64,000 nucleotides of DNA from Sulfurivirga caldicuralii. Its GTDB lineage: Bacteria > Pseudomonadota > Gammaproteobacteria > Thiomicrospirales > Thiomicrospiraceae. Of the stretch, positions 1 through 64,000 are shown piece after piece. The stretch lies in NCBI RefSeq assembly GCF_900141795.1, contig NZ_FSRE01000001.1, positions 186,001 to 250,000 on the forward strand. Reading direction: 5' to 3'. The position numbers were made by a program, and so were the translations under genes. The notes beneath the pieces were generated by a model. That model made no database searches and was not told the DNA's origin. It saw nothing but the letters and a program-made list of their open reading frames with translations. Positions within the stretch are counted from its first letter, which is position 1; each line of letters starts with the position of its first letter.

Positions 1-562
1 TGCACAGTACGCCCACCACTTCGCCCTTTTCGGTACGCAGGGGGGCGGAGATGTCCACCAGCCGCAGTGGCAGGTCGTCCCATTTGGGCTTGGGCATGAT
101 TTTCGCCAGCAGAAAGGCATCGTGTACATTACCGAAATGCAGACCCCTGATGCCTTTGATAAACCAGTCGCGATGGGCGACGTTCTTGCCTTCCAGCAGC
201 CCCTCCGTGCCCACGAGGATATTGCCGGCAGTATCGGTAAAGCCGATCCAGGCAATGGTTTTGTCAACTGATTTGGCGCGTTCGAGAATCCTGCGCTTGC
301 GCTGCGCAGGAACCGTTGTATCTGCAAGGAGCGACAGATTGCTGAGCAGCTCGACCTGCCGGGCATGAGTTTCCATGGTGGCCTGGAGCAGATCGGAGAG
401 GCGCTCGGCCAGCTCAAGCTGGGTTTGTTCGATTTCCTGACGCAGCAGCGTTTCTGCATGACGGTGCTGATAGGCGTAGAAACCGCTTAGCACGACGGCC
501 AGACTGACCAGCAGGGCTGCCAGCAGCTTGAAGCGGATGGAGTGCCAGTTTAAGGGGTGCAT
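1..562 (-). CDS. Membrane sensor protein with Cache-like domain, N-terminal part only
   Basis: The reading frame is open from an ATG at 562 to the window edge (187 codons), so only the N-terminus is seen. Residues about 10-30 form one hydrophobic membrane segment. A region rich in Gln, Glu and Leu that looks helical follows. Then comes an extracytoplasmic stretch resembling the dCache family (AWIGFTDTAGNILVGTEGLL, HRDWFIKGI, and a late DISAPL...GEVVGVL). Such N-termini usually precede a GGDEF, histidine kinase or chemoreceptor output domain, which would lie outside the window. The ligand and output are unknown. It is followed on the same strand by no visible terminator. Confidence 0.7.
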   Translation of the reverse strand, partial: MHPLNWHSIRFKLLAALLVSLAVVLSGFYAYQHRHAETLLRQEIEQTQLELAERLSDLLQATMETHARQVELLSNLSLLADTTVPAQRKRRILERAKSVDKTIAWIGFTDTAGNILVGTEGLLEGKNVAHRDWFIKGIRGLHFGNVHDAFLLAKIMPKPKWDDLPLRLVDISAPLRTEKGEVVGVLC

Positions 563-604
563 AATGCCAATTTTTGTAGGGTTGGAATTATGTTATCAGT
601 TTGT

Positions 605-1036
605 CTATTTACTGTATAGCGTGGCCGGGTCAATGAGCGGGGCTGTGAGGATCTGCGCCGGCTCGGGATAGAGGCGGGTGTAGAAGCAGCTGCGGCGGCC
701 GGTGTGGCAGGCGGGGCCGGTCTGATCCACCAGCAGCAGCAGGGTGTCGCCGTCGCAGTCGATGCGGATCTCTTTCAGAAGCTGAACCTGCCCGGATTCT
801 TCGCCCTTGCGCCACAGCTTGCCGCGGGAGCGGGACCAGTAGCAGGCACGGCCTGTTTGCAGCGTTTCACGCAGGGCGGTTTCGTTCATCCACGCCAGCA
901 TGAGCACGTCTTTGCTGTCGTATTGCTGCGCAATGGCGGCCACCAGCCCGTTGTTGTCCCATTTGAGTTCGGCGATGAGGGTGTCTGTATCCAGCTCGGT
1001 GCCGGGCGAGAGGGTTTCGCGATCCTTGTAGCTCAT
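605..1036 (-). CDS. hisI: Phosphoribosyl-AMP cyclohydrolase
   Basis: HisI opens the purine ring of phosphoribosyl-AMP in histidine biosynthesis, in the cytoplasm. The 143-residue protein has the expected single-domain length. It carries the family signatures: [12 protein letters not shown] near residue 45, the zinc-site region [14 protein letters not shown], and [13 protein letters not shown] near residue 110. There is no HisE (pyrophosphohydrolase) extension. No other his gene is nearby. The ATG overlaps the stop of the upstream exonuclease gene (ATGA), so the two are translationally coupled. Confidence 0.95.
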
Positions 1037-2127
1037 GATTTCGCTTTCTGTTTGGCCTGGGCAAAGGCCATGGCCAGCAGGTTGTTGCTGACCGGCTCGG
1101 CCTTTTTCTTCTCTTTTTTCGGCTTGGGTGCCACATCGCTGGCGCGCCCCTTTTCCAGCATGGCCTTAAACAGGGTCATGGTGGCGCGGGCATCGTCCAG
1201 CGCATCGTGGGCATCACCGGGAAACGGCTCAGCGACGATTTTCTCGTAGGCGTCGGTAAGCTTGGGGGTCTTGAAGAACCAGTACATGCGCTCGGAGTGC
1301 CAGCGCATGGCGCCGATCAGGTCGCGGGCCAGCTCGGCCACGTCCAGCCAGGTGTTGTAGTCCAGCTCGAACGGCAGCTGTTTCTTGCTGGCGGTGTTTT
1401 CCAGATAGGCGAAATCGCTCTCCGTGCTGTAGGCGAGCACGATGTCGGCGTTCAGCAGGGCGTTGTGGATGGCGTCCCACGCTTGTGTTGCGTAGGGGGC
1501 ATCGGCCACCATCTCGGTGGTGATGTTGTGCTTTTCGTTTTCCGGGATGTCGTAGCCCGGGTTGATGAGCTGGTTGAGCACCTCGTTGCCATCGGCGTCG
1601 CAGATGGAGACCTGAATGATGTCGGCTTCCGGTTTGGTGGAGACGTCGGTGGCTTCGATGTCGATGCAGACGATGTTCTTGCCTTTGAGTTCGTCGTTGA
1701 GCTGCTTGAGCTTGTAGAGCGCATCGATACGGCGCTGGCGGATCAGCTCCACCGCTTCGTTTTTGACAAATTCCTTGAGCAGCTTTTCCAGCGCCTGACG
1801 CAGACGGGGCAGGGAACGCTTCAGTGCCTCGCGCACGGCGTCATCCTCGCTGGCGCGCTCGATAAACTGATCGACCGAAACAACGGTGTCTTCCTCCAGC
1901 TGGATGGTGGCCAGCGTGGCGTCGAGCAGCTTTTTCAGGTCGAAGTCGTAGGCTTCCAGTGGTGGAATGAGTACCTGCCCCTTCAGCAGGGCGGTTTCCC
2001 CCTTGGCGGGTGAGGCCATGATTTCCACCCCGCGTAGGGTGAGACCGTCGGAGGCCGCCACGGCGACGAGGTAGTCCTTGAGGGGCTGATTGCGTTTATC
2101 CAGCAGAATGAGTTGTGCGTTTGACAT
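1033..2127 (-). CDS. DEDDh-type 3'-5' exonuclease domain protein
   Basis: A 364-residue protein in two parts. Residues 1 to about 150 are a helical region of unknown function. The C-terminal half is an RNase T / DnaQ-like exonuclease fold with CIDIEATD (first acidic pair), [10 protein letters not shown] (third Asp) and [10 protein letters not shown] (His and last Asp), matching the DEDDh catalytic set. A Lys-rich linker ([12 protein letters not shown]) lies near the end. The ATG at 2127 was chosen because the longer frame runs into the diguanylate cyclase gene. The substrate is unknown; DNA or RNA trimming is likely from the family. Confidence 0.75.
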
Positions 2128-2209
2128 GGTGTTGCGGCTTTTATGCAGTGGGAGGGGGTATTTTAACAGCCGCACGCACACAAGGGCGTGCGGCGTGCGC
2201 CGGGACCCA

Positions 2210-3715
2210 TCATTCGGATTGAGCGGTGCTGCTCTGCTCTGCATCCTGGCATTTGGGCGGGTGATTGCATTCCACACGGTTGCGCCCGCCTTCCTTGGTG
2301 CGGTACAGGGCTTCATCTGCACAGGCGATCAGCGTGGTGTCGGGCGGCAGATCCGGGTCGGGAATGCAGGTGCACACGCCAATGCTGACGGTCAGGTGAC
2401 CATTTGGCACCGTGACGTTTTTCTTGTCGAGCGCTTCCACCGCTTGACGGATACGTTCGGCCAGTGCGCAGGCGGCGTCGTGTGGCGTTTCCGGCAGCAG
2501 GACAGCCAGTTCCTCGCCGCCGTAGCGCGCCACCAGATCCGTCTGGCGCTTGACCTGCTGACGCAGGGTGGCAGCGACACTTCTGAGGATGTCGTCCCCG
2601 GCGAGATGACCGAGGGTGTCGTTCCAGCGCTTGAAGTGGTCGATGTCGATCATGATCAGGCTCAGCGGTGTCTGATTGCGCGCGCCCCGATACCACTCCC
2701 GCCGCAGGGCCTCGTCAAAGGCGCGGCGGTTGGCCAGCCCCGTGAGCCCGTCCGTCTTGGCCTGCAGGGCGAGTTGATCGCTTTTCTCCTGCAGCGCCCG
2801 CAGGGCTTCATTCAGCTGGAGCTGCTGGCGCCGAATCTGGCGCAGGCGCTGTTGCAGCATCAGGGTGAGCACGACGATGGTGAGGGTGATAAAGCCCCAG
2901 AAGGCCAGCACATGGACGGCGCTCTTGCGCTTGAAGTCGATCAGCCGCTGCCGGTCGACGACTGAGGCCACCTGCCATAGGGTGCCGGGAATGGGGGCGA
3001 ACACCGCCTCTGCGGTCAGATCGGGCGACAGAAAGACTGGCTTGTGGGCGTTGAAAAGATTCAGGCGGTCGTGGTCGGCGGTCATCTCGATGAGCCAGCC
3101 CTGCGGCGAGCGGCGCACGATGTAGAGCGAATGCCCCGGTATCTGATGGTTTTTCAGCAGGGTGATGAACGGCGTGAGCGTGTAGCTGGCAAACAGATAA
3201 TAGGGCTTGCCGCCGAGCTGCGCCGGGACCACCAGGTCATAGTGGTAGCGGATCGGGTTGGGGTGCACGCGGACGGGATGGCGGCCCGTTTCGATCAGCT
3301 TGCGGATGTCCGACACGCACACCTGATCGATGAAGCCTTCGAACAGATCGTCCTGCAGGATGAATCGACCCGTGCGCCCGTCCACGATGCTGAAGCCGAA
3401 AAGACCGGGCATGTAGCGCTGCAGGCGCTTACGCAGGTCGTGTTGCAGGGCGGTGTTTTCGGGGGCGCGCACCAGCTCGGTCAGCGCCTGGTGGTGGTCG
3501 CTGGCGAAGGCGCGCAGCACGGTGGCGTGGCGGCTTAGTGTGTAGTCGATGCTGGCGGCGGTGTTGCGTGCAAGAATCTGCGTCTGCTGGCGCTGCTGCG
3601 TCTGATAGAGGTGAATGTCCTGCTGATAGACCAGTGCGGCGATGGTGCTGGCGAGCACCATCAGCGTCACAGCCCCCAGGTGGAGGCTTCGATCGTTAAA
3701 AGTGAGGGATTTCAT
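2210..3715 (-). CDS. Membrane-anchored diguanylate cyclase (GGDEF)
   Basis: Makes cyclic-di-GMP from two GTP. The 501-residue protein has a membrane helix near residues 12-30, a periplasmic sensor region of about 240 residues, a second helix (HVLAFWGFITLTIVVLTLML), a helical linker, and a C-terminal GGDEF domain. The active-site loop reads GGEEL, and RQTD lies five residues upstream as a product-inhibition I-site (RxxD), so the enzyme looks active and feedback controlled. Other kept motifs are DGLTGLANRRAFDE and MIDIDHFKRWND. The ATG at 3715 was preferred to the in-frame TTG at 3718. The signal sensed is unknown. Confidence 0.9.
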   Translation of the reverse strand: MKSLTFNDRSLHLGAVTLMVLASTIAALVYQQDIHLYQTQQRQQTQILARNTAASIDYTLSRHATVLRAFASDHHQALTELVRAPENTALQHDLRKRLQRYMPGLFGFSIVDGRTGRFILQDDLFEGFIDQVCVSDIRKLIETGRHPVRVHPNPIRYHYDLVVPAQLGGKPYYLFASYTLTPFITLLKNHQIPGHSLYIVRRSPQGWLIEMTADHDRLNLFNAHKPVFLSPDLTAEAVFAPIPGTLWQVASVVDRQRLIDFKRKSAVHVLAFWGFITLTIVVLTLMLQQRLRQIRRQQLQLNEALRALQEKSDQLALQAKTDGLTGLANRRAFDEALRREWYRGARNQTPLSLIMIDIDHFKRWNDTLGHLAGDDILRSVAATLRQQVKRQTDLVARYGGEELAVLLPETPHDAACALAERIRQAVEALDKKNVTVPNGHLTVSIGVCTCIPDPDLPPDTTLIACADEALYRTKEGGRNRVECNHPPKCQDAEQSSTAQSE

Positions 3716-3729
3716 CAAATTAGTATAAG

Positions 3730-3757
3730 AAAAAAGCCGCCTCCGCGGCGACTTTTT
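3730..3757 (-). terminator. Rho-independent terminator downstream of superoxide dismutase
   Basis: GCCGC (3736-3740) and GCGGC (3745-3749) form a five-pair stem with a four-base loop. On the minus strand the stem is followed by a run of six T. It lies 80-110 bases beyond the superoxide dismutase stop and just before the diguanylate cyclase start, so it would insulate the two. Confidence 0.6.
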
Positions 3758-3837
3758 GTCGGCTGGGCACGGCGTGTGCCGAAGGGTTGGATCCGTTGCG
3801 GCAAGCGCCTACCATCGCGACTACGCGCCCTGGCCGA

Positions 3838-4449
3838 TCAGCCCCGTGCGGCGCGGAAGTTTTCTTCCACCTTGTCCCAGTTAACCACGTCCCACCAGGC
3901 CTGCAGGTAGTCGGGGCGGCGGTTCTGGTAGCGCAGATAGTAGGCGTGTTCCCACACATCCACACCCAGGATCGGCGTGCCTTTCACTTCGGCCACATCC
4001 ATCAGCGGGTTGTCCTGGTTGGGGGTGGAGGTGATGGCCAGTTGGCCATTGTTATCCATCACCAGCCACGCCCAGCCGGAGCCGAAGCGCCCCAGGCCGG
4101 CCTGAATGAGCTGCTGCTTGAAGTTGTCGAAGCCTTCGAAGGTGTCGTTAATGGCGTCCTTCAGCTCACCCTTGGGTTCGCCGCCGCCGTCCGGGCCCAT
4201 GATTTCCCAGAAGAAGGTGTGGTTCCAGTGGCCGCCACCATTGTTGCGCACGGCGGCGGGCACCTTGGAGGCCATGGCCAGCAGCTCTTCCAGTGACTTG
4301 TCTTCCAGCTCGGTGCCGGCAATGGCGTTGTTCAGGTTGGCAACATAGGCACCGTGGTGCTTGGTGTGATGGATTTCCATGGTACGCGCGTCGATGCTGC
4401 GCTCCAGTGCGTCGTAGTCGTAAGGCAGGTCAGGCAGTGTAAAGGCCAT
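3838..4449 (-). CDS. sodA: Superoxide dismutase, Fe/Mn family
   Basis: Dismutates superoxide to O2 and H2O2 in the cytoplasm. The length of 203 residues is typical. Metal ligands are visible: His in MEIHHTKHH (near 27), His in [10 protein letters not shown] (near 75), and Asp and His in [11 protein letters not shown] (near 165). The residues used to separate metal types are mixed. NNGGGH and the NQDNPLM segment look like Mn enzymes (Gly and Gln in the second shell), while HWNHTFFW resembles Fe enzymes. Mn or cambialistic use is therefore likely but not proven. It appears to be a single-gene unit with its own terminator. Confidence 0.95.
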
Positions 4450-4522
4450 TGTTGATTCCTCCAGTGTTTTGGTTAATCAGTGCGCCACTATTTTACCGAT
4501 TTCCGAGCATTACGGTCGGAAA

Positions 4523-4813
4523 TCAGTCGGGTGCGCGGTCAAAGGAAAGATCGGGCAGGGTGATGTCGGCCACCTTTTCCTTTTCCGAAGGCGGCGTCTG
4601 AATGTAGTAGCCCTTGCTCTGAATGCTCTCCAGCACCTCGACAGGATTGGCGCGCGGCATGCGGCGCTCGGGCGTGAGCTCGAAGTCGATGACGTGCTGC
4701 GGCTCGCCGAAGAACACCAGCAGTTCATCCGGCAGGTCTTCAATGGCCGTTCCGGCAGGGATGTAGAGATAGAGTTCCTCGGTTTTGGGGCTTTTGTAGG
4801 CGGAAACCTGCAT
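4523..4813 (-). CDS. ycgL: YcgL-family protein
   Basis: A 96-residue protein that matches the small YcgL family along its length: an N-terminal YKSPKTEELYLYIP strand, the PDELLVFFGEPQHVIDF core, and SKGYYIQTPP before a variable tail. In gammaproteobacteria these proteins are conserved and of unknown function, often near RNase D or minCDE. Here the neighbours are sod and a membrane protein, so context adds nothing. Confidence 0.8.
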   Translation of the reverse strand: MQVSAYKSPKTEELYLYIPAGTAIEDLPDELLVFFGEPQHVIDFELTPERRMPRANPVEVLESIQSKGYYIQTPPSEKEKVADITLPDLSFDRAPD

Positions 4814-4920
4814 GAAGGCCGCTCCTTGAAATGAATGTGCGGCCTATTTTAGCGGCTGGAGCGCCTCTGTAACAGCTCAGCGCTTCCGATCCGGCGGCAT
4901 TGGCGTGCCATTGCAGGGGG

Positions 4921-4946
4921 GGCGACAAGCAGGCTGGCTTGTTGCC
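4921..4946. other. Strong hairpin between ycgL and the DUF4395-like gene
   Basis: GGCGACAAGC and GCTTGTTGCC pair over ten positions (one G-T pair) around a six-base loop. There is no T run on either side, so it is not a classic terminator. It lies downstream of the minus-strand DUF4395-like gene and may end or stabilise that transcript. The rest of 4814-5012 shows nothing clear. Confidence 0.4.
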
Positions 4947-5012
4947 GTTGGGGCGGCGGGTAAACTGCCACCCCGGTGGCTGCGCGCTACGGGCAGGCTT
5001 CAGGCAGCGACG

Positions 5013-5777
5013 TTAGCCGGACTGTTGGGCGTCCCGTTCCGCCTTGCGGCGGGCGATGGCGTCCCAGTCGATGTTGTTGCAGGCTTCGCACTCTTCCTTG
5101 AAGATGCCCACCTTAACCAGCAGTTTGTGAATCTGACAGCCGACGCAGAAGCCCAGCACGGTTTCTATCCACATGAAGCCGAGGCAGACCCACACCAGCG
5201 TCAGCGGAATCCAGTAGGGCATGTACTGCTCGGTGGTGGGCAGCAGCTTTTCGCCAGTCAGGTCGTTGACCCAGTGGGCGAAGACTTCCGGATTGAAGAA
5301 TACTAGACACACGGCGATAAAGGTGGCGCCGAGCGTCCAGGCGAAGCGCTTGGGCACCAGCGGCTTCCATTCGGGCGGACGGCGTTTCGCCAGCAGGCTG
5401 GCGATGTAGATGGTGGGGGAGAGGCGCGAGGTGGTGACGGTCATGCCGGCGAGCATTTCAAACAGGGCGTAGAGCAGCAGCCAGGTCTGCAGTGAATAGT
5501 CGTAGGTGCGCTTGATGGCCTGCACCGCATAAATGATGTTGCCGTCCCAGTCGGTATCCATGGTATCCACGGCGGTATTGCCGTCCACGATCCAGTGGCT
5601 GCCGTAGATGGCATCCCACAGGGTGAAAGCCATGTAGATGGGGATAAACAGCAGAATGCCGGCGCGAATGCGCACGGCCACATCGTTGATATAGACGGGC
5701 TTTTCCTTCGGGTCGCGCAACCAGAGGTTGACGACCACGTCCCTGAGATCCTGGAAGAAAGTGCTGATGGCTTGCAT
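5013..5777 (-). CDS. DUF4395-like membrane protein with cysteine motif
   Basis: A 254-residue protein with about four hydrophobic segments (near 42-58, 95-115, 147-165 and 190-210). The fourth runs into GFCVGCQIH, the Cys-x2-Cys signature of DUF4395-type membrane proteins. A second pair, CEACNN, follows near residue 235. The four cysteines could bind metal or take part in thiol chemistry on the cytoplasmic face. No function is established. It is divergent from the dehydrogenase at 5935 and shares its 157-base upstream region. Confidence 0.55.
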   Translation of the reverse strand: MQAISTFFQDLRDVVVNLWLRDPKEKPVYINDVAVRIRAGILLFIPIYMAFTLWDAIYGSHWIVDGNTAVDTMDTDWDGNIIYAVQAIKRTYDYSLQTWLLLYALFEMLAGMTVTTSRLSPTIYIASLLAKRRPPEWKPLVPKRFAWTLGATFIAVCLVFFNPEVFAHWVNDLTGEKLLPTTEQYMPYWIPLTLVWVCLGFMWIETVLGFCVGCQIHKLLVKVGIFKEECEACNNIDWDAIARRKAERDAQQSG

Positions 5778-5873
5778 TGTCGTATCCTCGCCTGAGTCTT
5801 TTCATTATGGTGATGGTTGATCTGCGATACAAATAAGTCGCGCTAATGGGGGGATAAGTTACCGCCCTGCGGC

Positions 5874-5902
5874 TTGACCTGTTCCGGAACAGTTCATAAG
5901 AT
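5874..5902 (+). promoter_or_regulatory. Sigma-70-type promoter with a palindromic operator in the spacer
   Basis: TTGACC and TAAGAT are separated by exactly 17 bases, 33 bases upstream of the NDUFA9-like gene. The spacer holds a perfect 14-base palindrome, CTGTTCCGGAACAG (5879-5892), starting at the last base of the -35 box. A dimeric repressor bound there would block RNA polymerase. A ribosome-binding site (AAGGAGA) follows before the ATG at 5935. Confidence 0.6.
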
Positions 5903-5934
5903 GCACGGAATACCCTGTTTAAGGAGACGCTGAA

Positions 5935-6915
5935 ATGCGCCTTGGAAACCGAATCGCCGTATTTGGCGGCAGTGGCTTTATCGGTCGCGAAGTGATGTAT
6001 GAGCTGGCACACGCCGGTTATGAGCTGACCTGCTACGTGCGTCGCCCCGAGCGCTATCGTGATATTTCCCTTCTGCCCAATACCCGTGTGCGTGGCTGGA
6101 CGCCGCTGGATGATTTGAGCACGCGGGAGGCCTTGGAAGGGCACACCATGCTGCTCAACCTGACCGTTGATCAGTCCGATACGCTGGAGGCCATTGCGCC
6201 CGAGGACTTCCCCGCGCTGGCGAAGCAGCTGCAGAAAAGTGCAGCCAAGGTGGGTATCCGCCGCATTTTGCATCTGTCCTATCTGGATGCCAATGCGCAG
6301 GCCGGTGGCGGCTGGGCCAAGCAGCTGGCGGAAATGGAGGCGGCCCTGCATGCGGTGCCGTCGGCGCAGACCACTACCTTCCGTACCAGTCTGGTGATCG
6401 GCGAGGGAGACGATAACAGCAGCCGCTACCGCGATCAGCTCAAGCGCATGGCGTTTGTGCCGGTGTATGGTGCCGAGTATCGCTTTCAGCCTCTGTGGGT
6501 GAAGGATCTGGCGCGTCTGATCAAAAATTGCGTGCGCAACAAGGCCAGTTTTGGCCAGCGCTGGACCGCGGTGGGTGACGATACCCTCACGCTGAAGGAG
6601 CTGGCGCAGGAGGTGGCCGAGATCATGGGTGTGGAAAGCCCGATTGTCTTTTCACCCTGCCCGCTCAATGCCCGGCTGCTGCTCAAGCTGGGGCCGCTGG
6701 CGCCGTCGTCGCTGCACCCGGCGCAGCTGATCACCCTGCATGGCGATCGCCTGGCGGACAATGCGGACTTTGAAACGCAGTTCGGCTTCAAGCCCACAGA
6801 AGTGGAGGTGGCGCTGAGCACCTATGTGACGCCCCACGATATCCGCCACCGCTACAATTTCTTCCGCAAGGAAGCGGGTCGGGATCTAAATGAACTGCCC
6901 AGGGAGCTTTTGTGA
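5935..6915 (+). CDS. NAD(P)-binding protein of the complex I NDUFA9 / atypical SDR family
   Basis: A 326-residue Rossmann-fold protein starting with the dinucleotide-binding motif VFGGSGFIGREV at residues 10-21. It continues as an atypical short-chain dehydrogenase / NmrA-like fold (RILHLSYLDANA near 120, TFRTSLVIGEGD near 150, FQPLWVKDLARLI near 185). The classical YxxxK catalytic pair is not evident. This suggests a structural, quinone-linked or regulatory role, as for NDUFA9-like proteins, rather than a standard dehydrogenase. Its own promoter and terminator make it a monocistronic unit. Confidence 0.75.
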   Translation: MRLGNRIAVFGGSGFIGREVMYELAHAGYELTCYVRRPERYRDISLLPNTRVRGWTPLDDLSTREALEGHTMLLNLTVDQSDTLEAIAPEDFPALAKQLQKSAAKVGIRRILHLSYLDANAQAGGGWAKQLAEMEAALHAVPSAQTTTFRTSLVIGEGDDNSSRYRDQLKRMAFVPVYGAEYRFQPLWVKDLARLIKNCVRNKASFGQRWTAVGDDTLTLKELAQEVAEIMGVESPIVFSPCPLNARLLLKLGPLAPSSLHPAQLITLHGDRLADNADFETQFGFKPTEVEVALSTYVTPHDIRHRYNFFRKEAGRDLNELPRELL

Positions 6916-6940
6916 ACGGGGCTTCAGGTTGTGTGAAGCG

Positions 6941-6970
6941 AACGGCGTGCACAGGCACGCCGTTTTTGTT
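6941..6970 (+). terminator. Rho-independent terminator
   Basis: ACGGCGTGC pairs perfectly with GCACGCCGT around a four-base loop, followed by a T run. A second small hairpin (GCTTCA...TGAAGC, 6921-6939) lies just before it. It ends the NDUFA9-like transcript 15 bases ahead of cca. Confidence 0.85.
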
Positions 6971-6984
6971 TAGACGGATGCACC

Positions 6985-8235
6985 ATGACTGAACCGAAAA
7001 CCTATCTCGTAGGGGGTGCCGTGCGCGACGCCCTGCTGGGCCTGCCGGTCAGGGAGCGGGACTGGGTCGTGGTTGGCGCCACGCCAGAGTGGATGCTGGC
7101 GCAGGGCTTTCGACCTGTGGGCAAGGACTTTCCGGTGTTCCTGCATCCGCAAACGGGCGAGGAGTATGCGCTGGCGCGCACGGAACGCAAGCAGGGGCAG
7201 GGGTATCACGGCTTTGTCTTTCATGCAGCGCCCGAGGTCACGCTTGAAGAAGATCTTCGCCGTCGGGACCTCACTATCAATGCCATGGCGCAGGACCCGG
7301 AGACGGGGGAAATCATCGACCCTTATGGGGGGCGGCGGGATTTGGAACGGCGCATCCTGCGTCATGTGAGCGATGCGTTTGTGGAAGATCCGCTGCGTGT
7401 GCTGCGGGTGGCCCGTTTTGCCGCCAAGCTGGCGCGGTTCGGCTTCCGGTTGGCGCCGGAAACTCGGGCGTTGATGGAACGCATGGCCGCCAGCGGTGAA
7501 TTGAATGCGCTGACCCCGGAGCGGGTGTGGAAAGAGATGGAAAAGGCGCTGCGCACGGACGCGCCGCAGGTGTTTTTCCGCGTGCTGCACGAGGTGGGGG
7601 CGCTCAAAGTCCTGCTGCCGGAAATCGCTGCCTTGGATGGTGTGCCGCAGCATCCCAAATGGCATCCCGAAGGAGATGTGCTGACACACACGCTGATGGT
7701 GGTGGAGGAGGCCGCGCGGCTGCGCAACGATGTGGCCTTGCGCTTTGCCGCGCTGGTGCACGATGTGGGCAAGGGGGTGACCCCACGGGAAAAATGGCCG
7801 CACCATCCCGGCCATGAGCAGGCCGGCGTCCCCTTGACCGAAGCCATCTGTGCACGCTATCGCCTGCCCAATGCCGTGCACGAACTGGCGGTGAAGGGGA
7901 CACGCTGGCACGGCGATTTTCACCGTGGGCCGGAAGGCAAGTTGACGCCCGAGGCCATCGCCACCCTGTTTCAGCGGGTGGATCTCTATCGTAAGCCTGA
8001 CATCTTTGCCCGTCTGCTGGATCTGGCGGAAGCGGATTATCGAGGGCGACTGGGTTTTGAGCAGACACCTTATCCCTATCGGGACTGGTGGGCCGGGCTG
8101 GTGGAGAGCGTGCGCGCGGTTTCGCCGCAGACTTTTGTGGCGCAGGGGCTGAAGGGCAAGGCCATTGGCGAGGCGGTGGCGCGCGCGCGCCTTGAGCGCA
8201 TCCGCGACTGGGTGGGGCGTGCCACGCGCTCATAA
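6985..8235 (+). CDS. cca: CCA-adding tRNA nucleotidyltransferase with HD domain
   Basis: Adds or repairs the 3' CCA end of tRNAs. The 416-residue protein has the full class II layout: [12 protein letters not shown] (residues 6-17), the metal motif in [25 protein letters not shown] (about 87-101), the base-selecting [16 protein letters not shown], and an HD phosphohydrolase domain with HTLMVVEEA and [10 protein letters not shown]. The HD domain is the proteobacterial multifunctional form with phosphatase and phosphodiesterase activity. The first Asp of the usual DxD reads ERDW, so the acidic pair is Glu-x-Asp here or sits slightly shifted. Confidence 0.95.
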
Positions 8236-8347
8236 AATATCATTATTCAATAATAGAAAAAAATTCTGTTGGTCAGCGTCGGCGCCCATGTGCATGATTG
8301 AACGACCAACGGTTCAGATCCATTCATTCAAACAGGGTGCACGATCC

Positions 8348-9130
8348 ATGACAGAGCAAAACAACAATCTTGGTTGGCTTAACCTTACCAGCCTGGCCAT
8401 GCCGGTAAAGGTGCTGTTTACCGGTTATCTGATGGCCATCGGTGTGGGCTTGATGATGGCGGGCCTGCAGATCATGTTGACCCATGGGATGGCGGACGGC
8501 AAGTTCGGTCTCTCCGTGGATGATATCGTTTACAGCTATTACGGCAATCGCTCCAACTCCAAGCTTGAAGCCAAGCTGAATGGCTCCATGAAGGACAAGG
8601 CGCCGCCGGCGGAGCGCCTGGAAATCATCAAGTGGGTGCACAATGGTGCCACTAAGGAAGAATGGGATGCGAAGATTCATGGCATTATGCAGAAGCACTG
8701 TGCCATGTGTCATGCACACACCCCCACGCTGCCGAATGTGGCCAAATACGATGAGGCCAAGAAACTGGCGGAAGTGGACCACGGCGCCTCCATTAGCCAG
8801 CTGACCCGGGTGTCGCATATTCACCTGTTCGGCATCAGCTTTATCTTCATGTTTGTCGGCTTTATCTTCAGCTTTGCCGTGGGCTTCAAGTGGTGGGTCA
8901 AGGTTGCGCTGATCTTTACGCCGTTTGCGTTCCTCGTGATTGACATCGCATCCTGGTGGCTGACCAAGCTGAACCCCGGCTTTGCCTGGTTCACTATCAT
9001 CGGCGGTTTGGCCTATACAGCGGCCTCCACTGTGATGATTCTCACCAGCCTGTGGCAGATGTGGATCACCCCTTGGAAGAAGGGCAAGGTCAGCTGCAAT
9101 GCCTGGTCTGGCGAGTGTGACAAGGCCTGA
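8348..9130 (+). CDS. Membrane-bound monohaem cytochrome c
   Basis: A 260-residue protein with one N-terminal membrane helix (about 19-45), an extracytoplasmic segment of about 110 residues carrying one haem c site (CAMCH), and three further hydrophobic helices near 160-180, 186-208 and 215-240. The C-terminus ends with VSCNAWSGECDKA, which holds two cysteines. It probably moves electrons at the periplasmic face, perhaps in sulfur oxidation, but no partner is encoded nearby. The ATG at 8348 was chosen over upstream frame starts because the hydrophobic N-terminus begins there and the upstream frame lies inside cca. Confidence 0.75.
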   Translation: MTEQNNNLGWLNLTSLAMPVKVLFTGYLMAIGVGLMMAGLQIMLTHGMADGKFGLSVDDIVYSYYGNRSNSKLEAKLNGSMKDKAPPAERLEIIKWVHNGATKEEWDAKIHGIMQKHCAMCHAHTPTLPNVAKYDEAKKLAEVDHGASISQLTRVSHIHLFGISFIFMFVGFIFSFAVGFKWWVKVALIFTPFAFLVIDIASWWLTKLNPGFAWFTIIGGLAYTAASTVMILTSLWQMWITPWKKGKVSCNAWSGECDKA

Positions 9131-9152
9131 ACTGTCACTACAGCAATCCTGT

Positions 9153-9178
9153 AACGCCCGGCTTGCCGGGCGTTTTTA
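9153..9178 (+). terminator. Rho-independent terminator of the cytochrome gene
   Basis: AACGCCCGGC and GCCGGGCGTT form a perfect stem with a two-base loop, ending in TTTTT. It lies 25 bases after the cytochrome stop. Confidence 0.9.
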
Positions 9179-9226
9179 ATTTGCGAATGCGCGTGCCTGC
9201 GCGGTAGATCAGACAAGGGAAAGAGC

Positions 9227-10306
9227 ATGGATGATGTATTGACAAGGCTTCACGACCCCTATCTGGGCGACAGCTTCGCTGCGCTGGGTGCCACGCTGGA
9301 TGACGAGGGTAAGATGCTGAAATTAACCCTGCCCTATGCCGGAAAGGGCGTTGCATCGGCCCTGCAGGCGGCGATCAATGAAGCATGGGGTGAGCAGGCG
9401 CCCACCCTTGCGCTGGATGTTGATATAGCCACGGTCCCGCCAGCGGTGCCCAAACCGCCCATCGAAGGGGTGAAGAACATCATTCTGGTGACCTCGGCCA
9501 AGGGCGGTGTGGGCAAGTCCACGGTGGCGGCCAATCTGGCGCTGGCATTGGCGGCGGAGGGGGCGCGCGTGGGCGTGTTGGATGCTGATCTGTATGGCCC
9601 CAGTCAGGCGAAGATGTTTGGCGTGGAGGATCAGCGCCCCGAAGTGGCGGGTGATCGCATCAAGCCGGTGATCGGTCATGGGGTGCAGGTGGCCAGTATA
9701 GCCAATCATCTCAACCGCGAGGATGCGCCGCTGATCTGGCGCGGGGCGCAATTGCACAGCGCCCTGCAAACATTGCTGCGGCAGACCCAGTGGGACAATG
9801 TGGACTATCTGATTATCGATACGCCGCCGGGCACGGGTGACGTGCACCTGACCTTGACTCAGCAGATCCCCATTGCTGGTGCGGTGGTTGTTTCGACACC
9901 GCAGGAGATCGCGCTGCTGGATGCGAAAAAGGGGCTGAAGATGTTCAAGCAGCTGAGGGTGCCGGTATTGGGCGTGATTGAGAACATGAACATGTTCATC
10001 TGCCCCAAATGCGGCCACGAGGAGCATATTTTCGGTCACGATGGCGCGCAGTTGATGTCGTTGCAGTATCTGGTGAACTTCCTCGGTTCCCTGCCGCTGG
10101 ATCGGCGCATTCAGGCGGAGACGGATGCGGGCAAGCCTACCGTGGTGGCCGAGCCGGACAGCCGCATTGCCGAGCTGTTCCGCGAGATGGCGCGCAAGGT
10201 GGGTGCGGCGGCGATTCTGGCCAGCCGCGAGCGCGAGGCGGTGGTGCCGCAGACCGAAGCGGATCTGCACGGCGGGCAGGTCAAAGAGATCAAGTGGAAT
10301 CTGTAG
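9227..10306 (+). CDS. apbC: Mrp/ApbC-type iron-sulfur cluster carrier ATPase
   Basis: A P-loop ATPase that binds and passes on [4Fe-4S] clusters. Of 359 residues, the first 80 or so are a MIP18/DUF59-like domain. The deviant Walker A reads SAKGGVGKST near residue 90, followed by DADLYGPSQ and DTPPGTGD. The cluster-binding Cys pair is in CPKCGH, about residue 261. A C-terminal tail of about 30 residues (from REREAVVPQTEA) looks like a local extension. It plausibly serves the iron-sulfur and molybdo-enzymes nearby. It is monocistronic, with a terminator right after the stop. Confidence 0.92.
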   Translation: MDDVLTRLHDPYLGDSFAALGATLDDEGKMLKLTLPYAGKGVASALQAAINEAWGEQAPTLALDVDIATVPPAVPKPPIEGVKNIILVTSAKGGVGKSTVAANLALALAAEGARVGVLDADLYGPSQAKMFGVEDQRPEVAGDRIKPVIGHGVQVASIANHLNREDAPLIWRGAQLHSALQTLLRQTQWDNVDYLIIDTPPGTGDVHLTLTQQIPIAGAVVVSTPQEIALLDAKKGLKMFKQLRVPVLGVIENMNMFICPKCGHEEHIFGHDGAQLMSLQYLVNFLGSLPLDRRIQAETDAGKPTVVAEPDSRIAELFREMARKVGAAAILASREREAVVPQTEADLHGGQVKEIKWNL

Positions 10307-10314
10307 GAGGGGGG

Positions 10315-10344
10315 TCCCCGACTTTTTTCGGGGATGATTTTTTC
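10315..10344 (+). terminator. Rho-independent terminator between convergent genes
   Basis: TCCCCGA and TCGGGGA pair around a T-rich loop, followed by TGATTTTTTC. It terminates apbC and slightly overlaps the 3' end of the convergent HybE-like gene. Confidence 0.75.
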
Positions 10345-10930
10345 AGCTGCGCCAGCGACGTAGAAAATCCCGTCTGGAGACGGCTTTGGCGTCGTTTTCG
10401 GCGTTTTCCAGTGCCTTTTTCTCTTTTTCTTCCTGTTCGGCAAGAATGCGTGCGTAGGTTTCCTGACGGAAACGGATTACCCCGGCCCACGCCTCGAAGG
10501 CGGCGGCATTGTCGGCATATTGGGCCATGGATTGCACCAGTGGCTGCAGGTAGTAGTGGCCCAGCTGCGGATGATAGTTGAGAAACGCCTGCAGGCGCTG
10601 GCCGCCGAATTCGAGCTGCTGCTGCGGACCAATGACCACATAGGGTTCCTTTTCCCGCTTTTCTGCCGTCCAGTCCGGGTCAAGTGGCCATTTGGGTGCC
10701 TGCAGCGGGATGTAGAGCTGCGCCAGCATCCACGGTGTGAGAACAAAGCCGGTGAGCCAGTCGTCGATGCGCTTGAGGCCGCGCACCTCCACCTTTAGGT
10801 TGGGATTCAGCCCCCAGCCGCCCAGCAGGGGATCATTGAAAGACTCGGCCTGAATGCTTTTGAAAGCAGCAACGATTTTTTGCTGCGCGTCCTGCAGGCT
10901 GTCGGCCTTAACGAGTTGCCAGTCACTCAT
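10343..10930 (-). CDS. HybE-like chaperone with C-terminal twin-arginine-like motif
   Basis: A 195-residue protein whose core matches the HybE family of [NiFe]-hydrogenase assembly chaperones: GFVLTPWMLAQLYIPLQAP near residue 60 and the LGHYYLQPLVQSMAQYADNAAAFEAW segment near 130-155. No hydrogenase is encoded here. It is the last gene of the molybdoenzyme operon and overlaps the TorD-like gene (ATGA). A charged Glu/Lys-rich helix (about 160-180) leads to SRRDFLRRW at residues 185-193, which fits the Tat consensus but sits at the wrong end for export. It may have a Tat-proofreading role for the catalytic subunit; this is inference. Confidence 0.65.
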   Translation of the reverse strand: MSDWQLVKADSLQDAQQKIVAAFKSIQAESFNDPLLGGWGLNPNLKVEVRGLKRIDDWLTGFVLTPWMLAQLYIPLQAPKWPLDPDWTAEKREKEPYVVIGPQQQLEFGGQRLQAFLNYHPQLGHYYLQPLVQSMAQYADNAAAFEAWAGVIRFRQETYARILAEQEEKEKKALENAENDAKAVSRRDFLRRWRS

Positions 10931-11466
10931 GCAAACAGCGCCTCCAGTCGCTTTGCCCAGTCGCGATACAGTTCCAGCTCGGCATGGATGCGCACTGCCT
11001 TGGCGAATTTAGGGATCCAGCCATGCAGGTGCTCCAGCAGTTCCACCAGCGTTTCTTCCTTGTCGGCGTGGTGGGTTAGAGCAAAGGCCAGGCACTCCAG
11101 TTCGCTGCCGAGGAAGTCGGCAGGCAACTCTGCGTCGGGAGTGAAGCCAAAGGCATCATAAAGGCGCTTAAGCGCCATGGCGCTTTCGCCGATCATCTGT
11201 CCTTCACGCCACACGGATTCAAATGGCACGCACTCGGTGTGCGGGCGACCACTGATAAACAGGCGCGTGTGTTCGGCCTGCCATTCTTCCAAGGGTGTCT
11301 CCCGCAGCTGTTCCAGCGCCGCATCACTCAGCCACGGCAATTGTGGCGCAATCTCTTCCAGCAGTGGCAGGGACTCTTCAGTGGGTTCGCCCAGCAATGA
11401 GGCGAGCAGGTGCAGCTCCTGCACGGTCTGGGTTCCATTCGAGGTGCTGTGTTCTTGATTTGTCAT
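10927..11466 (-). CDS. TorD/DmsD-family chaperone for the molybdoenzyme
   Basis: A 179-residue all-helical protein with the TorD-family core: EHTRLFISGRPHTECVPFESVWREGQMIGES near residue 65 and an FLGSELECLAFALTHHADKEE helix near 120. Members bind the Tat signal and apo form of molybdoenzymes until cofactor insertion is complete. The client is very likely the catalytic subunit at 13542-16340, the only Tat-signal molybdoenzyme in view. A gap of about 320 bases with a foldback repeat separates it from the anchor gene, so it may be transcribed separately. Confidence 0.85.
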   Translation of the reverse strand: MTNQEHSTSNGTQTVQELHLLASLLGEPTEESLPLLEEIAPQLPWLSDAALEQLRETPLEEWQAEHTRLFISGRPHTECVPFESVWREGQMIGESAMALKRLYDAFGFTPDAELPADFLGSELECLAFALTHHADKEETLVELLEHLHGWIPKFAKAVRIHAELELYRDWAKRLEALFA

Positions 11467-11568
11467 GATGTTATGAGCCGACTATTCCGGTTGGTGGTGC
11501 CATTGGGCTGTATAAGCATTCAGCTTGTGTTGCGCGTCACAGGTTCTGGCATTTTGTGATTGTATGTG

Positions 11569-11734
11569 CATTCAGTCTGTGTGCGCAGCGATTTGTGGAG
11601 GCGTATTAGTTGCTGTTAGCGTCAGCAGCGGAAAAGCGCAGCAGTTGTTTGAGCGAAGCGAGTTCTGCTGCGTCAGCTGCAAGCGTTACAGCAACTTGAC
11701 GCCGAAACCATGAGCTCGCAGCACAGACTGAATG
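11569..11734. repeat. 166-bp foldback (MITE-like) element with nested inverted repeats
   Basis: Three nested inverted repeats are seen: CATTCAGTCTGTG at 11569-11581 with its exact complement at 11722-11734; AGTTGCTGT at 11608-11616 with ACAGCAACT at 11688-11696; and CGCAGCAG at 11637-11644 with CTGCTGCG at 11665-11672. A third, two-mismatch copy of the outer repeat (CATTCAGCTTGTG) lies at 11517-11529. The core holds a TTTGAGCGAAGCGAGTT stretch of a kind common in noncoding proteobacterial repeats. No convincing gene is seen in the 323 bases between 11467 and 11789. Confidence 0.65.
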
Positions 11735-11763
11735 AATACATTAGGCGATGTTTGCCGGTGAAA

Positions 11764-11783
11764 TGCCCCACATTTTGTGGGGC
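11764..11783 (-). terminator. Possible terminator after the NrfD-like gene
   Basis: A near-perfect hairpin (GCCCCACA / TGTGGGGC with a short loop) lies 7 bases beyond the stop of the membrane-anchor gene. On the minus strand only a weak ATTT follows. Confidence 0.5.
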
Positions 11784-11789
11784 AGGTTG

Positions 11790-12746
11790 TCAGTGAGTGG
11801 CAAAGAACTGGGTATAGGGCAGTTCATAGACGCCGGCCAGCAGAATGAAGTGGCGCAGCAGGTAGCCGCCCAGCAGCACCAGCGTGGCAGAGGAGAGCAC
11901 TACCGCAGCGGTTTCCGGAATCCACTTGCGCAGCGCCATCAGGTTGAGCACGAACGGTGCGATCAGACCGAGGCCGATAAAGCCATACACCCACCACGGA
12001 TTGTTCCACAGGATCTCGTAGGAGACGCGTGCGTTTTCGTGGGCGTTGTAGGCCAGATAGAAGCCCAGCGCCATCACCACCAGCAGCTCGATGCCGATCA
12101 TCCAGGTGTCCCACTTTTCGAAGCTGTGGCTCAGGGCGGTATTGCCGTCGCGGACGAATAGCTTTTGCAGAATGAGCATGAACGCCAGCGCGGTGGAGAT
12201 GGCCGAGACGGTAAACAGCACCGGAATGCCGGTGTTGTGCCACAGATCCACCGCCGGGTAGCTCATCAGCAGCATGCCGGTATAAACGGCGGTGAATACC
12301 GACATGAAGATGGTCCCCCACGCCAGCGGCGCGGCGTACTTCTGCCCGAACCACTTGGCGAAGCGCCACAGACGGCACCAGCTGAGGAATCCGGGGGTTT
12401 CCATGTGGCCGATGGCATAAACCACGCCCCAGATCATGCCTAGCACGATCGACCAGGTGCCCCAGGCGATCCACGCATCCGGCTTGTAGAAGACGCCGAT
12501 AAACACACGCCAGACGGCCAGATGATCCAGCAGGTGGTAGAAAAGCATGGCGGATCCCAGTGCCAGCATGGCGAAGCCGGCGAAGTTGCCCCACACCATG
12601 AGGCGGGTGTTGTCCTGGCCGAAGGCGCGGTAGCGATGGATCCAGGTAGCGATGGCCATGACCATCGCACCCATGCCGCCGAGGAACAGATAGACGGCGA
12701 TGATCCAGTTCCATTGATCCTGTCCAAAGTAGTACATGTTTGGCAT
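11790..12746 (-). CDS. NrfD/PsrC-type membrane anchor subunit
   Basis: A 318-residue integral membrane protein with eight or nine hydrophobic helices, typical of NrfD/PsrC quinone-binding subunits. The first is IIAVYLFLGGMGAMVMAIATW and the last is near residues 285-305. It would exchange electrons between the quinone pool and the iron-sulfur subunit encoded just upstream (11-base gap). A good ribosome-binding site (AAGGAGA) precedes the ATG at 12746. The direction of flow, reductase or oxidase, cannot be read from the sequence. In an aerobic sulfur oxidiser, donation to quinone is plausible. Confidence 0.85.
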   Translation of the reverse strand: MPNMYYFGQDQWNWIIAVYLFLGGMGAMVMAIATWIHRYRAFGQDNTRLMVWGNFAGFAMLALGSAMLFYHLLDHLAVWRVFIGVFYKPDAWIAWGTWSIVLGMIWGVVYAIGHMETPGFLSWCRLWRFAKWFGQKYAAPLAWGTIFMSVFTAVYTGMLLMSYPAVDLWHNTGIPVLFTVSAISTALAFMLILQKLFVRDGNTALSHSFEKWDTWMIGIELLVVMALGFYLAYNAHENARVSYEILWNNPWWVYGFIGLGLIAPFVLNLMALRKWIPETAAVVLSSATLVLLGGYLLRHFILLAGVYELPYTQFFATH

Positions 12747-12757
12747 GGCGATTCTCC

Positions 12758-13531
12758 TTAAGCCTGATTCAGTGCAGCAAAGGGGCTGGCGGGGTCAAAG
12801 GGCCCAGCGGCTTCGGCATGCTGTTCGTCGCTGCGGGCAGGCACACCCTTGGGTCCCATGGGTTCAAGACCGCCTTCCTTGCCCATGCCGTCGAACTCAT
12901 GGCGTTCGAAGTGAATGGTCTGATGCTTCACCGGGATGTAGTACACGTTGGGCTTGGTACCCAGGTGCGGCATCAGCGGCTGCGCCTGACCGGACTTGAT
13001 CAGTTGGGTGACCGGATCGTTGGGATCGTCCAGATCGGCGAACATGCGGCTGTTGCCCACGCAGGTTTCCACACAGGCGGGCAGGCGCCCATCTTCCACG
13101 CGGTCGCGGCAGAAGTTGCACTTGTCCACCCCCGGGCGAGTTTTCTTCAGTGTTTCCTCGCCATACCACTCGCGCTTGGCGGTGTTGTCCTCGTAGTCGA
13201 TGGCGTAGCGTTCGTCATAGGGGCACGCCAGCGTACACGCCTGGCAGCCCATGCAGATCTCGTCGTCCACATCCACGATGCCGTTGTCCAGCTTGTAGGT
13301 GGCGCCGGTGGGGCAGACGGTGACGCAGGGCGGGTTGTCGCAGTGATTGCACAGGCGCGGGAAGAAGATGCGCATGGTGTCGCCATCGCTGTCGCCGCGG
13401 GTGAGGTCGTGCACCTTGGTGCGCCACTTGTTGTCCCAGAAGGGGGTCTGGTTTTCGATCGCACAGGCGGCCATGCAGGCGTTGCAGCCGGTGCAGGTGT
13501 TCAGGTCGATGACCATTGCGTAATGTGCCAT
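12758..13531 (-). CDS. Four-cluster iron-sulfur electron-transfer subunit (PsrB/TtrB/SoeB-like)
   Basis: A 257-residue protein with 16 cysteines in four ferredoxin-like motifs: CTGCNACMAAC (residues 13-23), CNHCDNPPCVTVCPTGA, CMGCQACTLACPY, and CNFCRDRV...CVETC. These hold four [4Fe-4S] clusters that wire the molybdenum subunit to the membrane anchor. There is no signal peptide, so it would be co-exported with the Tat-signalled catalytic subunit. The C-terminal 50 residues after the last motif are less conserved. Confidence 0.9.
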   Translation of the reverse strand: MAHYAMVIDLNTCTGCNACMAACAIENQTPFWDNKWRTKVHDLTRGDSDGDTMRIFFPRLCNHCDNPPCVTVCPTGATYKLDNGIVDVDDEICMGCQACTLACPYDERYAIDYEDNTAKREWYGEETLKKTRPGVDKCNFCRDRVEDGRLPACVETCVGNSRMFADLDDPNDPVTQLIKSGQAQPLMPHLGTKPNVYYIPVKHQTIHFERHEFDGMGKEGGLEPMGPKGVPARSDEQHAEAAGPFDPASPFAALNQA

Positions 13532-13541
13532 GATGCGCTCC

Positions 13542-16340
13542 TTATACCTTTTCCACGGTGACGGTGAACTCCTGCGAGCGGAAACCGCCCACCACCGGGT
13601 CGATCTTGTAGCCGATCACCTTGTTGATGGCGGAACCAAAGCCCGCGGCGCGGGTGAGCGCCTTGTTTTCGGTGCCGAAGGAGGAGTACATGAACAGTGT
13701 CTCCGGCTGCACGTTGCGGGTGACGTAGGCGTTGCCTTCCACCTGCAGGCTGTTGTCCTCGTTGTTGACGAGGCGGATACGGTCGCCGTTCTTGACCCCC
13801 AGCTTTGCCGCGCGGTCCGGATGGATCCAGATGCCGGTGTAGATGTCTTCCTTGAAGCTGTTGATGGCATACAGCACCGGGTTGTTGGCGTTGGTGGAGC
13901 CGTGGGATACCGTCGGTGACTTGCCGTAGGTGAAGAAGAACTCGTTGTCCTTCAGGCGGCGAGTGATCTGCTTGTTACCTTCCACGCCGGCCGGGAACCA
14001 CTTGGCGAGCACATGGAAGTTGGGCGCGCGGGTGCGTCCGTTGACACGCATGCTTTCATACAGGGTGGAGAAGAACTCCAGCCGCCCGCTGCCGGTGGGC
14101 ACAGGCATTTTTTCCGGCATGGCGCCTTCTTCAAGCAGTTCGTCCATGGTCTTGAAGTAGACCACGCCTTTTTCGCGCAACGCCTTTTCCAGTTCTTCCG
14201 GCGTCATGCCGTGTTTTTCGGCGGTCTTTTCAATGCTGAGCTTACGGTAGGCTTCGTGCCAGGGGGCATGACTGCCGGCCTTGACCATCTCTTCGTAGTA
14301 TTGCCAAGCCTTGTTGGCGTCCAGGCCCACCAGCTTGTCCACGGTTTCGATAAAGCGCTTTACGCCCTCCTTGCCATTGAGGATTTCGCTCATTTTTACC
14401 AGGATGTCGGTGACTTCCATGGTGTCGTAGATGGGGTCGATGGCGCGGAAGCGGGTAGTGACGCCCAGATCCTGGTTTACACCATTGCCGTAGGTGGCCG
14501 GCTCGTCCCGCTCCAGATAGGTGGAGTTGGGCAGGATGACATCGGCGTAGGCGCAGGTGTCCGCGGGCAGGACGTCGATGGCGATGACCAGCTCCACGTT
14601 TTCGTGGGCGAGCAGATCTTTCCAGCGATTGTCGGAGAAGTAGTGGTGCACGGGGTTGGCGCCATTGATGAGGAACGCCTTGGCCATGTACTTGCGGCCG
14701 TTGTACTCCAGCTCGCCGCGTACCGCTTCGGGCAGACCCACGTCGGTCATCACCGGCAGGCTGACCCAGTCGTCGTTGCCCTTGGCACGCTGCATGGCGC
14801 CATAGGCAAAGCCGCGGTCGGGCATGCCGTGGGAGAAGGTATTCGGGTTGCCAAACACATCCACCACCATCTGGGCAAACGGCATGGCGCCGATTTCGGC
14901 CAGCGGGTGCTCGATCTCTTCGCCTTTGGCCTGTTTTTCGTACATTTTCATGACTTTTTCGCGCACTTCGGCGCCGTTCACCCAGCCGCCCTTGCGGTCG
15001 ATACCCCCGATGAGCGCCTGCAGCTGTGCCTGCACGCGGCGCAGCATCTGAATGTTGTTGTAGCGTGCACCCATCCAGCCCGGGTCGATAATGGCCGGCT
15101 TGATATGGCTGAACTCCCATGCGATGCGCTCGATATCTTTGGCGGGAATGCCGGTGGATTTTGCCGCCCATTCCGGAGTGCAGAAGTCCACCTCTTCCAG
15201 TTGGGCTTCAAATACCGTCTTGGCCGGCTTGCCGTTGTGGGTCACGCCTTTGGGCAGGCGCAGCGCCGGATCAATGCGGTTGCCGTTGATGTCTTCGTCG
15301 TTGCGGTTGTGGAATGGTTTGACCGGACGCACTTCGGCGCGGATGGCGTCATACACCAGATAGTAGCCATCGGCATCCTTCACCAGTTGCCATTCGTTGT
15401 TGGCATCCTTTTCGATCAGGAAGGGCAGGTTGGTGTGCTTTTTACAGAACTCGGCGTCGTACCAGTCGTTGGCCATGATGGTGCGCATCATGGCGGTGGC
15501 GAAGTCTAGGTCGGTGCCGGGGCGGATGCGCACCCATTCGTCCGCCTTGGCGGCGGTTTCCGACAGGCGCGGATCCAGCACCACGATTTTTGCGCCACGC
15601 TGCTTGGCTTCGGCGGCGCGCACCACGCGCGGCGTAGAGACGGCACCCATGGAGCCGTTGTTGGCGATATACATGATGTATTTGGCGTTGTCGAAATCCG
15701 GCAGCACCTCATCGTGAATATTGAAGTTGCCGGTGACCGAGTCGGTACCCAGGTGACCGGTGGTCACGCAGTGCTGCATGGGGGAGGCGACGATATTGGG
15801 AATTTCGTTGCTGAGCACGAAAGAGACGGACCAGTTCATGTAGTACACGCAGTTGGTCCATCCGCCGACGACGGTCCATTCCCACGGCTTGATGCCTTTG
15901 GATTTTTTGGCGATATAGTCCCAGGCTTCGTCCCAGGTGGCCTTGCGGAATTTCCACTCGCCGCGCTTGCTGCCCTCGACGCGGATCAGGGGGGTCTTGA
16001 TGCGGTCCGGGTCGTAGGTCTGGAATACGCCGGACTGCCCACGGGCGCAGGCGCGACCGCGGTTGAGGGTGGAATAGGGGTTGCCCTCCAGCTTGACGAT
16101 GCGGCTGTGTTCACCATCTGTGAGCGTGCGCACTTCGATATTGCACAGGGACGAGCAGAAGTTGCAGATGGTGTGGTGAAACTCTTCTTTCAGCGTGCCG
16201 CGCTTCTTTTCCGGGAACATGAGGTCTTCCAGGCTGCTGGGCAGGTGCGCGCTGGCGGTGCCGGTCGCGGTGGCGGCGGCAGCGGCTGCAGTGCCCTTCA
16301 GAAAGGTGCGGCGGGTCAGTTTGGGAAAGCGCCAGGCCAT
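13542..16340 (-). CDS. Tat-exported molybdopterin oxidoreductase, PsrA/PhsA/TtrA-like catalytic subunit
   Basis: A 932-residue catalytic subunit of a complex-iron-sulfur molybdoenzyme acting on a sulfur compound; polysulfide, thiosulfate, tetrathionate or sulfite are possible. The Tat signal TRRTFLKG is at residues 9-16, followed by an Ala-rich stretch. An N-terminal [4Fe-4S] site reads CNFCSSLC with later Cys in GRACARGQSG. A candidate molybdenum-ligand Cys sits in SPMQHCVTTGH. Further cofactor-binding segments include VVLDPRLSETA and FTYGKSPTVSH. The ATG at 16340 was chosen because GGAGG lies just upstream and the Tat signal begins there. The signal argues against the cytoplasmic SoeA type. 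Confidence 0.85.
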   Translation of the reverse strand: MAWRFPKLTRRTFLKGTAAAAAATATGTASAHLPSSLEDLMFPEKKRGTLKEEFHHTICNFCSSLCNIEVRTLTDGEHSRIVKLEGNPYSTLNRGRACARGQSGVFQTYDPDRIKTPLIRVEGSKRGEWKFRKATWDEAWDYIAKKSKGIKPWEWTVVGGWTNCVYYMNWSVSFVLSNEIPNIVASPMQHCVTTGHLGTDSVTGNFNIHDEVLPDFDNAKYIMYIANNGSMGAVSTPRVVRAAEAKQRGAKIVVLDPRLSETAAKADEWVRIRPGTDLDFATAMMRTIMANDWYDAEFCKKHTNLPFLIEKDANNEWQLVKDADGYYLVYDAIRAEVRPVKPFHNRNDEDINGNRIDPALRLPKGVTHNGKPAKTVFEAQLEEVDFCTPEWAAKSTGIPAKDIERIAWEFSHIKPAIIDPGWMGARYNNIQMLRRVQAQLQALIGGIDRKGGWVNGAEVREKVMKMYEKQAKGEEIEHPLAEIGAMPFAQMVVDVFGNPNTFSHGMPDRGFAYGAMQRAKGNDDWVSLPVMTDVGLPEAVRGELEYNGRKYMAKAFLINGANPVHHYFSDNRWKDLLAHENVELVIAIDVLPADTCAYADVILPNSTYLERDEPATYGNGVNQDLGVTTRFRAIDPIYDTMEVTDILVKMSEILNGKEGVKRFIETVDKLVGLDANKAWQYYEEMVKAGSHAPWHEAYRKLSIEKTAEKHGMTPEELEKALREKGVVYFKTMDELLEEGAMPEKMPVPTGSGRLEFFSTLYESMRVNGRTRAPNFHVLAKWFPAGVEGNKQITRRLKDNEFFFTYGKSPTVSHGSTNANNPVLYAINSFKEDIYTGIWIHPDRAAKLGVKNGDRIRLVNNEDNSLQVEGNAYVTRNVQPETLFMYSSFGTENKALTRAAGFGSAINKVIGYKIDPVVGGFRSQEFTVTVEKV

Positions 16341-16573
16341 AAAGTGCCTCCTGATCGTCGTATAATTGATAGAAATACATACTTCCAGCCGGGAAAAGGG
16401 ATGTGAAGCAATGACTGGATAAAACAAACTTATGATTTCCCATTATATTGACCTACCAGTAATGTGGAATTAAAAATATTAATATTTGCTTATAAACTTG
16501 AGTGCAGTTTGCAGTTGAGTCCAGTTGGACTTGATGCTACCTGCGATTGCACCCTTGTCACGGAACCTGACCA
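16341..16573. promoter_or_regulatory. Divergent intergenic region between molybdoenzyme operon and cbbR
   Basis: 233 AT-rich bases serve both directions. A perfect 14-base palindrome AAATATTAATATTT lies at 16474-16487. ATTATAC near 16360 could be a -10 box for the minus-strand operon. No clear -35 box was identified on either strand. Confidence 0.35.
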
Positions 16574-17533
16574 ATGCCTTATAGAGCCGACCATCTCGTC
16601 CGCCACGCCACCCTGCGTCAGCTGCAGGTATTTGTCGCCATCGCCCGCGAGGGCAGTTTTTCCAAGGCCGCCGAGCGGCTTCACCTGACCCAGCCCACTG
16701 TTTCCATGCAGGTGAAGAAACTGTCGGAAGCGGTGGGGGAGCCGCTGTTCGAGCAGATTGGCCGCAAGGTTTATCTCACCGAGGTGGGGCGCATCATGCT
16801 CGAGGCGGCGGAGTCCATCCTGGATCAGCTGGCGCTGGCGGAAGAAAGGGTGAATGAACTGCGCGGGGTCGCAGGTGGTACGGTGCGTCTGTCTGTAGTG
16901 TCCACGGCGCAGTATTTCGTGCCGGAGGTGATTCACGCCTTTCTGGAAGAGTATCCGGATGTGAATGTAGTCATGGAGGTGGGCAACCGTGAAACGCTGC
17001 TGGCGCGCATTCAGCAGAACGTGGATGACTTCTACATTCTTGGCCAGCCGCCGGAAGGTCTTCGCGTGGAAAGCCATCTGCTGGCCAACAACCCGCTGGC
17101 TGTGGTGGCGCACCGGGATAATCCGCTGGCGCAGACAAAAAAGCGAATCAGGCTGGAAGCACTGGCGGAAGCCCCCTTTCTGATGCGGGAGAAGGGGTCG
17201 GGTATTCGCAAGCAGGTGGAGCATGTTTTCCGTGAGCATGGCTTTGAGCCCAATGTGAAGATGGTGTTGGGGGGCAACGAGGCCATTCGTCTCGGCTTGC
17301 GGGAAAACCTAGGTGTTACCGTGGCCTCGCTGCCGACCCTGATCGACGAGATCGAGTCCGGCGAAATCGTGGTGCTGGATGTGCAGGGTTTTCCGGTCAT
17401 GCGTCACTGGTATCTGGCGTGGCCGGAAGGCAAGGCCATTTCTTTGGCTAGCCGCCTGCTGATCGAACGCATGCAGCTGGCCGCCGCCGGTCTGGATGAA
17501 CAGATCGGGCGTCTGCTGAAGCATAGTGGATAA
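16574..17533 (+). CDS. cbbR: LysR-type regulator of RuBisCO genes
   Basis: A 319-residue LysR-family protein. The N-terminal winged helix-turn-helix (about 13-72) contains RQLQVFVAIAREGSFSKAA and LTQPTVSMQVKKLSEAVGE. The effector-binding domain follows (GGTVRLSVVSTAQYFVPEV near 100). Sequence style and its position directly upstream of cbbM identify it as CbbR, which senses Calvin-cycle metabolites or NADPH in studied relatives. It is unusual in pointing the same way as its neighbour operon rather than divergently. Likely targets are the shared motifs before cbbM, dabB and cbbL. Confidence 0.88.
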   Translation: MPYRADHLVRHATLRQLQVFVAIAREGSFSKAAERLHLTQPTVSMQVKKLSEAVGEPLFEQIGRKVYLTEVGRIMLEAAESILDQLALAEERVNELRGVAGGTVRLSVVSTAQYFVPEVIHAFLEEYPDVNVVMEVGNRETLLARIQQNVDDFYILGQPPEGLRVESHLLANNPLAVVAHRDNPLAQTKKRIRLEALAEAPFLMREKGSGIRKQVEHVFREHGFEPNVKMVLGGNEAIRLGLRENLGVTVASLPTLIDEIESGEIVVLDVQGFPVMRHWYLAWPEGKAISLASRLLIERMQLAAAGLDEQIGRLLKHSG

Positions 17534-17551
17534 AAAATGCTTTTCAGAAAA

Positions 17552-17589
17552 ATATTAGATGATCATGAAATATATAGAGGATCGCCTTA
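17552..17589 (+). promoter_or_regulatory. Candidate CbbR binding region upstream of cbbM
   Basis: Two overlapping elements are seen. A 22-base dyad at 17552-17573 pairs ATATT-AGATGA with TCATGA-AATAT, with two mismatched positions. TATAG-N8-CTTA lies at 17573-17589, starting 39 bases before the -35 box. The same TATAG-N8-CT pattern occurs at the dabB and cbbL promoters. The position, about -74 to -58 from the predicted start, is where LysR regulators bind. Confidence 0.5.
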
Positions 17590-17611
17590 AACACGCATAA
17601 TTTATATTGAT

Positions 17612-17640
17612 TTGTCATGGTCGGAGCCGCCCCATAGAAT
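17612..17640 (+). promoter_or_regulatory. Candidate cbbM promoter
   Basis: TTGTCA and TAGAAT are separated by exactly 17 bases. Transcription would start near 17647, giving a leader of about 54 bases. The -10 box lies inside the left arm of the 61-base inverted repeat. Confidence 0.6.
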
Positions 17641-17691
17641 AGTTTTTGCACACTCGGGTGATGTCCCGAAGATCTGTAAAAACACTATGGG
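17631..17691 (+). repeat. 61-bp nested inverted repeat in the cbbM promoter/leader
   Basis: Outer arms CCCATAG / CTATGGG (17631-17637 / 17685-17691), middle arms GTTTTTGC / GTAAAAAC (17642-17649 / 17676-17683, one mismatch) and inner arms TCGGG / CCCGA (17654-17658 / 17665-17669) share one centre. The right outer arm overlaps the ribosome-binding site GGGAG just before the cbbM ATG. Confidence 0.7.
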
Positions 17692-17700
17692 AGTTCCAAC

Positions 17701-19101
17701 ATGGATCAGTCCAATCGCTATGCCAATCTGGATCTGAAAGAAGAAGATCTCATTAACGGCGGTCGCCACATGCTGGTGGCCTACCGCATGAAGCCGGCAC
17801 CCGGCTACGGCTTCCTGGAAGTGGCTGCGCACATCGCTGCCGAGTCTTCCACTGGTACCAACGTAGAGGTTTCCACTACCGACGACTTTACCCGTGGTGT
17901 GGATGCGCTGGTTTACGAAATCGACGAAACCGCGTTCGGTGATCAGGGTGGTCTGCTCAAGATCGCTTACCCGGTTGAGCTGTTCGACCACAACCTGATC
18001 GACGACAAGCACCCTGTGTCCCACATGTGGTCGCTGGTGCTGGGCAACAACCAGGGTATGGGCGACCACCTGGGTCTGCGCATGCTGGACTTCTACCTGC
18101 CGGAAGTGATGGTCAGAAACTTCGACGGTCCTGCCACCAACATTGAAGACATGTGGCGCGTACTGGGTCGTCCCACCAAGGATGGCGGTTACATCGCCGG
18201 TACCATCATCAAGCCGAAGCTGGGTCTGCGTCCCGAGCCGTTCGCAAAAGCCTGTTACGACTTCTGGCTGGGCGGTACCTTCATCAAGAACGACGAGCCG
18301 CAAGCCAACCAGACCTTCGCGCCCATGAAGAAGGTTATCCCTCTGGTTGCGGAAGCCATGGATCGTGCTCAGCAGGAGACTGGCGAGGCCAAGCTGTTCT
18401 CTGCCAACATCACTGCCGACTTCTTCGGCGAAATGATTGCTCGTGGCGAATACATCCTGAACGAATTCGCCAAGTACGGCAACGAAGACCATGTGGCCTT
18501 CCTGGTGGACGGTTTCGTAACCGGTCCAGCAGGTGTTGCGACAGCACGTCACTACTTCCCGAAAACCTTCCTGCACTTTCACCGGGCGGGTCACGGCGCG
18601 CTGACCTCCTACAAGAGCCCCATGGGCATGGATCCGCTGTGCTACATGAAGCTGGCTCGCCTGCAGGGTGCGTCCGGTATTCATACTGGCACCATGGGCT
18701 ACGGCAAGATGGAAGGTCACTCAGACGAGCGCGTACTGGCCTACATGCTGGAGCGTGACGAGTGTCAGGGTCCGTACTTCTATCAGAAGTGGTACGGCAT
18801 GAAGGCGACCACTCCGATCATCTCCGGCGGCATGAACGCACTGCGTCTGATCGGCTTCTTCGAGAACCTGGGTCACGCCAACGTGATCAACACCTGTGGT
18901 GGTGGCTCTTTCGGTCACATCGATGGTCCGGCCGCTGGCGGCAAGTCCCTCGATCAGGCCTACCAGTGCTGGAAGGAAGGCGCCGATCCGATCGAATTCG
19001 CGAAAGAACACAAGGAGTTCGCGCGCGCATTCGAATCCTTCCCGTGGGATGCCGACAAGCTGTTCCCGGGCTGGCGCGAAAAACTGGGCGTTCACAAGTA
19101 A
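17701..19101 (+). CDS. cbbM: Form II ribulose bisphosphate carboxylase
   Basis: Fixes CO2 on ribulose bisphosphate; form II works as a dimer of large subunits without small subunits, with low CO2/O2 specificity. The 466-residue length is normal. Catalytic motifs are present: [12 protein letters not shown] (active-site Lys near 166), [11 protein letters not shown] (carbamylated Lys near 192), HRAGHGA (His near 297), and the loop 6 region [11 protein letters not shown]. It is outside the carboxysome operon and accompanied by its own activase genes cbbQ and cbbO. It is likely used when CO2 is plentiful. Confidence 0.98.
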
Positions 19102-19124
19102 GATTGGCCGCCTGAGAATCAAAG

Positions 19125-19151
19125 CCCTGGCCCCTGTGGCCGGGGTTTTTT
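19125..19151 (+). terminator. Rho-independent terminator after cbbM
   Basis: CCCTGGCC pairs with GGCCGGGG (one G-T pair) around CCTGT and is followed by six T. Read-through would be needed to express cbbQ from the cbbM promoter, which may keep the activase low relative to the enzyme. Confidence 0.8.
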
Positions 19152-19244
19152 ACCCCTTTATACCTGACTTAAATACTCGGAAATATTTCCAGAACCCTAT
19201 TTTGGAAATCTTTTCGATTCATTCGCATATGCAGGAGACACACC

Positions 19245-20060
19245 ATGTCATTTGATATCAATCAGTACAAGATCGAATCCGAGCCGTTCTATCAGGCGCA
19301 GGGTAATGAAGTCGAGCGCTACCAGGCGGCCTATGCCGCTCGCCTGCCGGTAATGGTGAAAGGCCCCACCGGCTGCGGTAAATCACGTTTTGTGGAACAC
19401 ATGGCGTGGAAGCTGGGCAAGCCGCTGATCACCGTCTCCTGTAACGAAGACATTACCGCCGCCGACCTGGTGGGCCGTTTTCTTTTGGACGCCAGTGGCA
19501 CCCGCTGGGTGGACGGTCCGCTGACGCTGGCGGCGCGTTACGGTGCCATTTGCTATCTGGACGAGATTGTGGAAGCCCGTCAGGACACCATGGTGGTGAT
19601 CCATGCCCTGACCGACCATCGCCGCGAGCTGCCGCTGGACAAGAAGGGTGAAGTGGTCAAGGCGCACCCGGACTTTCAGCTGGTGATCTCATACAACCCG
19701 GGCTACCAGAGCGTGATGAAAGACCTGAAACAGTCCACCAAGCAGCGCTTTACCGCCATGGAGTTTGACTACCCCACGCCGGAGCTGGAAACCCAGGTGG
19801 TGGCAAAGGAAACCGGCATTGACGAACACACTGCCGCCAAGCTGGTGGAGGTGGCCAATGCGGCGCGCAAGCTCAAGGGTCACGGTCTGGACGAAGGCAT
19901 TTCCACCCGTCTGGTGGTCTATGCCGGTATTCTGATCAAGCAGGGCATGCCCGCGGCTGAAGCGGCGGAAATGGCAATGGTGACACCCATTACCGACGAC
20001 GCTGAGGTGCGCGAAAGCCTGCTGCATACGATTGAACTGGTATTGGGTGAAGCAGCCTGA
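19245..20060 (+). CDS. cbbQ: RuBisCO activase AAA+ subunit CbbQ
   Basis: A 271-residue MoxR-family AAA+ ATPase that, with CbbO, removes inhibitory sugar phosphates from RuBisCO. Walker A is GPTGCGKS (residues 40-47). Walker B is in AICYLDEIVEA, near residue 105. A sensor 1 region reads FQLVISYNPGY. The family also includes NorQ and NirQ; the RuBisCO role follows from its place directly after cbbM. A ribosome-binding site (GCAGGAGA) precedes the ATG. There are 11 bases before cbbO, so the pair is co-translated. Confidence 0.95.
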   Translation: MSFDINQYKIESEPFYQAQGNEVERYQAAYAARLPVMVKGPTGCGKSRFVEHMAWKLGKPLITVSCNEDITAADLVGRFLLDASGTRWVDGPLTLAARYGAICYLDEIVEARQDTMVVIHALTDHRRELPLDKKGEVVKAHPDFQLVISYNPGYQSVMKDLKQSTKQRFTAMEFDYPTPELETQVVAKETGIDEHTAAKLVEVANAARKLKGHGLDEGISTRLVVYAGILIKQGMPAAEAAEMAMVTPITDDAEVRESLLHTIELVLGEAA

Positions 20061-20071
20061 GCGAGCGAATC

Positions 20072-22318
20072 ATGACCGATTATCACGCGCAATTTACCTG
20101 CGGTTTTCAGTCGGCGAAGGATCTGTTTGCGGATGCCCTGAATGCCATGCAGGGGGTCTGTCCGGATACAGTCTGCATCGAAGCCTTTATCGATCGGGCC
20201 AATTTCCTCTGCAAGATCGGTCTGGGCGCCGAGCCGGTGCTGACCTTCATGGATGTGATGCCGGAGGTGGTGAAACGCTATGGCGCCGAGACCATCGAGC
20301 GGGTGGCGCGCTTTGCCTACGAAATGGGCCGCAGTCCCAATAAAAAGGCGGTGGTGCCGTTTCTGCAGTCGCTGCTGGCGCTGGCGCACCGGGTGGAAAG
20401 CCCCGATGGGCTCGAACGTTATCTGGAGATGTTGGCCGATTTCATCAAGCGCACCGAAATCGTGGTGCATGGCCATCAGTCCCTCTACCCCAGCAAGGGG
20501 CTGGTGCCGTTGCTGGAAAACATGCCGCTGCTGCTCAGGCAGTTGAGTCTGGAAGGGGTGCGCGCGTTTATGGACTATGGGGTGCGCGCCTACAACCACA
20601 ACCCGGATCACCAGCAGGAATACTTTGAGCTGAAGACGCCGGACAGCCTGGCCATGCTGCGCCGTCAGCGCGAGGGCACGCTGTTTGTGGACGTGGAGCG
20701 GCAACTGGGCGTGCTGGCTGCCGGCCTGTGGGACTGCGAACTGCCGTTGCGCACCTTTACCGTGGATCCGGAGCTGCCCAGTTATCAGGCACCCTTTTTT
20801 GACCGGGATAATGAGGTCATTGGCATGCCCGATTTTGTGGCCCCTGCGCGCGGATTGAGCGGGCTGCAGATCTATCGGGCACAGATCGCCCACCTGATGG
20901 CCCACTTCAAATGGAGCCAGCCCATGATCGGCGACAACATGTCGCCGCCGGCGCGCTTCTTTACTGAGGTATTCGAAGACTGTCGCGTGGACCGGCTGGC
21001 CATGCAGCGTTTTCCCGGTCTGGAGCGCTATTTTCTGGCGCTGCATCCGGTGCCGCCGCTGGGCGCCTGCAACGAGGCGGAGCAATCCTGTCTGCGTTAT
21101 CGTGCCGCCCGTCTCTCCCGAGCGCTGATGGATCCCGATTTCGACCCGGAAGACGAGATCATTGAGGTCTTTCGTGACCGCTTCAATGCGCTGATGGTCG
21201 AGAAGGGCGAGGCGCTGACGCTGGCAGACATGAAGGAACTGGGCACGGCCTATTATGTGAAGACGCGGGCGCAGACCGATGACAAGGGCGGTGACATGTT
21301 CTATGAGGACACCGAAGTCCTCTATCGGGATGACAACCGCTACCTGTGGATCTACATCGACGACAGTGGTGAGGAAGATATCTTCGATCACGCCCCGGAT
21401 AACGAGGATGAAACGCCGCAGGGGCTGCCGCCGCGCTATTACGACGAGTGGGACTATTCCATGAACGACTATCGTCCGGAATGGGTCACCCTCTACGAGC
21501 GTCTGCACCCCCAGGAAAGTCCGGCCAAGATTGACAACATGCTGGCGCGCCACGAACTGCTGATCAAGCAGCTTAAGAAGATGGTGGAGGCCATCAAGCC
21601 GCAGGATAAGCGCCGCATTCGCTACCAGGAAGAAGGGGCCGAACTGGATCTGGATATCGCCATCCGCGCCATGATCGACATCAAGGCGGGGCTCAATCCC
21701 GATCCGCGCATTCTTTATGACACCGTGACCGACAATCGTTCCATGGCGGTGCTGCTGCTGGTGGATCTGTCCCAGTCGCTGAATAACACCCTGCCGGGCA
21801 CCGGCCGCACGCTGCTGGAGCTGGCGGAAGAGGCGCTGGCGATTATGAGCTACACGGTGGAACTGCTGGGGGATCGCTTCGCCATCGCTGGCTTCCATTC
21901 TGACACCCGTCATCGCGTGCTTTACCACCACATCAAGGGTTTCACCGAGCATTGGGACGATACGGTCAAGGGCCGCCTTTCGGCCCTGGAAGCGGCCTTT
22001 TCCACCCGCATGGGCGCGGCGATTCGTCACGCCACACACTACCTGAGTCATCAGCCGGCGGAGAAAAAGCTGCTCTTGGTGCTCACCGACGGGGAGCCGG
22101 CGGACATCGATGTGAAGGACCCGGAATACCTGATCGAAGATGCGCACATGGCGGTGGCGGAAGCCCATCAGCAGGGCATCTTTAGTCATTGCGTCAATAT
22201 AGATCCCAATGGGGACGACTACGTTAAGCGCATCTTTGGCGGGCATTACACCATCATCGATCATGTAGAGCGTCTGCCGGAGCGGTTGCCACAGGTGTTT
22301 CTGAATCTGACCAGGTAA
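20072..22318 (+). CDS. cbbO: RuBisCO activase adaptor CbbO with VWA domain
   Basis: The 748-residue partner of CbbQ that recognises RuBisCO. A large helical N-terminal region is followed by an acidic segment near 425-450 (DDSGEEDIFDHAPDNEDE) and a C-terminal von Willebrand A domain. The domain has an intact metal-ion-dependent adhesion site: DLSQS near residue 567 and TDGEP near 672. A metal-bound VWA domain docks CbbO on RuBisCO in studied systems. The length fits CbbO proteins. No second cbbQO pair lies beside cbbLS, so one pair may serve both enzymes. Confidence 0.93.
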   Translation: MTDYHAQFTCGFQSAKDLFADALNAMQGVCPDTVCIEAFIDRANFLCKIGLGAEPVLTFMDVMPEVVKRYGAETIERVARFAYEMGRSPNKKAVVPFLQSLLALAHRVESPDGLERYLEMLADFIKRTEIVVHGHQSLYPSKGLVPLLENMPLLLRQLSLEGVRAFMDYGVRAYNHNPDHQQEYFELKTPDSLAMLRRQREGTLFVDVERQLGVLAAGLWDCELPLRTFTVDPELPSYQAPFFDRDNEVIGMPDFVAPARGLSGLQIYRAQIAHLMAHFKWSQPMIGDNMSPPARFFTEVFEDCRVDRLAMQRFPGLERYFLALHPVPPLGACNEAEQSCLRYRAARLSRALMDPDFDPEDEIIEVFRDRFNALMVEKGEALTLADMKELGTAYYVKTRAQTDDKGGDMFYEDTEVLYRDDNRYLWIYIDDSGEEDIFDHAPDNEDETPQGLPPRYYDEWDYSMNDYRPEWVTLYERLHPQESPAKIDNMLARHELLIKQLKKMVEAIKPQDKRRIRYQEEGAELDLDIAIRAMIDIKAGLNPDPRILYDTVTDNRSMAVLLLVDLSQSLNNTLPGTGRTLLELAEEALAIMSYTVELLGDRFAIAGFHSDTRHRVLYHHIKGFTEHWDDTVKGRLSALEAAFSTRMGAAIRHATHYLSHQPAEKKLLLVLTDGEPADIDVKDPEYLIEDAHMAVAEAHQQGIFSHCVNIDPNGDDYVKRIFGGHYTIIDHVERLPERLPQVFLNLTR

Positions 22319-22399
22319 TGTCGTGCACCCACTGGGGTGCGCTCTTCCAATGCCATGTGAACGGGCGGGCAATTGCTGCGCAATGCGGTCGGCTTGCCT

Positions 22400-22456
22400 G
22401 CAGTGGAATGAGCGTGAGGGCACGGGTTGTCACGCCCTGTGCCGAACCGCCACTGC
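22400..22456 (+). other. Large nested RNA fold after cbbO
   Basis: GCAGTGG (22400-22406) pairs with CCACTGC (22450-22456), enclosing GGCACGGG / CCCTGTGCC (22419-22426 / 22435-22443). A smaller GCACCC / GGGTGC hairpin lies at 22325-22340. There is no T run, so this could be a 3'-end stabiliser or a Rho-type stop. The 309-base gap 22319-22627 contains this, the inverted repeat at 22524 and the dabB promoter, and no gene. Confidence 0.45.
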
Positions 22457-22523
22457 ACCCGTCGCGCTTTTGCAGCGGATCTGCAGGAGGGGTATAGACA
22501 CTAATCTTGGGATTCACCTCACT

Positions 22524-22575
22524 CTATAGACGATAATCTATTTTTTTCATAACAAAAAAATATTCTCGTCTATAG
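22524..22575 (+). promoter_or_regulatory. 52-bp inverted repeat with TATAG-N8-CTAT motif upstream of dabB
   Basis: CTATAGACGA (22524-22533) and TCGTCTATAG (22566-22575) are exact complements. Inside, the left run of seven T faces the right run of seven A with a small bulge, giving a near-continuous stem of about 20 pairs. The left arm holds TATAG-N8-CTAT (22525-22541), which is the motif also found at cbbL and, less perfectly, at cbbM. It is likely a regulator site, possibly two facing CbbR half sites. Confidence 0.6.
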
Positions 22576-22591
22576 ATGCGGGGTATATCAT
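22563..22591 (+). promoter_or_regulatory. Candidate dabB promoter, weak -35
   Basis: TTCTCG and TATCAT are separated by 17 bases. The -10 box is good and the -35 box poor, as expected for an activator-dependent promoter. The shared motif begins 38 bases before the -35 box, almost the same distance as at cbbM and cbbL (39). Confidence 0.45.
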
Positions 22592-22627
22592 TGACGCCGA
22601 CATCAGCATAGTTAGGAGAGGTGAACC

Positions 22628-24178
22628 ATGTTGGCGCAATTGAACACCCTGATCGAGTGGCTGATTCCGGCAAGCCTGATAGCCGCTTCGATAGTAAACG
22701 ACCAGAAAGTGCGCTGGGATGTGGCCATTGGCGTTGCCGCTGCTGGACTGGTCTTTTCCGTGCTGCTGCTCGTGGAACATGTGCTGGGGGTTCTCCCGGC
22801 CGGAACGGGCTGGCTGTTTCCGGCCACGGCCAGCTTTGTCATGCTGGTGCTGGTCATGTTCATCGGCCTGATCAATCTGTATTTTTCCCGTTCGTATATG
22901 GCGTCCACGCGCTTCGAGGAGCTGCGTTATGTGCGCTGGGTGCTGGTGGTGCTGGCATCGGTGGTGCTCGTGGTCATTTCGAATCACATGCTGCTGCTGA
23001 TGGTGGGCTGGATCGGCATCAGTGTGTCGCTGAATCGGCTGCTGCTGTTCTACCCCAATCGTCCGCGGGCGGTGCTGGCGGCGCATAAGAAGTTTCTCTT
23101 TTCCCGGTTTGCCGAAGTGTTGCTTTTTGTGGGCTTTGTGCTGCTTCACGCCACCTATGACACCTGGCTCATCAGCGATGTGCTCGCATACTGGCAGATG
23201 ACGGGCGAGACCCCGGCAGCGGTAGCGTGGGCGGTGGTGCTGATCGCGCTGGCCGGACTGATCAAGTGTGCGCAGATGCCGTTTCACGGCTGGCTCATTC
23301 AGGTGGTGGAGGCACCCACGCCCGTTTCTACGCTGCTGCATGCCGGCATTGTGAACCTGGGCGGTTATCTGATGATCGTGTTCGCCCCGCTGCTCATGGC
23401 GGTGGAGGCCGCCCAGTGGGTGCTGGTGGTTGTGGGCGGTCTGACTGCCGTGCTGGCGGGCCTGATCATGATGACCCGTGCATCGGTCAAGGTGCGTCTT
23501 GCCTGGTCCACGCTAGCGCAGATGGGCCTGCTGCTGGTGGAGTGCGGTCTGGGTCTGTTTGAGCTGGCCATGCTTCACCTGGTGGCGCACTCGCTTTACA
23601 AGGCGTATTCCTTCTTCAATTCCGGCTCGGAGGTCACGCAAAGCCTGACCCGCTGGATCGTCCCGAGCGTGCTACCCACCTGGCGTGACTGGCTGGTTGC
23701 GCTGGCGTTCTCGCTGATCGTCGTGCTGGTGATCAAGGAGGTCGTCGATCCAGAGGGGGTACTTGCGCCCTGGCTGCTGGCGGCGTCGTCTCTGGCCATA
23801 TTCGTGGCTGAACGCCATGGTCGCCCTGTGGATGTGCCATTGTTGCAGCGTCTCGGCGTTGGTGTGGTCATTATCCTGGCCTATGTGGTGCAGAAGCACA
23901 TTTTCGATCTGGTGTCGCCAGATGGGGCGCTCACCTTGGGCGCTGGCACGGACATGTTCGTAAGCCTGCTCGTGGTGCTTTATCTGGCGGGCTACTGGGT
24001 GATCCTCTACGGCAGCAATTCCACGCAGATCAGCCGGATTCGCCGCGCGCTGTATGCAGGCTTCTATCTGGATGAGTGGTCTACGCGGCTGAGCCTGCGT
24101 ATCTACCCGGTAACGCTGCCGACCGAACACAATCCCAGGGGGCTTCGTCTCGGCAAGGAAGAGTTTGCCAACGAGTAA
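22628..24178 (+). CDS. dabB: DAB inorganic-carbon transporter, membrane subunit DabB
   Basis: A 516-residue polytopic membrane protein of the proton-antiporter (NuoL/MrpA-like) family. With DabA it forms an energy-coupled CO2 hydration and uptake pump. The hallmark HGWLIQVVEAPTPVSTLLHAG segment at about residues 220-240 and SLYKAYSFFNSGSEV near 325 match ion-conducting helices of complex I antiporter subunits. About a dozen hydrophobic helices are visible. The gene stands alone from any nuo cluster and is followed after 30 bases by dabA, the diagnostic pairing. Confidence 0.93.
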   Translation: MLAQLNTLIEWLIPASLIAASIVNDQKVRWDVAIGVAAAGLVFSVLLLVEHVLGVLPAGTGWLFPATASFVMLVLVMFIGLINLYFSRSYMASTRFEELRYVRWVLVVLASVVLVVISNHMLLLMVGWIGISVSLNRLLLFYPNRPRAVLAAHKKFLFSRFAEVLLFVGFVLLHATYDTWLISDVLAYWQMTGETPAAVAWAVVLIALAGLIKCAQMPFHGWLIQVVEAPTPVSTLLHAGIVNLGGYLMIVFAPLLMAVEAAQWVLVVVGGLTAVLAGLIMMTRASVKVRLAWSTLAQMGLLLVECGLGLFELAMLHLVAHSLYKAYSFFNSGSEVTQSLTRWIVPSVLPTWRDWLVALAFSLIVVLVIKEVVDPEGVLAPWLLAASSLAIFVAERHGRPVDVPLLQRLGVGVVIILAYVVQKHIFDLVSPDGALTLGAGTDMFVSLLVVLYLAGYWVILYGSNSTQISRIRRALYAGFYLDEWSTRLSLRIYPVTLPTEHNPRGLRLGKEEFANE

Positions 24179-24208
24179 GTGTTTCAGTGACTATAGGGAG
24201 AGGGAATT

Positions 24209-26662
24209 ATGACGCGCAATGATCTATTGAAGGAAACCGGTCTCGAGGCAGTGGACAAGGCGTGCGCGCTGATCGCGCCCACCTGGCCGCTGGACGAGTT
24301 GGTGGCGGTCAACCCGTGGTGGGAAATGCGTGACCTGCCGTTTACGGAAGTTTCCGCCCGCATTTCGGCGCTTCGCAGGGCGAGTTGTCTGCCAGACAGA
24401 TTCTATTTCAAGCGGTTGTGGCAGGATGTCATTCGGGCGGAGCACCTTTCGCGGGCGTGCGAGGAAAAGGGGCGCGAGGACCGGGTGGAAGAGCTGGTGC
24501 GCTTTCTCACCGAGGATAACGAGCGCGCCCATTGGCACAATATCAGCGACCTGGTGGACAGCGGTCGGGATCTTGAGCGCCGTATGGCCTGGCGCATGGA
24601 AATCCACCATCAGATCAGCCAGTTCTGCGCCGACTTTTTCCGCGTCAAGGAGGTGTCGGGCAGTTATGACGAAGCCTACAGCGGGCTGTATGCCGAGTGG
24701 CTGGCGACGACCCGTCAGGACATGGGATTGGAGATTCTCATGGCCGAGGATGGCCTGACAGCGCAGTTCGATCGTCTTCCGCAAAGTGCCGATGCGCTCA
24801 TTGCCGAGGCGATTGCCGCCTTTGGCGTAGAGGATTCCCGAGCGCTCGAAACCTATGCCCATGCGCTTCTGCTGGACATGAACGGCTGGGCCTCCTGGGT
24901 CGCCTATCTGCGCTGGCAGGATCGGTTGCACGAGCATGACAACGGGCTGATGCGTCAGTTCCTTGCCATTCGCATGGCATGGGAGCTGGTGCTGTGGCGC
25001 CATGTGCAGGAGACCAATGCCGATCTGTTTGCGGACATCAAGGTGCACTGGTTCCGCCAGCTCAACAGTATCGAAGCGCTGTACCGGGCTCACCAGCGCA
25101 GTCAGGCCAAGCTGTGGATCTGGCTGCGGGCCGCGGAGCTGGCCTATCAGGATCGAGCCATCGCCATCCTGCAGGCAGGCAGCACGCAAAAGTCTTCCGA
25201 GCGGCCCCTGCTGCAGGCGGCCTTCTGCATCGATGTGCGCTCAGAGGTGATTCGTCGCAATCTGGAGCAGCAGGACCCCCGCATACAAACGCTGGGCATG
25301 GGCGGGTTTTTCGGCATGCCGGTGGCCTACCAGCCCAGCAAGCTGAATCGGCTGCGTCCGCAGCTGCCCGTTCTCCTGCGCGAACAGATGGTGGTGCGTC
25401 CGCAGGTGCCCGAAGAGCGGCTGGATGGCGTATTGCTCAAAAAGGCCAGAAAGGCGCGCTGGATCGAATGGACTATCGCGCCACCAGCCATGTTTACCAT
25501 GGTTGAGGCGGTCGGTGTGCAGTATCTGTACAAGATGATCCGCAACAGTTTCTTCCCGGAGAAGTGCGCCAATCCCATTGATCAGCTACCGGTCGAGGAT
25601 GCGTTCGAGCTGTTGCATGTGGATGGGCGCCCCCTCGCGCTGGATGAAAAGGTGAGTCTGGCCAAGGGGGCGCTGGAAGTCATGGGGCTGAACGATGGCG
25701 TGTTCGCGCCGACGGTCATGATCGTGGGGCACGGCAGCAGCAGCTGCAACAATCCTCATGCCTCCTCGCTGGACTGCGGCGCCTGCGGCGGTCAGACCGG
25801 CGAGATCAACGCACGCCTGGTCGCGTGGCTGCTCAATCAGTCCGATGTGCGCGAGGGACTCGCTGCGGCGGGGATGCCGATTCCGCCGGATACCCGCTTT
25901 ATCGGCGCACTCCACAATACGACCACGGATGAGTTCACCTTTTACGGGGATGTTCCCGATCAGGTGCGCGGCTGGTTCGAGGGCGCATCCGATCTGACCC
26001 GCAGGGCGCGGGCGCTGACGCTTGGTTATGAGCAGATTCAGTCGTCCCAGTCGTTGCGCGACACGTTCGTGCACCGCTCTCGAGACTGGTCGCAGGTGCG
26101 GCCCGAGTGGGGTCTGGCTGGCAATGCCGCCTTTATCGCGGCGCCCCGCTGGCGCACGCGGGGGCTGGATCTGCAGGGTCGTGCTTTCCTGCACGATTAT
26201 GACCATGAGCAGGACCTCGAGCGCGCCGTGATCACCAATATCATGACGGCGCCCATGGTGGTGGCTAGCTGGATCAACCTTCAGTATTACGCCTCCACCT
26301 GCGACAACGATTTTTACGGCAGTGGCAACAAGGTGCTGCATAATGTGGTCGATGGGGATGTAGGCGTGTTTGAAGGAAACGGCGGTGACCTGCGCATCGG
26401 CCTGTCCATGCAGTCGCTGCATGACGGTCAGCGCTGGATCCACGAGCCCCTGCGGCTGAGTGTTTTCATTGATGCGCCGCAGGAGGCGATCGCCGCGGTG
26501 GTGGCCGAGCATGCGGATGTGCGCCATCTCATTGACAATGAGTGGATCTACTGCTTCCGCTGGGCACGAACCGGAGAAGTGGAGCGGTACTATCAGGGCA
26601 AGTGGCTGCCCTGGCAGCCGCTTGAGACGGCATCGGATGTTCAACAGATAGTCAATGCATGA
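24209..26662 (+). CDS. dabA: DAB inorganic-carbon transporter, zinc subunit DabA (DUF2309)
   Basis: The 817-residue cytoplasmic subunit of DAB, distantly related to beta-carbonic anhydrases; it converts CO2 to bicarbonate one way, driven through DabB. The proposed zinc set is present: Cys340 and Asp342 in AAFCIDVRSE, His508 in VGHGSSS, and Cys523 in LDCGACGG. The 15-residue spacing between the last two equals that known for Halothiobacillus DabA. An acidic, Trp-rich N-terminus (LVAVNPWWEM) is typical of the family. Its place between the form II and form I RuBisCO units ties it to the CO2-concentrating mechanism. Confidence 0.95.
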   Translation: MTRNDLLKETGLEAVDKACALIAPTWPLDELVAVNPWWEMRDLPFTEVSARISALRRASCLPDRFYFKRLWQDVIRAEHLSRACEEKGREDRVEELVRFLTEDNERAHWHNISDLVDSGRDLERRMAWRMEIHHQISQFCADFFRVKEVSGSYDEAYSGLYAEWLATTRQDMGLEILMAEDGLTAQFDRLPQSADALIAEAIAAFGVEDSRALETYAHALLLDMNGWASWVAYLRWQDRLHEHDNGLMRQFLAIRMAWELVLWRHVQETNADLFADIKVHWFRQLNSIEALYRAHQRSQAKLWIWLRAAELAYQDRAIAILQAGSTQKSSERPLLQAAFCIDVRSEVIRRNLEQQDPRIQTLGMGGFFGMPVAYQPSKLNRLRPQLPVLLREQMVVRPQVPEERLDGVLLKKARKARWIEWTIAPPAMFTMVEAVGVQYLYKMIRNSFFPEKCANPIDQLPVEDAFELLHVDGRPLALDEKVSLAKGALEVMGLNDGVFAPTVMIVGHGSSSCNNPHASSLDCGACGGQTGEINARLVAWLLNQSDVREGLAAAGMPIPPDTRFIGALHNTTTDEFTFYGDVPDQVRGWFEGASDLTRRARALTLGYEQIQSSQSLRDTFVHRSRDWSQVRPEWGLAGNAAFIAAPRWRTRGLDLQGRAFLHDYDHEQDLERAVITNIMTAPMVVASWINLQYYASTCDNDFYGSGNKVLHNVVDGDVGVFEGNGGDLRIGLSMQSLHDGQRWIHEPLRLSVFIDAPQEAIAAVVAEHADVRHLIDNEWIYCFRWARTGEVERYYQGKWLPWQPLETASDVQQIVNA

Positions 26663-26677
26663 TGTTACATTTTTGTG

Positions 26678-26697
26678 ATATAGATGTTTGGCTATAT
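26678..26697 (+). promoter_or_regulatory. Candidate CbbR site upstream of cbbL
   Basis: ATATAG-N8-CTATAT is a perfect 20-base dyad. Its TATAG-N8-CTAT core (from 26679) begins 39 bases before the cbbL -35 box, the same offset as at cbbM. It lies only 16 bases after the dabA stop. Confidence 0.6.
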
Positions 26698-26717
26698 TAA
26701 GTATGCGACATTCCGAT

Positions 26718-26746
26718 TTGTAATTGGATGGTCAAGTCTCTAATAT
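26718..26746 (+). promoter_or_regulatory. Candidate cbbL promoter
   Basis: TTGTAA and TAATAT are separated by 17 bases. Predicted start is near 26753, leaving a leader of about 35 bases with AAGGAG before the ATG. This would drive the whole cbbLS-cso operon. Confidence 0.65.
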
Positions 26747-26787
26747 TGACTACGAATCTTTAACTCCACAAACCAAGGAGAGCATAA

Positions 26788-28203
26788 ATGGCAAGCAAAG
26801 CATTTGAAGCTGGCGTAAAGGATTACGCCCTGACATACTGGACGCCCGACTACACTCCGCTCGACACGGATCTTCTGGCGTGTTTCAAGGTGGTGCCTCA
26901 GGAGGGTGTATCCCGTGAAGAGGCGGCTGCAGCGGTTGCTGCCGAGTCTTCAACCGGTACCTGGACCACGGTGTGGACCGACCTGTTGACCGATCTCGAG
27001 TTCTACAAGGGGCGTGCCTATCGTATCGAAGATGTTCCCGGTGATAAGAACGCATTCTATGCATTCATCGCCTATCCGCTGGATCTGTTCGAAGAGGGTT
27101 CCGTCGTTAACGTGCTGACCTCTCTGGTTGGTAATGTGTTCGGCTTTAAGGCGATCCGCTCTCTGCGTCTGGAAGACATTCGCTTCCCGGTGGCTTATGT
27201 CAAAACCTGTGGCGGTCCGCCGAATGGTATCCAGGTTGAGCGCGACAAGCTGAACAAGTATGGCCGTCCGATGCTGGGCTGTACTATTAAGCCCAAGCTG
27301 GGCCTGTCTGCCAAGAACTACGGCCGTGTTGTGTATGAGTGTCTGCGCGGCGGCCTTGATCTGACCAAGGATGATGAAAATATCAACTCTCAGGTATTCC
27401 AGCGCTGGCAGCACCGCTTCGAGTTCGTGGCTGAGGCGGTTGACAAGGCAACCCGTGAAACCGGCGAGCAGAAGGGTCACTACCTGAATGTGACCGCCGG
27501 CACCGTGGACGAAATGATCAAGCGCGCCGAGTTCGCCAAGGAGCTGGGTCAGCCGATCATCATGCACGACTTCCTGACCGCCGGTTTCACCGCAAACACC
27601 ACCCTGGCGGAATGGTGTCGCGACAATGGCATGCTGCTGCACATTCACCGTGCCATGCACGCCGTAATCGACCGCAACCCGCTGCACGGTATCCACTTCC
27701 GAGTGCTGGCCAAGTGTCTGCGCCTCTCCGGTGGTGACCACCTGCATACCGGTACCGTTGTCGGCAAGTTGGAAGGTGACCGCGCTGCGACACTTGGTTT
27801 CGTTGATCAGATTCGCGAAGCCTATGTTCCGGAAGATCGCTCACGCGGCGTGTTCTTCGATCAGGACTGGGCGTCCATGCCTGGCGTGATGCCGGTTGCG
27901 TCCGGCGGTATCCATGTCTGGCACATGCCGGCACTGGTCAGCATCTTCGGTGACGATTCCGTGCTGCAGTTCGGTGGCGGTACACACGGTCACCCATGGG
28001 GATCCGCTGCGGGTGCGGCGGCGAACCGCGTTGCACTCGAGGCCTGTGTCAAGGCCCGCAACGAAGGTCGCGATCTGGAGCGCGAAGGTGGGGATATCCT
28101 GCGCGAAGCGGCGCGCCACAGCAAGGAGCTGGCGGTTGCTCTCGAAACCTGGAAGGAAATCAAGTTCGAGTTCGATACCGTTGACAAACTGGATACCCAG
28201 TAA
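26788..28203 (+). CDS. cbbL: Form IA RuBisCO large subunit
   Basis: The large subunit of the L8S8 carboxysomal RuBisCO, 471 residues. Active-site motifs are [15 protein letters not shown] (Lys near 172), [15 protein letters not shown] (carbamylated Lys near 198), HRAMHAV (His near 291) and loop 6 in [12 protein letters not shown]. The N-terminus ([20 protein letters not shown]) is the form IA type. The gene heads the cso operon, as in other alpha-carboxysome bacteria. Confidence 0.98.
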
Positions 28204-28234
28204 TAGCCACTGAAAACCGTTAGGAGAAGCTAGC

Positions 28235-28570
28235 ATGGAATTGCAAGATTACCGTACCGAATATACCTATGAGACATTCTCATTCCTGCCTGAGCTGAGC
28301 ATGGATGAGGTGTATGACCAGATTGTCTACATCATCAACCAGGGTTGGGCGCCCGCCATCGAGCACGAGAAGCCCGAGAACACCATGACGCACTACTGGA
28401 ACATGTGGAAGATGCCCCTGTTCGGCACCCGTGATCCGGATGAAGTGCTGCGTGAAATCGAGGCGTGCCGTGCGGCCTACCCCAATGATGTCATCCGTGT
28501 GATTGGATATGACAATTACATGCAGACGCTGGGCCACTGCTTCGTGGTTTATCGTCCGCGTGGCCGCTGA
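28235..28570 (+). CDS. cbbS: Form IA RuBisCO small subunit
   Basis: A 111-residue small subunit capping the L8 core. It carries the conserved [10 protein letters not shown] start, [14 protein letters not shown], the [11 protein letters not shown] strand and a [13 protein letters not shown]-terminal strand. A GGAG ribosome-binding site precedes it, 31 bases after cbbL. Two stable hairpins follow before csoS2, likely protecting the abundant cbbLS part of the mRNA. Confidence 0.98.
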
Positions 28571-28571
28571 T

Positions 28572-28615
28572 AACTGTCACGACAGTTGAATGAACGAGAG
28601 CCGCTACGGCGGCTC
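28572..28615 (+). other. Two tandem hairpins between cbbS and csoS2
   Basis: AACTGT / ACAGTT (28572-28577 / 28582-28587) and the perfect GAGCCGC-TACG-GCGGCTC (28598-28615) lie directly after cbbS. Neither is followed by T. Such paired stems can act as partial terminators or 3'-end guards, allowing far more RuBisCO than CsoS2 to be made. Confidence 0.6.
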
Positions 28616-28635
28616 CCATCTAACGGAGAATACAC

Positions 28636-30669
28636 ATGGCAATGAATGGCAAACCCGCCTCTGGTCCTCGGGCCGCGATGGAATATCGCATGGCGCGGAG
28701 CAGAGAGAATCGTTCGTCAATTCAGTCCCCCCGTGCCCGGCAGGTTGCGCAGAAGCAGGCGGCACCCACGAGCCAGGGTGGCGGCGCGACAGTGGCGCAG
28801 CAGACGGTCGAGACGGTCAGACAGGAGCCTGTTGCGGCAGCACCAACCACGAACAGACCGGCTGTGAGACGCAATCGGGCACATGTTGTTGCTGCCCCAG
28901 CTGGTTCGCCAACCAGCGCCAACAGAGGGCGAGAGGTCGCAAGAATGAAAAGAATGGAACAGTTGAAGCGCGGTGCGAGCGCCGCCAGGCCGGCAGAGCA
29001 TCCCCGCATGCGTGCCCGTAGCAAACCTGAGGCACAGGAAACTCTGAAGCCCAAGTGTGCAGACAACCCCGTGAGCCGCAGTGCAGACAAGAAGAAAGGG
29101 GTCAAGGTTGCTCCCAAGGTCATTCCGCCGGGCCGACAGCAGTCCATCGCCTACCGCAAGGCCCTGCAGAAGGGGCTGGCAGGTAAGCAGTCTCTGGCTG
29201 GCGTCAGCGCAGGCGCCCGTGTTCGCATGGCCGAGCCCGAAGCCTCCACGCGTGAGGTGGCCAAGAAAGTGCGCCAGGCACGCTGTGAAAAGGGCAAGAC
29301 TTGCGAGCCCGTGCGGCCGCAGAGCCATCACGCCCTGCGCCTGCAGCAGAAAGGCCCTCAGAAGGTTGAGGTGTCACGCACGGCATCTGGACAGACCGTC
29401 ACGGGCCGGATGCCTGGCCTCGATCCCGATGTTACTGGTGTGGAGGCCGGGGCTTGCCGTGTTGTGACCGGAACGGAGTACCTCGGCAGCGAGCAGGTGG
29501 CTCAGGTCTGTAATACACAGCCTGTGCCCGGCCCTGAAAAGGTCACCACCTCACGCACCTTCAAGGGCATGACCATCAGTGGCACGGCGCCGATTGATGT
29601 GCAGCGCGTGACCGGTGCAGAGGTTGGCGTATGCAGGAGCATTACCGGTACGGAGTATCTTCCTCTGGATACGCTGGAGCAGAGCTGCGCCACCGCGCCT
29701 CAGGCTGCGAAAATCACCACGGACGGCATGCGCAGCGGCACGAGCTCTCAGACCATCGCGCGTTCTTCCCGCACACCGCAGGCCCCCAGCGTGAAAAAAT
29801 CGGTACAGAAAGTGGTTGAGTCGAAAACGGCTGCGGATGTGCCTGTAACCGGTGCCGATGTGAGTCGCGTGCAGCCGGTCACGGGCATTGAACCCGGCCT
29901 ATGCAAGCGCGTAACCGGAACCGGTTACATGGGTGCCGAAGAGGTGCAGGCCTTCTGCGGCACGAAGCCTGAGCCCGGGAAGGCACCTGTCGAGGAAACG
30001 CACACCTTGCGCGAAAGGCGCGTCACGGGCGACCGTGCCGGAGAAGCCTTCGGTATTACGGGTGCCGAAGCGGGCGCATGCAAGGTAGTCACGGGTGATC
30101 AGTACATGGCGGCCGAGCAGTACAAGGCCTGTGGTGAACCGGTCGCGGAAGAGACCAAGCGCCGCCTTGAGGAAGGTGTCGCCAAGCCCATTACCGGGTA
30201 TGCGCCGGGCATCACCGGTCTGACGGGTTCCGAAAAGGGTGCCTGCAAGAATGTGACCGGTACGCCCTATGAAGGCATTGACGAGTTCTCCGCAGCCTGT
30301 GCGGTACCGACAGCAGCGCAGCCGGGTCAGTCGGATTTCCCGATCTTGATGAACCAGGCGGCTGCAGCACCTGCTGCGGCACCAGCTCCCGCTATGGAAC
30401 GCAGCGCCGCCAATGTCGAGACAGCCACAGCCCCTCGAAGCCGCAGGATTACCGGTGACGGGTGGGATGGCAACGACAGGGTGACCGGTACGACTGGCGC
30501 CTGGGCCGCCAGCCGCAACCCGTCGATCCGCGGTGGGCAGATGAGTGCACCGGCTTCCGCCATTAATTACAGACAGGAAGCCGAGGTGCCGCCCAGCCCG
30601 ATTACCGGTGCGGCCGGCAACAGCGAGGAAGGGCCCAAGGTGACCCTTTCCGGCGGCGCACGGGCCTGA
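28636..30669 (+). CDS. csoS2: Carboxysome assembly scaffold CsoS2
   Basis: A 677-residue, basic, disordered scaffold that binds RuBisCO through its N-terminal repeats and the shell through its middle and C-terminal parts. About four N-type basic repeats are seen (near 11-38, 99-126, 166-185 and 204-220). About five middle-type repeats carry the VTG...C...VTGTEYL...C pattern (near 243-292, 302-351, 392-441, 453-499 and 516-556). A C-terminal segment holds repeated ITG/VTG triplets. It is shorter than my recollection of the Halothiobacillus protein (about 870 residues), mainly by having fewer middle repeats. A possible frameshift site lies at codons 387-388. Confidence 0.93.
   Translation: MAMNGKPASGPRAAMEYRMARSRENRSSIQSPRARQVAQKQAAPTSQGGGATVAQQTVETVRQEPVAAAPTTNRPAVRRNRAHVVAAPAGSPTSANRGREVARMKRMEQLKRGASAARPAEHPRMRARSKPEAQETLKPKCADNPVSRSADKKKGVKVAPKVIPPGRQQSIAYRKALQKGLAGKQSLAGVSAGARVRMAEPEASTREVAKKVRQARCEKGKTCEPVRPQSHHALRLQQKGPQKVEVSRTASGQTVTGRMPGLDPDVTGVEAGACRVVTGTEYLGSEQVAQVCNTQPVPGPEKVTTSRTFKGMTISGTAPIDVQRVTGAEVGVCRSITGTEYLPLDTLEQSCATAPQAAKITTDGMRSGTSSQTIARSSRTPQAPSVKKSVQKVVESKTAADVPVTGADVSRVQPVTGIEPGLCKRVTGTGYMGAEEVQAFCGTKPEPGKAPVEETHTLRERRVTGDRAGEAFGITGAEAGACKVVTGDQYMAAEQYKACGEPVAEETKRRLEEGVAKPITGYAPGITGLTGSEKGACKNVTGTPYEGIDEFSAACAVPTAAQPGQSDFPILMNQAAAAPAAAPAPAMERSAANVETATAPRSRRITGDGWDGNDRVTGTTGAWAASRNPSIRGGQMSAPASAINYRQEAEVPPSPITGAAGNSEEGPKVTLSGGARA
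29793..29819 (+). other. Candidate -1 ribosomal frameshift site in csoS2
   Basis: Codons GTG-AAA-AAA-TCG (386-389) put a run of six A in the slippery position G-AAA-AAA. A -1 slip would add six codons (ATC GGT ACA GAA AGT GGT) and stop at TGA 29817-29819. This would give a 394-residue product ending between middle repeats 2 and 3. Short and long CsoS2 forms made by frameshifting are known in Halothiobacillus. Whether this site works is not shown. Confidence 0.4.
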
Positions 30670-30691
30670 GTAAAGGGACTGGAGGTTTGCA

Positions 30692-32305
30692 ATGAGCGTT
30701 ATTTCCCGCAGAGTCGGCAAGCGAAGCAGAAGACCCCTGATCTGGCAGTCTGCCCGCAATGACTCTGCAGCCTTCGCAACCGTAGCCGAGACGCCTGCAG
30801 CAACGCCGTTGCGGCGGGACGTATCGGGCCGAGGCGTGAATGCTGGCGCTCAAAAGCCTTCGATTCGTCCTGGCGTGACGCATCCCTTGGCGGATGCGGC
30901 CCAGAATGCAAAACTGCACCAGTATGAATGTTCGGTCAAGGCGCGCTTCGACCTGCTGCGCGATGCGGCGAGACAGTTCGTGGAGCAGCATGACATCGAG
31001 CGGATGCGCACCGATGCCCTCAACGATGCCTATTTCCGCATCGCCCAGGTGAATCTGAGCGATCGGGCGTGGGACGGGCTGAAGTGCGCACCCCAGTCCC
31101 TGCGGGCGCAGCTGCTCTATGTGGAAAGCACTTTTGCCGAATACATTCGCACTGCTAACGATTTCTACATCAATGACCCGCTGCATGGTCGCAGCGAGGC
31201 GAGGGCCTTCCGGCAGCGCCTGCTTGATCTCGGCATTCACGGGATCGACATGGCGCCCTGTGCAGATGGACGCCTGGCCCATGTGGTCAGCTATGTGCTG
31301 CGCCTGCCATGGTCGGTTGTGCGTCGCAAGGCACATGCGGGCGCAATGTTCGATGTGAGTGAGAGTGTGCGCAACTGGGTGTTCACCGAATACACCCGCT
31401 TCGCATTCAACCAGCCGAACCCTGTGAATGCGGACAGCCGCTATCTCACCATTGCGGTGTACCACTACTCTAAGACGGACCCTGGTCACCTCGGGTGTGC
31501 GGCCCACGGCAGCGATGAGCACAAGGCGGCGCAGGCGGCACTGCAAAAGCTGCAGGACTACCGCACCGCTATCGAAAACCGTTTCGGCTGCGGCGCGGCG
31601 GTCCGCACCCTGCTGCTGGGGCTGAACACCGATGACGACACGCTGCGGGTGCATGTGCCGGACGAAACTGGCCAGCTGGATCTGGACCGCTATGTGGACA
31701 CGGGTGCGCTCTACGCCGCCACACAGGGCATGAGTGCCGAGGCCGCTGCGGAGCGGATCGAGATTGAAATTGACAGTGCCTGCATCCGGGATCGTGCCGT
31801 ACCGCCGGCCCCTGAAGTGCGCGCACTGCTGGCGATGCTGATTCGCAATAACTTTTCTCAGATCGCCTATGTGCAGGATTATGAAGGCGGACAGTACACG
31901 GATCTCGACCATGCCGAACGCTTTATCGGCATTGGCGATGTCCTCGAGGATGTGCAGCTGCGCAATCTCTGTTATTACAGCTACATGCATACGATAGAGG
32001 AAGGCGCGGACGACATAGATGTGGGCATCAAGATTTTCAAAAAGCTCAATGTAAAGCAGGGGCTGCCCATTCCTGTGATCATCCGGTGCACCTACGATGG
32101 CCGTGTGCCGGAATCAAGGGATCGGGCGATTGCCCGGGCCAACCGGCTAGAGAATGCGCTGATTGCCCGCTATAAGCCGCTTGTGGATGGGCTGATGCTG
32201 TTTACGTTGAAGACACTGCGCGATCATACGCAGTGCCACCCGCCGGAAGTGGTGGGCGCGGAACAGGAACATTTGGCTTGTTATTTCCGGAGTGCCAAGG
32301 AATGA
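30692..32305 (+). CDS. csoS3: Carboxysomal carbonic anhydrase CsoSCA
   Basis: The beta-related (formerly epsilon) carbonic anhydrase that turns bicarbonate into CO2 inside the carboxysome. The 537-residue protein has a disordered N-terminus of about 60 residues (the CsoSCA N-terminus docks to RuBisCO). The zinc region has Cys190 and Asp192 in APCADGRLAHVVSYVL, then His258 and Cys269 in VYHYSKTDPGHLGCAAHGS; the His-Cys spacing of 11 matches the family. A GGAGG site precedes the ATG. Its stop overlaps the csoS4A start (ATGA). Confidence 0.95.
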   Translation: MSVISRRVGKRSRRPLIWQSARNDSAAFATVAETPAATPLRRDVSGRGVNAGAQKPSIRPGVTHPLADAAQNAKLHQYECSVKARFDLLRDAARQFVEQHDIERMRTDALNDAYFRIAQVNLSDRAWDGLKCAPQSLRAQLLYVESTFAEYIRTANDFYINDPLHGRSEARAFRQRLLDLGIHGIDMAPCADGRLAHVVSYVLRLPWSVVRRKAHAGAMFDVSESVRNWVFTEYTRFAFNQPNPVNADSRYLTIAVYHYSKTDPGHLGCAAHGSDEHKAAQAALQKLQDYRTAIENRFGCGAAVRTLLLGLNTDDDTLRVHVPDETGQLDLDRYVDTGALYAATQGMSAEAAAERIEIEIDSACIRDRAVPPAPEVRALLAMLIRNNFSQIAYVQDYEGGQYTDLDHAERFIGIGDVLEDVQLRNLCYYSYMHTIEEGADDIDVGIKIFKKLNVKQGLPIPVIIRCTYDGRVPESRDRAIARANRLENALIARYKPLVDGLMLFTLKTLRDHTQCHPPEVVGAEQEHLACYFRSAKE

Positions 32306-32574
32306 AGATTTATCAGGTTGTCAAGGCGCTTGTATCAACCTCGCGGATTCCTGAAATGGATTACAAGCCTTTGCAAATTGTGCAGGACAAGCCCGGTGGT
32401 TCGCCCATGGTCGCGGTCGACCCCATCGGCTGTAAACCCGGTGACTGGGTCCTGTGTGTGGGCAGCTCCGCCGCCCGTGATGCAACCGGCATCAAGGGCT
32501 ATCCGAGCGATTTGACGATTGTGGGCATCATCGACAACTGGCCTGAGCAGAAAGATGGAAATTCATCAAGTTAG
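32302..32574 (+). CDS. csoS4A: Carboxysome vertex pentamer protein CsoS4A
   Basis: A 90-residue BMC-P (EutN/CcmL-fold) protein that caps the twelve vertices of the shell. Motifs: KIYQVVKALVSTSRI at the start, VAVDPIGCKPGDWVLCVGSSAARDA in the middle, and SDLTIVGIIDNW near the end. The start at 32302, inside the csoS3 stop, is where family similarity begins. It overlaps csoS4B by 20 bases, so the two pentamer genes are tightly coupled. Confidence 0.95.
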   Translation: MKIYQVVKALVSTSRIPEMDYKPLQIVQDKPGGSPMVAVDPIGCKPGDWVLCVGSSAARDATGIKGYPSDLTIVGIIDNWPEQKDGNSSS

Positions 32575-32839
32575 GCAGTCGCTGGTGATGACGAGCCGGC
32601 TGGACGGCTTGGGTCATCTGCCTTTGAAGGTCCTGCAAAGCGTCAGTACCGGCGCCACACTTGTGGCCATGGACCCCATCGACACCCGAGAAGGAGACTG
32701 GGTGTTCACCATTGCCAACAGTGCGGCCCGCGACGCGGCCGGTGACAAGCGGCTACTGACGGATCTGACCATTGGTGGAATTATTGATAACTGGGACGAA
32801 GCCTGGTTGAACCTTATTAAAAACGATAAAGGAGAGTAA
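32555..32839 (+). CDS. csoS4B: Carboxysome vertex pentamer protein CsoS4B
   Basis: A 94-residue BMC-P paralogue of CsoS4A with EIHQVRQSLVMTSRLDG, VAMDPIDTREGDWVFTIANSAARDAAG and DLTIGGIIDNWDEA. The ATG at 32555 was chosen because similarity to CsoS4A starts there. The overlap with csoS4A leaves little room for an independent ribosome-binding site, although AAAGATGG contains a weak one. Two pentamer genes per operon are standard for alpha-carboxysomes. Confidence 0.94.
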   Translation: MEIHQVRQSLVMTSRLDGLGHLPLKVLQSVSTGATLVAMDPIDTREGDWVFTIANSAARDAAGDKRLLTDLTIGGIIDNWDEAWLNLIKNDKGE

Positions 32840-32841
32840 GC

Positions 32842-33141
32842 ATGGCAAATGAATATGGTATTGCCTTGGGCATGATCGAAACACGCGGTCTGGTCCCTGC
32901 GATCGAAGCGGCGGATGCGATGACCAAGGCGGCGGAAGTGCGTCTGGTGAGCCGCGAGTTTGTAGGCGGCGGTTATGTAACCGTAATGGTTCGCGGTGAA
33001 ACGGGCGCGGTGAACGCGGCGGTTCGTGCCGGCGCGGATGCCTGCGAGCGTGTGGGTGACGGTCTGGTGGCTGCGCACATCATTGCGCGTCCGCACCGTG
33101 AAGTTGAGCCATTCTTGGCCAACGGCGGCGCTGAAAAGTAA
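32842..33141 (+). CDS. csoS1: Carboxysome shell hexamer protein CsoS1 (copy 1)
   Basis: A 99-residue BMC-H protein that tiles the shell facets as hexamers with a small charged pore. The core GIALGMIETRGLVPAIEAAD and the VRGETGAVNAAVRAGADAC stretch are typical of the family. It ends in PFLANGGAEK and begins MANEYG, the only parts that differ from copy 2. A GGAGAG site precedes the ATG. Nucleotide identity with copy 2 is about 258 of 260 over 32851-33110. Confidence 0.96.
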   Translation: MANEYGIALGMIETRGLVPAIEAADAMTKAAEVRLVSREFVGGGYVTVMVRGETGAVNAAVRAGADACERVGDGLVAAHIIARPHREVEPFLANGGAEK

Positions 33142-33178
33142 TTTTTCATTCAATTAGATGGTAGCAAAGGAGAACAAC

Positions 33179-33475
33179 ATGGCTGAATATGGTATTGCCC
33201 TGGGCATGATTGAAACACGCGGTCTGGTCCCTGCGATCGAAGCGGCGGATGCGATGACCAAGGCGGCGGAAGTGCGTCTGGTGAGCCGCGAGTTTGTAGG
33301 CGGCGGTTATGTAACCGTAATGGTTCGCGGTGAAACGGGCGCGGTGAACGCGGCGGTTCGTGCCGGCGCGGATGCCTGCGAGCGTGTGGGTGACGGTCTG
33401 GTGGCTGCGCACATCATTGCGCGTCCGCACCGTGAAGTTGAGCCCTATCTGAATGGTGGTAAAGAAGAAGCCTGA
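33179..33475 (+). CDS. csoS1: Carboxysome shell hexamer protein CsoS1 (copy 2)
   Basis: A 98-residue BMC-H protein identical to copy 1 apart from the first few residues (MAEYG) and the tail (PYLNGGKEEA). The ATG at 33179 has AAAGGAGA upstream. The in-frame extension from 33158 was rejected because it contains that ribosome-binding site. Two or three csoS1 genes are usual, but this degree of DNA identity indicates very recent duplication or gene conversion. Confidence 0.96.
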   Translation: MAEYGIALGMIETRGLVPAIEAADAMTKAAEVRLVSREFVGGGYVTVMVRGETGAVNAAVRAGADACERVGDGLVAAHIIARPHREVEPYLNGGKEEA

Positions 33476-33492
33476 TTTTGCCAACTGTTCAT

Positions 33493-33519
33493 GTTGAGGG
33501 TTAGTGCCTAACCCTCAAC
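33493..33519 (+). other. Perfect 11-pair hairpin after csoS1
   Basis: GTTGAGGGTTA pairs with TAACCCTCAAC around GTGCC. No T run follows. It lies 18 bases past the second csoS1 stop and 14 before the ferritin-like start. It probably protects the shell-gene mRNA from 3' exonucleases or reduces read-through. Confidence 0.7.
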
Positions 33520-33532
33520 AATAGAGGTCAAT

Positions 33533-34078
33533 ATGAACAACGCATCAACACATCGATTCGGTAGCGTAATGTCGGCGCTGCGCGGCGCGCGGGCTCCACA
33601 ACAGCAAGCCGTCGCACCGACGCAGACATTGGGTTATCTTGGGCGTGCATTGAGTCTGGAGTTTTCGGCAGGGCAGCAGTATCTGGCGCAGTCCGCGCTG
33701 GCCGAAGCCCGTGGAGAACTCGATTACGCAAAGGCGTTCGTCGATCTGGCAAACGAAGAGTTTCAGCATGCCAATCTGATTACCCGTCGGATGGTGGCCT
33801 ACGGCGCATTGCCGGCAGGCAGCGTTCTGAAACCCGCCGATCCGGCCACGGATGTCATCAGTTCACTGCGCATCTGCGAGGTTCGCGAGCTGGAGCTGAT
33901 TCAGCTATATGCCGAAGCCCTGCAGTTCAGTCAGAACACCGGCGTCGAGCAGGATGTGAAGCTCTTTTCCCAACTGCTGGAAGAGGAGCGGGCACAGTTG
34001 CTGCGCGTGCAGGAGTGGATCAATCAATATATGCAACTGTTGAATCAACAGTGGGCTCAGCTGGGAACATTCCGATGA
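33533..34078 (+). CDS. Ferritin-like / bacterioferritin-like protein of the cso operon
   Basis: A 181-residue four-helix protein. A short disordered N-terminus (to about 30) precedes helices with LSLEFSAGQQYLAQSA (first Glu ligand), NEEFQHANLITRRM (Glu-x2-His) and a third helix RELELIQLYAEALQ. The fourth helix reads LLEEERAQLLRVQEW, where the usual second ExxH histidine is missing, so the di-iron centre may be incomplete. Bacterioferritin-like genes recur at this spot in cso operons, but their role is unresolved. Its stop overlaps the acRAF start. Confidence 0.8.
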   Translation: MNNASTHRFGSVMSALRGARAPQQQAVAPTQTLGYLGRALSLEFSAGQQYLAQSALAEARGELDYAKAFVDLANEEFQHANLITRRMVAYGALPAGSVLKPADPATDVISSLRICEVRELELIQLYAEALQFSQNTGVEQDVKLFSQLLEEERAQLLRVQEWINQYMQLLNQQWAQLGTFR

Positions 34079-34350
34079 ACAAGCGCTGGAAGGAACGCTC
34101 GAACGGTAGGAGCCTCGAAACCCGCTATCTGTTTGAAAACTTTGAATGCCTGCGGGAATTTCTCGATTGCCTGGCGGATATCACCGAGGCGCTGGGGCGC
34201 CATCCCAATATCAGTTTCGACCGGTCCCATGTGTCGATCATTATCTATCCGAACAACGCTGACGGACTGGATGACCTGGATTACAGCATGGCTGACCAGC
34301 TGGATGAGGCCTACGATACCGTTTCTCGCGAATGCATCGCTGAGAAATGA
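34075..34350 (+). CDS. acRAF, pterin-dehydratase-like RuBisCO assembly factor
   Basis: A 91-residue protein of the pterin-4a-carbinolamine dehydratase fold, found in cso operons as the RuBisCO assembly factor acRAF. The TRYLFENFECLREFLDCLADI helix and RHPNISFDRSHVSIIIYPN strand match the fold. The paired catalytic histidines of true dehydratases (HH before P) read RH here, consistent with loss of enzyme activity. It starts inside the stop of the ferritin-like gene (ATGA), so an ATG farther upstream was rejected. Confidence 0.82.
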   Translation: MNKRWKERSNGRSLETRYLFENFECLREFLDCLADITEALGRHPNISFDRSHVSIIIYPNNADGLDDLDYSMADQLDEAYDTVSRECIAEK

Positions 34351-34381
34351 CCCGTTTTGTTAATGTCCCTGGAGGTACGGC

Positions 34382-34747
34382 ATGGCGAGCAACACGAATG
34401 CGGAAAGCAAGAAATCAACTGCGACAGGCACCGGCACGGCCGAAGCCGGCAAGCCCGCTGTTAACGCAGCGGTAGGCGGCATCTCCAGCACGGACGAGGA
34501 AGTGTCTGCAGTGGCCCCCGCGCAGGGCAAGTGTGGCGCAGACGCGGCCGCAAAAAGTACAGCGACTGCAGCGCGCAAGCCTGCACCAAAGCGCAGCCCC
34601 TCTGCCCGGAAGTCGACCAGCGCAGCGAAGACTGCGGCTGCCAAGGCAAACCCGAAGCAAGCCGATGCCGCGAAGGCGCGCGTTCGCAAGGACGATGACG
34701 CCCCCGCCAGCCGCCCTGCTCCTTCCAGGCGCGTATGGCCCGACTGA
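34382..34747 (+). CDS. Lys/Ala-rich disordered protein in the cso operon, McdB-like candidate
   Basis: A 121-residue protein without globular sequence: Ala, Lys, Ser, Thr and Pro dominate, with a histone-H1-like basic middle (ARKPAPKRSPSARKSTSA, about 63-80). The C-terminus is RRVWPD, with its only Trp at 119. A strong GGAGG site shows it is translated. Carboxysome positioning proteins McdB are disordered, lie in this part of cso operons and have a conserved C-terminal Trp, so it could be a divergent McdB. The partner ParA-type ATPase McdA is absent from the window. Identity is not established. Confidence 0.6.
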   Translation: MASNTNAESKKSTATGTGTAEAGKPAVNAAVGGISSTDEEVSAVAPAQGKCGADAAAKSTATAARKPAPKRSPSARKSTSAAKTAAAKANPKQADAAKARVRKDDDAPASRPAPSRRVWPD

Positions 34748-34790
34748 CCTTGAAGCCGTCCCCTGCCCGGTTTGGTTGTGAACTGCACTG

Positions 34791-35414
34791 ATGATCATTC
34801 TCGCCACATCCAACCCGCACAAGATTGCGGAAATCGCCCTTGTGCTTGACGCATTCGGCATCGACTGGCGGCCGCAAAGCGACTTCTTTTCCGTAACGCC
34901 TCCGGAAGAGGGGGCGTCTTTTCTTGAAAATGCCCTGGCCAAGGCCCGCTACGCCAGCCGCATGACCGGACTGCCGGCGATTGCCGACGACTCCGGACTC
35001 GAGGTCTTTTCGCTTCAGCGCAAACCCGGCATTTTCTCCGCCCGTTACGCCTGTGATCGTAAGGATCCTCCGAGCGATGATGATAATGTGGCCAAGCTGC
35101 TGGATGTGATGAGGCCCATTACCGATTATCGTGACCGCCAGGCGCGCTATGTCACCAGCGTGGTCTATGTGCACGATTGTGCGGATGCCACTCCCATCGT
35201 CGAAATCGCCTATCTCTATGGCGAGATTCTCAAGGAACGCCGCACCGGCGGGGGCGTCGGCTACGATGATGTCATGTGGATTCCGCACCTGGCGAAAACC
35301 GTTTCGGAATTGTCCCCGCAACAGAAATTCGAACTCAGCCAGCGCGTACATGCGTTCCGGGCCGTGTTGAGCAACCTGGTCGAAGAACCAGATATAGTGC
35401 GTGCCCATGATTGA
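34791..35414 (+). CDS. RdgB/HAM1-family nucleotide pyrophosphatase, divergent
   Basis: A 207-residue protein of the ITP/XTP pyrophosphatase family. It keeps LATSNPHK (residues 4-11), [17 protein letters not shown] and the catalytic ADDSGLEV with the downstream PGIFSARY. It departs from housekeeping RdgB in the substrate loop: [10 protein letters not shown] instead of GFGYDPvF, and SQRVHA instead of SHRGQA. It may therefore be active but on another nucleotide. Its place in the cso operon, with its stop overlapping csoS1D by eight bases, suggests a carboxysome or RuBisCO-inhibitor-related role; this is inference. Confidence 0.8.
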
Positions 35415-36021
35415 GCTGCGCACTTATGTCTTTATCGACGCACTGCAGCCGCAGCTCGCGTCCTACATGGCCACGGCCTCCATGGGCTTTCTGCCCGTGC
35501 CCGGCGACTCGTCCCTGTGGATCGAGGTGGCGCCGGGCATGGCGATCCATCGACTGGCGGATGTGGCCCTGAAGGCCTCCAATGTGCGCCTGGGACAGAT
35601 GATCGTGGAGCGGGCCTATGGCTCCATGGTTATCCATCACCGCGAGCAGAGCGATGTGCTCGTGGCGGGAGACGCCATTCTCAACCATCTGCAACGGCAT
35701 GAATACGACCGCGAGCAGTGTGCAGTCATGTGGCACGAGGTTATCCGCGGGGTCACCCCCGACCATGCCACCCTGATCAATCGTGACAACCGCAAGGGAT
35801 CCATGATCCTGCCGGGTCAGAGCATGTTCATCATGGAGTGCCAGCCTGCGGGTTATATCATTCTCGCGGCCAACGAAGCTGAAAAGGCCGCCAATGTCAC
35901 GCTGGTGGAGGCCCGTGCCGTTGGCGCCTATGGCCGTTTGCTCATGTCGGGCTCAGAGGCGGATGTGGATGAGGCCGCAAGAGCCGCAGCAGCCGCTTTG
36001 AAACGGCTCAAATGTCATTAA
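35407..36021 (+). CDS. csoS1D: Tandem-domain shell protein CsoS1D
   Basis: A 204-residue protein with two fused BMC domains (about 1-100 and 105-204), forming pseudohexameric trimers with a large gated pore. The gate residues appear as Glu-Arg in [10 protein letters not shown] near residue 70. The second domain repeats the fold ([42 protein letters not shown]). The ATG at 35407 was preferred to an in-frame GTG at 35401. Such trimers are thought to admit larger metabolites such as ribulose bisphosphate. Confidence 0.88.
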
Positions 36022-36059
36022 AATACGCCTAACTTCATCTGGCTGTGAGGAAATCCGAC

Positions 36060-36374
36060 ATGCGTTTCAAAAGCAGGGAATATCCGGGGTACGACAAGGA
36101 CCCCATGCACGGCATGAGTCACGAGGCCAAGCTGATTCGTGACGCCTGGGCTTTTAGGCTGCTTTCCGAAGACGAAAAGTGCGAAGGCTGGCGCAGCGAC
36201 CAGTTCGAGCAGCTGTGGAGTCAGGTGGATGCCATCTGGGAGAAGGCGGACTTTCGCATCGCCAATCTGCCGCCCGAGGTGCAGGACAAATACATGAAGC
36301 TGCAGATGGAGGCACTGCGCAAGGCCAAAGCGGCAGGCTGGGATCCAGACGGCATGCTGGAGCTGGACGACTGA
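36060..36374 (+). CDS. Small conserved-looking protein of unknown function, end of cso operon
   Basis: A 104-residue, soluble, mostly helical and acidic-ended protein (tail DPDGMLELDD). It has several Trp (AWAF, EGWRSDQFEQLWSQVDAIWEKA) and begins RFKSREYPGYDKDPMHGM. GTGAGG is a suitable ribosome-binding site for the ATG at 36060. It follows csoS1D by 38 bases and ends the apparent carbon-fixation operon. I do not recognise the family. Confidence 0.65.
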   Translation: MRFKSREYPGYDKDPMHGMSHEAKLIRDAWAFRLLSEDEKCEGWRSDQFEQLWSQVDAIWEKADFRIANLPPEVQDKYMKLQMEALRKAKAAGWDPDGMLELDD

Positions 36375-36574
36375 CCCCGCGAAGGTGGTCTGATTGCGGG
36401 CGCCGCAGCTATCCGTCGCGCCATGCTCCCTTCACTGATCATTGCGCTCTTTTTTCCGAATACGCCCTGCGCCGTCTGCGTGCATACGGCGGGCCGAAGC
36501 AGTGCTATATTATCTTTTCTGCAAAAAACCCAGGGCGCGCACCCCGTTTCCCTTCATTCGAAAAGAGGTCATTC

Positions 36575-36814
36575 ATGTGTTTTGCGATCCTCCTGCTTTT
36601 GCTGCTGGCGCTCGCCTGGTTGCTCAGTGATTCCCTGCACGGTGTTGGACTGGCAGAGCTGAATAACGGCAGTCCGATGGTGGTGGCCACCGGCTGGGAT
36701 GTGGTGTTGCATTTCTGGATGCTGCCGGCGATGGGCTTTTTTGCGGCGTTGCTGCTGGTGTTTTTGTATATGAAATTTTTCAGTAGGGGCGCATCATGTT
36801 GCGACGGACAGTAG
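36575..36814 (+). CDS. Small two-helix membrane protein of unknown function
   Basis: A 79-residue protein with two hydrophobic helices (residues 3-18 and about 44-68) and a short C-terminal tail with paired cysteines (GASCCDGQ). AAAGAGG precedes the ATG at 36575. The 200 bases before it contain TATATT near 36508 as a possible -10 box, so it may be separate from the cso operon. No function is recognised. Confidence 0.5.
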   Translation: MCFAILLLLLLALAWLLSDSLHGVGLAELNNGSPMVVATGWDVVLHFWMLPAMGFFAALLLVFLYMKFFSRGASCCDGQ

Positions 36815-36887
36815 CCGCAAGGGCTGTCTTCAACCCGTCTGCTATTATGCACACACACCTTTCGATGACCCCTTTGGTGCAGTGAAA

Positions 36888-37588
36888 ATGGAAGCCTAGT
36901 CCGATTCGCCGGTTATCATCTGCCGGGCTGTGGGCAAGACCTATGGCAGCGGTCACAGCGCGGTGCACGCCTTGCGGGGCATTGATCTTGAAATCCACAA
37001 GGGCGAGGTGGTCATGATCGTCGGCCCGTCCGGCTGTGGCAAGACGACGCTGCTCTTCGTCATCGGCGGGCTGTTGTCACCTACAGCGGGCCAGATTACG
37101 GTCTTCGGACAGGATGTGGCTGCCATGGATGAGGGCGCACTGCAGACCTACCGCCAGCACACGGTCGGGTTCGTCTTTCAGGGCTTCAATCTGGTGCCGA
37201 CGCTCACGGTGCTTAAGAATGTGATCGTGCCGCTGCTGGCCGGTCGCGGCGTGGGCCCGGCCATAGACCGCGGGCGCATGCTGCTGACCGAGGCGGAGCT
37301 GTCGGGCCGTGATGAAAGTTTTCCCGCTCAGCTCAGTGGTGGGGAAAAACATCGGGTCGCCATCGCGCGGGGCATGGCCAACGATCCGCCGCTGCTGTTG
37401 TGTGACGAGCCGACCGCGCGCTGGATGGTGCGACCGGGCACGCCGCCATGGTCTGGCTGAACACACTGGCGCAGGCACAGGGCAAGACGCTGGTGGTGGT
37501 CAGTCACGATGAGCGCATCTTCTCTTTTGCCGACCGGCTGGTGCACATGGAAGATGGACAGATCGTAAAAGTGGAGCGGGCAAAATGA
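36888..37588 (+). pseudogene. Decayed ABC transporter ATPase (LolD/MacB/DevA type)
   Basis: Conceptual translation gives a full exporter-type ATPase: VGPSGCGKTT (Walker A), VGFVFQGFNLVPTLTVLKN (Q-loop), QLSGGEKHRVAIARGM (signature) and CDEPTA (Walker B). The original ATG at 36888 is followed by an in-frame TAG at 36897. A one-base loss near 37422 shifts the frame just after the Walker B Glu, and the H-loop part (VVVSHDERIFSFADR) continues in another frame to TGA 37586. The later internal GTG at 36930 could start only a truncated product lacking the H-loop. Confidence 0.85.
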
Positions 37589-38583
37589 AACGGACGATCG
37601 GGATGGGGCTGGCGTTCACGGCGTTTCTCATCACCTTTGCCCTCAGCTATCTGGCCGGCTTTATTTCCCGGGGCTATGCGCTGATTTCAGAAAATCCCGG
37701 GTGGCGGTCTGGGTCATGGATCCCGCCGTGCATAGCCCAGATAATGTGGTGGGCATGCCGGGCGCGGCGCTGGCGCTGGTGCAGGGCGTCAGCGGTGTGG
37801 CCGGTGCCGCGCCCCTGCTCCTTGATTCGACCACCGTGCGCTTTCCGACGGACGTTTCCTCGAGTTTCAGCTCATAGGCGTTGACGATCAGACGCTGACG
37901 GGCGCGCCATCCCTGCACGGGCGGGCGCCCTGGGGCTGTTGGCGCCCAATACCGTCCTGGTTGATCCCGGCGACACCCAGGGCAAGCTGCATGTGCCCTG
38001 TCTGGCGCAGGACGCGTGGCCCAGCAGTGGCCCGCATCTTCATGAGCCGCAATGTCCCATGCGCGCCGGCGTCTATCTGCGTATCCAGAATCACATGGCG
38101 CATGTGATCGGCGTCAGTCACACGCTGCCGCGTTATCCGCCGCGTCCGCTGCTCTATCTGCGTCTGAGCCTGATGAATCGCATTCTGCCCGATGCGCCGC
38201 CGCTGACCTTCGTGCTGGTACGTCCGCAGCCTGGCGTTTCGCCGGCCAAACTGGCACAACGCATCGAACGGGGAACCGGCTTCAAGGCGTTGACACGTGA
38301 AAAGTTCATCGTGTCATCCCTGTGGTGGGTTTTCGCTAATTCCGAGGATGTGGGCGACATGACTGCGATGCTCATGCTGGCACTGCTGGTGGGTTCGGGC
38401 GTGAGCGGCATTCTGCTGGGTCTTTTCGTACTGGAGCATCTGCACTACTACGCGTTGTTCAAGGCCCTGGGGGCGGGAGACCGTGCGCTGCGGAGCATGG
38501 TGCTGATCGCGTTGCTGGCCACCTGGCTGAGCCTGCGTCCGGTCTGGAAGTTAGTGCCGGCGGATGTGCTGCGCACTTTTTGA
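37585..38583 (+). pseudogene. Decayed ABC transporter permease (FtsX/MacB/DevC type)
   Basis: Starts with ATGA overlap on the ATPase remnant. The first frame gives an N-terminal membrane helix and breaks near 37700 (a G missing in a G run). A second frame carries VWVMDPAVHSPDNVVGMPGA... and breaks near 37920. A third frame (37939-38583) holds the periplasmic domain end and the helices MLMLALLVGSGVSGILLGLFV and HYYALFKALGAGDRALRSMVL. The region between the last two membrane helices is missing compared with the family. With the ATPase nonsense codon, this is a dead operon rather than one sequencing error. Confidence 0.8.
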
Positions 38584-38641
38584 CAGCGCTTCCGCCAAAA
38601 AAACGACGCGGAAAAATTCAGGAGTCCCTCCCCTTCGTGCT

Positions 38642-39448
38642 TTATACGCTGGGTGGCGCAAAGCGCCGGCGGGGATCCTGGCGGTAAAACAGCTTCAGCT
38701 GCTCATAGACGGCGGAGTAGGCGCGATACAGCGTCCAGGGGGCGGCAAAGAAATATTCCGTGGCGACGGCAAAGAACTCGCCGGCATTCGTGGCGGCATA
38801 GGCGTTGATGCGCGGGTGGCAGTGGGGGCGGCCTATACAGGCCTGCAGATCGTCAAACGCCGTCTTAAATGCGTCATACCACGCCTTGCCATCCATGTCC
38901 GCGTGCAGCGGCGGGTAGCCGTTGGCGGCGTCGTCCACCTGCAGGTCGATCTTGTGCGCCAGTTCGTGGATGATGACCTGATGGGCATGGTGTCCCGGTT
39001 TGTGGGGTCTGGCGCTCTGCCAGTCGATAATCACTGGCCACTGCAGGCTGGTGACGCCAGCAAGCGTTACATTGCGCTGCTCGGTGAGGGGGCCGACTGC
39101 AGGACCATGCACAGGCGCTGTCCAGGGGGTAGGCCGGACTATCAGTGTGTGCCAGTTGTCGTACCAGTCCAGATCGTCAGGCAGGTTGAGAATCGGCAGG
39201 CAGGCTTCCGTGGCGATGTAGGCGCGCATGAAGGGGTTCAGTTCAATGCCGGCGCCCAGCAGCTGTTTCTCCGCCAGCAGGCGACTGGCCAGCTCGCGCA
39301 AGCGCACCCGGCTGGATGCTTCAACGGTGCGAATCAGCGGCGTCGCTTCCACCTGTTTCCAGATGGGGTAGATAATGATGCCTTCCCGCAGTTCGCGCAG
39401 GGAGTGCCAGCGGTGCAGGCGGCGGGATAGGGCGCTGAACAGGTTCAC
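38642..39448 (-). CDS. mtfA: MtfA-family zinc peptidase
   Basis: A 268-residue M90 zinc metallopeptidase, matching the MtfA (Mlc titration factor) length. HELAHKID near residue 160 is the HExxH zinc site. AGEFFAVATEYFF near 222 supplies the third ligand Glu. VIIDWQSA and HAHQVII flank the site. In Escherichia coli MtfA binds the glucose repressor Mlc; in an autotroph the partner is unclear. It begins with GTG overlapping the bioA stop (GTGA), so the two genes form an operon. Confidence 0.85.
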   Translation of the reverse strand: MNLFSALSRRLHRWHSLRELREGIIIYPIWKQVEATPLIRTVEASSRVRLRELASRLLAEKQLLGAGIELNPFMRAYIATEACLPILNLPDDLDWYDNWHTLIVRPTPWTAPVHGPAVGPLTEQRNVTLAGVTSLQWPVIIDWQSARPHKPGHHAHQVIIHELAHKIDLQVDDAANGYPPLHADMDGKAWYDAFKTAFDDLQACIGRPHCHPRINAYAATNAGEFFAVATEYFFAAPWTLYRAYSAVYEQLKLFYRQDPRRRFAPPSV

Positions 39449-40731
39449 GGGCGCACAACCTGTTTGACAGCCGTAATCATGGCACCTGTCAGCGTTGCAA
39501 GTTCATCATCTTCGATGTTAAAGGCCGGCATGGTGTAGAACAGCCTGCCAAACGGCCGCAGCCAGGCCCCCTCACGCACCGCCATGTCCTGCAGGCGGGG
39601 TGCCAGATCATCTCGCTCCAGTTCAATCACGCCAATGGCCCCCAGCACGCGCACATCAGCCACACCGGGATGATCACTCAGTGGCATCAGCTGTTCTTGC
39701 AGGTGCGCTTCGATATGCTGAATGCGATCCTGCCATGCTGATTTCAGCAACAGCTCGATGCTGGCGTTGGCGGCTGCACAGGCAGTAGGGTTGGCCATAA
39801 AGGTGGGGCCGTGCATGAGCGCGCGTGGCGGGTTGTTGCACAGGGTATAGGCCACTTCTTCGGTGGTGAGCGTCGCCGCCAAGGTCATCATGCCGCCGGT
39901 GAGCGCCTTGCCCACGGTCATGATGTCGGGACTGATACCCGCCCATTCGCAGGCGAACAGCTTGCCAGTGCGCCCGAAACCGGTGGCGATCTCGTCAAAG
40001 ATGAGCAGCACGTTATAGTCGTCAGCGATGGCGCGCAGCTGGCGCACATAGGCGGGGCGATAAAAGCGCATGCCGCCGGCCCCCTGCACAATGGGTTCAA
40101 GAATAATGGCGGCGATTTCGTCATGATGGTGGTCTAGAAATGCTGCAAGGGCGGCAATGTCGTCGGCTGGCTCGTCCAGCTTCAGATCAAACCCCATGTG
40201 CGGTGCCGGTGCGAAATAGTGTTTGGGTAGGACACCGGCAAACAAGCTGTGCATGCCATTGTCCGGGTCGGTGACGCTCATGGCGCCGAAGGTGTCGCCG
40301 TGATAGCCGTTGCGGACCGTCAGGAATATATGTTTCTGGGGTTTGCGCCGCGCCATCCAGTACTGCAGAGCAATCTTCAGTGCCACTTCCACGGCAACCG
40401 AACCCGAATCGGCGAAAAACACCTTTTTCAGCGGGACGGGGCTGAGCGTGACCAGCTTCTCGGCCAGATCCACAGCCGGTTCATGGGTTAGCCCGCCAAA
40501 CATGATGTGTGGCATGGTCTTCAACTGGCGTGCTACGGCCAGTACCAGTTCCGGGTGGTTGTAGCCGTGGATGGCCGCCCACCACGAGCTCATGCCGTCC
40601 ACCAGGCGACGCCCGTCTTCAAGAATGATGTGGCGCCCCTCGGTGGCGGCGACAGGCAAGGGCGCATTGGGCGGGGGAATGCAGCTGTAGGGGTGCCAGA
40701 TGTGCTCGCGATCGTATGCCAGATTGATCAT
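39445..40731 (-). CDS. bioA: Adenosylmethionine-8-amino-7-oxononanoate aminotransferase
   Basis: Makes 7,8-diaminononanoate in biotin synthesis, PLP dependent. The 428-residue protein has the class III aminotransferase set: HIWHPYSCIPPP at the start, DGMSSWWAAIHGYNHP near 45, the FFADSGSVAVEVALK cofactor region, LLIFDEIATGFGRTG (Asp contacting PLP) and the Schiff-base Lys in MTVGKALTGG. The ATG at 40731 has GGAGG upstream; the longer frame reaches into tRNA-Tyr and was rejected. No other bio gene is in the window. Confidence 0.95.
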   Translation of the reverse strand: MINLAYDREHIWHPYSCIPPPNAPLPVAATEGRHIILEDGRRLVDGMSSWWAAIHGYNHPELVLAVARQLKTMPHIMFGGLTHEPAVDLAEKLVTLSPVPLKKVFFADSGSVAVEVALKIALQYWMARRKPQKHIFLTVRNGYHGDTFGAMSVTDPDNGMHSLFAGVLPKHYFAPAPHMGFDLKLDEPADDIAALAAFLDHHHDEIAAIILEPIVQGAGGMRFYRPAYVRQLRAIADDYNVLLIFDEIATGFGRTGKLFACEWAGISPDIMTVGKALTGGMMTLAATLTTEEVAYTLCNNPPRALMHGPTFMANPTACAAANASIELLLKSAWQDRIQHIEAHLQEQLMPLSDHPGVADVRVLGAIGVIELERDDLAPRLQDMAVREGAWLRPFGRLFYTMPAFNIEDDELATLTGAMITAVKQVVRP

Positions 40732-40799
40732 AGATGCCTCCTTGCAAAGCTGATCATCATTATGGCGGAAAACCATACGGGAAAAATGTGCAACGGTGC

Positions 40800-40827
40800 T
40801 TGACATTGCCCTTTGGGTCGATACAAT
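40800..40827 (+). promoter_or_regulatory. Promoter of the tRNA-tufB operon
   Basis: TTGACA and TACAAT with a 16-base spacer. Predicted start is near 40834, eight bases before tRNA-Tyr. A near-consensus stable-RNA promoter fits this operon. Confidence 0.8.
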
Positions 40828-40841
40828 ACGCTCAAAATTTC

Positions 40842-40926
40842 GGAGGGTTTCCCGAGCGGTCAAAGGGGGCAGACTGTAAATCTGCTGGCTCAGCCTTCGG
40901 TGGTTCGAATCCACCACCCTCCACCA
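40842..40926 (+). tRNA. tRNA-Tyr (GTA)
   Basis: The acceptor stem GGAGGGT / ACCCTCC closes on an encoded CCA end. Anticodon loop CTGTAAA with stem GCAGA / TCTGC places GTA at 40876-40878. A long variable arm makes it class II, as expected for Tyr. Confidence 0.96.
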
Positions 40927-40932
40927 TATTCC

Positions 40933-41007
40933 GCGGGCGTCGTATAGTGGCTATTACCTCGGCCTTCCAAGCCGATGACGTGGGTTCGATTCCCATCGCC
41001 CGCTCCA
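40933..41007 (+). tRNA. tRNA-Gly (TCC)
   Basis: Acceptor GCGGGCG / CGCCCGC with encoded CCA. Anticodon loop CTTCCAA in stem TCGGC / GCCGA gives TCC at 40966-40968. The T loop TTCGATT is present. Confidence 0.96.
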
Positions 41008-41022
41008 TTAAAAACAGGTTTT

Positions 41023-41098
41023 GCTCCCGTAGCTCAGTCGGTAGAGCGCATCCATGGTAAGGATGAGGTCACCAGTTCGATCCTGGTCGGGAGCTCCA
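41023..41098 (+). tRNA. tRNA-Thr (GGT)
   Basis: Acceptor GCTCCCG / CGGGAGC with encoded CCA. Anticodon loop ATGGTAA in stem CATCC / GGATG gives GGT at 41056-41058. Tyr-Gly-Thr directly before tuf is the classic gammaproteobacterial tufB operon. Confidence 0.96.
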
Positions 41099-41157
41099 GT
41101 TTGTTTCAAGCCGGCCTTTGTGCCGGTTATTCAAGTTTATAAACGGGGTTTTCTGAC

Positions 41158-42348
41158 ATGGCTAAGGAAAAGTTTGAGCGTACGAAACCACACGTAAACG
41201 TGGGCACCATTGGTCACGTTGACCACGGCAAGACCACTCTGACAGCGGCGCTGACCATTGTTCAGGGCAAGAAATTCGGTGGCGAGGCCAAGGCCTACGA
41301 CCAGATCGACAACGCACCTGAAGAGCGTGCGCGTGGTATCACCATCTCCACTGCCCACGTGGAATACGAATCAGAAAACCGCCACTACGCACACGTAGAC
41401 TGCCCCGGCCACGCCGACTATGTTAAGAACATGATCACCGGTGCAGCCCAGATGGACGGCGCCATCCTGGTTGTATCTGCCGCTGACGGCCCCATGCCTC
41501 AGACGCGCGAGCACATCCTGCTGTCCCGTCAGGTAGGCGTACCCTACATCGTCGTATACCTGAACAAGGCCGACATGGTTGACGACGAAGAGCTGCTCGA
41601 ACTGGTCGAAATGGAAGTGCGTGAACTGCTCAACGAATACGACTTCCCCGGCGACGACGTACCCGTTATCACTGGTTCTGCCCTGAAAGCCATTGAAGGC
41701 GACACCTCCGAAATCGGCGAGCCTTCCATCGAGCGCCTGGTTAAAGCCATGGACGAATACATTCCCACCCCTGAGCGTGACACTGACAAGCCGTTCCTCA
41801 TGCCTATCGAGGACGTCTTCTCCATCCAGGGTCGTGGTACTGTTGTAACCGGCCGTATCGAAACCGGTGTTGTAAAAGTGGGTGACGAAGTGGAAATCGT
41901 AGGTATTCGTCCGACCCAGAAAACCACCGTTACCGGTGTGGAAATGTTCCGCAAGCTGCTGGACGAAGGTGTAGCCGGCGACAACGTTGGTGTACTGCTG
42001 CGTGGTACCAAACGTGAAGAAGTTGAGCGTGGTCAGGTCCTGGCCCAGCCCGGCACCATCAACCCGCACACCAAGTTCGAAGCCGAAGTCTACGTACTGA
42101 CCAAGGAAGAAGGTGGCCGTCACACCCCATTCTTCAACGGCTATCGTCCTCAGTTCTACTTCCGCACCACCGACGTAACCGGTGCCTGTCAGCTGCCTGA
42201 AGGTGTTGAAATGGTTATGCCGGGTGACAACGTACAAATGTCTGTAGAGCTGATCGCTCCGATCGCCATGGACGAAGGTCTGCGCTTTGCGATCCGCGAA
42301 GGTGGTCGCACCGTTGGTGCAGGCGTGGTGTCCAAGGTTATCGAGTGA
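41158..42348 (+). CDS. tuf: Elongation factor Tu (tufB position)
   Basis: A 396-residue GTPase that delivers aminoacyl-tRNA to the ribosome. G motifs GHVDHGKT (residues 19-26), DCPGH (81-85) and NKADM (136-140) are intact. It is co-transcribed with the three upstream tRNAs and ends in its own terminator. The protein is identical to the second copy at 57585-58775. Confidence 0.98.
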
Positions 42349-42367
42349 TTGCTACTTGAAAAAATGC

Positions 42368-42395
42368 AAGGGGGCTGGTATAGTCCCCTTTTTTC
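42368..42395 (+). terminator. Rho-independent terminator of tufB
   Basis: AAGGGG and CCCCTT pair around an 11-base loop and are followed by TTTTTT. It lies 20 bases after the tuf stop and five before tRNA-Trp. Confidence 0.75.
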
Positions 42396-42399
42396 GTTT

Positions 42400-42476
42400 A
42401 GGGGTATAGCTCCAATTGGTAGAGCAGCGGATTCCAAATCCGCAGGTTGTAGGTTCGAATCCTACTGCCCCTGCCA
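42400..42476 (+). tRNA. tRNA-Trp (CCA)
   Basis: Acceptor AGGGGTA / TGCCCCT with encoded CCA. Anticodon loop TTCCAAA in stem GCGGA / TCCGC gives CCA at 42454-42456 by reading, with the loop at 42452-42458 offset within the arm printed from 42421. The location between tuf and secE is conserved in gammaproteobacteria. Confidence 0.95.
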
Positions 42477-42485
42477 GAATTCCTG

Positions 42486-42525
42486 ACGACTTGCCTGTGA
42501 TATCTGTCACGGCAAGTCGTTTTTA
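42486..42525 (+). terminator. Terminator or attenuator between tRNA-Trp and secE
   Basis: ACGACTTGCC pairs perfectly with GGCAAGTCGT around a structured 15-base loop, then TTTTTATT. It lies 10 bases after tRNA-Trp and 13 before the secE ATG, so secE-nusG may depend on read-through. Confidence 0.8.
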
Positions 42526-42537
42526 TTGAAGGCGGCT

Positions 42538-42933
42538 ATGAGTAAACGTTCAGCACATACCGAGGCGGAAGTTCAGCAGCGTTCGGCCGGGGATCGCATC
42601 AAGCTGATCGCAGGCGGCTTGATCGCTGTTTTGGCGGTTGTCGCCTACTATACGCAAGAGCAGCTACCGCTGCTCGAGCGCGTTGCCATTGTACTGGTGG
42701 GGCTGAGTGTCGGTGGATACCTGGTCTATCTGACCGAGACTGGGCAGCGTGCCAAGCGTTTTCTGTCAGAAATGCGCAAGGAACTGCGCCTCGTTGTCTG
42801 GCCCACCCGTAAGGAGACCTTGCAGACGACGCTGATGATTATTGCGGTTGTAATTGTCATGGGCTTTTTCCTGTGGCTGGTTGACATGTTCTTCCTGTGG
42901 GCGGTTGAGCTGCTGACAGGCCGTGGAGGCTGA
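42538..42933 (+). CDS. secE: Preprotein translocase subunit SecE
   Basis: A 131-residue SecYEG subunit of the long gammaproteobacterial type with three membrane helices (near 28-43, 50-66 and 103-125). The conserved cytoplasmic hinge is [24 protein letters not shown], read here in two parts (FLSEMRKEL and [13 protein letters not shown]). The ATG at 42538 is preferred to the in-frame upstream start, which sits on the terminator. The nusG ATG follows after one base. Confidence 0.96.
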
Positions 42934-42934
42934 A

Positions 42935-43468
42935 ATGGCGAAAAGATGGTATGTCGTTCATGCCTATTCAGGTTATGAGAAGAAGGTTGCCGAGAAGCTG
43001 AAGGAGTATGCGGAGCGCGAAGGGCTCGCAGACCACTTTGGCCGCATTCTGGTGCCGTCCGAGGAAGTGATCGAGGTCAAGGATGGCAAAAAGCGCAAGT
43101 CCGAACGCAAGTTTTTCCCGGGCTATGTGCTGGTTGAAATGGACATGAGTGAGGACACTTGGCACCTGGTCAAACGTGTCCCGCAGGTGATGGGTTTTAT
43201 CGGCGGAACATCCGATCGCCCTGCGCCGATAACTCAGAAGGAAGTGGATCGCATTCTCCAGCGCATGGCAGAAGTGGTGGATAAGCCGCGTCCGAAGGTC
43301 GTCTTTCAGCCTGGCGAAATGGTGCGTGTCATCGATGGTCCCTTTACCGATTTCGAAGCTGTTGTCGAAGATGTGGATTACGACAAGAGTAAGCTGCAGG
43401 TGTCCGTACTGATATTTGGACGTTCGACGCCTGTGGAGCTGGATTTCTCCCAAGTGGAGAAAGTGTAG
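42935..43468 (+). CDS. nusG: Transcription antitermination factor NusG
   Basis: A 177-residue factor that binds RNA polymerase and links it to Rho or ribosomes. The NGN domain begins [19 protein letters not shown]. The KOW motif is in [22 protein letters not shown] near 127-148. Length and order secE-nusG-rplK are standard. Confidence 0.97.
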
Positions 43469-43536
43469 GGCGCAAGCCCACTGGGGAGCCGAGGCACATG
43501 GCCAAGGCGATATTAACCCGTTAGGAGTTTATGAAA

Positions 43537-43968
43537 ATGGCGAAGAAAGTCGAAGCCTATATCAAATTGCAGGTCCCGGCCGGGAATGCAAACCCGTCAC
43601 CGCCGGTTGGTCCCGCTTTGGGTCAGCACGGCGTGAATATCATGGAGTTCTGTAAGGCGTTTAACGCGCAGACACAGAATCTAGAAAAGGGTCTGCCGAT
43701 CCCGGTTGTTATCACCGTTTACAGCGACCGTTCCTTCACCTTCGTTACCAAGACGCCTCCGGCGTCCGTTCTGTTGAAGAAGGCTGCGGGCGTACAGAAG
43801 GGCAGCTCCGTGCCCAATCTGGATAAGGTGGGCAAGGTGACGCGTGCCCAGGTGCGTGAAATTGCAGAAACCAAAATGCCTGACCTGAACGCAAACGACA
43901 TTGATGCAGCGATGCGCATCATTGAAGGTTCTGCGCGCAGCATGGGCATCGAAGTGGTGGAGGACTAA
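43537..43968 (+). CDS. rplK: Ribosomal protein L11
   Basis: A 143-residue protein of the GTPase-associated centre. [26 protein letters not shown] opens the protein (read in two parts) and the C-terminal domain binds 23S rRNA. Two ATGs lie two codons apart (43531, 43537). The second gives the usual MAKKV start and nine-base spacing to AGGAG, so it is preferred. The leader at 43469-43536 may hold the L1 feedback site. Confidence 0.97.
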
Positions 43969-43971
43969 ACC

Positions 43972-44667
43972 ATGGCAAAGCTGACTAAGAAGCAAAGGCT
44001 GATCAAGGAAAAGCTGGATACCACCAAGGTTTACTCCGCCGAAGAAGCGCTGAATCTGGTGAAGGAATTTGCGACCGCGAAATTCGACGAGTCCGTTGAC
44101 GCGGCGATTCGTCTGGGCGTTGATCCACGCAAATCCGATCAGGTCGTCCGGGGAGCAACCGTTCTGCCTCACGGTACCGGCAAGAACATCAAGGTTGCTG
44201 TATTCACCGGTGATGCCCAAGCTGAAGCTGCCAAGGCAGCGGGTGCCGACTACGTGGGCATGGAAGATCTTGCTGAAGAGATCAAGAAGGGCATGATGGA
44301 CTTTGACGTCGTCATCGCAAGTCCGGATGCCATGCGCATCGTTGGTCAATTGGGCCAGATTCTGGGTCCGCGTGGCCTGATGCCCAACCCCAAGACCGGT
44401 ACGGTAACCCCGAACGTGGCGGAAGCAGTTAAGAATGCCAAGGCCGGGCAGGTGCGCTACCGCGTTGACAAGGCGGGTATCGTGCATGCGCCCATCGGGA
44501 AGGCATCCTTCCCGGTCGAGCACCTGAAGGAAAACCTGGAAGCGCTGGTTTCCGACCTGATCAAGGCGAAGCCTGCGGCAGCCAAGGGTACATATATCAA
44601 GAAGGTTGCTGTCAGCAGCACCATGGGTCCCGGCCTGACCGTGGATCCGACAAGTTTGGACGTCTGA
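43972..44667 (+). CDS. rplA: Ribosomal protein L1
   Basis: A 231-residue L1-stalk protein; family members also repress the L11-L1 mRNA. Signature segments are [13 protein letters not shown] near 55 and [18 protein letters not shown] near 125. It follows rplK after three bases. Confidence 0.98.
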
Positions 44668-44841
44668 TCATTCAGGCGTTGGGGGTTAACCCCACGGCCT
44701 TAGGCCGGCAATGCGATTGGGATTTCTCCAGCTATTGGTGAAGGCCCATCGCAGACCATAGGTGTACCGGAAGGCCGGTACTTAAATTCAATCGAGGCCT
44801 ATGTAGATGGACGGAGGCTTTTGTCTCCCATTGGAGGTTAT
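44668..44841 (+). promoter_or_regulatory. L10 (rplJL) mRNA leader
   Basis: A 174-base gap rich in short stems (for example GGGGTTAACCCC near 44685 and GGCCTTAGGCC near 44697) precedes rplJ. In gammaproteobacteria this leader binds L10-L12 to shut off translation. Position and structure fit, but the exact binding fold was not drawn. Confidence 0.5.
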
Positions 44842-45369
44842 ATGGCACTGAAACTCGAAGATAAGAAGCGCATCGTCGAAGAAGTGCATGCTCTCGCGAG
44901 CGATGCCTATTCTGTCGTTGCTGCAGAGTATCGCGGGTTGACAGTGGAGCAGATGACCAACCTCCGTCGCCAGGCACGTGAGAGCAAGGTGGTGATCCGC
45001 GTGATCAAGAACACCCTTGCACGTCGTGCGCTGGAAGGAACGCAGTTTGAAGATATCGGTTCCGAACTGGTAGGCCCGCTGGTCTACGCGTTTTCCATGG
45101 AAGACCCCGGTTCGGCAGCGCGCATCATCAAGGCGTTCCGCAAAGAGGTTAAGGCACTCGAACCGAAGGTTCTGTCCATCGGTTCTGGTGCCATGTCCGG
45201 CGATCAGCTGGATGCGGTTGCTTCACTGCCGACTTACGACGAAGCCATCAGTAAGCTGATGTACGTCATGAAGGCGCCGGTCGAGAAGCTGGCACGGACC
45301 CTCAACGAGGTCCCGGGCAAGCTGGTGCGCACCGTCGCGGCAATCAAAGACGCAAAAGAAGCGGCTTAA
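44842..45369 (+). CDS. rplJ: Ribosomal protein L10
   Basis: A 175-residue base of the L7/L12 stalk. The start MALKLEDKKRIVEEVH at 44842 follows GGAGG; the longer frame from 44821 was rejected. The RNA-binding N-domain and the C-terminal helix (EKLARTLNEVPGKLVRTVAAI) for L12 dimers are intact. Confidence 0.97.
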   Translation: MALKLEDKKRIVEEVHALASDAYSVVAAEYRGLTVEQMTNLRRQARESKVVIRVIKNTLARRALEGTQFEDIGSELVGPLVYAFSMEDPGSAARIIKAFRKEVKALEPKVLSIGSGAMSGDQLDAVASLPTYDEAISKLMYVMKAPVEKLARTLNEVPGKLVRTVAAIKDAKEAA

Positions 45370-45405
45370 TTTTTAAAGTTCACACAATAGTTAGGAGAAA
45401 TCATC

Positions 45406-45792
45406 ATGGCAGATCTGACCAAAGACGATATTCTGGAAGCCATTGCCAACATGTCCGTAATGGAAGTTGTTGAGCTGGTTGAAGCAATGGAAGAAAAATT
45501 CGGCGTTTCCGCTGCGGCTGCAGCGGTTGCTGTTGCTGCACCGGGTGCAGCAGGCGGCGAAGCCGGTGGCGCTGAAGAGAAGACCGAGTTTGACGTGGTG
45601 CTGAAGGCGCCGGGCGGCAACAAGGTTGCAGCCATCAAGGCGGTTCGCGCCATCACTGGTCTGGGCCTGAAGGAAGCGAAGGAAGCGGTTGAATCTGCTC
45701 CGACCGTTCTGAAGGAAGGCGTTTCCAAGGAAGAAGCCGAAGAAATCAAGAAGCAGCTTGAAGAAGCTGGTGCTGAAGCAGAAATCAAGTAA
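45406..45792 (+). CDS. rplL: Ribosomal protein L7/L12
   Basis: A 128-residue stalk protein with the N-terminal dimer helix, an Ala/Gly-rich hinge (about 37-56) and the factor-binding C-domain ([32 protein letters not shown]). AGGAG precedes the ATG. Confidence 0.98.
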
Positions 45793-45817
45793 TCTGCTTG
45801 AAAACGCTGCTTAAGCA

Positions 45818-45908
45818 GCGCGAAAGGCTGGTGACCTGTGTCGCCGGCCTTTTCGCGCTTCAATCACTGCATAAACCTTGGCGTCTGCTGGGCGCCAAGG
45901 CTTATGCA
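45818..45908 (+). other. Two long hairpins between rplL and rpoB
   Basis: The first, 45818-45858, pairs GCGCGAAAGGC with GCCTTTTCGCGC and continues inward. The second, 45868-45908, pairs TGCATAA-A-CCTTGGCG with CGCCAAGG-C-TTATGCA with one mismatch. In Escherichia coli this gap holds an attenuator and an RNase III cut site, and the same role is likely. The 213-base gap has no gene. Confidence 0.6.
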
Positions 45909-46005
45909 GTTTATGGCGAGTCTAATCGCCAACACAATGGGGAGGTGTGACACGCCCCACACGCGTGCACATTGTTCACTCATCCAGTAAGTCCTCGAGG
46001 TAAAA

Positions 46006-50066
<4,061 letters not shown>

Positions 50067-50070
<4 letters not shown>

Positions 50071-53000
50071 AAGAATTGATCGGATTCCTGAAAAGCCAGA
50101 AAAATACCACCGATTTCGATGCGATTCGGGTCAGCCTTGCCTCACCGGAGAAGATTCGCTCTTGGTCCTATGGTGAGGTGAAAAAGCCGGAGACCATCAA
50201 CTACCGTACCTTCAAGCCCGAGCGTGACGGTCTGTTCTGTGCCAAGATCTTCGGCCCGATCCGTGATTACGAGTGCCTGTGCGGCAAGTACAAGCGCCTG
50301 AAGCATCGCGGCGTCATCTGTGAGAAGTGTGGCGTTGAAGTGACCCAGGCCAAGGTGCGTCGTGAGCGCATGGGGCATATCGAACTGGCGGCGCCGGTCG
50401 CCCATATCTGGTTCCTGAAGTCGCTCCCGTCTCGTATCGGCCTGATGCTGGACATGACGCTCAAGCAGATCGAAGCGGTCCTTTACTTCGAAGCTTTCAT
50501 GGTGGTGGATCCAGGTCTGACCCCATTCGAACCCTGGCAGCTGCTGACGGAAGAAGAATATCTGGACGCGCTGGAAGAGTACGGTGATGAGTTTGAAGCC
50601 CTGATGGGTGCGGAAGCGATCAAGCGCCGCCTGGAAGCGATCGACCTGCACAAGGAGGCCGAACAGCTGAGGCAGGAGATGGCAGAGACCAACTCCAAGA
50701 CCAAGCGCAGCAAGATCGCCAAGCGCCTGAAGCTGATCGAGGCCTTTATTCAATCCGGTAACCGTCCGGAGTGGATGGTTCTGGAAGTGTTGCCCGTATT
50801 GCCGCCCGATCTGCGCCCGCTGGTGCCGCTGGACGGTGGACGCTTTGCCACGTCCGATCTGAACGACCTGTATCGTCGCGTGATTAACCGCAACAACCGT
50901 CTCAAGCGACTGCTGGAGCTGATGGCGCCGGATATTATCGTGCGCAACGAAAAGCGCATGCTCCAGGAAGCGGTGGATTCCCTGCTGGATAATGGTCGCC
51001 GTGGTCGTGCCGTCACCGGCACCAACAAACGCCAGCTGAAGTCCCTGGCAGACATGATCAAGGGCAAGCAGGGTCGCTTCCGTCAGAACCTGCTCGGTAA
51101 GCGAGTCGACTACTCCGGTCGTTCCGTTATCGTGGTCGGTCCTACACTGAAACTGCACCAGTGTGGTCTGCCGAAGCAGATGGCCCTGGAGCTGTTCAAG
51201 CCGTTTATCTACAGCAAGCTGCTGAAGCGCGGTCTGGCTGGCACCATCAAGGCGGCCAAGAAGATGGTCGAGCAGGAAGTACCGGAAGTGTGGGATGCGC
51301 TGGACAGCGTGATTCGCGAGCATCCGGTGCTGCTCAACCGTGCGCCTACACTGCATCGTCTGGGCATTCAGGCATTCGAGCCCGTATTGATCGAAGGCAA
51401 GGCCATTCAGCTGCACCCGCTCGTCTGTACGGCCTTTAACGCCGACTTCGACGGTGACCAGATGGCCGTGCATGTGCCGCTTTCTCTGGAAGCGCAGCTG
51501 GAAGCCCGCACGCTGATGATGTCCACCAACAACCTGCTGTCTCCAGCAAACGGTGATCCCATCATCGTGCCGTCGCAGGACGTGGTGCTGGGGCTCTATT
51601 ACATGAGTCGCGAGCGCATCAATGCGCCCGGTGAAGGCAAGGCGTTCAGCAGCTGGCAAGAAGTGCAGCGTGCCGTGGATGCCGGTGTGGTGACCCTGCA
51701 TACCCGTATCAAGTTCCGTGTCAACGAAGTGATCAAGCACGAAGACGGCACGACTGAAGAGGTGTCACGCATCGTTGACACCACGGCTGGCCGTGCACTG
51801 TTGAAGCGCATTCTGCCTGAAGGGCTCAGCTTTGACCTGGTCAATACCAACCTGACCAAAAAGAATGTGTCCAAGCTGCTGAATGCGTGCTACCGCATCC
51901 TGGGTCCCAAGGAAACCGTAGTCTTCGCTGACCAGCTGATGTACACCGGTTTCCGTCAGTCCACGCTGGCGGGTATGTCCTTCGCCGTGGACGACATGGT
52001 GATCCCGGCCGCCAAGGCGGAAATCATCCGCAAGGCGGAAGAACAGGTCAAGGAGATCCAGCGTCAGTATGAACAGGGTCTGGTGACCGAAGGCGAGCGC
52101 TATAACAAGGTGATCGATATCTGGTCCCATGCCAACGAGCTGGTAACCAAGGCCATGATGGATGAAATTCAGTGGGAGACCGTCAAGGACAAGGATGGCA
52201 ATGAGGTCAAGCAGCTCTCCTTCAACTCCATTTTCATGATGGCTGACTCCGGTGCCCGCGGTAGTGTGGCGCAGATGCGTCAGCTGGGCGGAATGCGTGG
52301 TCTGATGGCCAAGCCGGACGGCTCCATTATCGAAACGCCCATTACGGCCAACTTCCGTGAGGGCCTGAGCGTCCTGCAGTACTTTATCTCCACTCACGGT
52401 GCCCGCAAGGGTCTGGCTGATACGGCACTGAAGACGGCCAACTCCGGTTACCTGACCCGCCGTCTGGTGGACGTTTCGCAGGATGTGGTCGTTACTGAAG
52501 AGGATTGTGGCACCACGGAGAGCATTACCCTGCATGCGCTGATCGAAGGCGGTGATGTGGTCGAGGCGCTGAAGGACCGTGTGCTGGGTCGTGTGGCGGC
52601 CGAGTCGGTCAAGCTGGCAGACGGCACCGTGCTGATTGAAAAGGATCAGCTGATCGACGAAAAACTGGCCGATCTGATCGATACCCATGGTATTGATAGC
52701 ATCAAGGTGCGCTCGCCCATTACGTGTGAAGCCAAGGTGGGTGTGTGCCGCAAGTGTTATGGTCGTGATCTCGCACGCGGTCATCTGGTCAACTTGGGTG
52801 AAGCAGTCGGCGTCATGGCCGCCCAGTCCATTGGTGAGCCGGGTACCCAGCTCACCATGCGTACTTTCCACATCGGTGGTACGGCATCCAAGGTGGCTGC
52901 CCAGAGCCATGTGGAAGTGAAGCGCAGTGGTATGGCCAAGTTCCAGGGCATGAAGACCGTTATCAACTCCCAAGGCAAGGAGGTTGTCACTTCCCGCTCG

Positions 53001-54299
53001 GGCGAGATCGTCATTGCCGATGAAGCAGGCCGCGACAAGGAACGCTACAAGGTGCCTTATGGTGCCATCCTTGAGGTCAAGGAGGGCGAGCTGGTTGAGT
53101 CTGGTAAGGTGCTGGCGCAATGGGATCCGCACACCCATCCGATCATTACTGAAGTGTCCGGTAAGGTTGCCTTTGGCAACTTTGAAGGGGCTGTTGAGGA
53201 ACACATTGACGAGCTGACCGGTCTGACGACCCGCGTGGTCAAGCCGATCAAGGATCGCATGAACAAGGACGTGCGTCCCTATATCCAGATTCTGGACGAA
53301 AACGGCAAGGAGGTGTACTTCCCGGGCACGCAGTCACCGGCGATCTATTTCCTGCCCGAGAACGCCACCATCGTGGTGCAGGAAGGGCAGACCGTTGGCG
53401 AGGGTGACGTGCTGGCACGTATCCCGCAAGAAACCTCCAAGACACGCGACATTACCGGTGGTCTGCCGCGTGTGGCGGACCTGTTCGAGGCGCGTCAGCC
53501 CAAGGAACCGGCGGTTATGGCGGAAATTTCCGGCGTAGTCAGCTTCGGCAAGGAGACCAAGGGCAAGAACCGCATCGTGATTACCACGGACGAGGGTGAA
53601 TCGGTCGAGATTCTTGTGCCCAAGTGGCGCACCATCAGCGTGTTCGAAGGCGAGCGTGTCGAGAAGGGTGACATCCTCGTGGATGGTGCACCGAATCCGC
53701 ACGATATCCTGCGCCTGCTTGGCGTCGAAGCGCTCACTCAGTACATCGTCAACGAAGTGCAGGACGTTTACCGCCTGCAGGGCGTGAAGATCAATGACAA
53801 GCACATCGAAACGGTAGTTCGTCAGATGCTGCGCAAGGTGGAAATCACCGCACCTGGCGATTCAGACCTTATCCCGGGTGATCTGGTTGAGTACCACAAG
53901 GTGATGGAAATCAACCGCAAGCTGGAGGCGGAAGGCAAGGTGCCGGCATCCTATCAGCGCATGCTGCTGGGTATTACCAAGGCGGCACTGGCCACAGAGT
54001 CCTTCATTTCGGCTGCGTCCTTCCAGGAAACCACCCGTGTGCTTACCGAGGCTGCTGTCAGCGGCAAGCGGGACGAGCTGGTTGGCCTGAAGGAAAACGT
54101 CATCGTCGGCCGTCTGATTCCTGCCGGGACAGGCTTTACTTACCACAAGCTTCGTCGCGAGGCGGCACAGCGGGCCGAGGAGGAAATCAAGGCCTTCATG
54201 CAGCGCCAGTTTGCCGAAGCCGAGGACGAAGCGGTGGACGCGCTCACTGAAGATGAGGTCGTCACTGAAGCGGCGACCACGGAAGGCGAGGACAGTTGA
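50067..54299 (+). CDS. rpoC: RNA polymerase beta-prime subunit
   Basis: A 1410-residue subunit. The zinc site [22 protein letters not shown] is near residue 70, the catalytic [12 protein letters not shown] near 460, and the second zinc region [12 protein letters not shown] near 895. The length fits gammaproteobacteria. A Glu-rich tail ends the protein. Confidence 0.99.
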
Positions 54300-54323
54300 G
54301 TAACCTAAAAACAAAGGTTTAGC

Positions 54324-54352
54324 TTGACAGGGTAGGGGCGGCTCCCTAAAAT
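54324..54352 (+). promoter_or_regulatory. Promoter of the str operon (rpsL-rpsG-fusA-tuf)
   Basis: A consensus TTGACA and TAAAAT with a 17-base spacer. The start would be near 54359, leaving a leader of about 88 bases before rpsL. Confidence 0.85.
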
Positions 54353-54446
54353 TGCCGGTCTTAACAGGTGCAGGTGCCCCTGTGTCGCCAGACGCATGCA
54401 CCTGAGTATCCTCCCCGCTATGGGGCTAACAATGGAGAAGTGTTGA

Positions 54447-54821
54447 ATGGCAACAATCAACCAGCTTGTGCGTAAACCTCGCAAGCAGAAGAAAGCAAAA
54501 TCCAAGGTGCCCGCGCTGAAGGCCTGCCCTCAGCGTCGTGGCGTGTGTACCCGTGTATACACAACCACTCCCAAAAAGCCGAACTCGGCACTGCGTAAGG
54601 TTGCGCGTGTGCGCCTGACCAGTGGTTACGAAGTCACCAGTTATATCGGTGGTGAAGGTCACAACCTGCAGGAGCACAGCGTGATCCTGATTCGTGGTGG
54701 TCGTGTAAAAGACTTGCCAGGTGTGCGTTATCACACCATTCGTGGCGCCCTTGACTGTGCTGGCGTTGAGAAGCGTAGACAGGGCCGTTCGAAGTACGGT
54801 GCCAAGCGTCCCAAGGGTTAA
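54447..54821 (+). CDS. rpsL: Ribosomal protein S12
   Basis: A 124-residue decoding-centre protein. [20 protein letters not shown] keeps Lys at the position whose change gives streptomycin resistance, and KDLPGVRYH is wild type. It is the first gene of the str operon. Confidence 0.98.
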
Positions 54822-54873
54822 TCCCTGACCATACGCTGGCAATTAAGATTTAACTTAACCGGAAGAATATAGA

Positions 54874-55347
54874 ATGGCACGTAGAAGAGAAATCCCCAAA
54901 CGTCAGATTTTGCCCGATCCCAAATTCGGGGACGTCACACTGGCAAAGTTTGTAAACATCGTAATGAAAGATGGCAAGAAGTCCATCGCTGAAAAAATTG
55001 TGTATGGTGCACTGGAGACTGTTGCCGAGCGCAAGAAGCTCGGCGACCACGTCGCGATCCTGAAGCAGGCGCTGGAAAACGTTGGCCCCATGGTGGAAGT
55101 TAAATCCCGTCGTGTTGGTGGTGCCACTTATCAGGTGCCCGTGGAAGTGCGCCCGGATCGTCGTATGGCGCTGGCGATGCGCTGGATCGTCGATGCGGCT
55201 CGCAAGCGTGGTGAAAAAGGCATGATGCTGCGTTTGGCCGGCGAGATCGGTGATGCCCTTGAAAACCGCGGCGCCGCTGTGAAGAAGAAAGAAGACACGC
55301 ACCGTATGGCAGAAGCCAACAAGGCTTTCTCTCATTTCCGCTGGTGA
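54874..55347 (+). CDS. rpsG: Ribosomal protein S7
   Basis: A 157-residue head-assembly protein with [15 protein letters not shown] at the start and [17 protein letters not shown] near 80. In relatives it represses the str mRNA by binding between rpsL and rpsG; the 52-base gap here is short. Confidence 0.98.
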
Positions 55348-55383
55348 TCCGCGTGCAAGCGCAAGCAGCTTGATTCTAGGTGG

Positions 55384-55402
55384 TGCCCCGCATGGGGCAT
55401 TT
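55384..55402 (+). other. Short hairpin between rpsG and fusA
   Basis: TGCCCC and GGGGCA pair around GCAT and are followed by TTT. It may be a weak attenuator within the str operon. Confidence 0.4.
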
Positions 55403-55440
55403 CCTGTATATGAAAACTTAATAGTAAGAAGGTTAGTCTC

Positions 55441-57546
55441 GTGGCTAGAACAACTCCAATCGAACGCTATCGTAACGTGGGTATCATGGCCCACATCGAT
55501 GCCGGCAAAACTACTACTACAGAACGTATTCTGTTCTATACCGGTGTGTCTCACAAGATCGGTGAGGTGCATGACGGTGCGGCCACCATGGACTGGATGG
55601 AGCAGGAGCAGGAGCGTGGTATTACCATCACATCTGCGGCGACCACCTGTTTCTGGTCTGGCATGGGTCAGCAGTTTCCCCAGCACCGCATTAATATCAT
55701 CGATACCCCGGGGCACGTAGACTTCACCATCGAAGTAGAGCGTTCCCTGCGCGTTCTAGATGGTGCCTGTGCCGTGTTCTGTGCTGTAGGTGGTGTAGAG
55801 CCCCAGTCTGAAACCGTATGGCGTCAGGCCAACAAGTACGGCGTACCGCGTATCGCGTTCGTCAATAAGATGGACCGCGCCGGTGCCAACTTCCTTCGTG
55901 TGGTTGACCAGGTGAAAACCCGTCTGGGCGCCAACCCTGTACCGGTGCAGTTGCCGATTGGTGCTGAAGAGAACTTTGAGGGTGTTGTCGACCTCGTCAA
56001 GATGAAGGCCATCCTGTGGGATGAGGCCAGCATGGGCACCAAGTTCGAATACGGTGACATTCCGGCCGACATGCAGGACCTGTGCGAAGAATATCACGAG
56101 CAACTGGTTGAAGCTGCGGCAGAAGCCAATGAAGACTTGATGAACAAATACCTTGAAGGCGGTGAGCTGACCGAGGAAGAGATCAAGAAAGGTCTGCGCG
56201 AGCGCTGCATCAATAACGAAATCGTCCCCATGTTCTGTGGCTCTGCGTTCAAGAACAAGGGCGTGCAGGCATTGCTGGATGGCTTTATCGAATACCTGCC
56301 TTCTCCTGTGGATATTCCTCCGGTGGAAGGGATCAACCCGGATACTGAAGAGAAGGAAGTGCGTCACGCTGATGACAATGAGCCCTTCTCTGCGCTGGCG
56401 TTCAAGATTATGACGGACCCATTTGTAGGCACACTGACTTTCATGCGTGTTTATTCCGGTGTGGTCAATTCCGGTGATACCGTGTGGAACTCCGTCAAGA
56501 ACAAGCGTGAGCGCATTGGCCGCCTGTTGCAGATGCACGCCAACCACCGCGATGAAATCAAGGAGGTTCGCGCCGGCGACATCGCATGTGGTGTAGGCCT
56601 GAAGGATGTCACTACGGGGGATACATTGTGTGACCCCGATCACAAGATCGTACTGGAGCGCATGGAATTCCCCGAGCCTGTTATCTCTGTCGCGGTGGAG
56701 CCAAAGACCAAGGCCGACCAGGAGAAAATGGGTATCGCGCTGCAGAAGCTTGCGCAGGAAGACCCATCCTTCCGTGTACGTACTGATGAAGAAACCGGGC
56801 AGACCATCATCTCCGGCATGGGCGAACTGCACCTGGACATCATCGTCGATCGCATGAGGCGGGAATTCAAGGTGGAAGCCAATGTGGGTGCGCCGCAGGT
56901 GTCCTACCGCGAAGCCATTCGTCAGCCTGCGGATGCCGAGGGTAAGTTCGTGCGCCAGTCCGGTGGTCGTGGTCAGTATGGTCACGTCAAGGTCAAGTTC
57001 GAGCCGCTGCCTGAAGGCTCTGGTTTCGAGTTCGAGAACGCCATCGTAGGTGGTGTGGTACCGAAGGACTACATCCCGGCTGTGGAAAAGGGTATTCGCG
57101 ATCAGCTGGAAGCAGGTGTTCTGGCTGGCTACCCGGTTGTCGACGTGAAAGCGACGCTCTACGACGGTTCCTACCACGAGGTTGACTCTAATGAAACCGC
57201 CTTCCGTGTAGCGGCAGGCATGGCCGTTAAGGATGGCGTAACCAAGGGTAATCCTGTCATTCTCGAGCCCATCATGGCCGTAGAGGTTGTGACGCCTGAA
57301 GAGTACATGGGCGACGTGATCGGCGACCTTAACCGTCGTCGCGGCATGGTGCAGAGCATGGAAGATGCCCCGGTTGGCAAGTTGGTTAAAGCTGAAGTTC
57401 CATTGTCCGAAATGTTCGGTTATGCAACCCAGCTGCGTTCCCTGACACAGGGTCGCGCCAGCTACACCATGCAGTTCGAGAAGTATGCTGAGGCACCCTC
57501 GAACGTCCAGCAGGAAATTATCGAGAAGTCCAAGAAGGGCGCTTGA
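55441..57546 (+). CDS. fusA: Elongation factor G
   Basis: A 701-residue translocation GTPase starting with GTG at 55441 ([15 protein letters not shown]). G motifs are [10 protein letters not shown] (residues 17-26), DTPGHVDF and NKMDR. Domain IV sequence [15 protein letters not shown] is intact. No sign of a fusidic-acid-type or mitochondrial-type variant. Confidence 0.98.
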
Positions 57547-57584
57547 TCCGATTTTGGTAAACAGCTATTGAGAGGTAATGAAAA

Positions 57585-58775
57585 ATGGCTAAGGAAAAAT
57601 TTGAACGCACGAAACCACACGTAAACGTGGGCACCATTGGTCACGTTGACCACGGCAAGACCACTCTGACAGCGGCGCTGACCATTGTTCAGGGCAAGAA
57701 ATTCGGTGGCGAGGCCAAGGCCTACGACCAGATCGACAACGCACCTGAAGAGCGTGCGCGTGGTATCACAATCTCCACAGCCCACGTGGAATACGAATCA
57801 GAAAACCGCCACTACGCACACGTAGACTGCCCCGGCCACGCCGACTATGTTAAGAACATGATCACCGGTGCAGCCCAGATGGACGGCGCCATCCTGGTTG
57901 TATCTGCCGCTGACGGCCCCATGCCTCAGACGCGCGAGCACATCCTGCTGTCCCGTCAGGTAGGCGTACCCTACATCGTCGTATACCTGAACAAGGCCGA
58001 CATGGTTGACGACGAAGAGCTGCTCGAACTGGTCGAAATGGAAGTGCGTGAACTGCTCAACGAATACGACTTCCCCGGCGACGACGTACCCGTTATCACT
58101 GGTTCTGCCCTGAAAGCCATTGAAGGCGACACCTCCGAAATCGGCGAGCCTTCCATCGAGCGCCTGGTTAAAGCCATGGACGAATACATTCCCACCCCTG
58201 AGCGTGACACTGACAAGCCGTTCCTCATGCCTATCGAGGACGTCTTCTCCATCCAGGGTCGTGGTACTGTTGTAACCGGCCGTATCGAAACCGGTGTTGT
58301 AAAAGTGGGTGACGAAGTGGAAATCGTAGGTATTCGTCCGACCCAGAAAACCACCGTTACCGGTGTGGAAATGTTCCGCAAGCTGCTGGACGAAGGTGTA
58401 GCCGGCGACAACGTTGGTGTACTGCTGCGTGGTACCAAACGTGAAGAAGTTGAGCGTGGTCAGGTCCTGGCCCAGCCCGGCACCATCAACCCGCACACCA
58501 AGTTCGAAGCCGAAGTCTACGTACTGACCAAGGAAGAAGGTGGCCGTCACACCCCATTCTTCAACGGCTATCGTCCTCAGTTCTACTTCCGCACCACCGA
58601 CGTAACCGGTGCCTGTCAGCTGCCTGAAGGTGTTGAAATGGTTATGCCGGGTGACAACGTACAAATGTCTGTAGAGCTGATCGCTCCGATCGCCATGGAC
58701 GAAGGTCTGCGCTTTGCGATCCGCGAAGGTGGTCGCACCGTTGGTGCAGGCGTGGTGTCCAAGGTTATCGAGTGA
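57585..58775 (+). CDS. tuf: Elongation factor Tu (tufA position)
   Basis: A second 396-residue EF-Tu, identical in protein to the first copy. Only about five base differences were seen along the gene, three within the first 30 bases and two near codons 61-65. This is the usual tufA place at the end of the str operon. Confidence 0.98.
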
Positions 58776-58800
58776 TCCTGCTCGAAAAATCAATTAGTTG

Positions 58801-58829
58801 TTGAATTGGCGGACATCGTCCGCTATAAT
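58801..58829 (+). promoter_or_regulatory. Promoter of the S10 ribosomal operon
   Basis: TTGAAT and TATAAT with a 17-base spacer. The spacer holds the inverted repeat GCGGAC-ATC-GTCCGC (58809-58823). The start would be near 58836. Confidence 0.75.
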
Positions 58830-58844
58830 TCGCAATCCTGTAAT

Positions 58845-58873
58845 AGCAGCGGCCTGGCCGCTGCTTTTGTTTT
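58845..58873 (+). terminator. Attenuator-like terminator in the S10 leader
   Basis: AGCAGCGGCC pairs perfectly with GGCCGCTGCT around one unpaired T, followed by TTTGTTTT. It could end tuf read-through, but it also lies about 10 bases into the S10 transcript and before rpsJ. Confidence 0.8.
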
Positions 58874-58893
58874 CACATAAAAAGAGTTGTGGT

Positions 58894-59205
58894 ATGGCTG
58901 CACAAAACATTCGTATCCGTCTGAAAGCGTTTGATCATCGTTTGATTGATCAATCCGCCAAGGAAATTACGGAAACGGCCAAGAAAACCGGCGCGCAAGT
59001 GCGCGGTCCGATCCCCTTGCCGACCCGTAAAGAGCGCTACACTGTGCTGATCTCGCCGCACGTCAACAAGGATGCTCGTGACCAGTACGAAATTCGTACC
59101 CACAAGCGTCTGCTGGATATTGTCGATCCCACTGACAAGACCGTTGACGCGCTGATGAAGCTGGATCTGGCGGCAGGTGTAGATGTGAAGATTGAGCTGC
59201 ACTGA
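58894..59205 (+). CDS. rpsJ: Ribosomal protein S10
   Basis: A 103-residue protein ([18 protein letters not shown] start; also the NusE antitermination factor). The ATG at 58894 gives the family length; the frame upstream runs through the promoter and attenuator. Confidence 0.97.
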
Positions 59206-59274
59206 TTATTGAAGTGTGGCAGGTTGGCCATCAATCGTAATGGTCAGTCTAAATCATAATAACGAGGAAATATT

Positions 59275-59919
59275 ATGACTATTGGAGTCGTCGGTAAAAA
59301 AATCGGCATGACTCGCGTCTTCAACGAGGACGGGGTATCCGTTCCCGTCACCGTGATCCAGGTTGAGCCCAACCGAATTACGCAGTTGAAGAAGAGCGAG
59401 ACAGATGGCTATTCCGCTATCCAGGTTACGACCGGTAAGAAGCATGCAGGTCGTGTAACCAAGCCTGAGGCAGGTCACTATGCCAAGGCGGGCACCGAAG
59501 CAGGTGTTGGTCTTTGGGAATTCCGCGTAGAGACTGATGCAGAACTCGAAGGTCTGGAGCTGGGTGCTGAATTGACAGTAGAGCGCCTTGCAGATGTCAA
59601 GAAAGTGGACGTAACCGGCACTACCAAGGGCAAGGGCTTCCAAGGTGGTGTAAAGCGCCACAACTTCCGTACTCAGGACGCCAGTCACGGTAACTCACTC
59701 TCTCACCGTGCTCCCGGTTCCATCGGTCAGAACCAGACACCGGGCCGTGTGTTTAAGGGCAAGAAAATGGCCGGGCACATGGGTAACGAGCGTCAGACCA
59801 CGCTGAATCTTGAAGTGGTCAAGGTTGACGTCGATAACGGACTGGTGCTGGTTAAGGGTGCCGTCCCGGGTGCCAATGGCGGCATGGTCATTGTGCGCAA
59901 GGCAGTGAAGGGTGAGTGA
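59275..59919 (+). CDS. rplC: Ribosomal protein L3
   Basis: A 214-residue protein near the peptidyl-transferase centre, with [17 protein letters not shown] at the start and the extended loop [18 protein letters not shown]. It keeps the Gln methylation region SIGQNQTPG. Confidence 0.98.
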
Positions 59920-59920
59920 T

Positions 59921-60541
59921 ATGGATATCAAGGTAATCAATTCTTCCACTGGTGAAGCTGCTGCGACCGTGGCCGTTGACGACAAAGTGCTGGGTGCCGA
60001 CTTCAATGAGCCGCTGGTCCATCAGGTTGTAACCGCCTACATGGCGAAAGCGCGTGCAGGTACAAAAGCACAGAAAAGCCGCTCCGAAGTGAGCGGTGGA
60101 GGTGCCAAGCCGTGGCGCCAGAAGGGAACGGGTCGTGCCCGCGCCGGTACCATTCGTAGCCCCATCTGGGTGGGTGGTGGCCGCGCGTTCCCCAATAAGC
60201 CGCGCAGCTATGAGCAAAAGGTTAACAAGAAAATGTATCGCGCAGCCATGCGCAGCATTCTTTCAGAACTGAACCGCTCCGGTCGTCTGGTCATCGTAGA
60301 TGACTTCAAGGTTGACGCACCGAAAACAAAGCAGTTCGTTGCCAAGCTGAACCAGCTTGGAGTCAAGGATGGTCTGATTGTCACAGAAGGTTTTGACGAG
60401 TACCTGTACCTGGCTTCTCGCAACCTGTACCACGCGGACGCCTGTGATGTAAACAGTGTGGATCCGGTAAGCCTGATCGGTTACGAAACCATCGTAATGA
60501 CACAGGGCGCCCTGAAGCAGCTTGAGGAGAAACTGGCATGA
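59921..60541 (+). CDS. rplD: Ribosomal protein L4
   Basis: A 206-residue exit-tunnel protein; in Escherichia coli it also attenuates the S10 operon. The loop [20 protein letters not shown] is present. The ATG at 59921 is preferred to the GTG at 59912, which lies inside rplC. Confidence 0.97.
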
Positions 60542-60834
60542 ATAAGGAACGCATCTATCAAGTTCTGCTGGCGCCGCACATTTCCGAGAAGAGCGCGCTG
60601 CTGGCCGACAAGGCAGATCAGTACGTTTTCCGTGTCGCCCCTGATGCGACCAAGCCCGAGATCAAGGCGGCCGTTGAGTCCCTGTTCGATGTGAAGGTGC
60701 AGTCTGTTAATGTCATCAACATCAAGGGCAAGCAGAAGTTCTTTCGCGGACGTCCGGGCAAGCGTAACGGCATGCGCAAGGCCGTTGTACGTCTGGCACC
60801 AGGCCAGGAAATCGATGTTATCGGTGGTGAGTAA
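60538..60834 (+). CDS. rplW: Ribosomal protein L23
   Basis: A 98-residue protein at the tunnel exit, docking site for trigger factor and SRP. Conserved [13 protein letters not shown] and [20 protein letters not shown]. It overlaps rplD (ATGA). Confidence 0.98.
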
Positions 60835-60845
60835 GGAGTAATACT

Positions 60846-61676
60846 ATGGCTATTATCAAAAAAGCAAAGCCGACTTCCCCGGGCCGCCGCTTCGTGGTCA
60901 GTGTCGTCGAGCCTTCCCTGCATAAGGGTAAGCCTTACGCACCACTGCTGGTCAAGAAGTCCAAGACAGGCGGCCGCAACAACTACGGTCGCATTACCGT
61001 GCGTCATCGCGGTGGCGGTCACAAGCAGCACTATCGTCTGATTGACTTCAAGCGCAACAAGGATGGCGTGCCCGGCGTTGTTGAACGTCTGGAATATGAC
61101 CCGAACCGCAGTGCGCATATCGCCCTGATCAAGTATGCGGACGGTGAGCGTCGCTACATCTTGGCTGCCAAGAACCTCAAGGCCGGTGACACCGTCGTGT
61201 CCGGCGATGAGGCGCCGATCAAGGTGGGCAATGCCCTGCCGTTGCGTAACATCCCCGTGGGTACGGTTATCCATGGTATCGAACTGCGTCCAGGCAAGGG
61301 TGCACAGCTAGCACGTTCCGCCGGCGCATCCGCTCAGCTGGTTGGCAAGGAAGGCAAATACGTTCTGGTGCGTCTGCGCTCAGGCGAGATGCGCAAGATC
61401 CTGGCCGAGTGCCGTGCCACCATTGGCGAGGTGGGCAACTCCGAGCATAATCTGCGCAAACTGGGCAAGGCAGGTGCCAAGCGCTGGCGTGGCATTCGCC
61501 CGACCGTTCGTGGTGTTGCCATGAACCCGGTTGACCACCCGCATGGTGGTGGTGAGGGTCGCACATCTGGCGGCCGTCATCCTGTAACCCCGTGGGGCGT
61601 GCCGACCAAAGGCAAGAAGACTCGCAAGAACAAGCGCACGGACAAGATGATCGTCCGTCGTCGCAATGCTAAGTAA
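60846..61676 (+). CDS. rplB: Ribosomal protein L2
   Basis: A 276-residue peptidyl-transferase-region protein. [19 protein letters not shown] and [20 protein letters not shown] are intact, including the essential His. Confidence 0.98.
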
Positions 61677-61687
61677 GGAAGGACACT

Positions 61688-61966
61688 ATGCCACGTTCAG
61701 TTAAAAAAGGACCATTTATAGATCATCACCTTCTGAAGAAGGTGATGCAGGCTCAAGAATCTGGCGAAAAGCGTCCGATCAAAACCTGGTCTCGCCGCTC
61801 CATGATCATTCCCGAGATGATCGGCCTGACCATCGCGGTTCACAATGGCCGGGAGCATGTTCCGGTATACATTTCCGAGAACATGGTCGGACACAAGCTG
61901 GGAGAGTTTGCCATGACGCGCACATTCCGCGGTCATGCAGCCGACAAGAAAGCCAAGAAGCGTTAA
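61688..61966 (+). CDS. rpsS: Ribosomal protein S19
   Basis: A 92-residue head protein, [18 protein letters not shown] at the start and [16 protein letters not shown] near the end. Confidence 0.98.
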
Positions 61967-61979
61967 GGAGTAGATTGCC

Positions 61980-62312
61980 ATGCAAGTGAGTGCTACACAT
62001 CGTTTTGCGCGCATCTCTCCGCAGAAAGCACGTCTGGTTGCTGACCTGATTCGCGGAAAGAGCGCAGAAGAAGCTGTCAATATTCTGGCATTTAGTAACC
62101 AGAAGGCGGCCAAGCTGTTTTACAAGGTGCTGCAGAGTGCCATCTCGAACGCCGAAAACAATGAGGGCGCTGATATCGATGAGCTGAAAGTGACGTCTGT
62201 CTATGTCAACGAAGGCCCTCGCCTGAAGCGTCTGCGTGCACGTGCCAAGGGTCGTGCAAACCGTATCCTCAAGCGCACCAGTCATCTGACTGTTGTCGTT
62301 GGCGACAAGTAA
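61980..62312 (+). CDS. rplV: Ribosomal protein L22
   Basis: A 110-residue tunnel protein. [18 protein letters not shown] and the hairpin region [20 protein letters not shown] are normal, without macrolide-type deletions. Confidence 0.98.
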
Positions 62313-62323
62313 GGAGTTTAGAG

Positions 62324-63022
62324 ATGGGACAGAAAGTACATCCGGTAGGCATTCGCCTCGGCATTACCAAGGACTGGAATGCGCGCTGGTTTGCCGACAG
62401 CAAGAACTATGCGGACTTCCTCAACAGTGATGTCGAGGTGCGCAATTACGTAATGAAAAAACTGTCACACGCCAATGTGAGCAAGGTTCACATCGAGCGT
62501 GTGGCCAATGGTGTGCGCCTGACGATCTTTACCGCCCGTCCAGGTGTGGTAATCGGCAAGAAAGGCGAAGACATCGAAAAGCTGAAGGCTGAACTGACCG
62601 GCATGCTGGGCATGGCGGTCAATATCGATATCTACGAAATCAAGAAGCCCGAGCTGGATGCCAAGCTGGTGGCCGATAGCATCGCGCAACAGCTTGAGAA
62701 GCGCATCATGTTCCGTCGTGCCATGAAGCGTGCTGTTGGCAATGCCATGCGCCTTGGTGCCGAAGGTGTCAAGGTAATGGTATCCGGCCGTCTGAATGGT
62801 GCTGAAATTGCGCGTACCGAATGGTACCGCGAAGGTCGTGTGCCGCTGCACACTTTCCGTGCCGACATTGATTATGCGTTTAGCGAAGCTGACACCACCT
62901 ACGGCAAGATCGGCGTAAAAGTCTGGATCTTCAAGGGTGAGCGCCTTGGCAAGTTGCCGCTTGATCTGCACAAGCAGGAAAGCGGTCGTCGTGATCAAAA
63001 AGGCAGAAAAGGCCGTAGATAA
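62324..63022 (+). CDS. rpsC: Ribosomal protein S3
   Basis: A 232-residue protein at the mRNA entry site. The KH domain has [16 protein letters not shown]. The tail is basic and ends in GRKGRR. Confidence 0.98.
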
Positions 63023-63036
63023 GAAGGAATCGCACC

Positions 63037-63450
63037 ATGTTGATGCCAAAACGTACGAAATATAGAAAGGTCCAGAAAGGCCGCAACCGTGGCCTGGCGC
63101 AGGCGGGCAACAAGGTCAGCTTTGGTGAATACGGCCTGAAGGCGCTTGAGCGTGGCCGTATCACGTCTCGTCAGATCGAAGCTGCACGTCGTGCCATGAC
63201 ACGCCATGTTCGCCGCGGTGCCAAGATCTGGATCCGGATCTTTCCTGACAAGCCGATTACTCAGAAACCGCTTGAAGTGCGTATGGGTAAGGGTAAAGGT
63301 AGCGTGGAATATTGGGTTGCAGAAGTTCAGCCCGGCCGCGTAATGTTTGAGATGCAGGGTGTGGACGAAAGCGTTGCACGCCGTGCCTTCGAGCTGGCGG
63401 CAGCAAAACTGCCTATCAAGTCCCAGTTCGTAATCAGATCGGTGATGTGA
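63037..63450 (+). CDS. rplP: Ribosomal protein L16
   Basis: A 137-residue protein, [19 protein letters not shown] at the start. The Arg in [18 protein letters not shown] near the hydroxylation site is present. Confidence 0.98.
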
Positions 63451-63451
63451 T

Positions 63452-63643
63452 ATGGATACCAAGACACTGCGTGAAAAGTCCGTTGATGAGCTGAAGGGGG
63501 TTTTGAACGACCTGCTCAAGGAACAGTTCAATCTGCGCATGCAGCATGCCACCGGGCAGTTGCAGAATACGGCACAGTTGCGCAAGGTGCGCCGTGACGT
63601 CGCGCGGGTTAAAACCCTGATTCGTGAAAAAGTGAGTGCTTGA
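63452..63643 (+). CDS. rpmC: Ribosomal protein L29
   Basis: A 63-residue two-helix protein with the conserved [17 protein letters not shown]. It follows rplP after one base. Confidence 0.97.
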
Positions 63644-63645
63644 TT

Positions 63646-63906
63646 ATGAGTGAAAACAAACAGGCTCGTACCGCCAAGGGTGTGGTGGTCTCCAACGGCA
63701 TGGACAAGTCCATTGTCGTGCGTGTGGACCGCTATGTTAAGCACCCCAAGTACAAGAAGTTCGTGCGCAAGTCGACTAAAATCATGGCGCACGACGAAAA
63801 CAACGAATGTAATGTGGGCGATACCGTAACTGTGGTAGAATCACGCCCAATTTCAAAACACAAGAGCTGGAAGCTGGTTCGTATCGACGAACGCGCTGCG
63901 CGCTAA
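63646..63906 (+). CDS. rpsQ: Ribosomal protein S17
   Basis: An 86-residue OB-fold protein with [19 protein letters not shown] and [21 protein letters not shown]. The ATG at 63646, two bases after rpmC, was chosen. It is the last gene of the S10 operon in view. Confidence 0.97.
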
Positions 63907-63964
63907 TCGATAAAAAGCTGACTTTCGAGTGCCGCTTCTTTGGCTAAGCCTGATTCTCAGGAAC

Positions 63965-63993
63965 TGGCCAAATTAGCGGTATTGGTGTATACT
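63965..63993 (+). promoter_or_regulatory. Possible promoter of the spc operon
   Basis: TGGCCA and TATACT are 17 bases apart in the gap after rpsQ. The next genes in relatives are rplN and the spc operon, which lie beyond the window. Confidence 0.4.
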
Positions 63994-64000
63994 TTTATTT

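Follow-up and report, generated by a model that had tools for sequence, protein, structure and literature searches.

The locus analysed here raises two questions: which enzyme is served by a HybE-type chaperone in a genome that encodes no hydrogenase, and why such a chaperone bears at its C-terminus a look-alike of the twin-arginine (Tat) export motif. The window, a 64,000 nt stretch of Sulfurivirga caldicuralii DNA, carries an open reading frame which an earlier note had read as a HybE-like chaperone gene within a molybdoenzyme operon, and both the frame and the operon around it are present (Table 1). The 195-residue product is matched by the PF11939 profile with 72 bits against a curated cut-off of 25, the match extending to residue 191, inside the C-terminal tail. 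PF11939 is the only family matched at E 0.01, with no match to PF02613 (TorD/NarJ) or PF11748 (DUF3306) in the protein, nor to PF11748 anywhere in the genome. The predicted model, with a mean pLDDT of 81.2 from an alignment of seven sequences, has E. coli HybE (2kc5) as its sole Foldseek match at E ≤ 0.001 (4.6e-4), 126 residues aligning with Z 9.7 and rmsd 3.5; the related HybE of locus L101, predicted from its sequence alone without an alignment, reached a pLDDT of 48.7. The source genome, which is 99.99% complete, holds one PF11939 gene, the closest named HybE being 58% identical, and one TatC gene.

The profile for the hydrogenase assembly chaperone HybE, TIGR03993, gave 38.6 bits with the window protein against a cut-off of 78.5, and the NiFe large subunit profile PF00374 had no match in the whole of the source genome, as the claim that no hydrogenase is encoded had anticipated. 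Judged by the TIGR03993 cut-off and by its client, the window protein is not a hydrogenase chaperone. The operon, on the minus strand from 16340 to 10343, encodes in order the molybdenum enzyme, the FeS subunit, NrfD, TorD and HybE. By profile, fold and tail the last gene encodes a HybE-family protein, and its client is very probably the Tat-exported Psr/Phs-like molybdoenzyme of the same operon.

Table 1. Features of the HybE-linked molybdoenzyme operon in the window, by position.
Feature	Position	Strand	Evidence
HybE-family (PF11939) chaperone gene, 195 aa, final gene of operon	10343..10930	(-)	PF11939 72 bits, E 6.4e-20; fold match to 2kc5
C-terminal twin-arginine tail SRRDFLRRW, residues 185-193, then only RS and stop	10352..10378	(-)	sequence
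TorD/DmsD-like chaperone (PF02613), 179 aa; stop overlaps HybE start (ATGA)	10927..11466	(-)	PF02613 79.4 bits; sequence
NrfD/PsrC-like membrane subunit, 318 aa	11790..12746	(-)	PF03916 101.8 bits
4Fe-4S electron-transfer subunit (PsrB/DsrO-like), 257 aa, without Tat signal	12758..13531	(-)	PF13247 73.9 bits
Molybdopterin oxidoreductase (Psr/Phs-like catalytic subunit), 932 aa from MAW start, Tat signal	13542..16340	(-)	PF00384, PF01568, PF04879, TAT_signal PF10518
Tat signal start MAWRFPKLTRRTFLKG of client, n-region MxWxFPxxTRR	16293..16340	(-)	n-region pattern across HybE-linked loci

The closest solved relative of the molybdenum subunit is the thiosulfate/polysulfide reductase 2vpw (214 bits), and the subunit scored 327.9 with the thiosulfate reductase profile PhsA NF012032, under its cut-off of 694; these profile searches took 13542-16337, without the initial Met. 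The 4Fe-4S subunit scored 182.4 bits with NF045797 (DsrO), under the cut-off of 200. Divergent to the operon, at 16574-22318, lies a LysR-type regulator identified by Pfam, together with what we take to be a form II RuBisCO-like gene and a CbbQ/CbbO-like pair. The Tat signal of the client has an unusual beginning. The pattern M-x-W-x-[FY]-P-x-x-[TS]-R-R-x-[FLIM] is found at 23 of 26 HybE-linked client loci, the window excluded, the three misses being two loci on truncated contigs and one with L for F. The nine-residue n-region MxWxFPxxT ahead of the arginine pair is almost invariant between the class of the window and other classes of the phylum, which is unusual for a signal peptide. By their sequences, the next relatives of the enzyme found in the class appear mostly to be without a Tat signal: no Tat motif was read by script in 24 such loci, a count in which L187 was misread and the frames are uncertain at other loci, L179 and L200 among them. 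L187 has a Tat signal after all, MLKLTRRTFLKA, in which the WxFP stretch is missing, and no PF11939 match is listed for its genome. Tat export alone therefore does not require HybE; the enzyme family with the MxWxFP n-region does.

The distribution of the two genes identifies the client. A PF11939 gene occurs in 17 of the 62 genomes of the order and the Psr/Phs-like molybdoenzyme in 10, exactly the 10, window included, that have an operonic Mo-type HybE. In nine of these no hydrogenase exceeds the family cut-off, and one (G055) has a hydrogenase elsewhere in its genome. The remaining seven HybE genomes all have a NiFe hydrogenase, which in six shares the HybE contig at a distance of up to about 6 kb and in G016 is on another contig. 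In a sample of the class the enzyme was found in 6 of 369 genomes, HybE adjoining it in five (the window among them); the sixth is uninformative because its 4,542-base contig stops before the HybE position. HybE adjoins the enzyme in all 10 genomes of the order that have it, so that the Tat-signal molybdoenzyme of the operon is almost certainly the client, as had been proposed. With Alphaproteobacteria added, 28 distinct loci besides the window (31 rows, three being repeats of one place) have same-strand TorD and HybE genes plus NrfD and FeS genes, the molybdenum gene being seen in 26, and TorD lies directly upstream of HybE in all 28. In a tree built without the tail in the alignment and rooted at its midpoint only, the 29 Mo-linked HybEs are set apart from all others by a single branch, of SH-aLRT 97. 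From the sequences, the HybE chaperone type appears to have moved once to a molybdoenzyme, the direction from hydrogenase to molybdoenzyme being suggested by the broader distribution of hydrogenase-type members. A conserved CxWQ stands ahead of the tail, as in CEWQQEVSRREFF, in most Mo-type HybEs of the more distant kind (L085-L086, L100-L102, L138-L148).

The second question concerns the tail. The window protein had been described as ending in SRRDFLRRW; the motif is indeed at the C-terminus, while its W is not the last residue, the chain closing with SRRDFLRRWRS and the frame with AVSRRDFLRRWRS-stop. SRRDFL does not qualify as a Tat export signal, its arginines being residues 186-187 of 195 with no long hydrophobic stretch after them, and because no hydrophobic region stands behind it the tail is not exportable by itself. 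Its likeness to a Tat motif is borne out by relatives, far beyond chance. An RRx[FLMIV] tail is present in 112 of 119 intact PF11939 proteins, 104 of a first 110 chosen regardless of tail and 8 of 9 from a later reading of 10 further listed genes, the tenth (G050) being frame-broken and uncounted. Within the last 40 residues, this loose pattern occurs in 104/110 family proteins, 57/943 control ORFs and a mean of 13.8/110 shuffled tails, and the strict pattern [STDNG]RRx-phi-phi in 101/110, 2/943 and 0.78/110, respectively. A chance arginine pair in one arginine-rich C-terminus might be expected where basic tails are common, as in high-GC genomes, and the loose pattern does turn up in control ORFs; the strict counts and the rank of both arginines among the most conserved positions over the 110 proteins (P66 98%, R187 96%, R186 95%, W67 94%) refute this explanation, to which we give practically no weight.

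Named members of the family carry the tail as well. The E. coli HybE tail reads GRRALLFGRR, that of a HybE-annotated protein of Cupriavidus necator H16 pHG1 DRRGFLFGRR, and that of a HybE-annotated protein of Rhizobium leguminosarum NRRDLLRG; we take the latter two, both called HybE in their records, to be HoxT and HupJ. No other protein in the annotated E. coli, C. necator and R. leguminosarum stretches matches RRx-phi-phi. Sorted by setting, the tail is present in 38/39 hydrogenase-labelled proteins (a label resting on phmmer matches at E 1e-5, which may take in hydrogenase-like accessory neighbours), 28/29 Mo-linked, 7/7 ThiG-linked, 2/2 NnrS-linked and 29/29 unlabelled proteins, most of the last seen with only 1.5 kb of flank, and in 0/4 of a group that we call Halomonad-type, a name which is a guess. 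The exceptions comprise KR in L010, loss of the tail in L094 and five Halomonad-type orphans (L087, L136, L137, L156, L203), the one protein of the later reading without the pair, G802, being of this type. By these counts the C-terminal twin-arginine is a family-wide trait, peculiar neither to the window gene nor to the company of TorD, and a motif confined to the window protein was rejected. No description of the tail was found in the titles and passages searched, and the HybE passages of papers that name HybE along with twin-arginine and C-terminal do not mention one.

Several relatives lie in other surroundings. HybE-like paralogues with an SRR tail occur in other classes of the phylum (L145, L151-L155, L157), forming one clade of seven; the gene directly beside them is presumably ThiS-ThiG-like, the neighbours having been read in five of the seven loci, and some genomes with such a paralogue also carry a Mo-type copy. 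HybE-like genes at L089 (9944-10498) and L090 have the tail SRRDLFRGLLGRR; no hydrogenase or molybdoenzyme was found next to either, and the multi-membrane-span protein beside that of L089 looks NnrS-like, in our estimation. Four of the tail-less Halomonad-type orphans make up a long-branched clade in the tree, and L087 adjoins a glutaredoxin-like gene and CoA-transferase-like genes. In L034 and L210 (G050), an intact gene for the hydrogenase large subunit is accompanied, at a distance of about 5 kb, by a frame-broken hybE whose SRRKLF tail can still be read in another frame.

A tail so widely kept need not be concerned with Tat recognition. It is basic and hydrophobic and could serve as a handle by which some other conserved partner is bound or, through its basic-aromatic end, the membrane, and the ThiS-ThiG-linked and NnrS-linked orphans, which retain it with no Tat client next door, agree with such a role and count against docking at TatBC. 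A role of charge alone, however, would need neither the arginine pair nor its preceding residue. Over 110 tails a looser dibasic pattern is RR in 102, KR in 3, RK in 2 and absent in 3, whereas Arg makes up 62% and Lys 38% of the remaining basic residues in the tails, and the residue before RR is S or T in 82 of 104. We consider such a handle improbable.

The earlier note had suggested that the tail imitates the signal of the client and competes for the TorD-like chaperone of the operon or for TatC, and had named as a check a survey of homologues for the tail together with TorD-type genes. The invariable place of TorD directly upstream of the Mo-type HybEs favours the TorD form of this model, but the survey does not support a link to TorD: 21 of 28 genomes with a hydrogenase-type HybE are without any PF02613 match at E 0.01, among them 20 whose HybE is intact and tailed. 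Competition for TorD therefore cannot be the general role of the tail, and TorD was rejected as its general partner. According to PMC3316669, what TorD and DmsD recognise in a signal is its H and C regions, both missing from the tail; the arginine pair has little weight for them and is essential for TatC. The lure is thus a highly improbable account of the tail and is unlikely as its ancestral role. A resemblance to DUF3306 proteins of formate dehydrogenase clusters, also put forward, holds to the extent that both have F[FL]xRW next to basic residues. The likeness is weak, the DUF3306 motif being N-terminal and before the basic pair, with strict FLxRW in 4/16; kinship was rejected, given the opposite terminus, the reversed order and the absence of a PF11748 match. 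Many, not all, of the 16 DUF3306 proteins (L161-L176) start with an F[FL]xRWSxRK-like motif. The two observations named beforehand as counting against the note's reading, loss of the motif in close homologues and a hydrogenase elsewhere in the genome, were not made: the tail is kept and the hydrogenase absent, so that the reading is not refuted by them.

The closest rival to docking at TatBC, ranked second, places the reader of the arginine pair in HybE itself. The tail would be a pseudo-substrate that occupies the signal-binding site of the chaperone, either in cis or within a swapped dimer, and is displaced by the real signal. Signal binding is the role reported for HybE in PMC4273604, which makes its own site the simplest reader of RR. 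The core TPW motif is as universal as the tail (P 98%, W 94% and T 91% of 110 proteins), and family proteins differ greatly in how far the tail lies from the fold. Against this, the tail in the predicted model (pLDDT near 67) terminates a long helix and is not folded back; the alignment to the solved HybE ends at chain residue 129 and shows no docked tail. A cis-docked tail in the model was accordingly rejected, and we regard self-capping as doubtful.

The best explanation as a whole, to which we assign a probability of roughly 0.4, is that HybE is dedicated to the Psr/Phs-like molybdenum client and that its tail docks in a reader of arginine pairs, most likely TatBC. Keeping RR over Lys and lacking an H region, the tail is better suited to a reader of RR such as TatC than to a groove of the TorD type. 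Its retention beside hydrogenase, molybdoenzyme and orphan genes alike also counts for TatBC. The model, on the other hand, reveals no docking site for the tail, and the position +2 from the second arginine is more commonly L (54) than F (32) in 104 tails, unlike the S/TRRxFLK consensus. Covariation of the tail with the signal of its own client was not detected in 25 pairs, 1895 of 5000 shuffles being as good under a rough null for which L085 used an upstream RR instead of the TRRAFL of its signal and the tails of L086, L088 and L091 were shown at a shifted, R-rich match; a tail evolving with its own client's signal was rejected on this result. Docking at TatBC, taken as the role of the tail on its own, is put forward tentatively, as less likely than not.

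By analogy with the family, HybE would bind the Tat signal of the molybdenum subunit in the cytoplasm, reading the fixed n-region and the arginine pair, while TorD may assist cofactor insertion. The SRRxFL tail would then dock in the arginine-pair reader, most likely the TatBC signal site, the least certain of the steps; the loaded chaperone might wait at the translocase through its docked tail, and the real client signal would displace the tail at hand-off. According to published work, the Tat signal of HybO is bound by E. coli HybE (PMC4273604), small-subunit synthesis involves HupGHIJ or homologues, HoxT being named only in a reference title (PMC3534401), and how a signal peptide passes from its chaperone to the Tat receptor is described as unknown, coordinated hand-off and free diffusion being the options (PMC8428690). 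Counting against docking at TatBC, no affinity for Tat translocons was detected with TorD, which belongs to another chaperone family (PMC8428690). The most far-reaching form of the proposal, in which a non-exportable copy of the Tat motif is the TatBC docking key of hand-off chaperones and the module passed intact, in a single event, from hydrogenases to a molybdoenzyme of the sulfur type, is possible but rather unlikely.

The point of interest is an old family trait. Its retention by nearly all relatives examined, the classic hydrogenase helpers included, suggests a common stage in the delivery of mature enzymes to the export apparatus. Since one entire chaperone family, with E. coli HybE among its members, has a near-invariant Tat motif at the C-terminus, the role of the motif can be probed directly by mutation in a standard strain. 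The Mo-linked clade also suggests that a chaperone of the hydrogenase type, together with its tail, was recruited to serve metalloenzymes of a different class, and for annotators the label 'hybE' is no ground for inferring a hydrogenase.

Compared with known systems, the client shares its complex of molybdenum, 4Fe-4S and NrfD-type subunits with the Psr/Phs polysulfide and thiosulfate reductases and remains below the NCBIfam PhsA cut-off; SoeABC is likewise a complex of this composition. NapD-type signal chaperones, of a family different from HybE, are also small second chaperones for a Tat molybdoenzyme. TorD, DmsD and NarJ (PF02613) resemble the window protein as operon-encoded chaperones of a Tat molybdoenzyme but are an unrelated family by Pfam, and the window operon encodes a TorD-like protein besides HybE. 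In the excerpt seen of a survey of NarJ-family chaperones, nrfD-hybA-bisC operons are described with DmsD or TorD and no HybE is mentioned in them (PMC4464133). DUF3306 (PF11748) shares F[FL]xRW near basic residues, with its motif at the other terminus and in reversed order. The HybE/HoxT/HupJ hydrogenase chaperones (PF11939, TIGR03993; 2kc5) are alike in fold, TPW core, C-terminal twin-arginine tail and Tat-signal client, whereas the window protein has a molybdoenzyme as client, falls below the TIGR03993 cut-off in a genome without hydrogenase, and belongs to a separate clade.

Follow-up and report, generated by a model that had tools for sequence, protein, structure and literature searches.

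The window, by which we mean the entire 64-kb stretch of Sulfurivirga DNA that was analyzed, contains a cbbM gene encoding form II RuBisCO. The gene is located 3' of a co-directional LysR-type, CbbR-like regulator gene, and 167 bp separate the two (Table 1). Between cbbM and the form I gene cbbL (window positions 19245–28203) are, judging by position, probable cbbQ, cbbO, and an inorganic-carbon uptake pair.

The spacer between lysR and cbbM carries a single sigma-70-like promoter match, TTGTCA-17-TAGAAT (10/12 positions; 0.7 such matches expected by chance). Relatives show a pyrimidine-purine step 8–9 bases past the -10 box, and transcription is expected to begin near G17648 because both this step and the promoter spacing point to that base. 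A 24-nt block that ends one base before the end of the -35 box, with coordinates good to about one base, is identical in the other Sulfurivirga examined while the leader has diverged; it is probably a CbbR activator site. A 13-nt overlapping palindrome further upstream is, from its position, a plausible candidate for a LysR recognition site. No intrinsic terminator (a G+C-rich stem followed by a T run) was found on either strand at 17500–17800.

Table 1. Features of the lysR-cbbM region, in window coordinates
Feature	Position	Strand	Basis and remarks
LysR-type regulator, CbbR-like	16574..17533	+	ORF; best NCBIfam match CbbR NF045990 (E 2e-68), below the curated cut-off
13-nt overlapping palindrome, ATATTAGATGATC/GATCATGAAATAT	17552..17573	.	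Sequence; candidate LysR recognition site
24-nt block, ACGCATAATTTATATTGATTTGTC	17594..17617	+	Alignment; probable CbbR activator site
-35 box, TTGTCA	17612..17617	+	Promoter search
Outer left arm, CCCATAG	17631-17637	+	Sequence; absent from the mRNA of the predicted promoter
-10 box, TAGAAT	17635..17640	+	17 bp from the -35 box
Middle left arm, GTTTTTGCA	17642-17650	+	Sequence; mostly 5' of the predicted start
Predicted transcription start, G	17648	+	First purine after a pyrimidine, 8th base past the -10 box
Inner hairpin, TCGGG-TGATGT-CCCGA	17654-17669	+	Arms 17654-17658 and 17665-17669
Middle right arm, TGTAAAAAC	17675-17683	+	Sequence; alignment with the other Sulfurivirga
Outer right arm, CTATGGG	17685-17691	+	Sequence; overlaps the ribosome-binding site
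Shine-Dalgarno sequence, GGGAG	17689..17693	+	7 nt before the ATG
cbbM, form II RuBisCO	17701..19101	+	NCBIfam NF010002 (E 1e-247), above the cut-off

A nested palindrome over the promoter and ribosome-binding site

The initial annotation described a 61-bp nested palindrome at 17631–17691 that covers the -10 box, the start region, and the Shine-Dalgarno sequence and stops nine bases short of the ATG. On checking, its three concentric inverted repeats are correct base for base, as are the coordinates, and the gap before the ATG at 17701 is 17692–17700. As a sequence feature the palindrome is real, and it is single-copy in the 1.67-Mb genome. The outer arms pair at 7/7 positions, and the middle arms form eight Watson-Crick pairs and one G-U pair. 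An A-rich linker, AAAAACA, at the middle right arm is common to the window and the other Sulfurivirga in the alignment.

The first three bases of the -10 box lie inside the outer left arm. Because of this overlap, the normal mRNA should contain no outer left arm and just a small part of the middle left arm; of the three repeats, only the inner hairpin would be intact in an mRNA from the predicted start.

Folded as RNA, positions 17629–17693 reach -25 kcal/mol, compared with -11.6 ± 2.7 kcal/mol for 200 dinucleotide shuffles of the same segment (z -4.97; 0/200 as good). Among GC-matched 65-nt segments, a background drawn from the 64-kb window only, 25 of 4362 (0.6%) are as stable as the palindrome (z -2.8). 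As it falls within this top 0.6%, we regard its stability as unusual, not extreme.

Predicted access to the ribosome-binding site depends on the 5' end

For RNAs with differing 5' ends, we calculated how much energy is needed to free the Shine-Dalgarno sequence. The predicted cost is 9–12 kcal/mol for 5' ends at 17610–17630, about 6 kcal/mol at 17632, and 2–4 kcal/mol from 17634 onward; a locked site is predicted only for RNAs that begin at or before about 17632. When the 40 nt 5' were replaced by dinucleotide shuffles, the opening cost was 3.4 ± 1.5 kcal/mol vs 10.7 kcal/mol with the real upstream sequence, and none of the 150 shuffles was as high.

The initial annotation had set out a fork, in which the outer arms act as DNA if transcription starts near 17647 and the ribosome-binding site is hidden if it starts further upstream. 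The opening costs bear out this division. The upstream branch has since gained support from the short distance to the co-directional lysR, the lack of a detectable terminator between the genes, and the prediction of the same lock in a second Sulfurivirga, described below.

A similar arrangement is known from phage T4. In gene e (lysozyme) and I-TevI, long transcripts from upstream form a hairpin that masks the ribosome-binding site, and a promoter in the 5' strand of that hairpin yields shorter, translated RNAs that lack the strand (PMC3014915, PMC2988022). The predicted cbbM promoter likewise lies within the 5' strand of the predicted hairpin over the ribosome-binding site. The upstream-initiated RNA is predicted to fold into a hairpin that includes this site, and RNA from the predicted start would be without the hairpin 5' strand. 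Unlike the T4 genes, cbbM is a chromosomal CO2-fixation gene with a sigma-70-like, CbbR-type promoter, and the lock is a prediction from sequence.

Comparison with a second Sulfurivirga and other cbbM loci

The cbbM gene of the other Sulfurivirga is represented by loci L002 (genome G001) and L037, which share one cbbM upstream sequence, and the comparison within the genus rests on two cbbM leaders in all. In this genome, too, a CbbR-like gene is co-directional with and upstream of cbbM, and no terminator was found between the two. Both leaders consist of a small hairpin, then AAAAACA, then the ribosome-binding site. The outer arms of the second leader (TCCTTCTC/GAGAAGGA) are a perfect 8-bp match, and both the arm sequence and the position of the left arm differ from those in the window. 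The probability of the outer-arm matches arising by chance is 0.017 and 0.007 in the two Sulfurivirga. In the second leader, the predicted switch falls at the equivalent functional position: opening costs 4–9 kcal/mol when the RNA begins no further downstream than the -10 box and about 2–3.5 kcal/mol from just past it, with 1/100 upstream shuffles as high.

As a check, the initial annotation had proposed comparing relatives for compensatory changes. Complementarity is kept in both Sulfurivirga; the exact palindrome is not conserved. The alignment places the left arm differently relative to the -10 box in the two leaders, and since the left arms occupy non-homologous positions the pairing is not column-wise covariation.

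We extended the shuffled-upstream control to further cbbM loci, using transcription start points that we assigned ourselves. Where LysR is co-directional, the upstream sequence adds a mean of 2.4 kcal/mol (mean z +0.54), vs 0.5 kcal/mol (mean z -0.12) in the 36 loci with a divergent LysR. A shuffle rank of 0.06 or lower was obtained for 8/33 co-directional and 1/36 divergent loci, a modest excess in the former group and none in the latter. The median rank in the co-directional set is 0.41, and the effect is not general. The predicted lock is strong in Sulfurivirga and occurs in some other lineages, though not in most. An anti-Shine-Dalgarno sequence just past the -10 box was also considered as a rule for all related cbbM leaders and was rejected as such by the same test: the signal is marked in Sulfurivirga, can be seen in L004, L014, L020, L021, L044, and L118, and is missing from most loci.

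A two-helix leader RNA precedes cbbM in relatives

In relatives of the Hydrogenovibrio, Thiomicrorhabdus, and Thiomicrospira type, the cbbM leader is a different and clearly structured RNA of about 80–130 nt. In order, its elements are UUUCGGG, a first helix (P1), a linker rich in A, a second helix (P2), and UUGAGGUAAG, followed by the ATG; UUUCGGG and GAGGUAAG are conserved. In 18 sequences, two-sided changes are found in 15/16 pairs and 88% of cells pair, a value that falls to 42–47% when the partner is slid by one base. With 31 distinct sequences, in an alignment fitted to the covariance model (R1), every one of the 16 pairs shows two-sided changes. A pairing of UUUCGGG with a CCC following helix P2 was dropped because L003 and L016 keep the box without the CCC.

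Of 63 genomes searched in the order, 27 contain a match to model R1, with a single copy in each; scores in relatives are 19–84 bits. The leader match adjoins the cbbM match of the same genome at every listed position. Matches are located at 1403–1503 in L015, 1399–1503 in L047, and 2896–2990 in L010, in addition to 29 others. The best score in the window is 7.2 bits at 17499–17539, outside the leader, and the model has no match in L002. In all motif-carrying related loci whose flank includes LysR, this gene is co-directional with cbbM, and no match was found in L011, L116, or L120, the loci of the family in which a different LysR is divergent. The leader motif and a co-directional CbbR appear to be linked.

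Among the 4227 Rfam models, none matched at gathering score in window positions 17400–17900 or in 15 relatives, and permissive-threshold scans returned just weak matches below that score. A tree of the LysR proteins places Sulfurivirga as sister to all motif carriers; Sulfurivirga may have lost this leader, or its lineage may have branched off before the two-helix RNA arose.

The evidence for this covarying and so far undescribed cbbM leader RNA in the family is firmer than that for the lock. From its position, the likeliest role of this RNA is translational or stability control of cbbM. The Sulfurivirga leaders resemble it in lying between a CbbR-type promoter and cbbM and in having a hairpin followed by an A-rich linker, but they are only 52–53 nt long and do not match the model. 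The proposal that the palindrome is a control element specific to form II RuBisCO holds as to position; it is, however, a single case in the genome, and the conserved, covarying leader of the relatives differs from it.

Another conserved short leader is found in Sideroxydans and Gallionella, whose cbbM leaders have in common, in about the last 40 nt before the gene, an almost unvarying stretch similar to GTTGCAAGAACATTTAAACGACAAGAGGAGAAAACA (L052, L054, L056, L061, L064–L066, L070, and L071).

Possible functions of the palindrome

Computation shows the inverted repeats, the match to a promoter, a steep change in predicted site opening with the RNA 5' end, and the same behavior in the second Sulfurivirga. 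We propose that the palindrome is a start-site-dependent translational lock of the T4-lysozyme type that silences read-through transcripts from lysR; read-through itself, the exact start, and the effect on translation are inferred. A polymerase coming in from lysR would transcribe both outer arms, giving an RNA that would adopt the nested hairpin of 61 nt and close the cbbM ribosome-binding site. Polymerase starting at the CbbR-type promoter within the left half would instead produce a leader of 53 nt, in which the outer left arm is missing and the middle left arm is mostly missing. Only the small inner hairpin would remain, and the site would be largely accessible. Form II RuBisCO would then be produced only upon activation of its own promoter. 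We consider this the most likely mechanism, although we hold it tentatively and somewhat short of probable. The T4 logic needs frequent read-through, and a weakly expressed regulator gene gives little. In addition, cbbM of a metagenome fragment resembling Thiomicrospira crunogena was judged to be transcribed alone (2017 study, PMC5506194).

Two serious rivals to the lock have to be weighed. The palindrome may be a chance product, in which a short stable hairpin coincides with accidental complementarity between the promoter and the purine-rich ribosome-binding site. The share of equally stable GC-matched segments in the window, a p of about 0.01–0.02 for each arm match alone, and the non-conserved position of the arms are all compatible with such an accident. 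Against chance speak the same prediction in both Sulfurivirga genomes despite the divergence of their leaders and the z score of -4.97 relative to the segment's own shuffles. We consider chance rather unlikely. The other rival takes the functional unit to be the normal mRNA leader (5'-terminal hairpin, A-rich linker, and ribosome-binding site), with the outer arms incidental. Such a leader could be a truncated or diverged equivalent of the two-helix RNA, and could determine how stable the mRNA is or react to some factor. The covarying leader found at exactly the same place in relatives, the shared layout of the two Sulfurivirga leaders, and the sister position of Sulfurivirga in the LysR tree speak for this explanation. 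However, neither Sulfurivirga fits the model, the window's best hit being low-scoring and at the wrong position, and the mRNA leader in the window is predicted to be no more stable than its shuffles (z 0.14). We judge this explanation unlikely.

The arms could also act as DNA, as repressor or CbbR sites across the promoter and start. They flank the start, and by coordinate arithmetic their center spacings of 33 and 54 bp are close to 3 and 5 helical turns. LysR2 and LysR1 have also been found to bind the lysR2-cbbM intergenic DNA of the T. crunogena-like fragment (PMC5506194). A repeated operator, as a reading of the DNA branch of the initial annotation, is nevertheless not supported. The middle-arm pair is single-copy in the 1.67-Mb genome and missing from the other Sulfurivirga, and 17675–17691 has no second site in the window. 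Nor are the arms conserved in the other Sulfurivirga, while the block by the -35 box, where CbbR is expected, is identical. A LysR/CbbR operator would be a repeated, conserved binding site, and we consider an operator role of the palindrome very improbable.

A comparable element has been described by Boehnke and Perner in the same T. crunogena-like fragment, where the lysR2-cbbM spacer contains a large inverted repeat, IR8 (PMC5506194). An insertion into the left arm of IR8 lowered RuBisCO activity; the same insertion separated the -35 from the -10 box, and the authors suggested that the repeat guides LysR binding (PMC5506194). Going by its description, IR8 is like the palindrome in lying between the same pair of genes, in being a large inverted repeat, and in having its left arm at the promoter. 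The readings differ, with a guide for LysR binding proposed there and a translational lock here.

Implications for the control of form II RuBisCO

Inorganic carbon affects the cbbM transcript in H. crunogenus and T. pelophila (PMC12628692). A literature search for cbbM in connection with riboswitches found nothing. To our knowledge, control of bacterial RuBisCO genes has been described almost wholly as CbbR-driven transcription. A broader reading combines the lock with the leader RNA of the family: cbbM would be gated by transcript start, its leader structure shutting translation on lysR read-through RNA, and the family-wide leader, with two covarying helices, at most one copy per genome, and a tie to a co-directional CbbR, would be a dedicated RNA regulator that might sense RuBisCO itself or a signal of CO2 fixation. 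That both parts hold together seems to us quite unlikely. If true, this would be RNA-level control of bacterial RuBisCO of a kind absent from Rfam and from the literature searched. Both the lock and the leader RNA are open to direct testing in cultivated Hydrogenovibrio and Thiomicrorhabdus. The lock would couple translation to promoter choice. If real, it and the leader RNA would mean that whether form I or form II RuBisCO is used is decided in part at the level of RNA.
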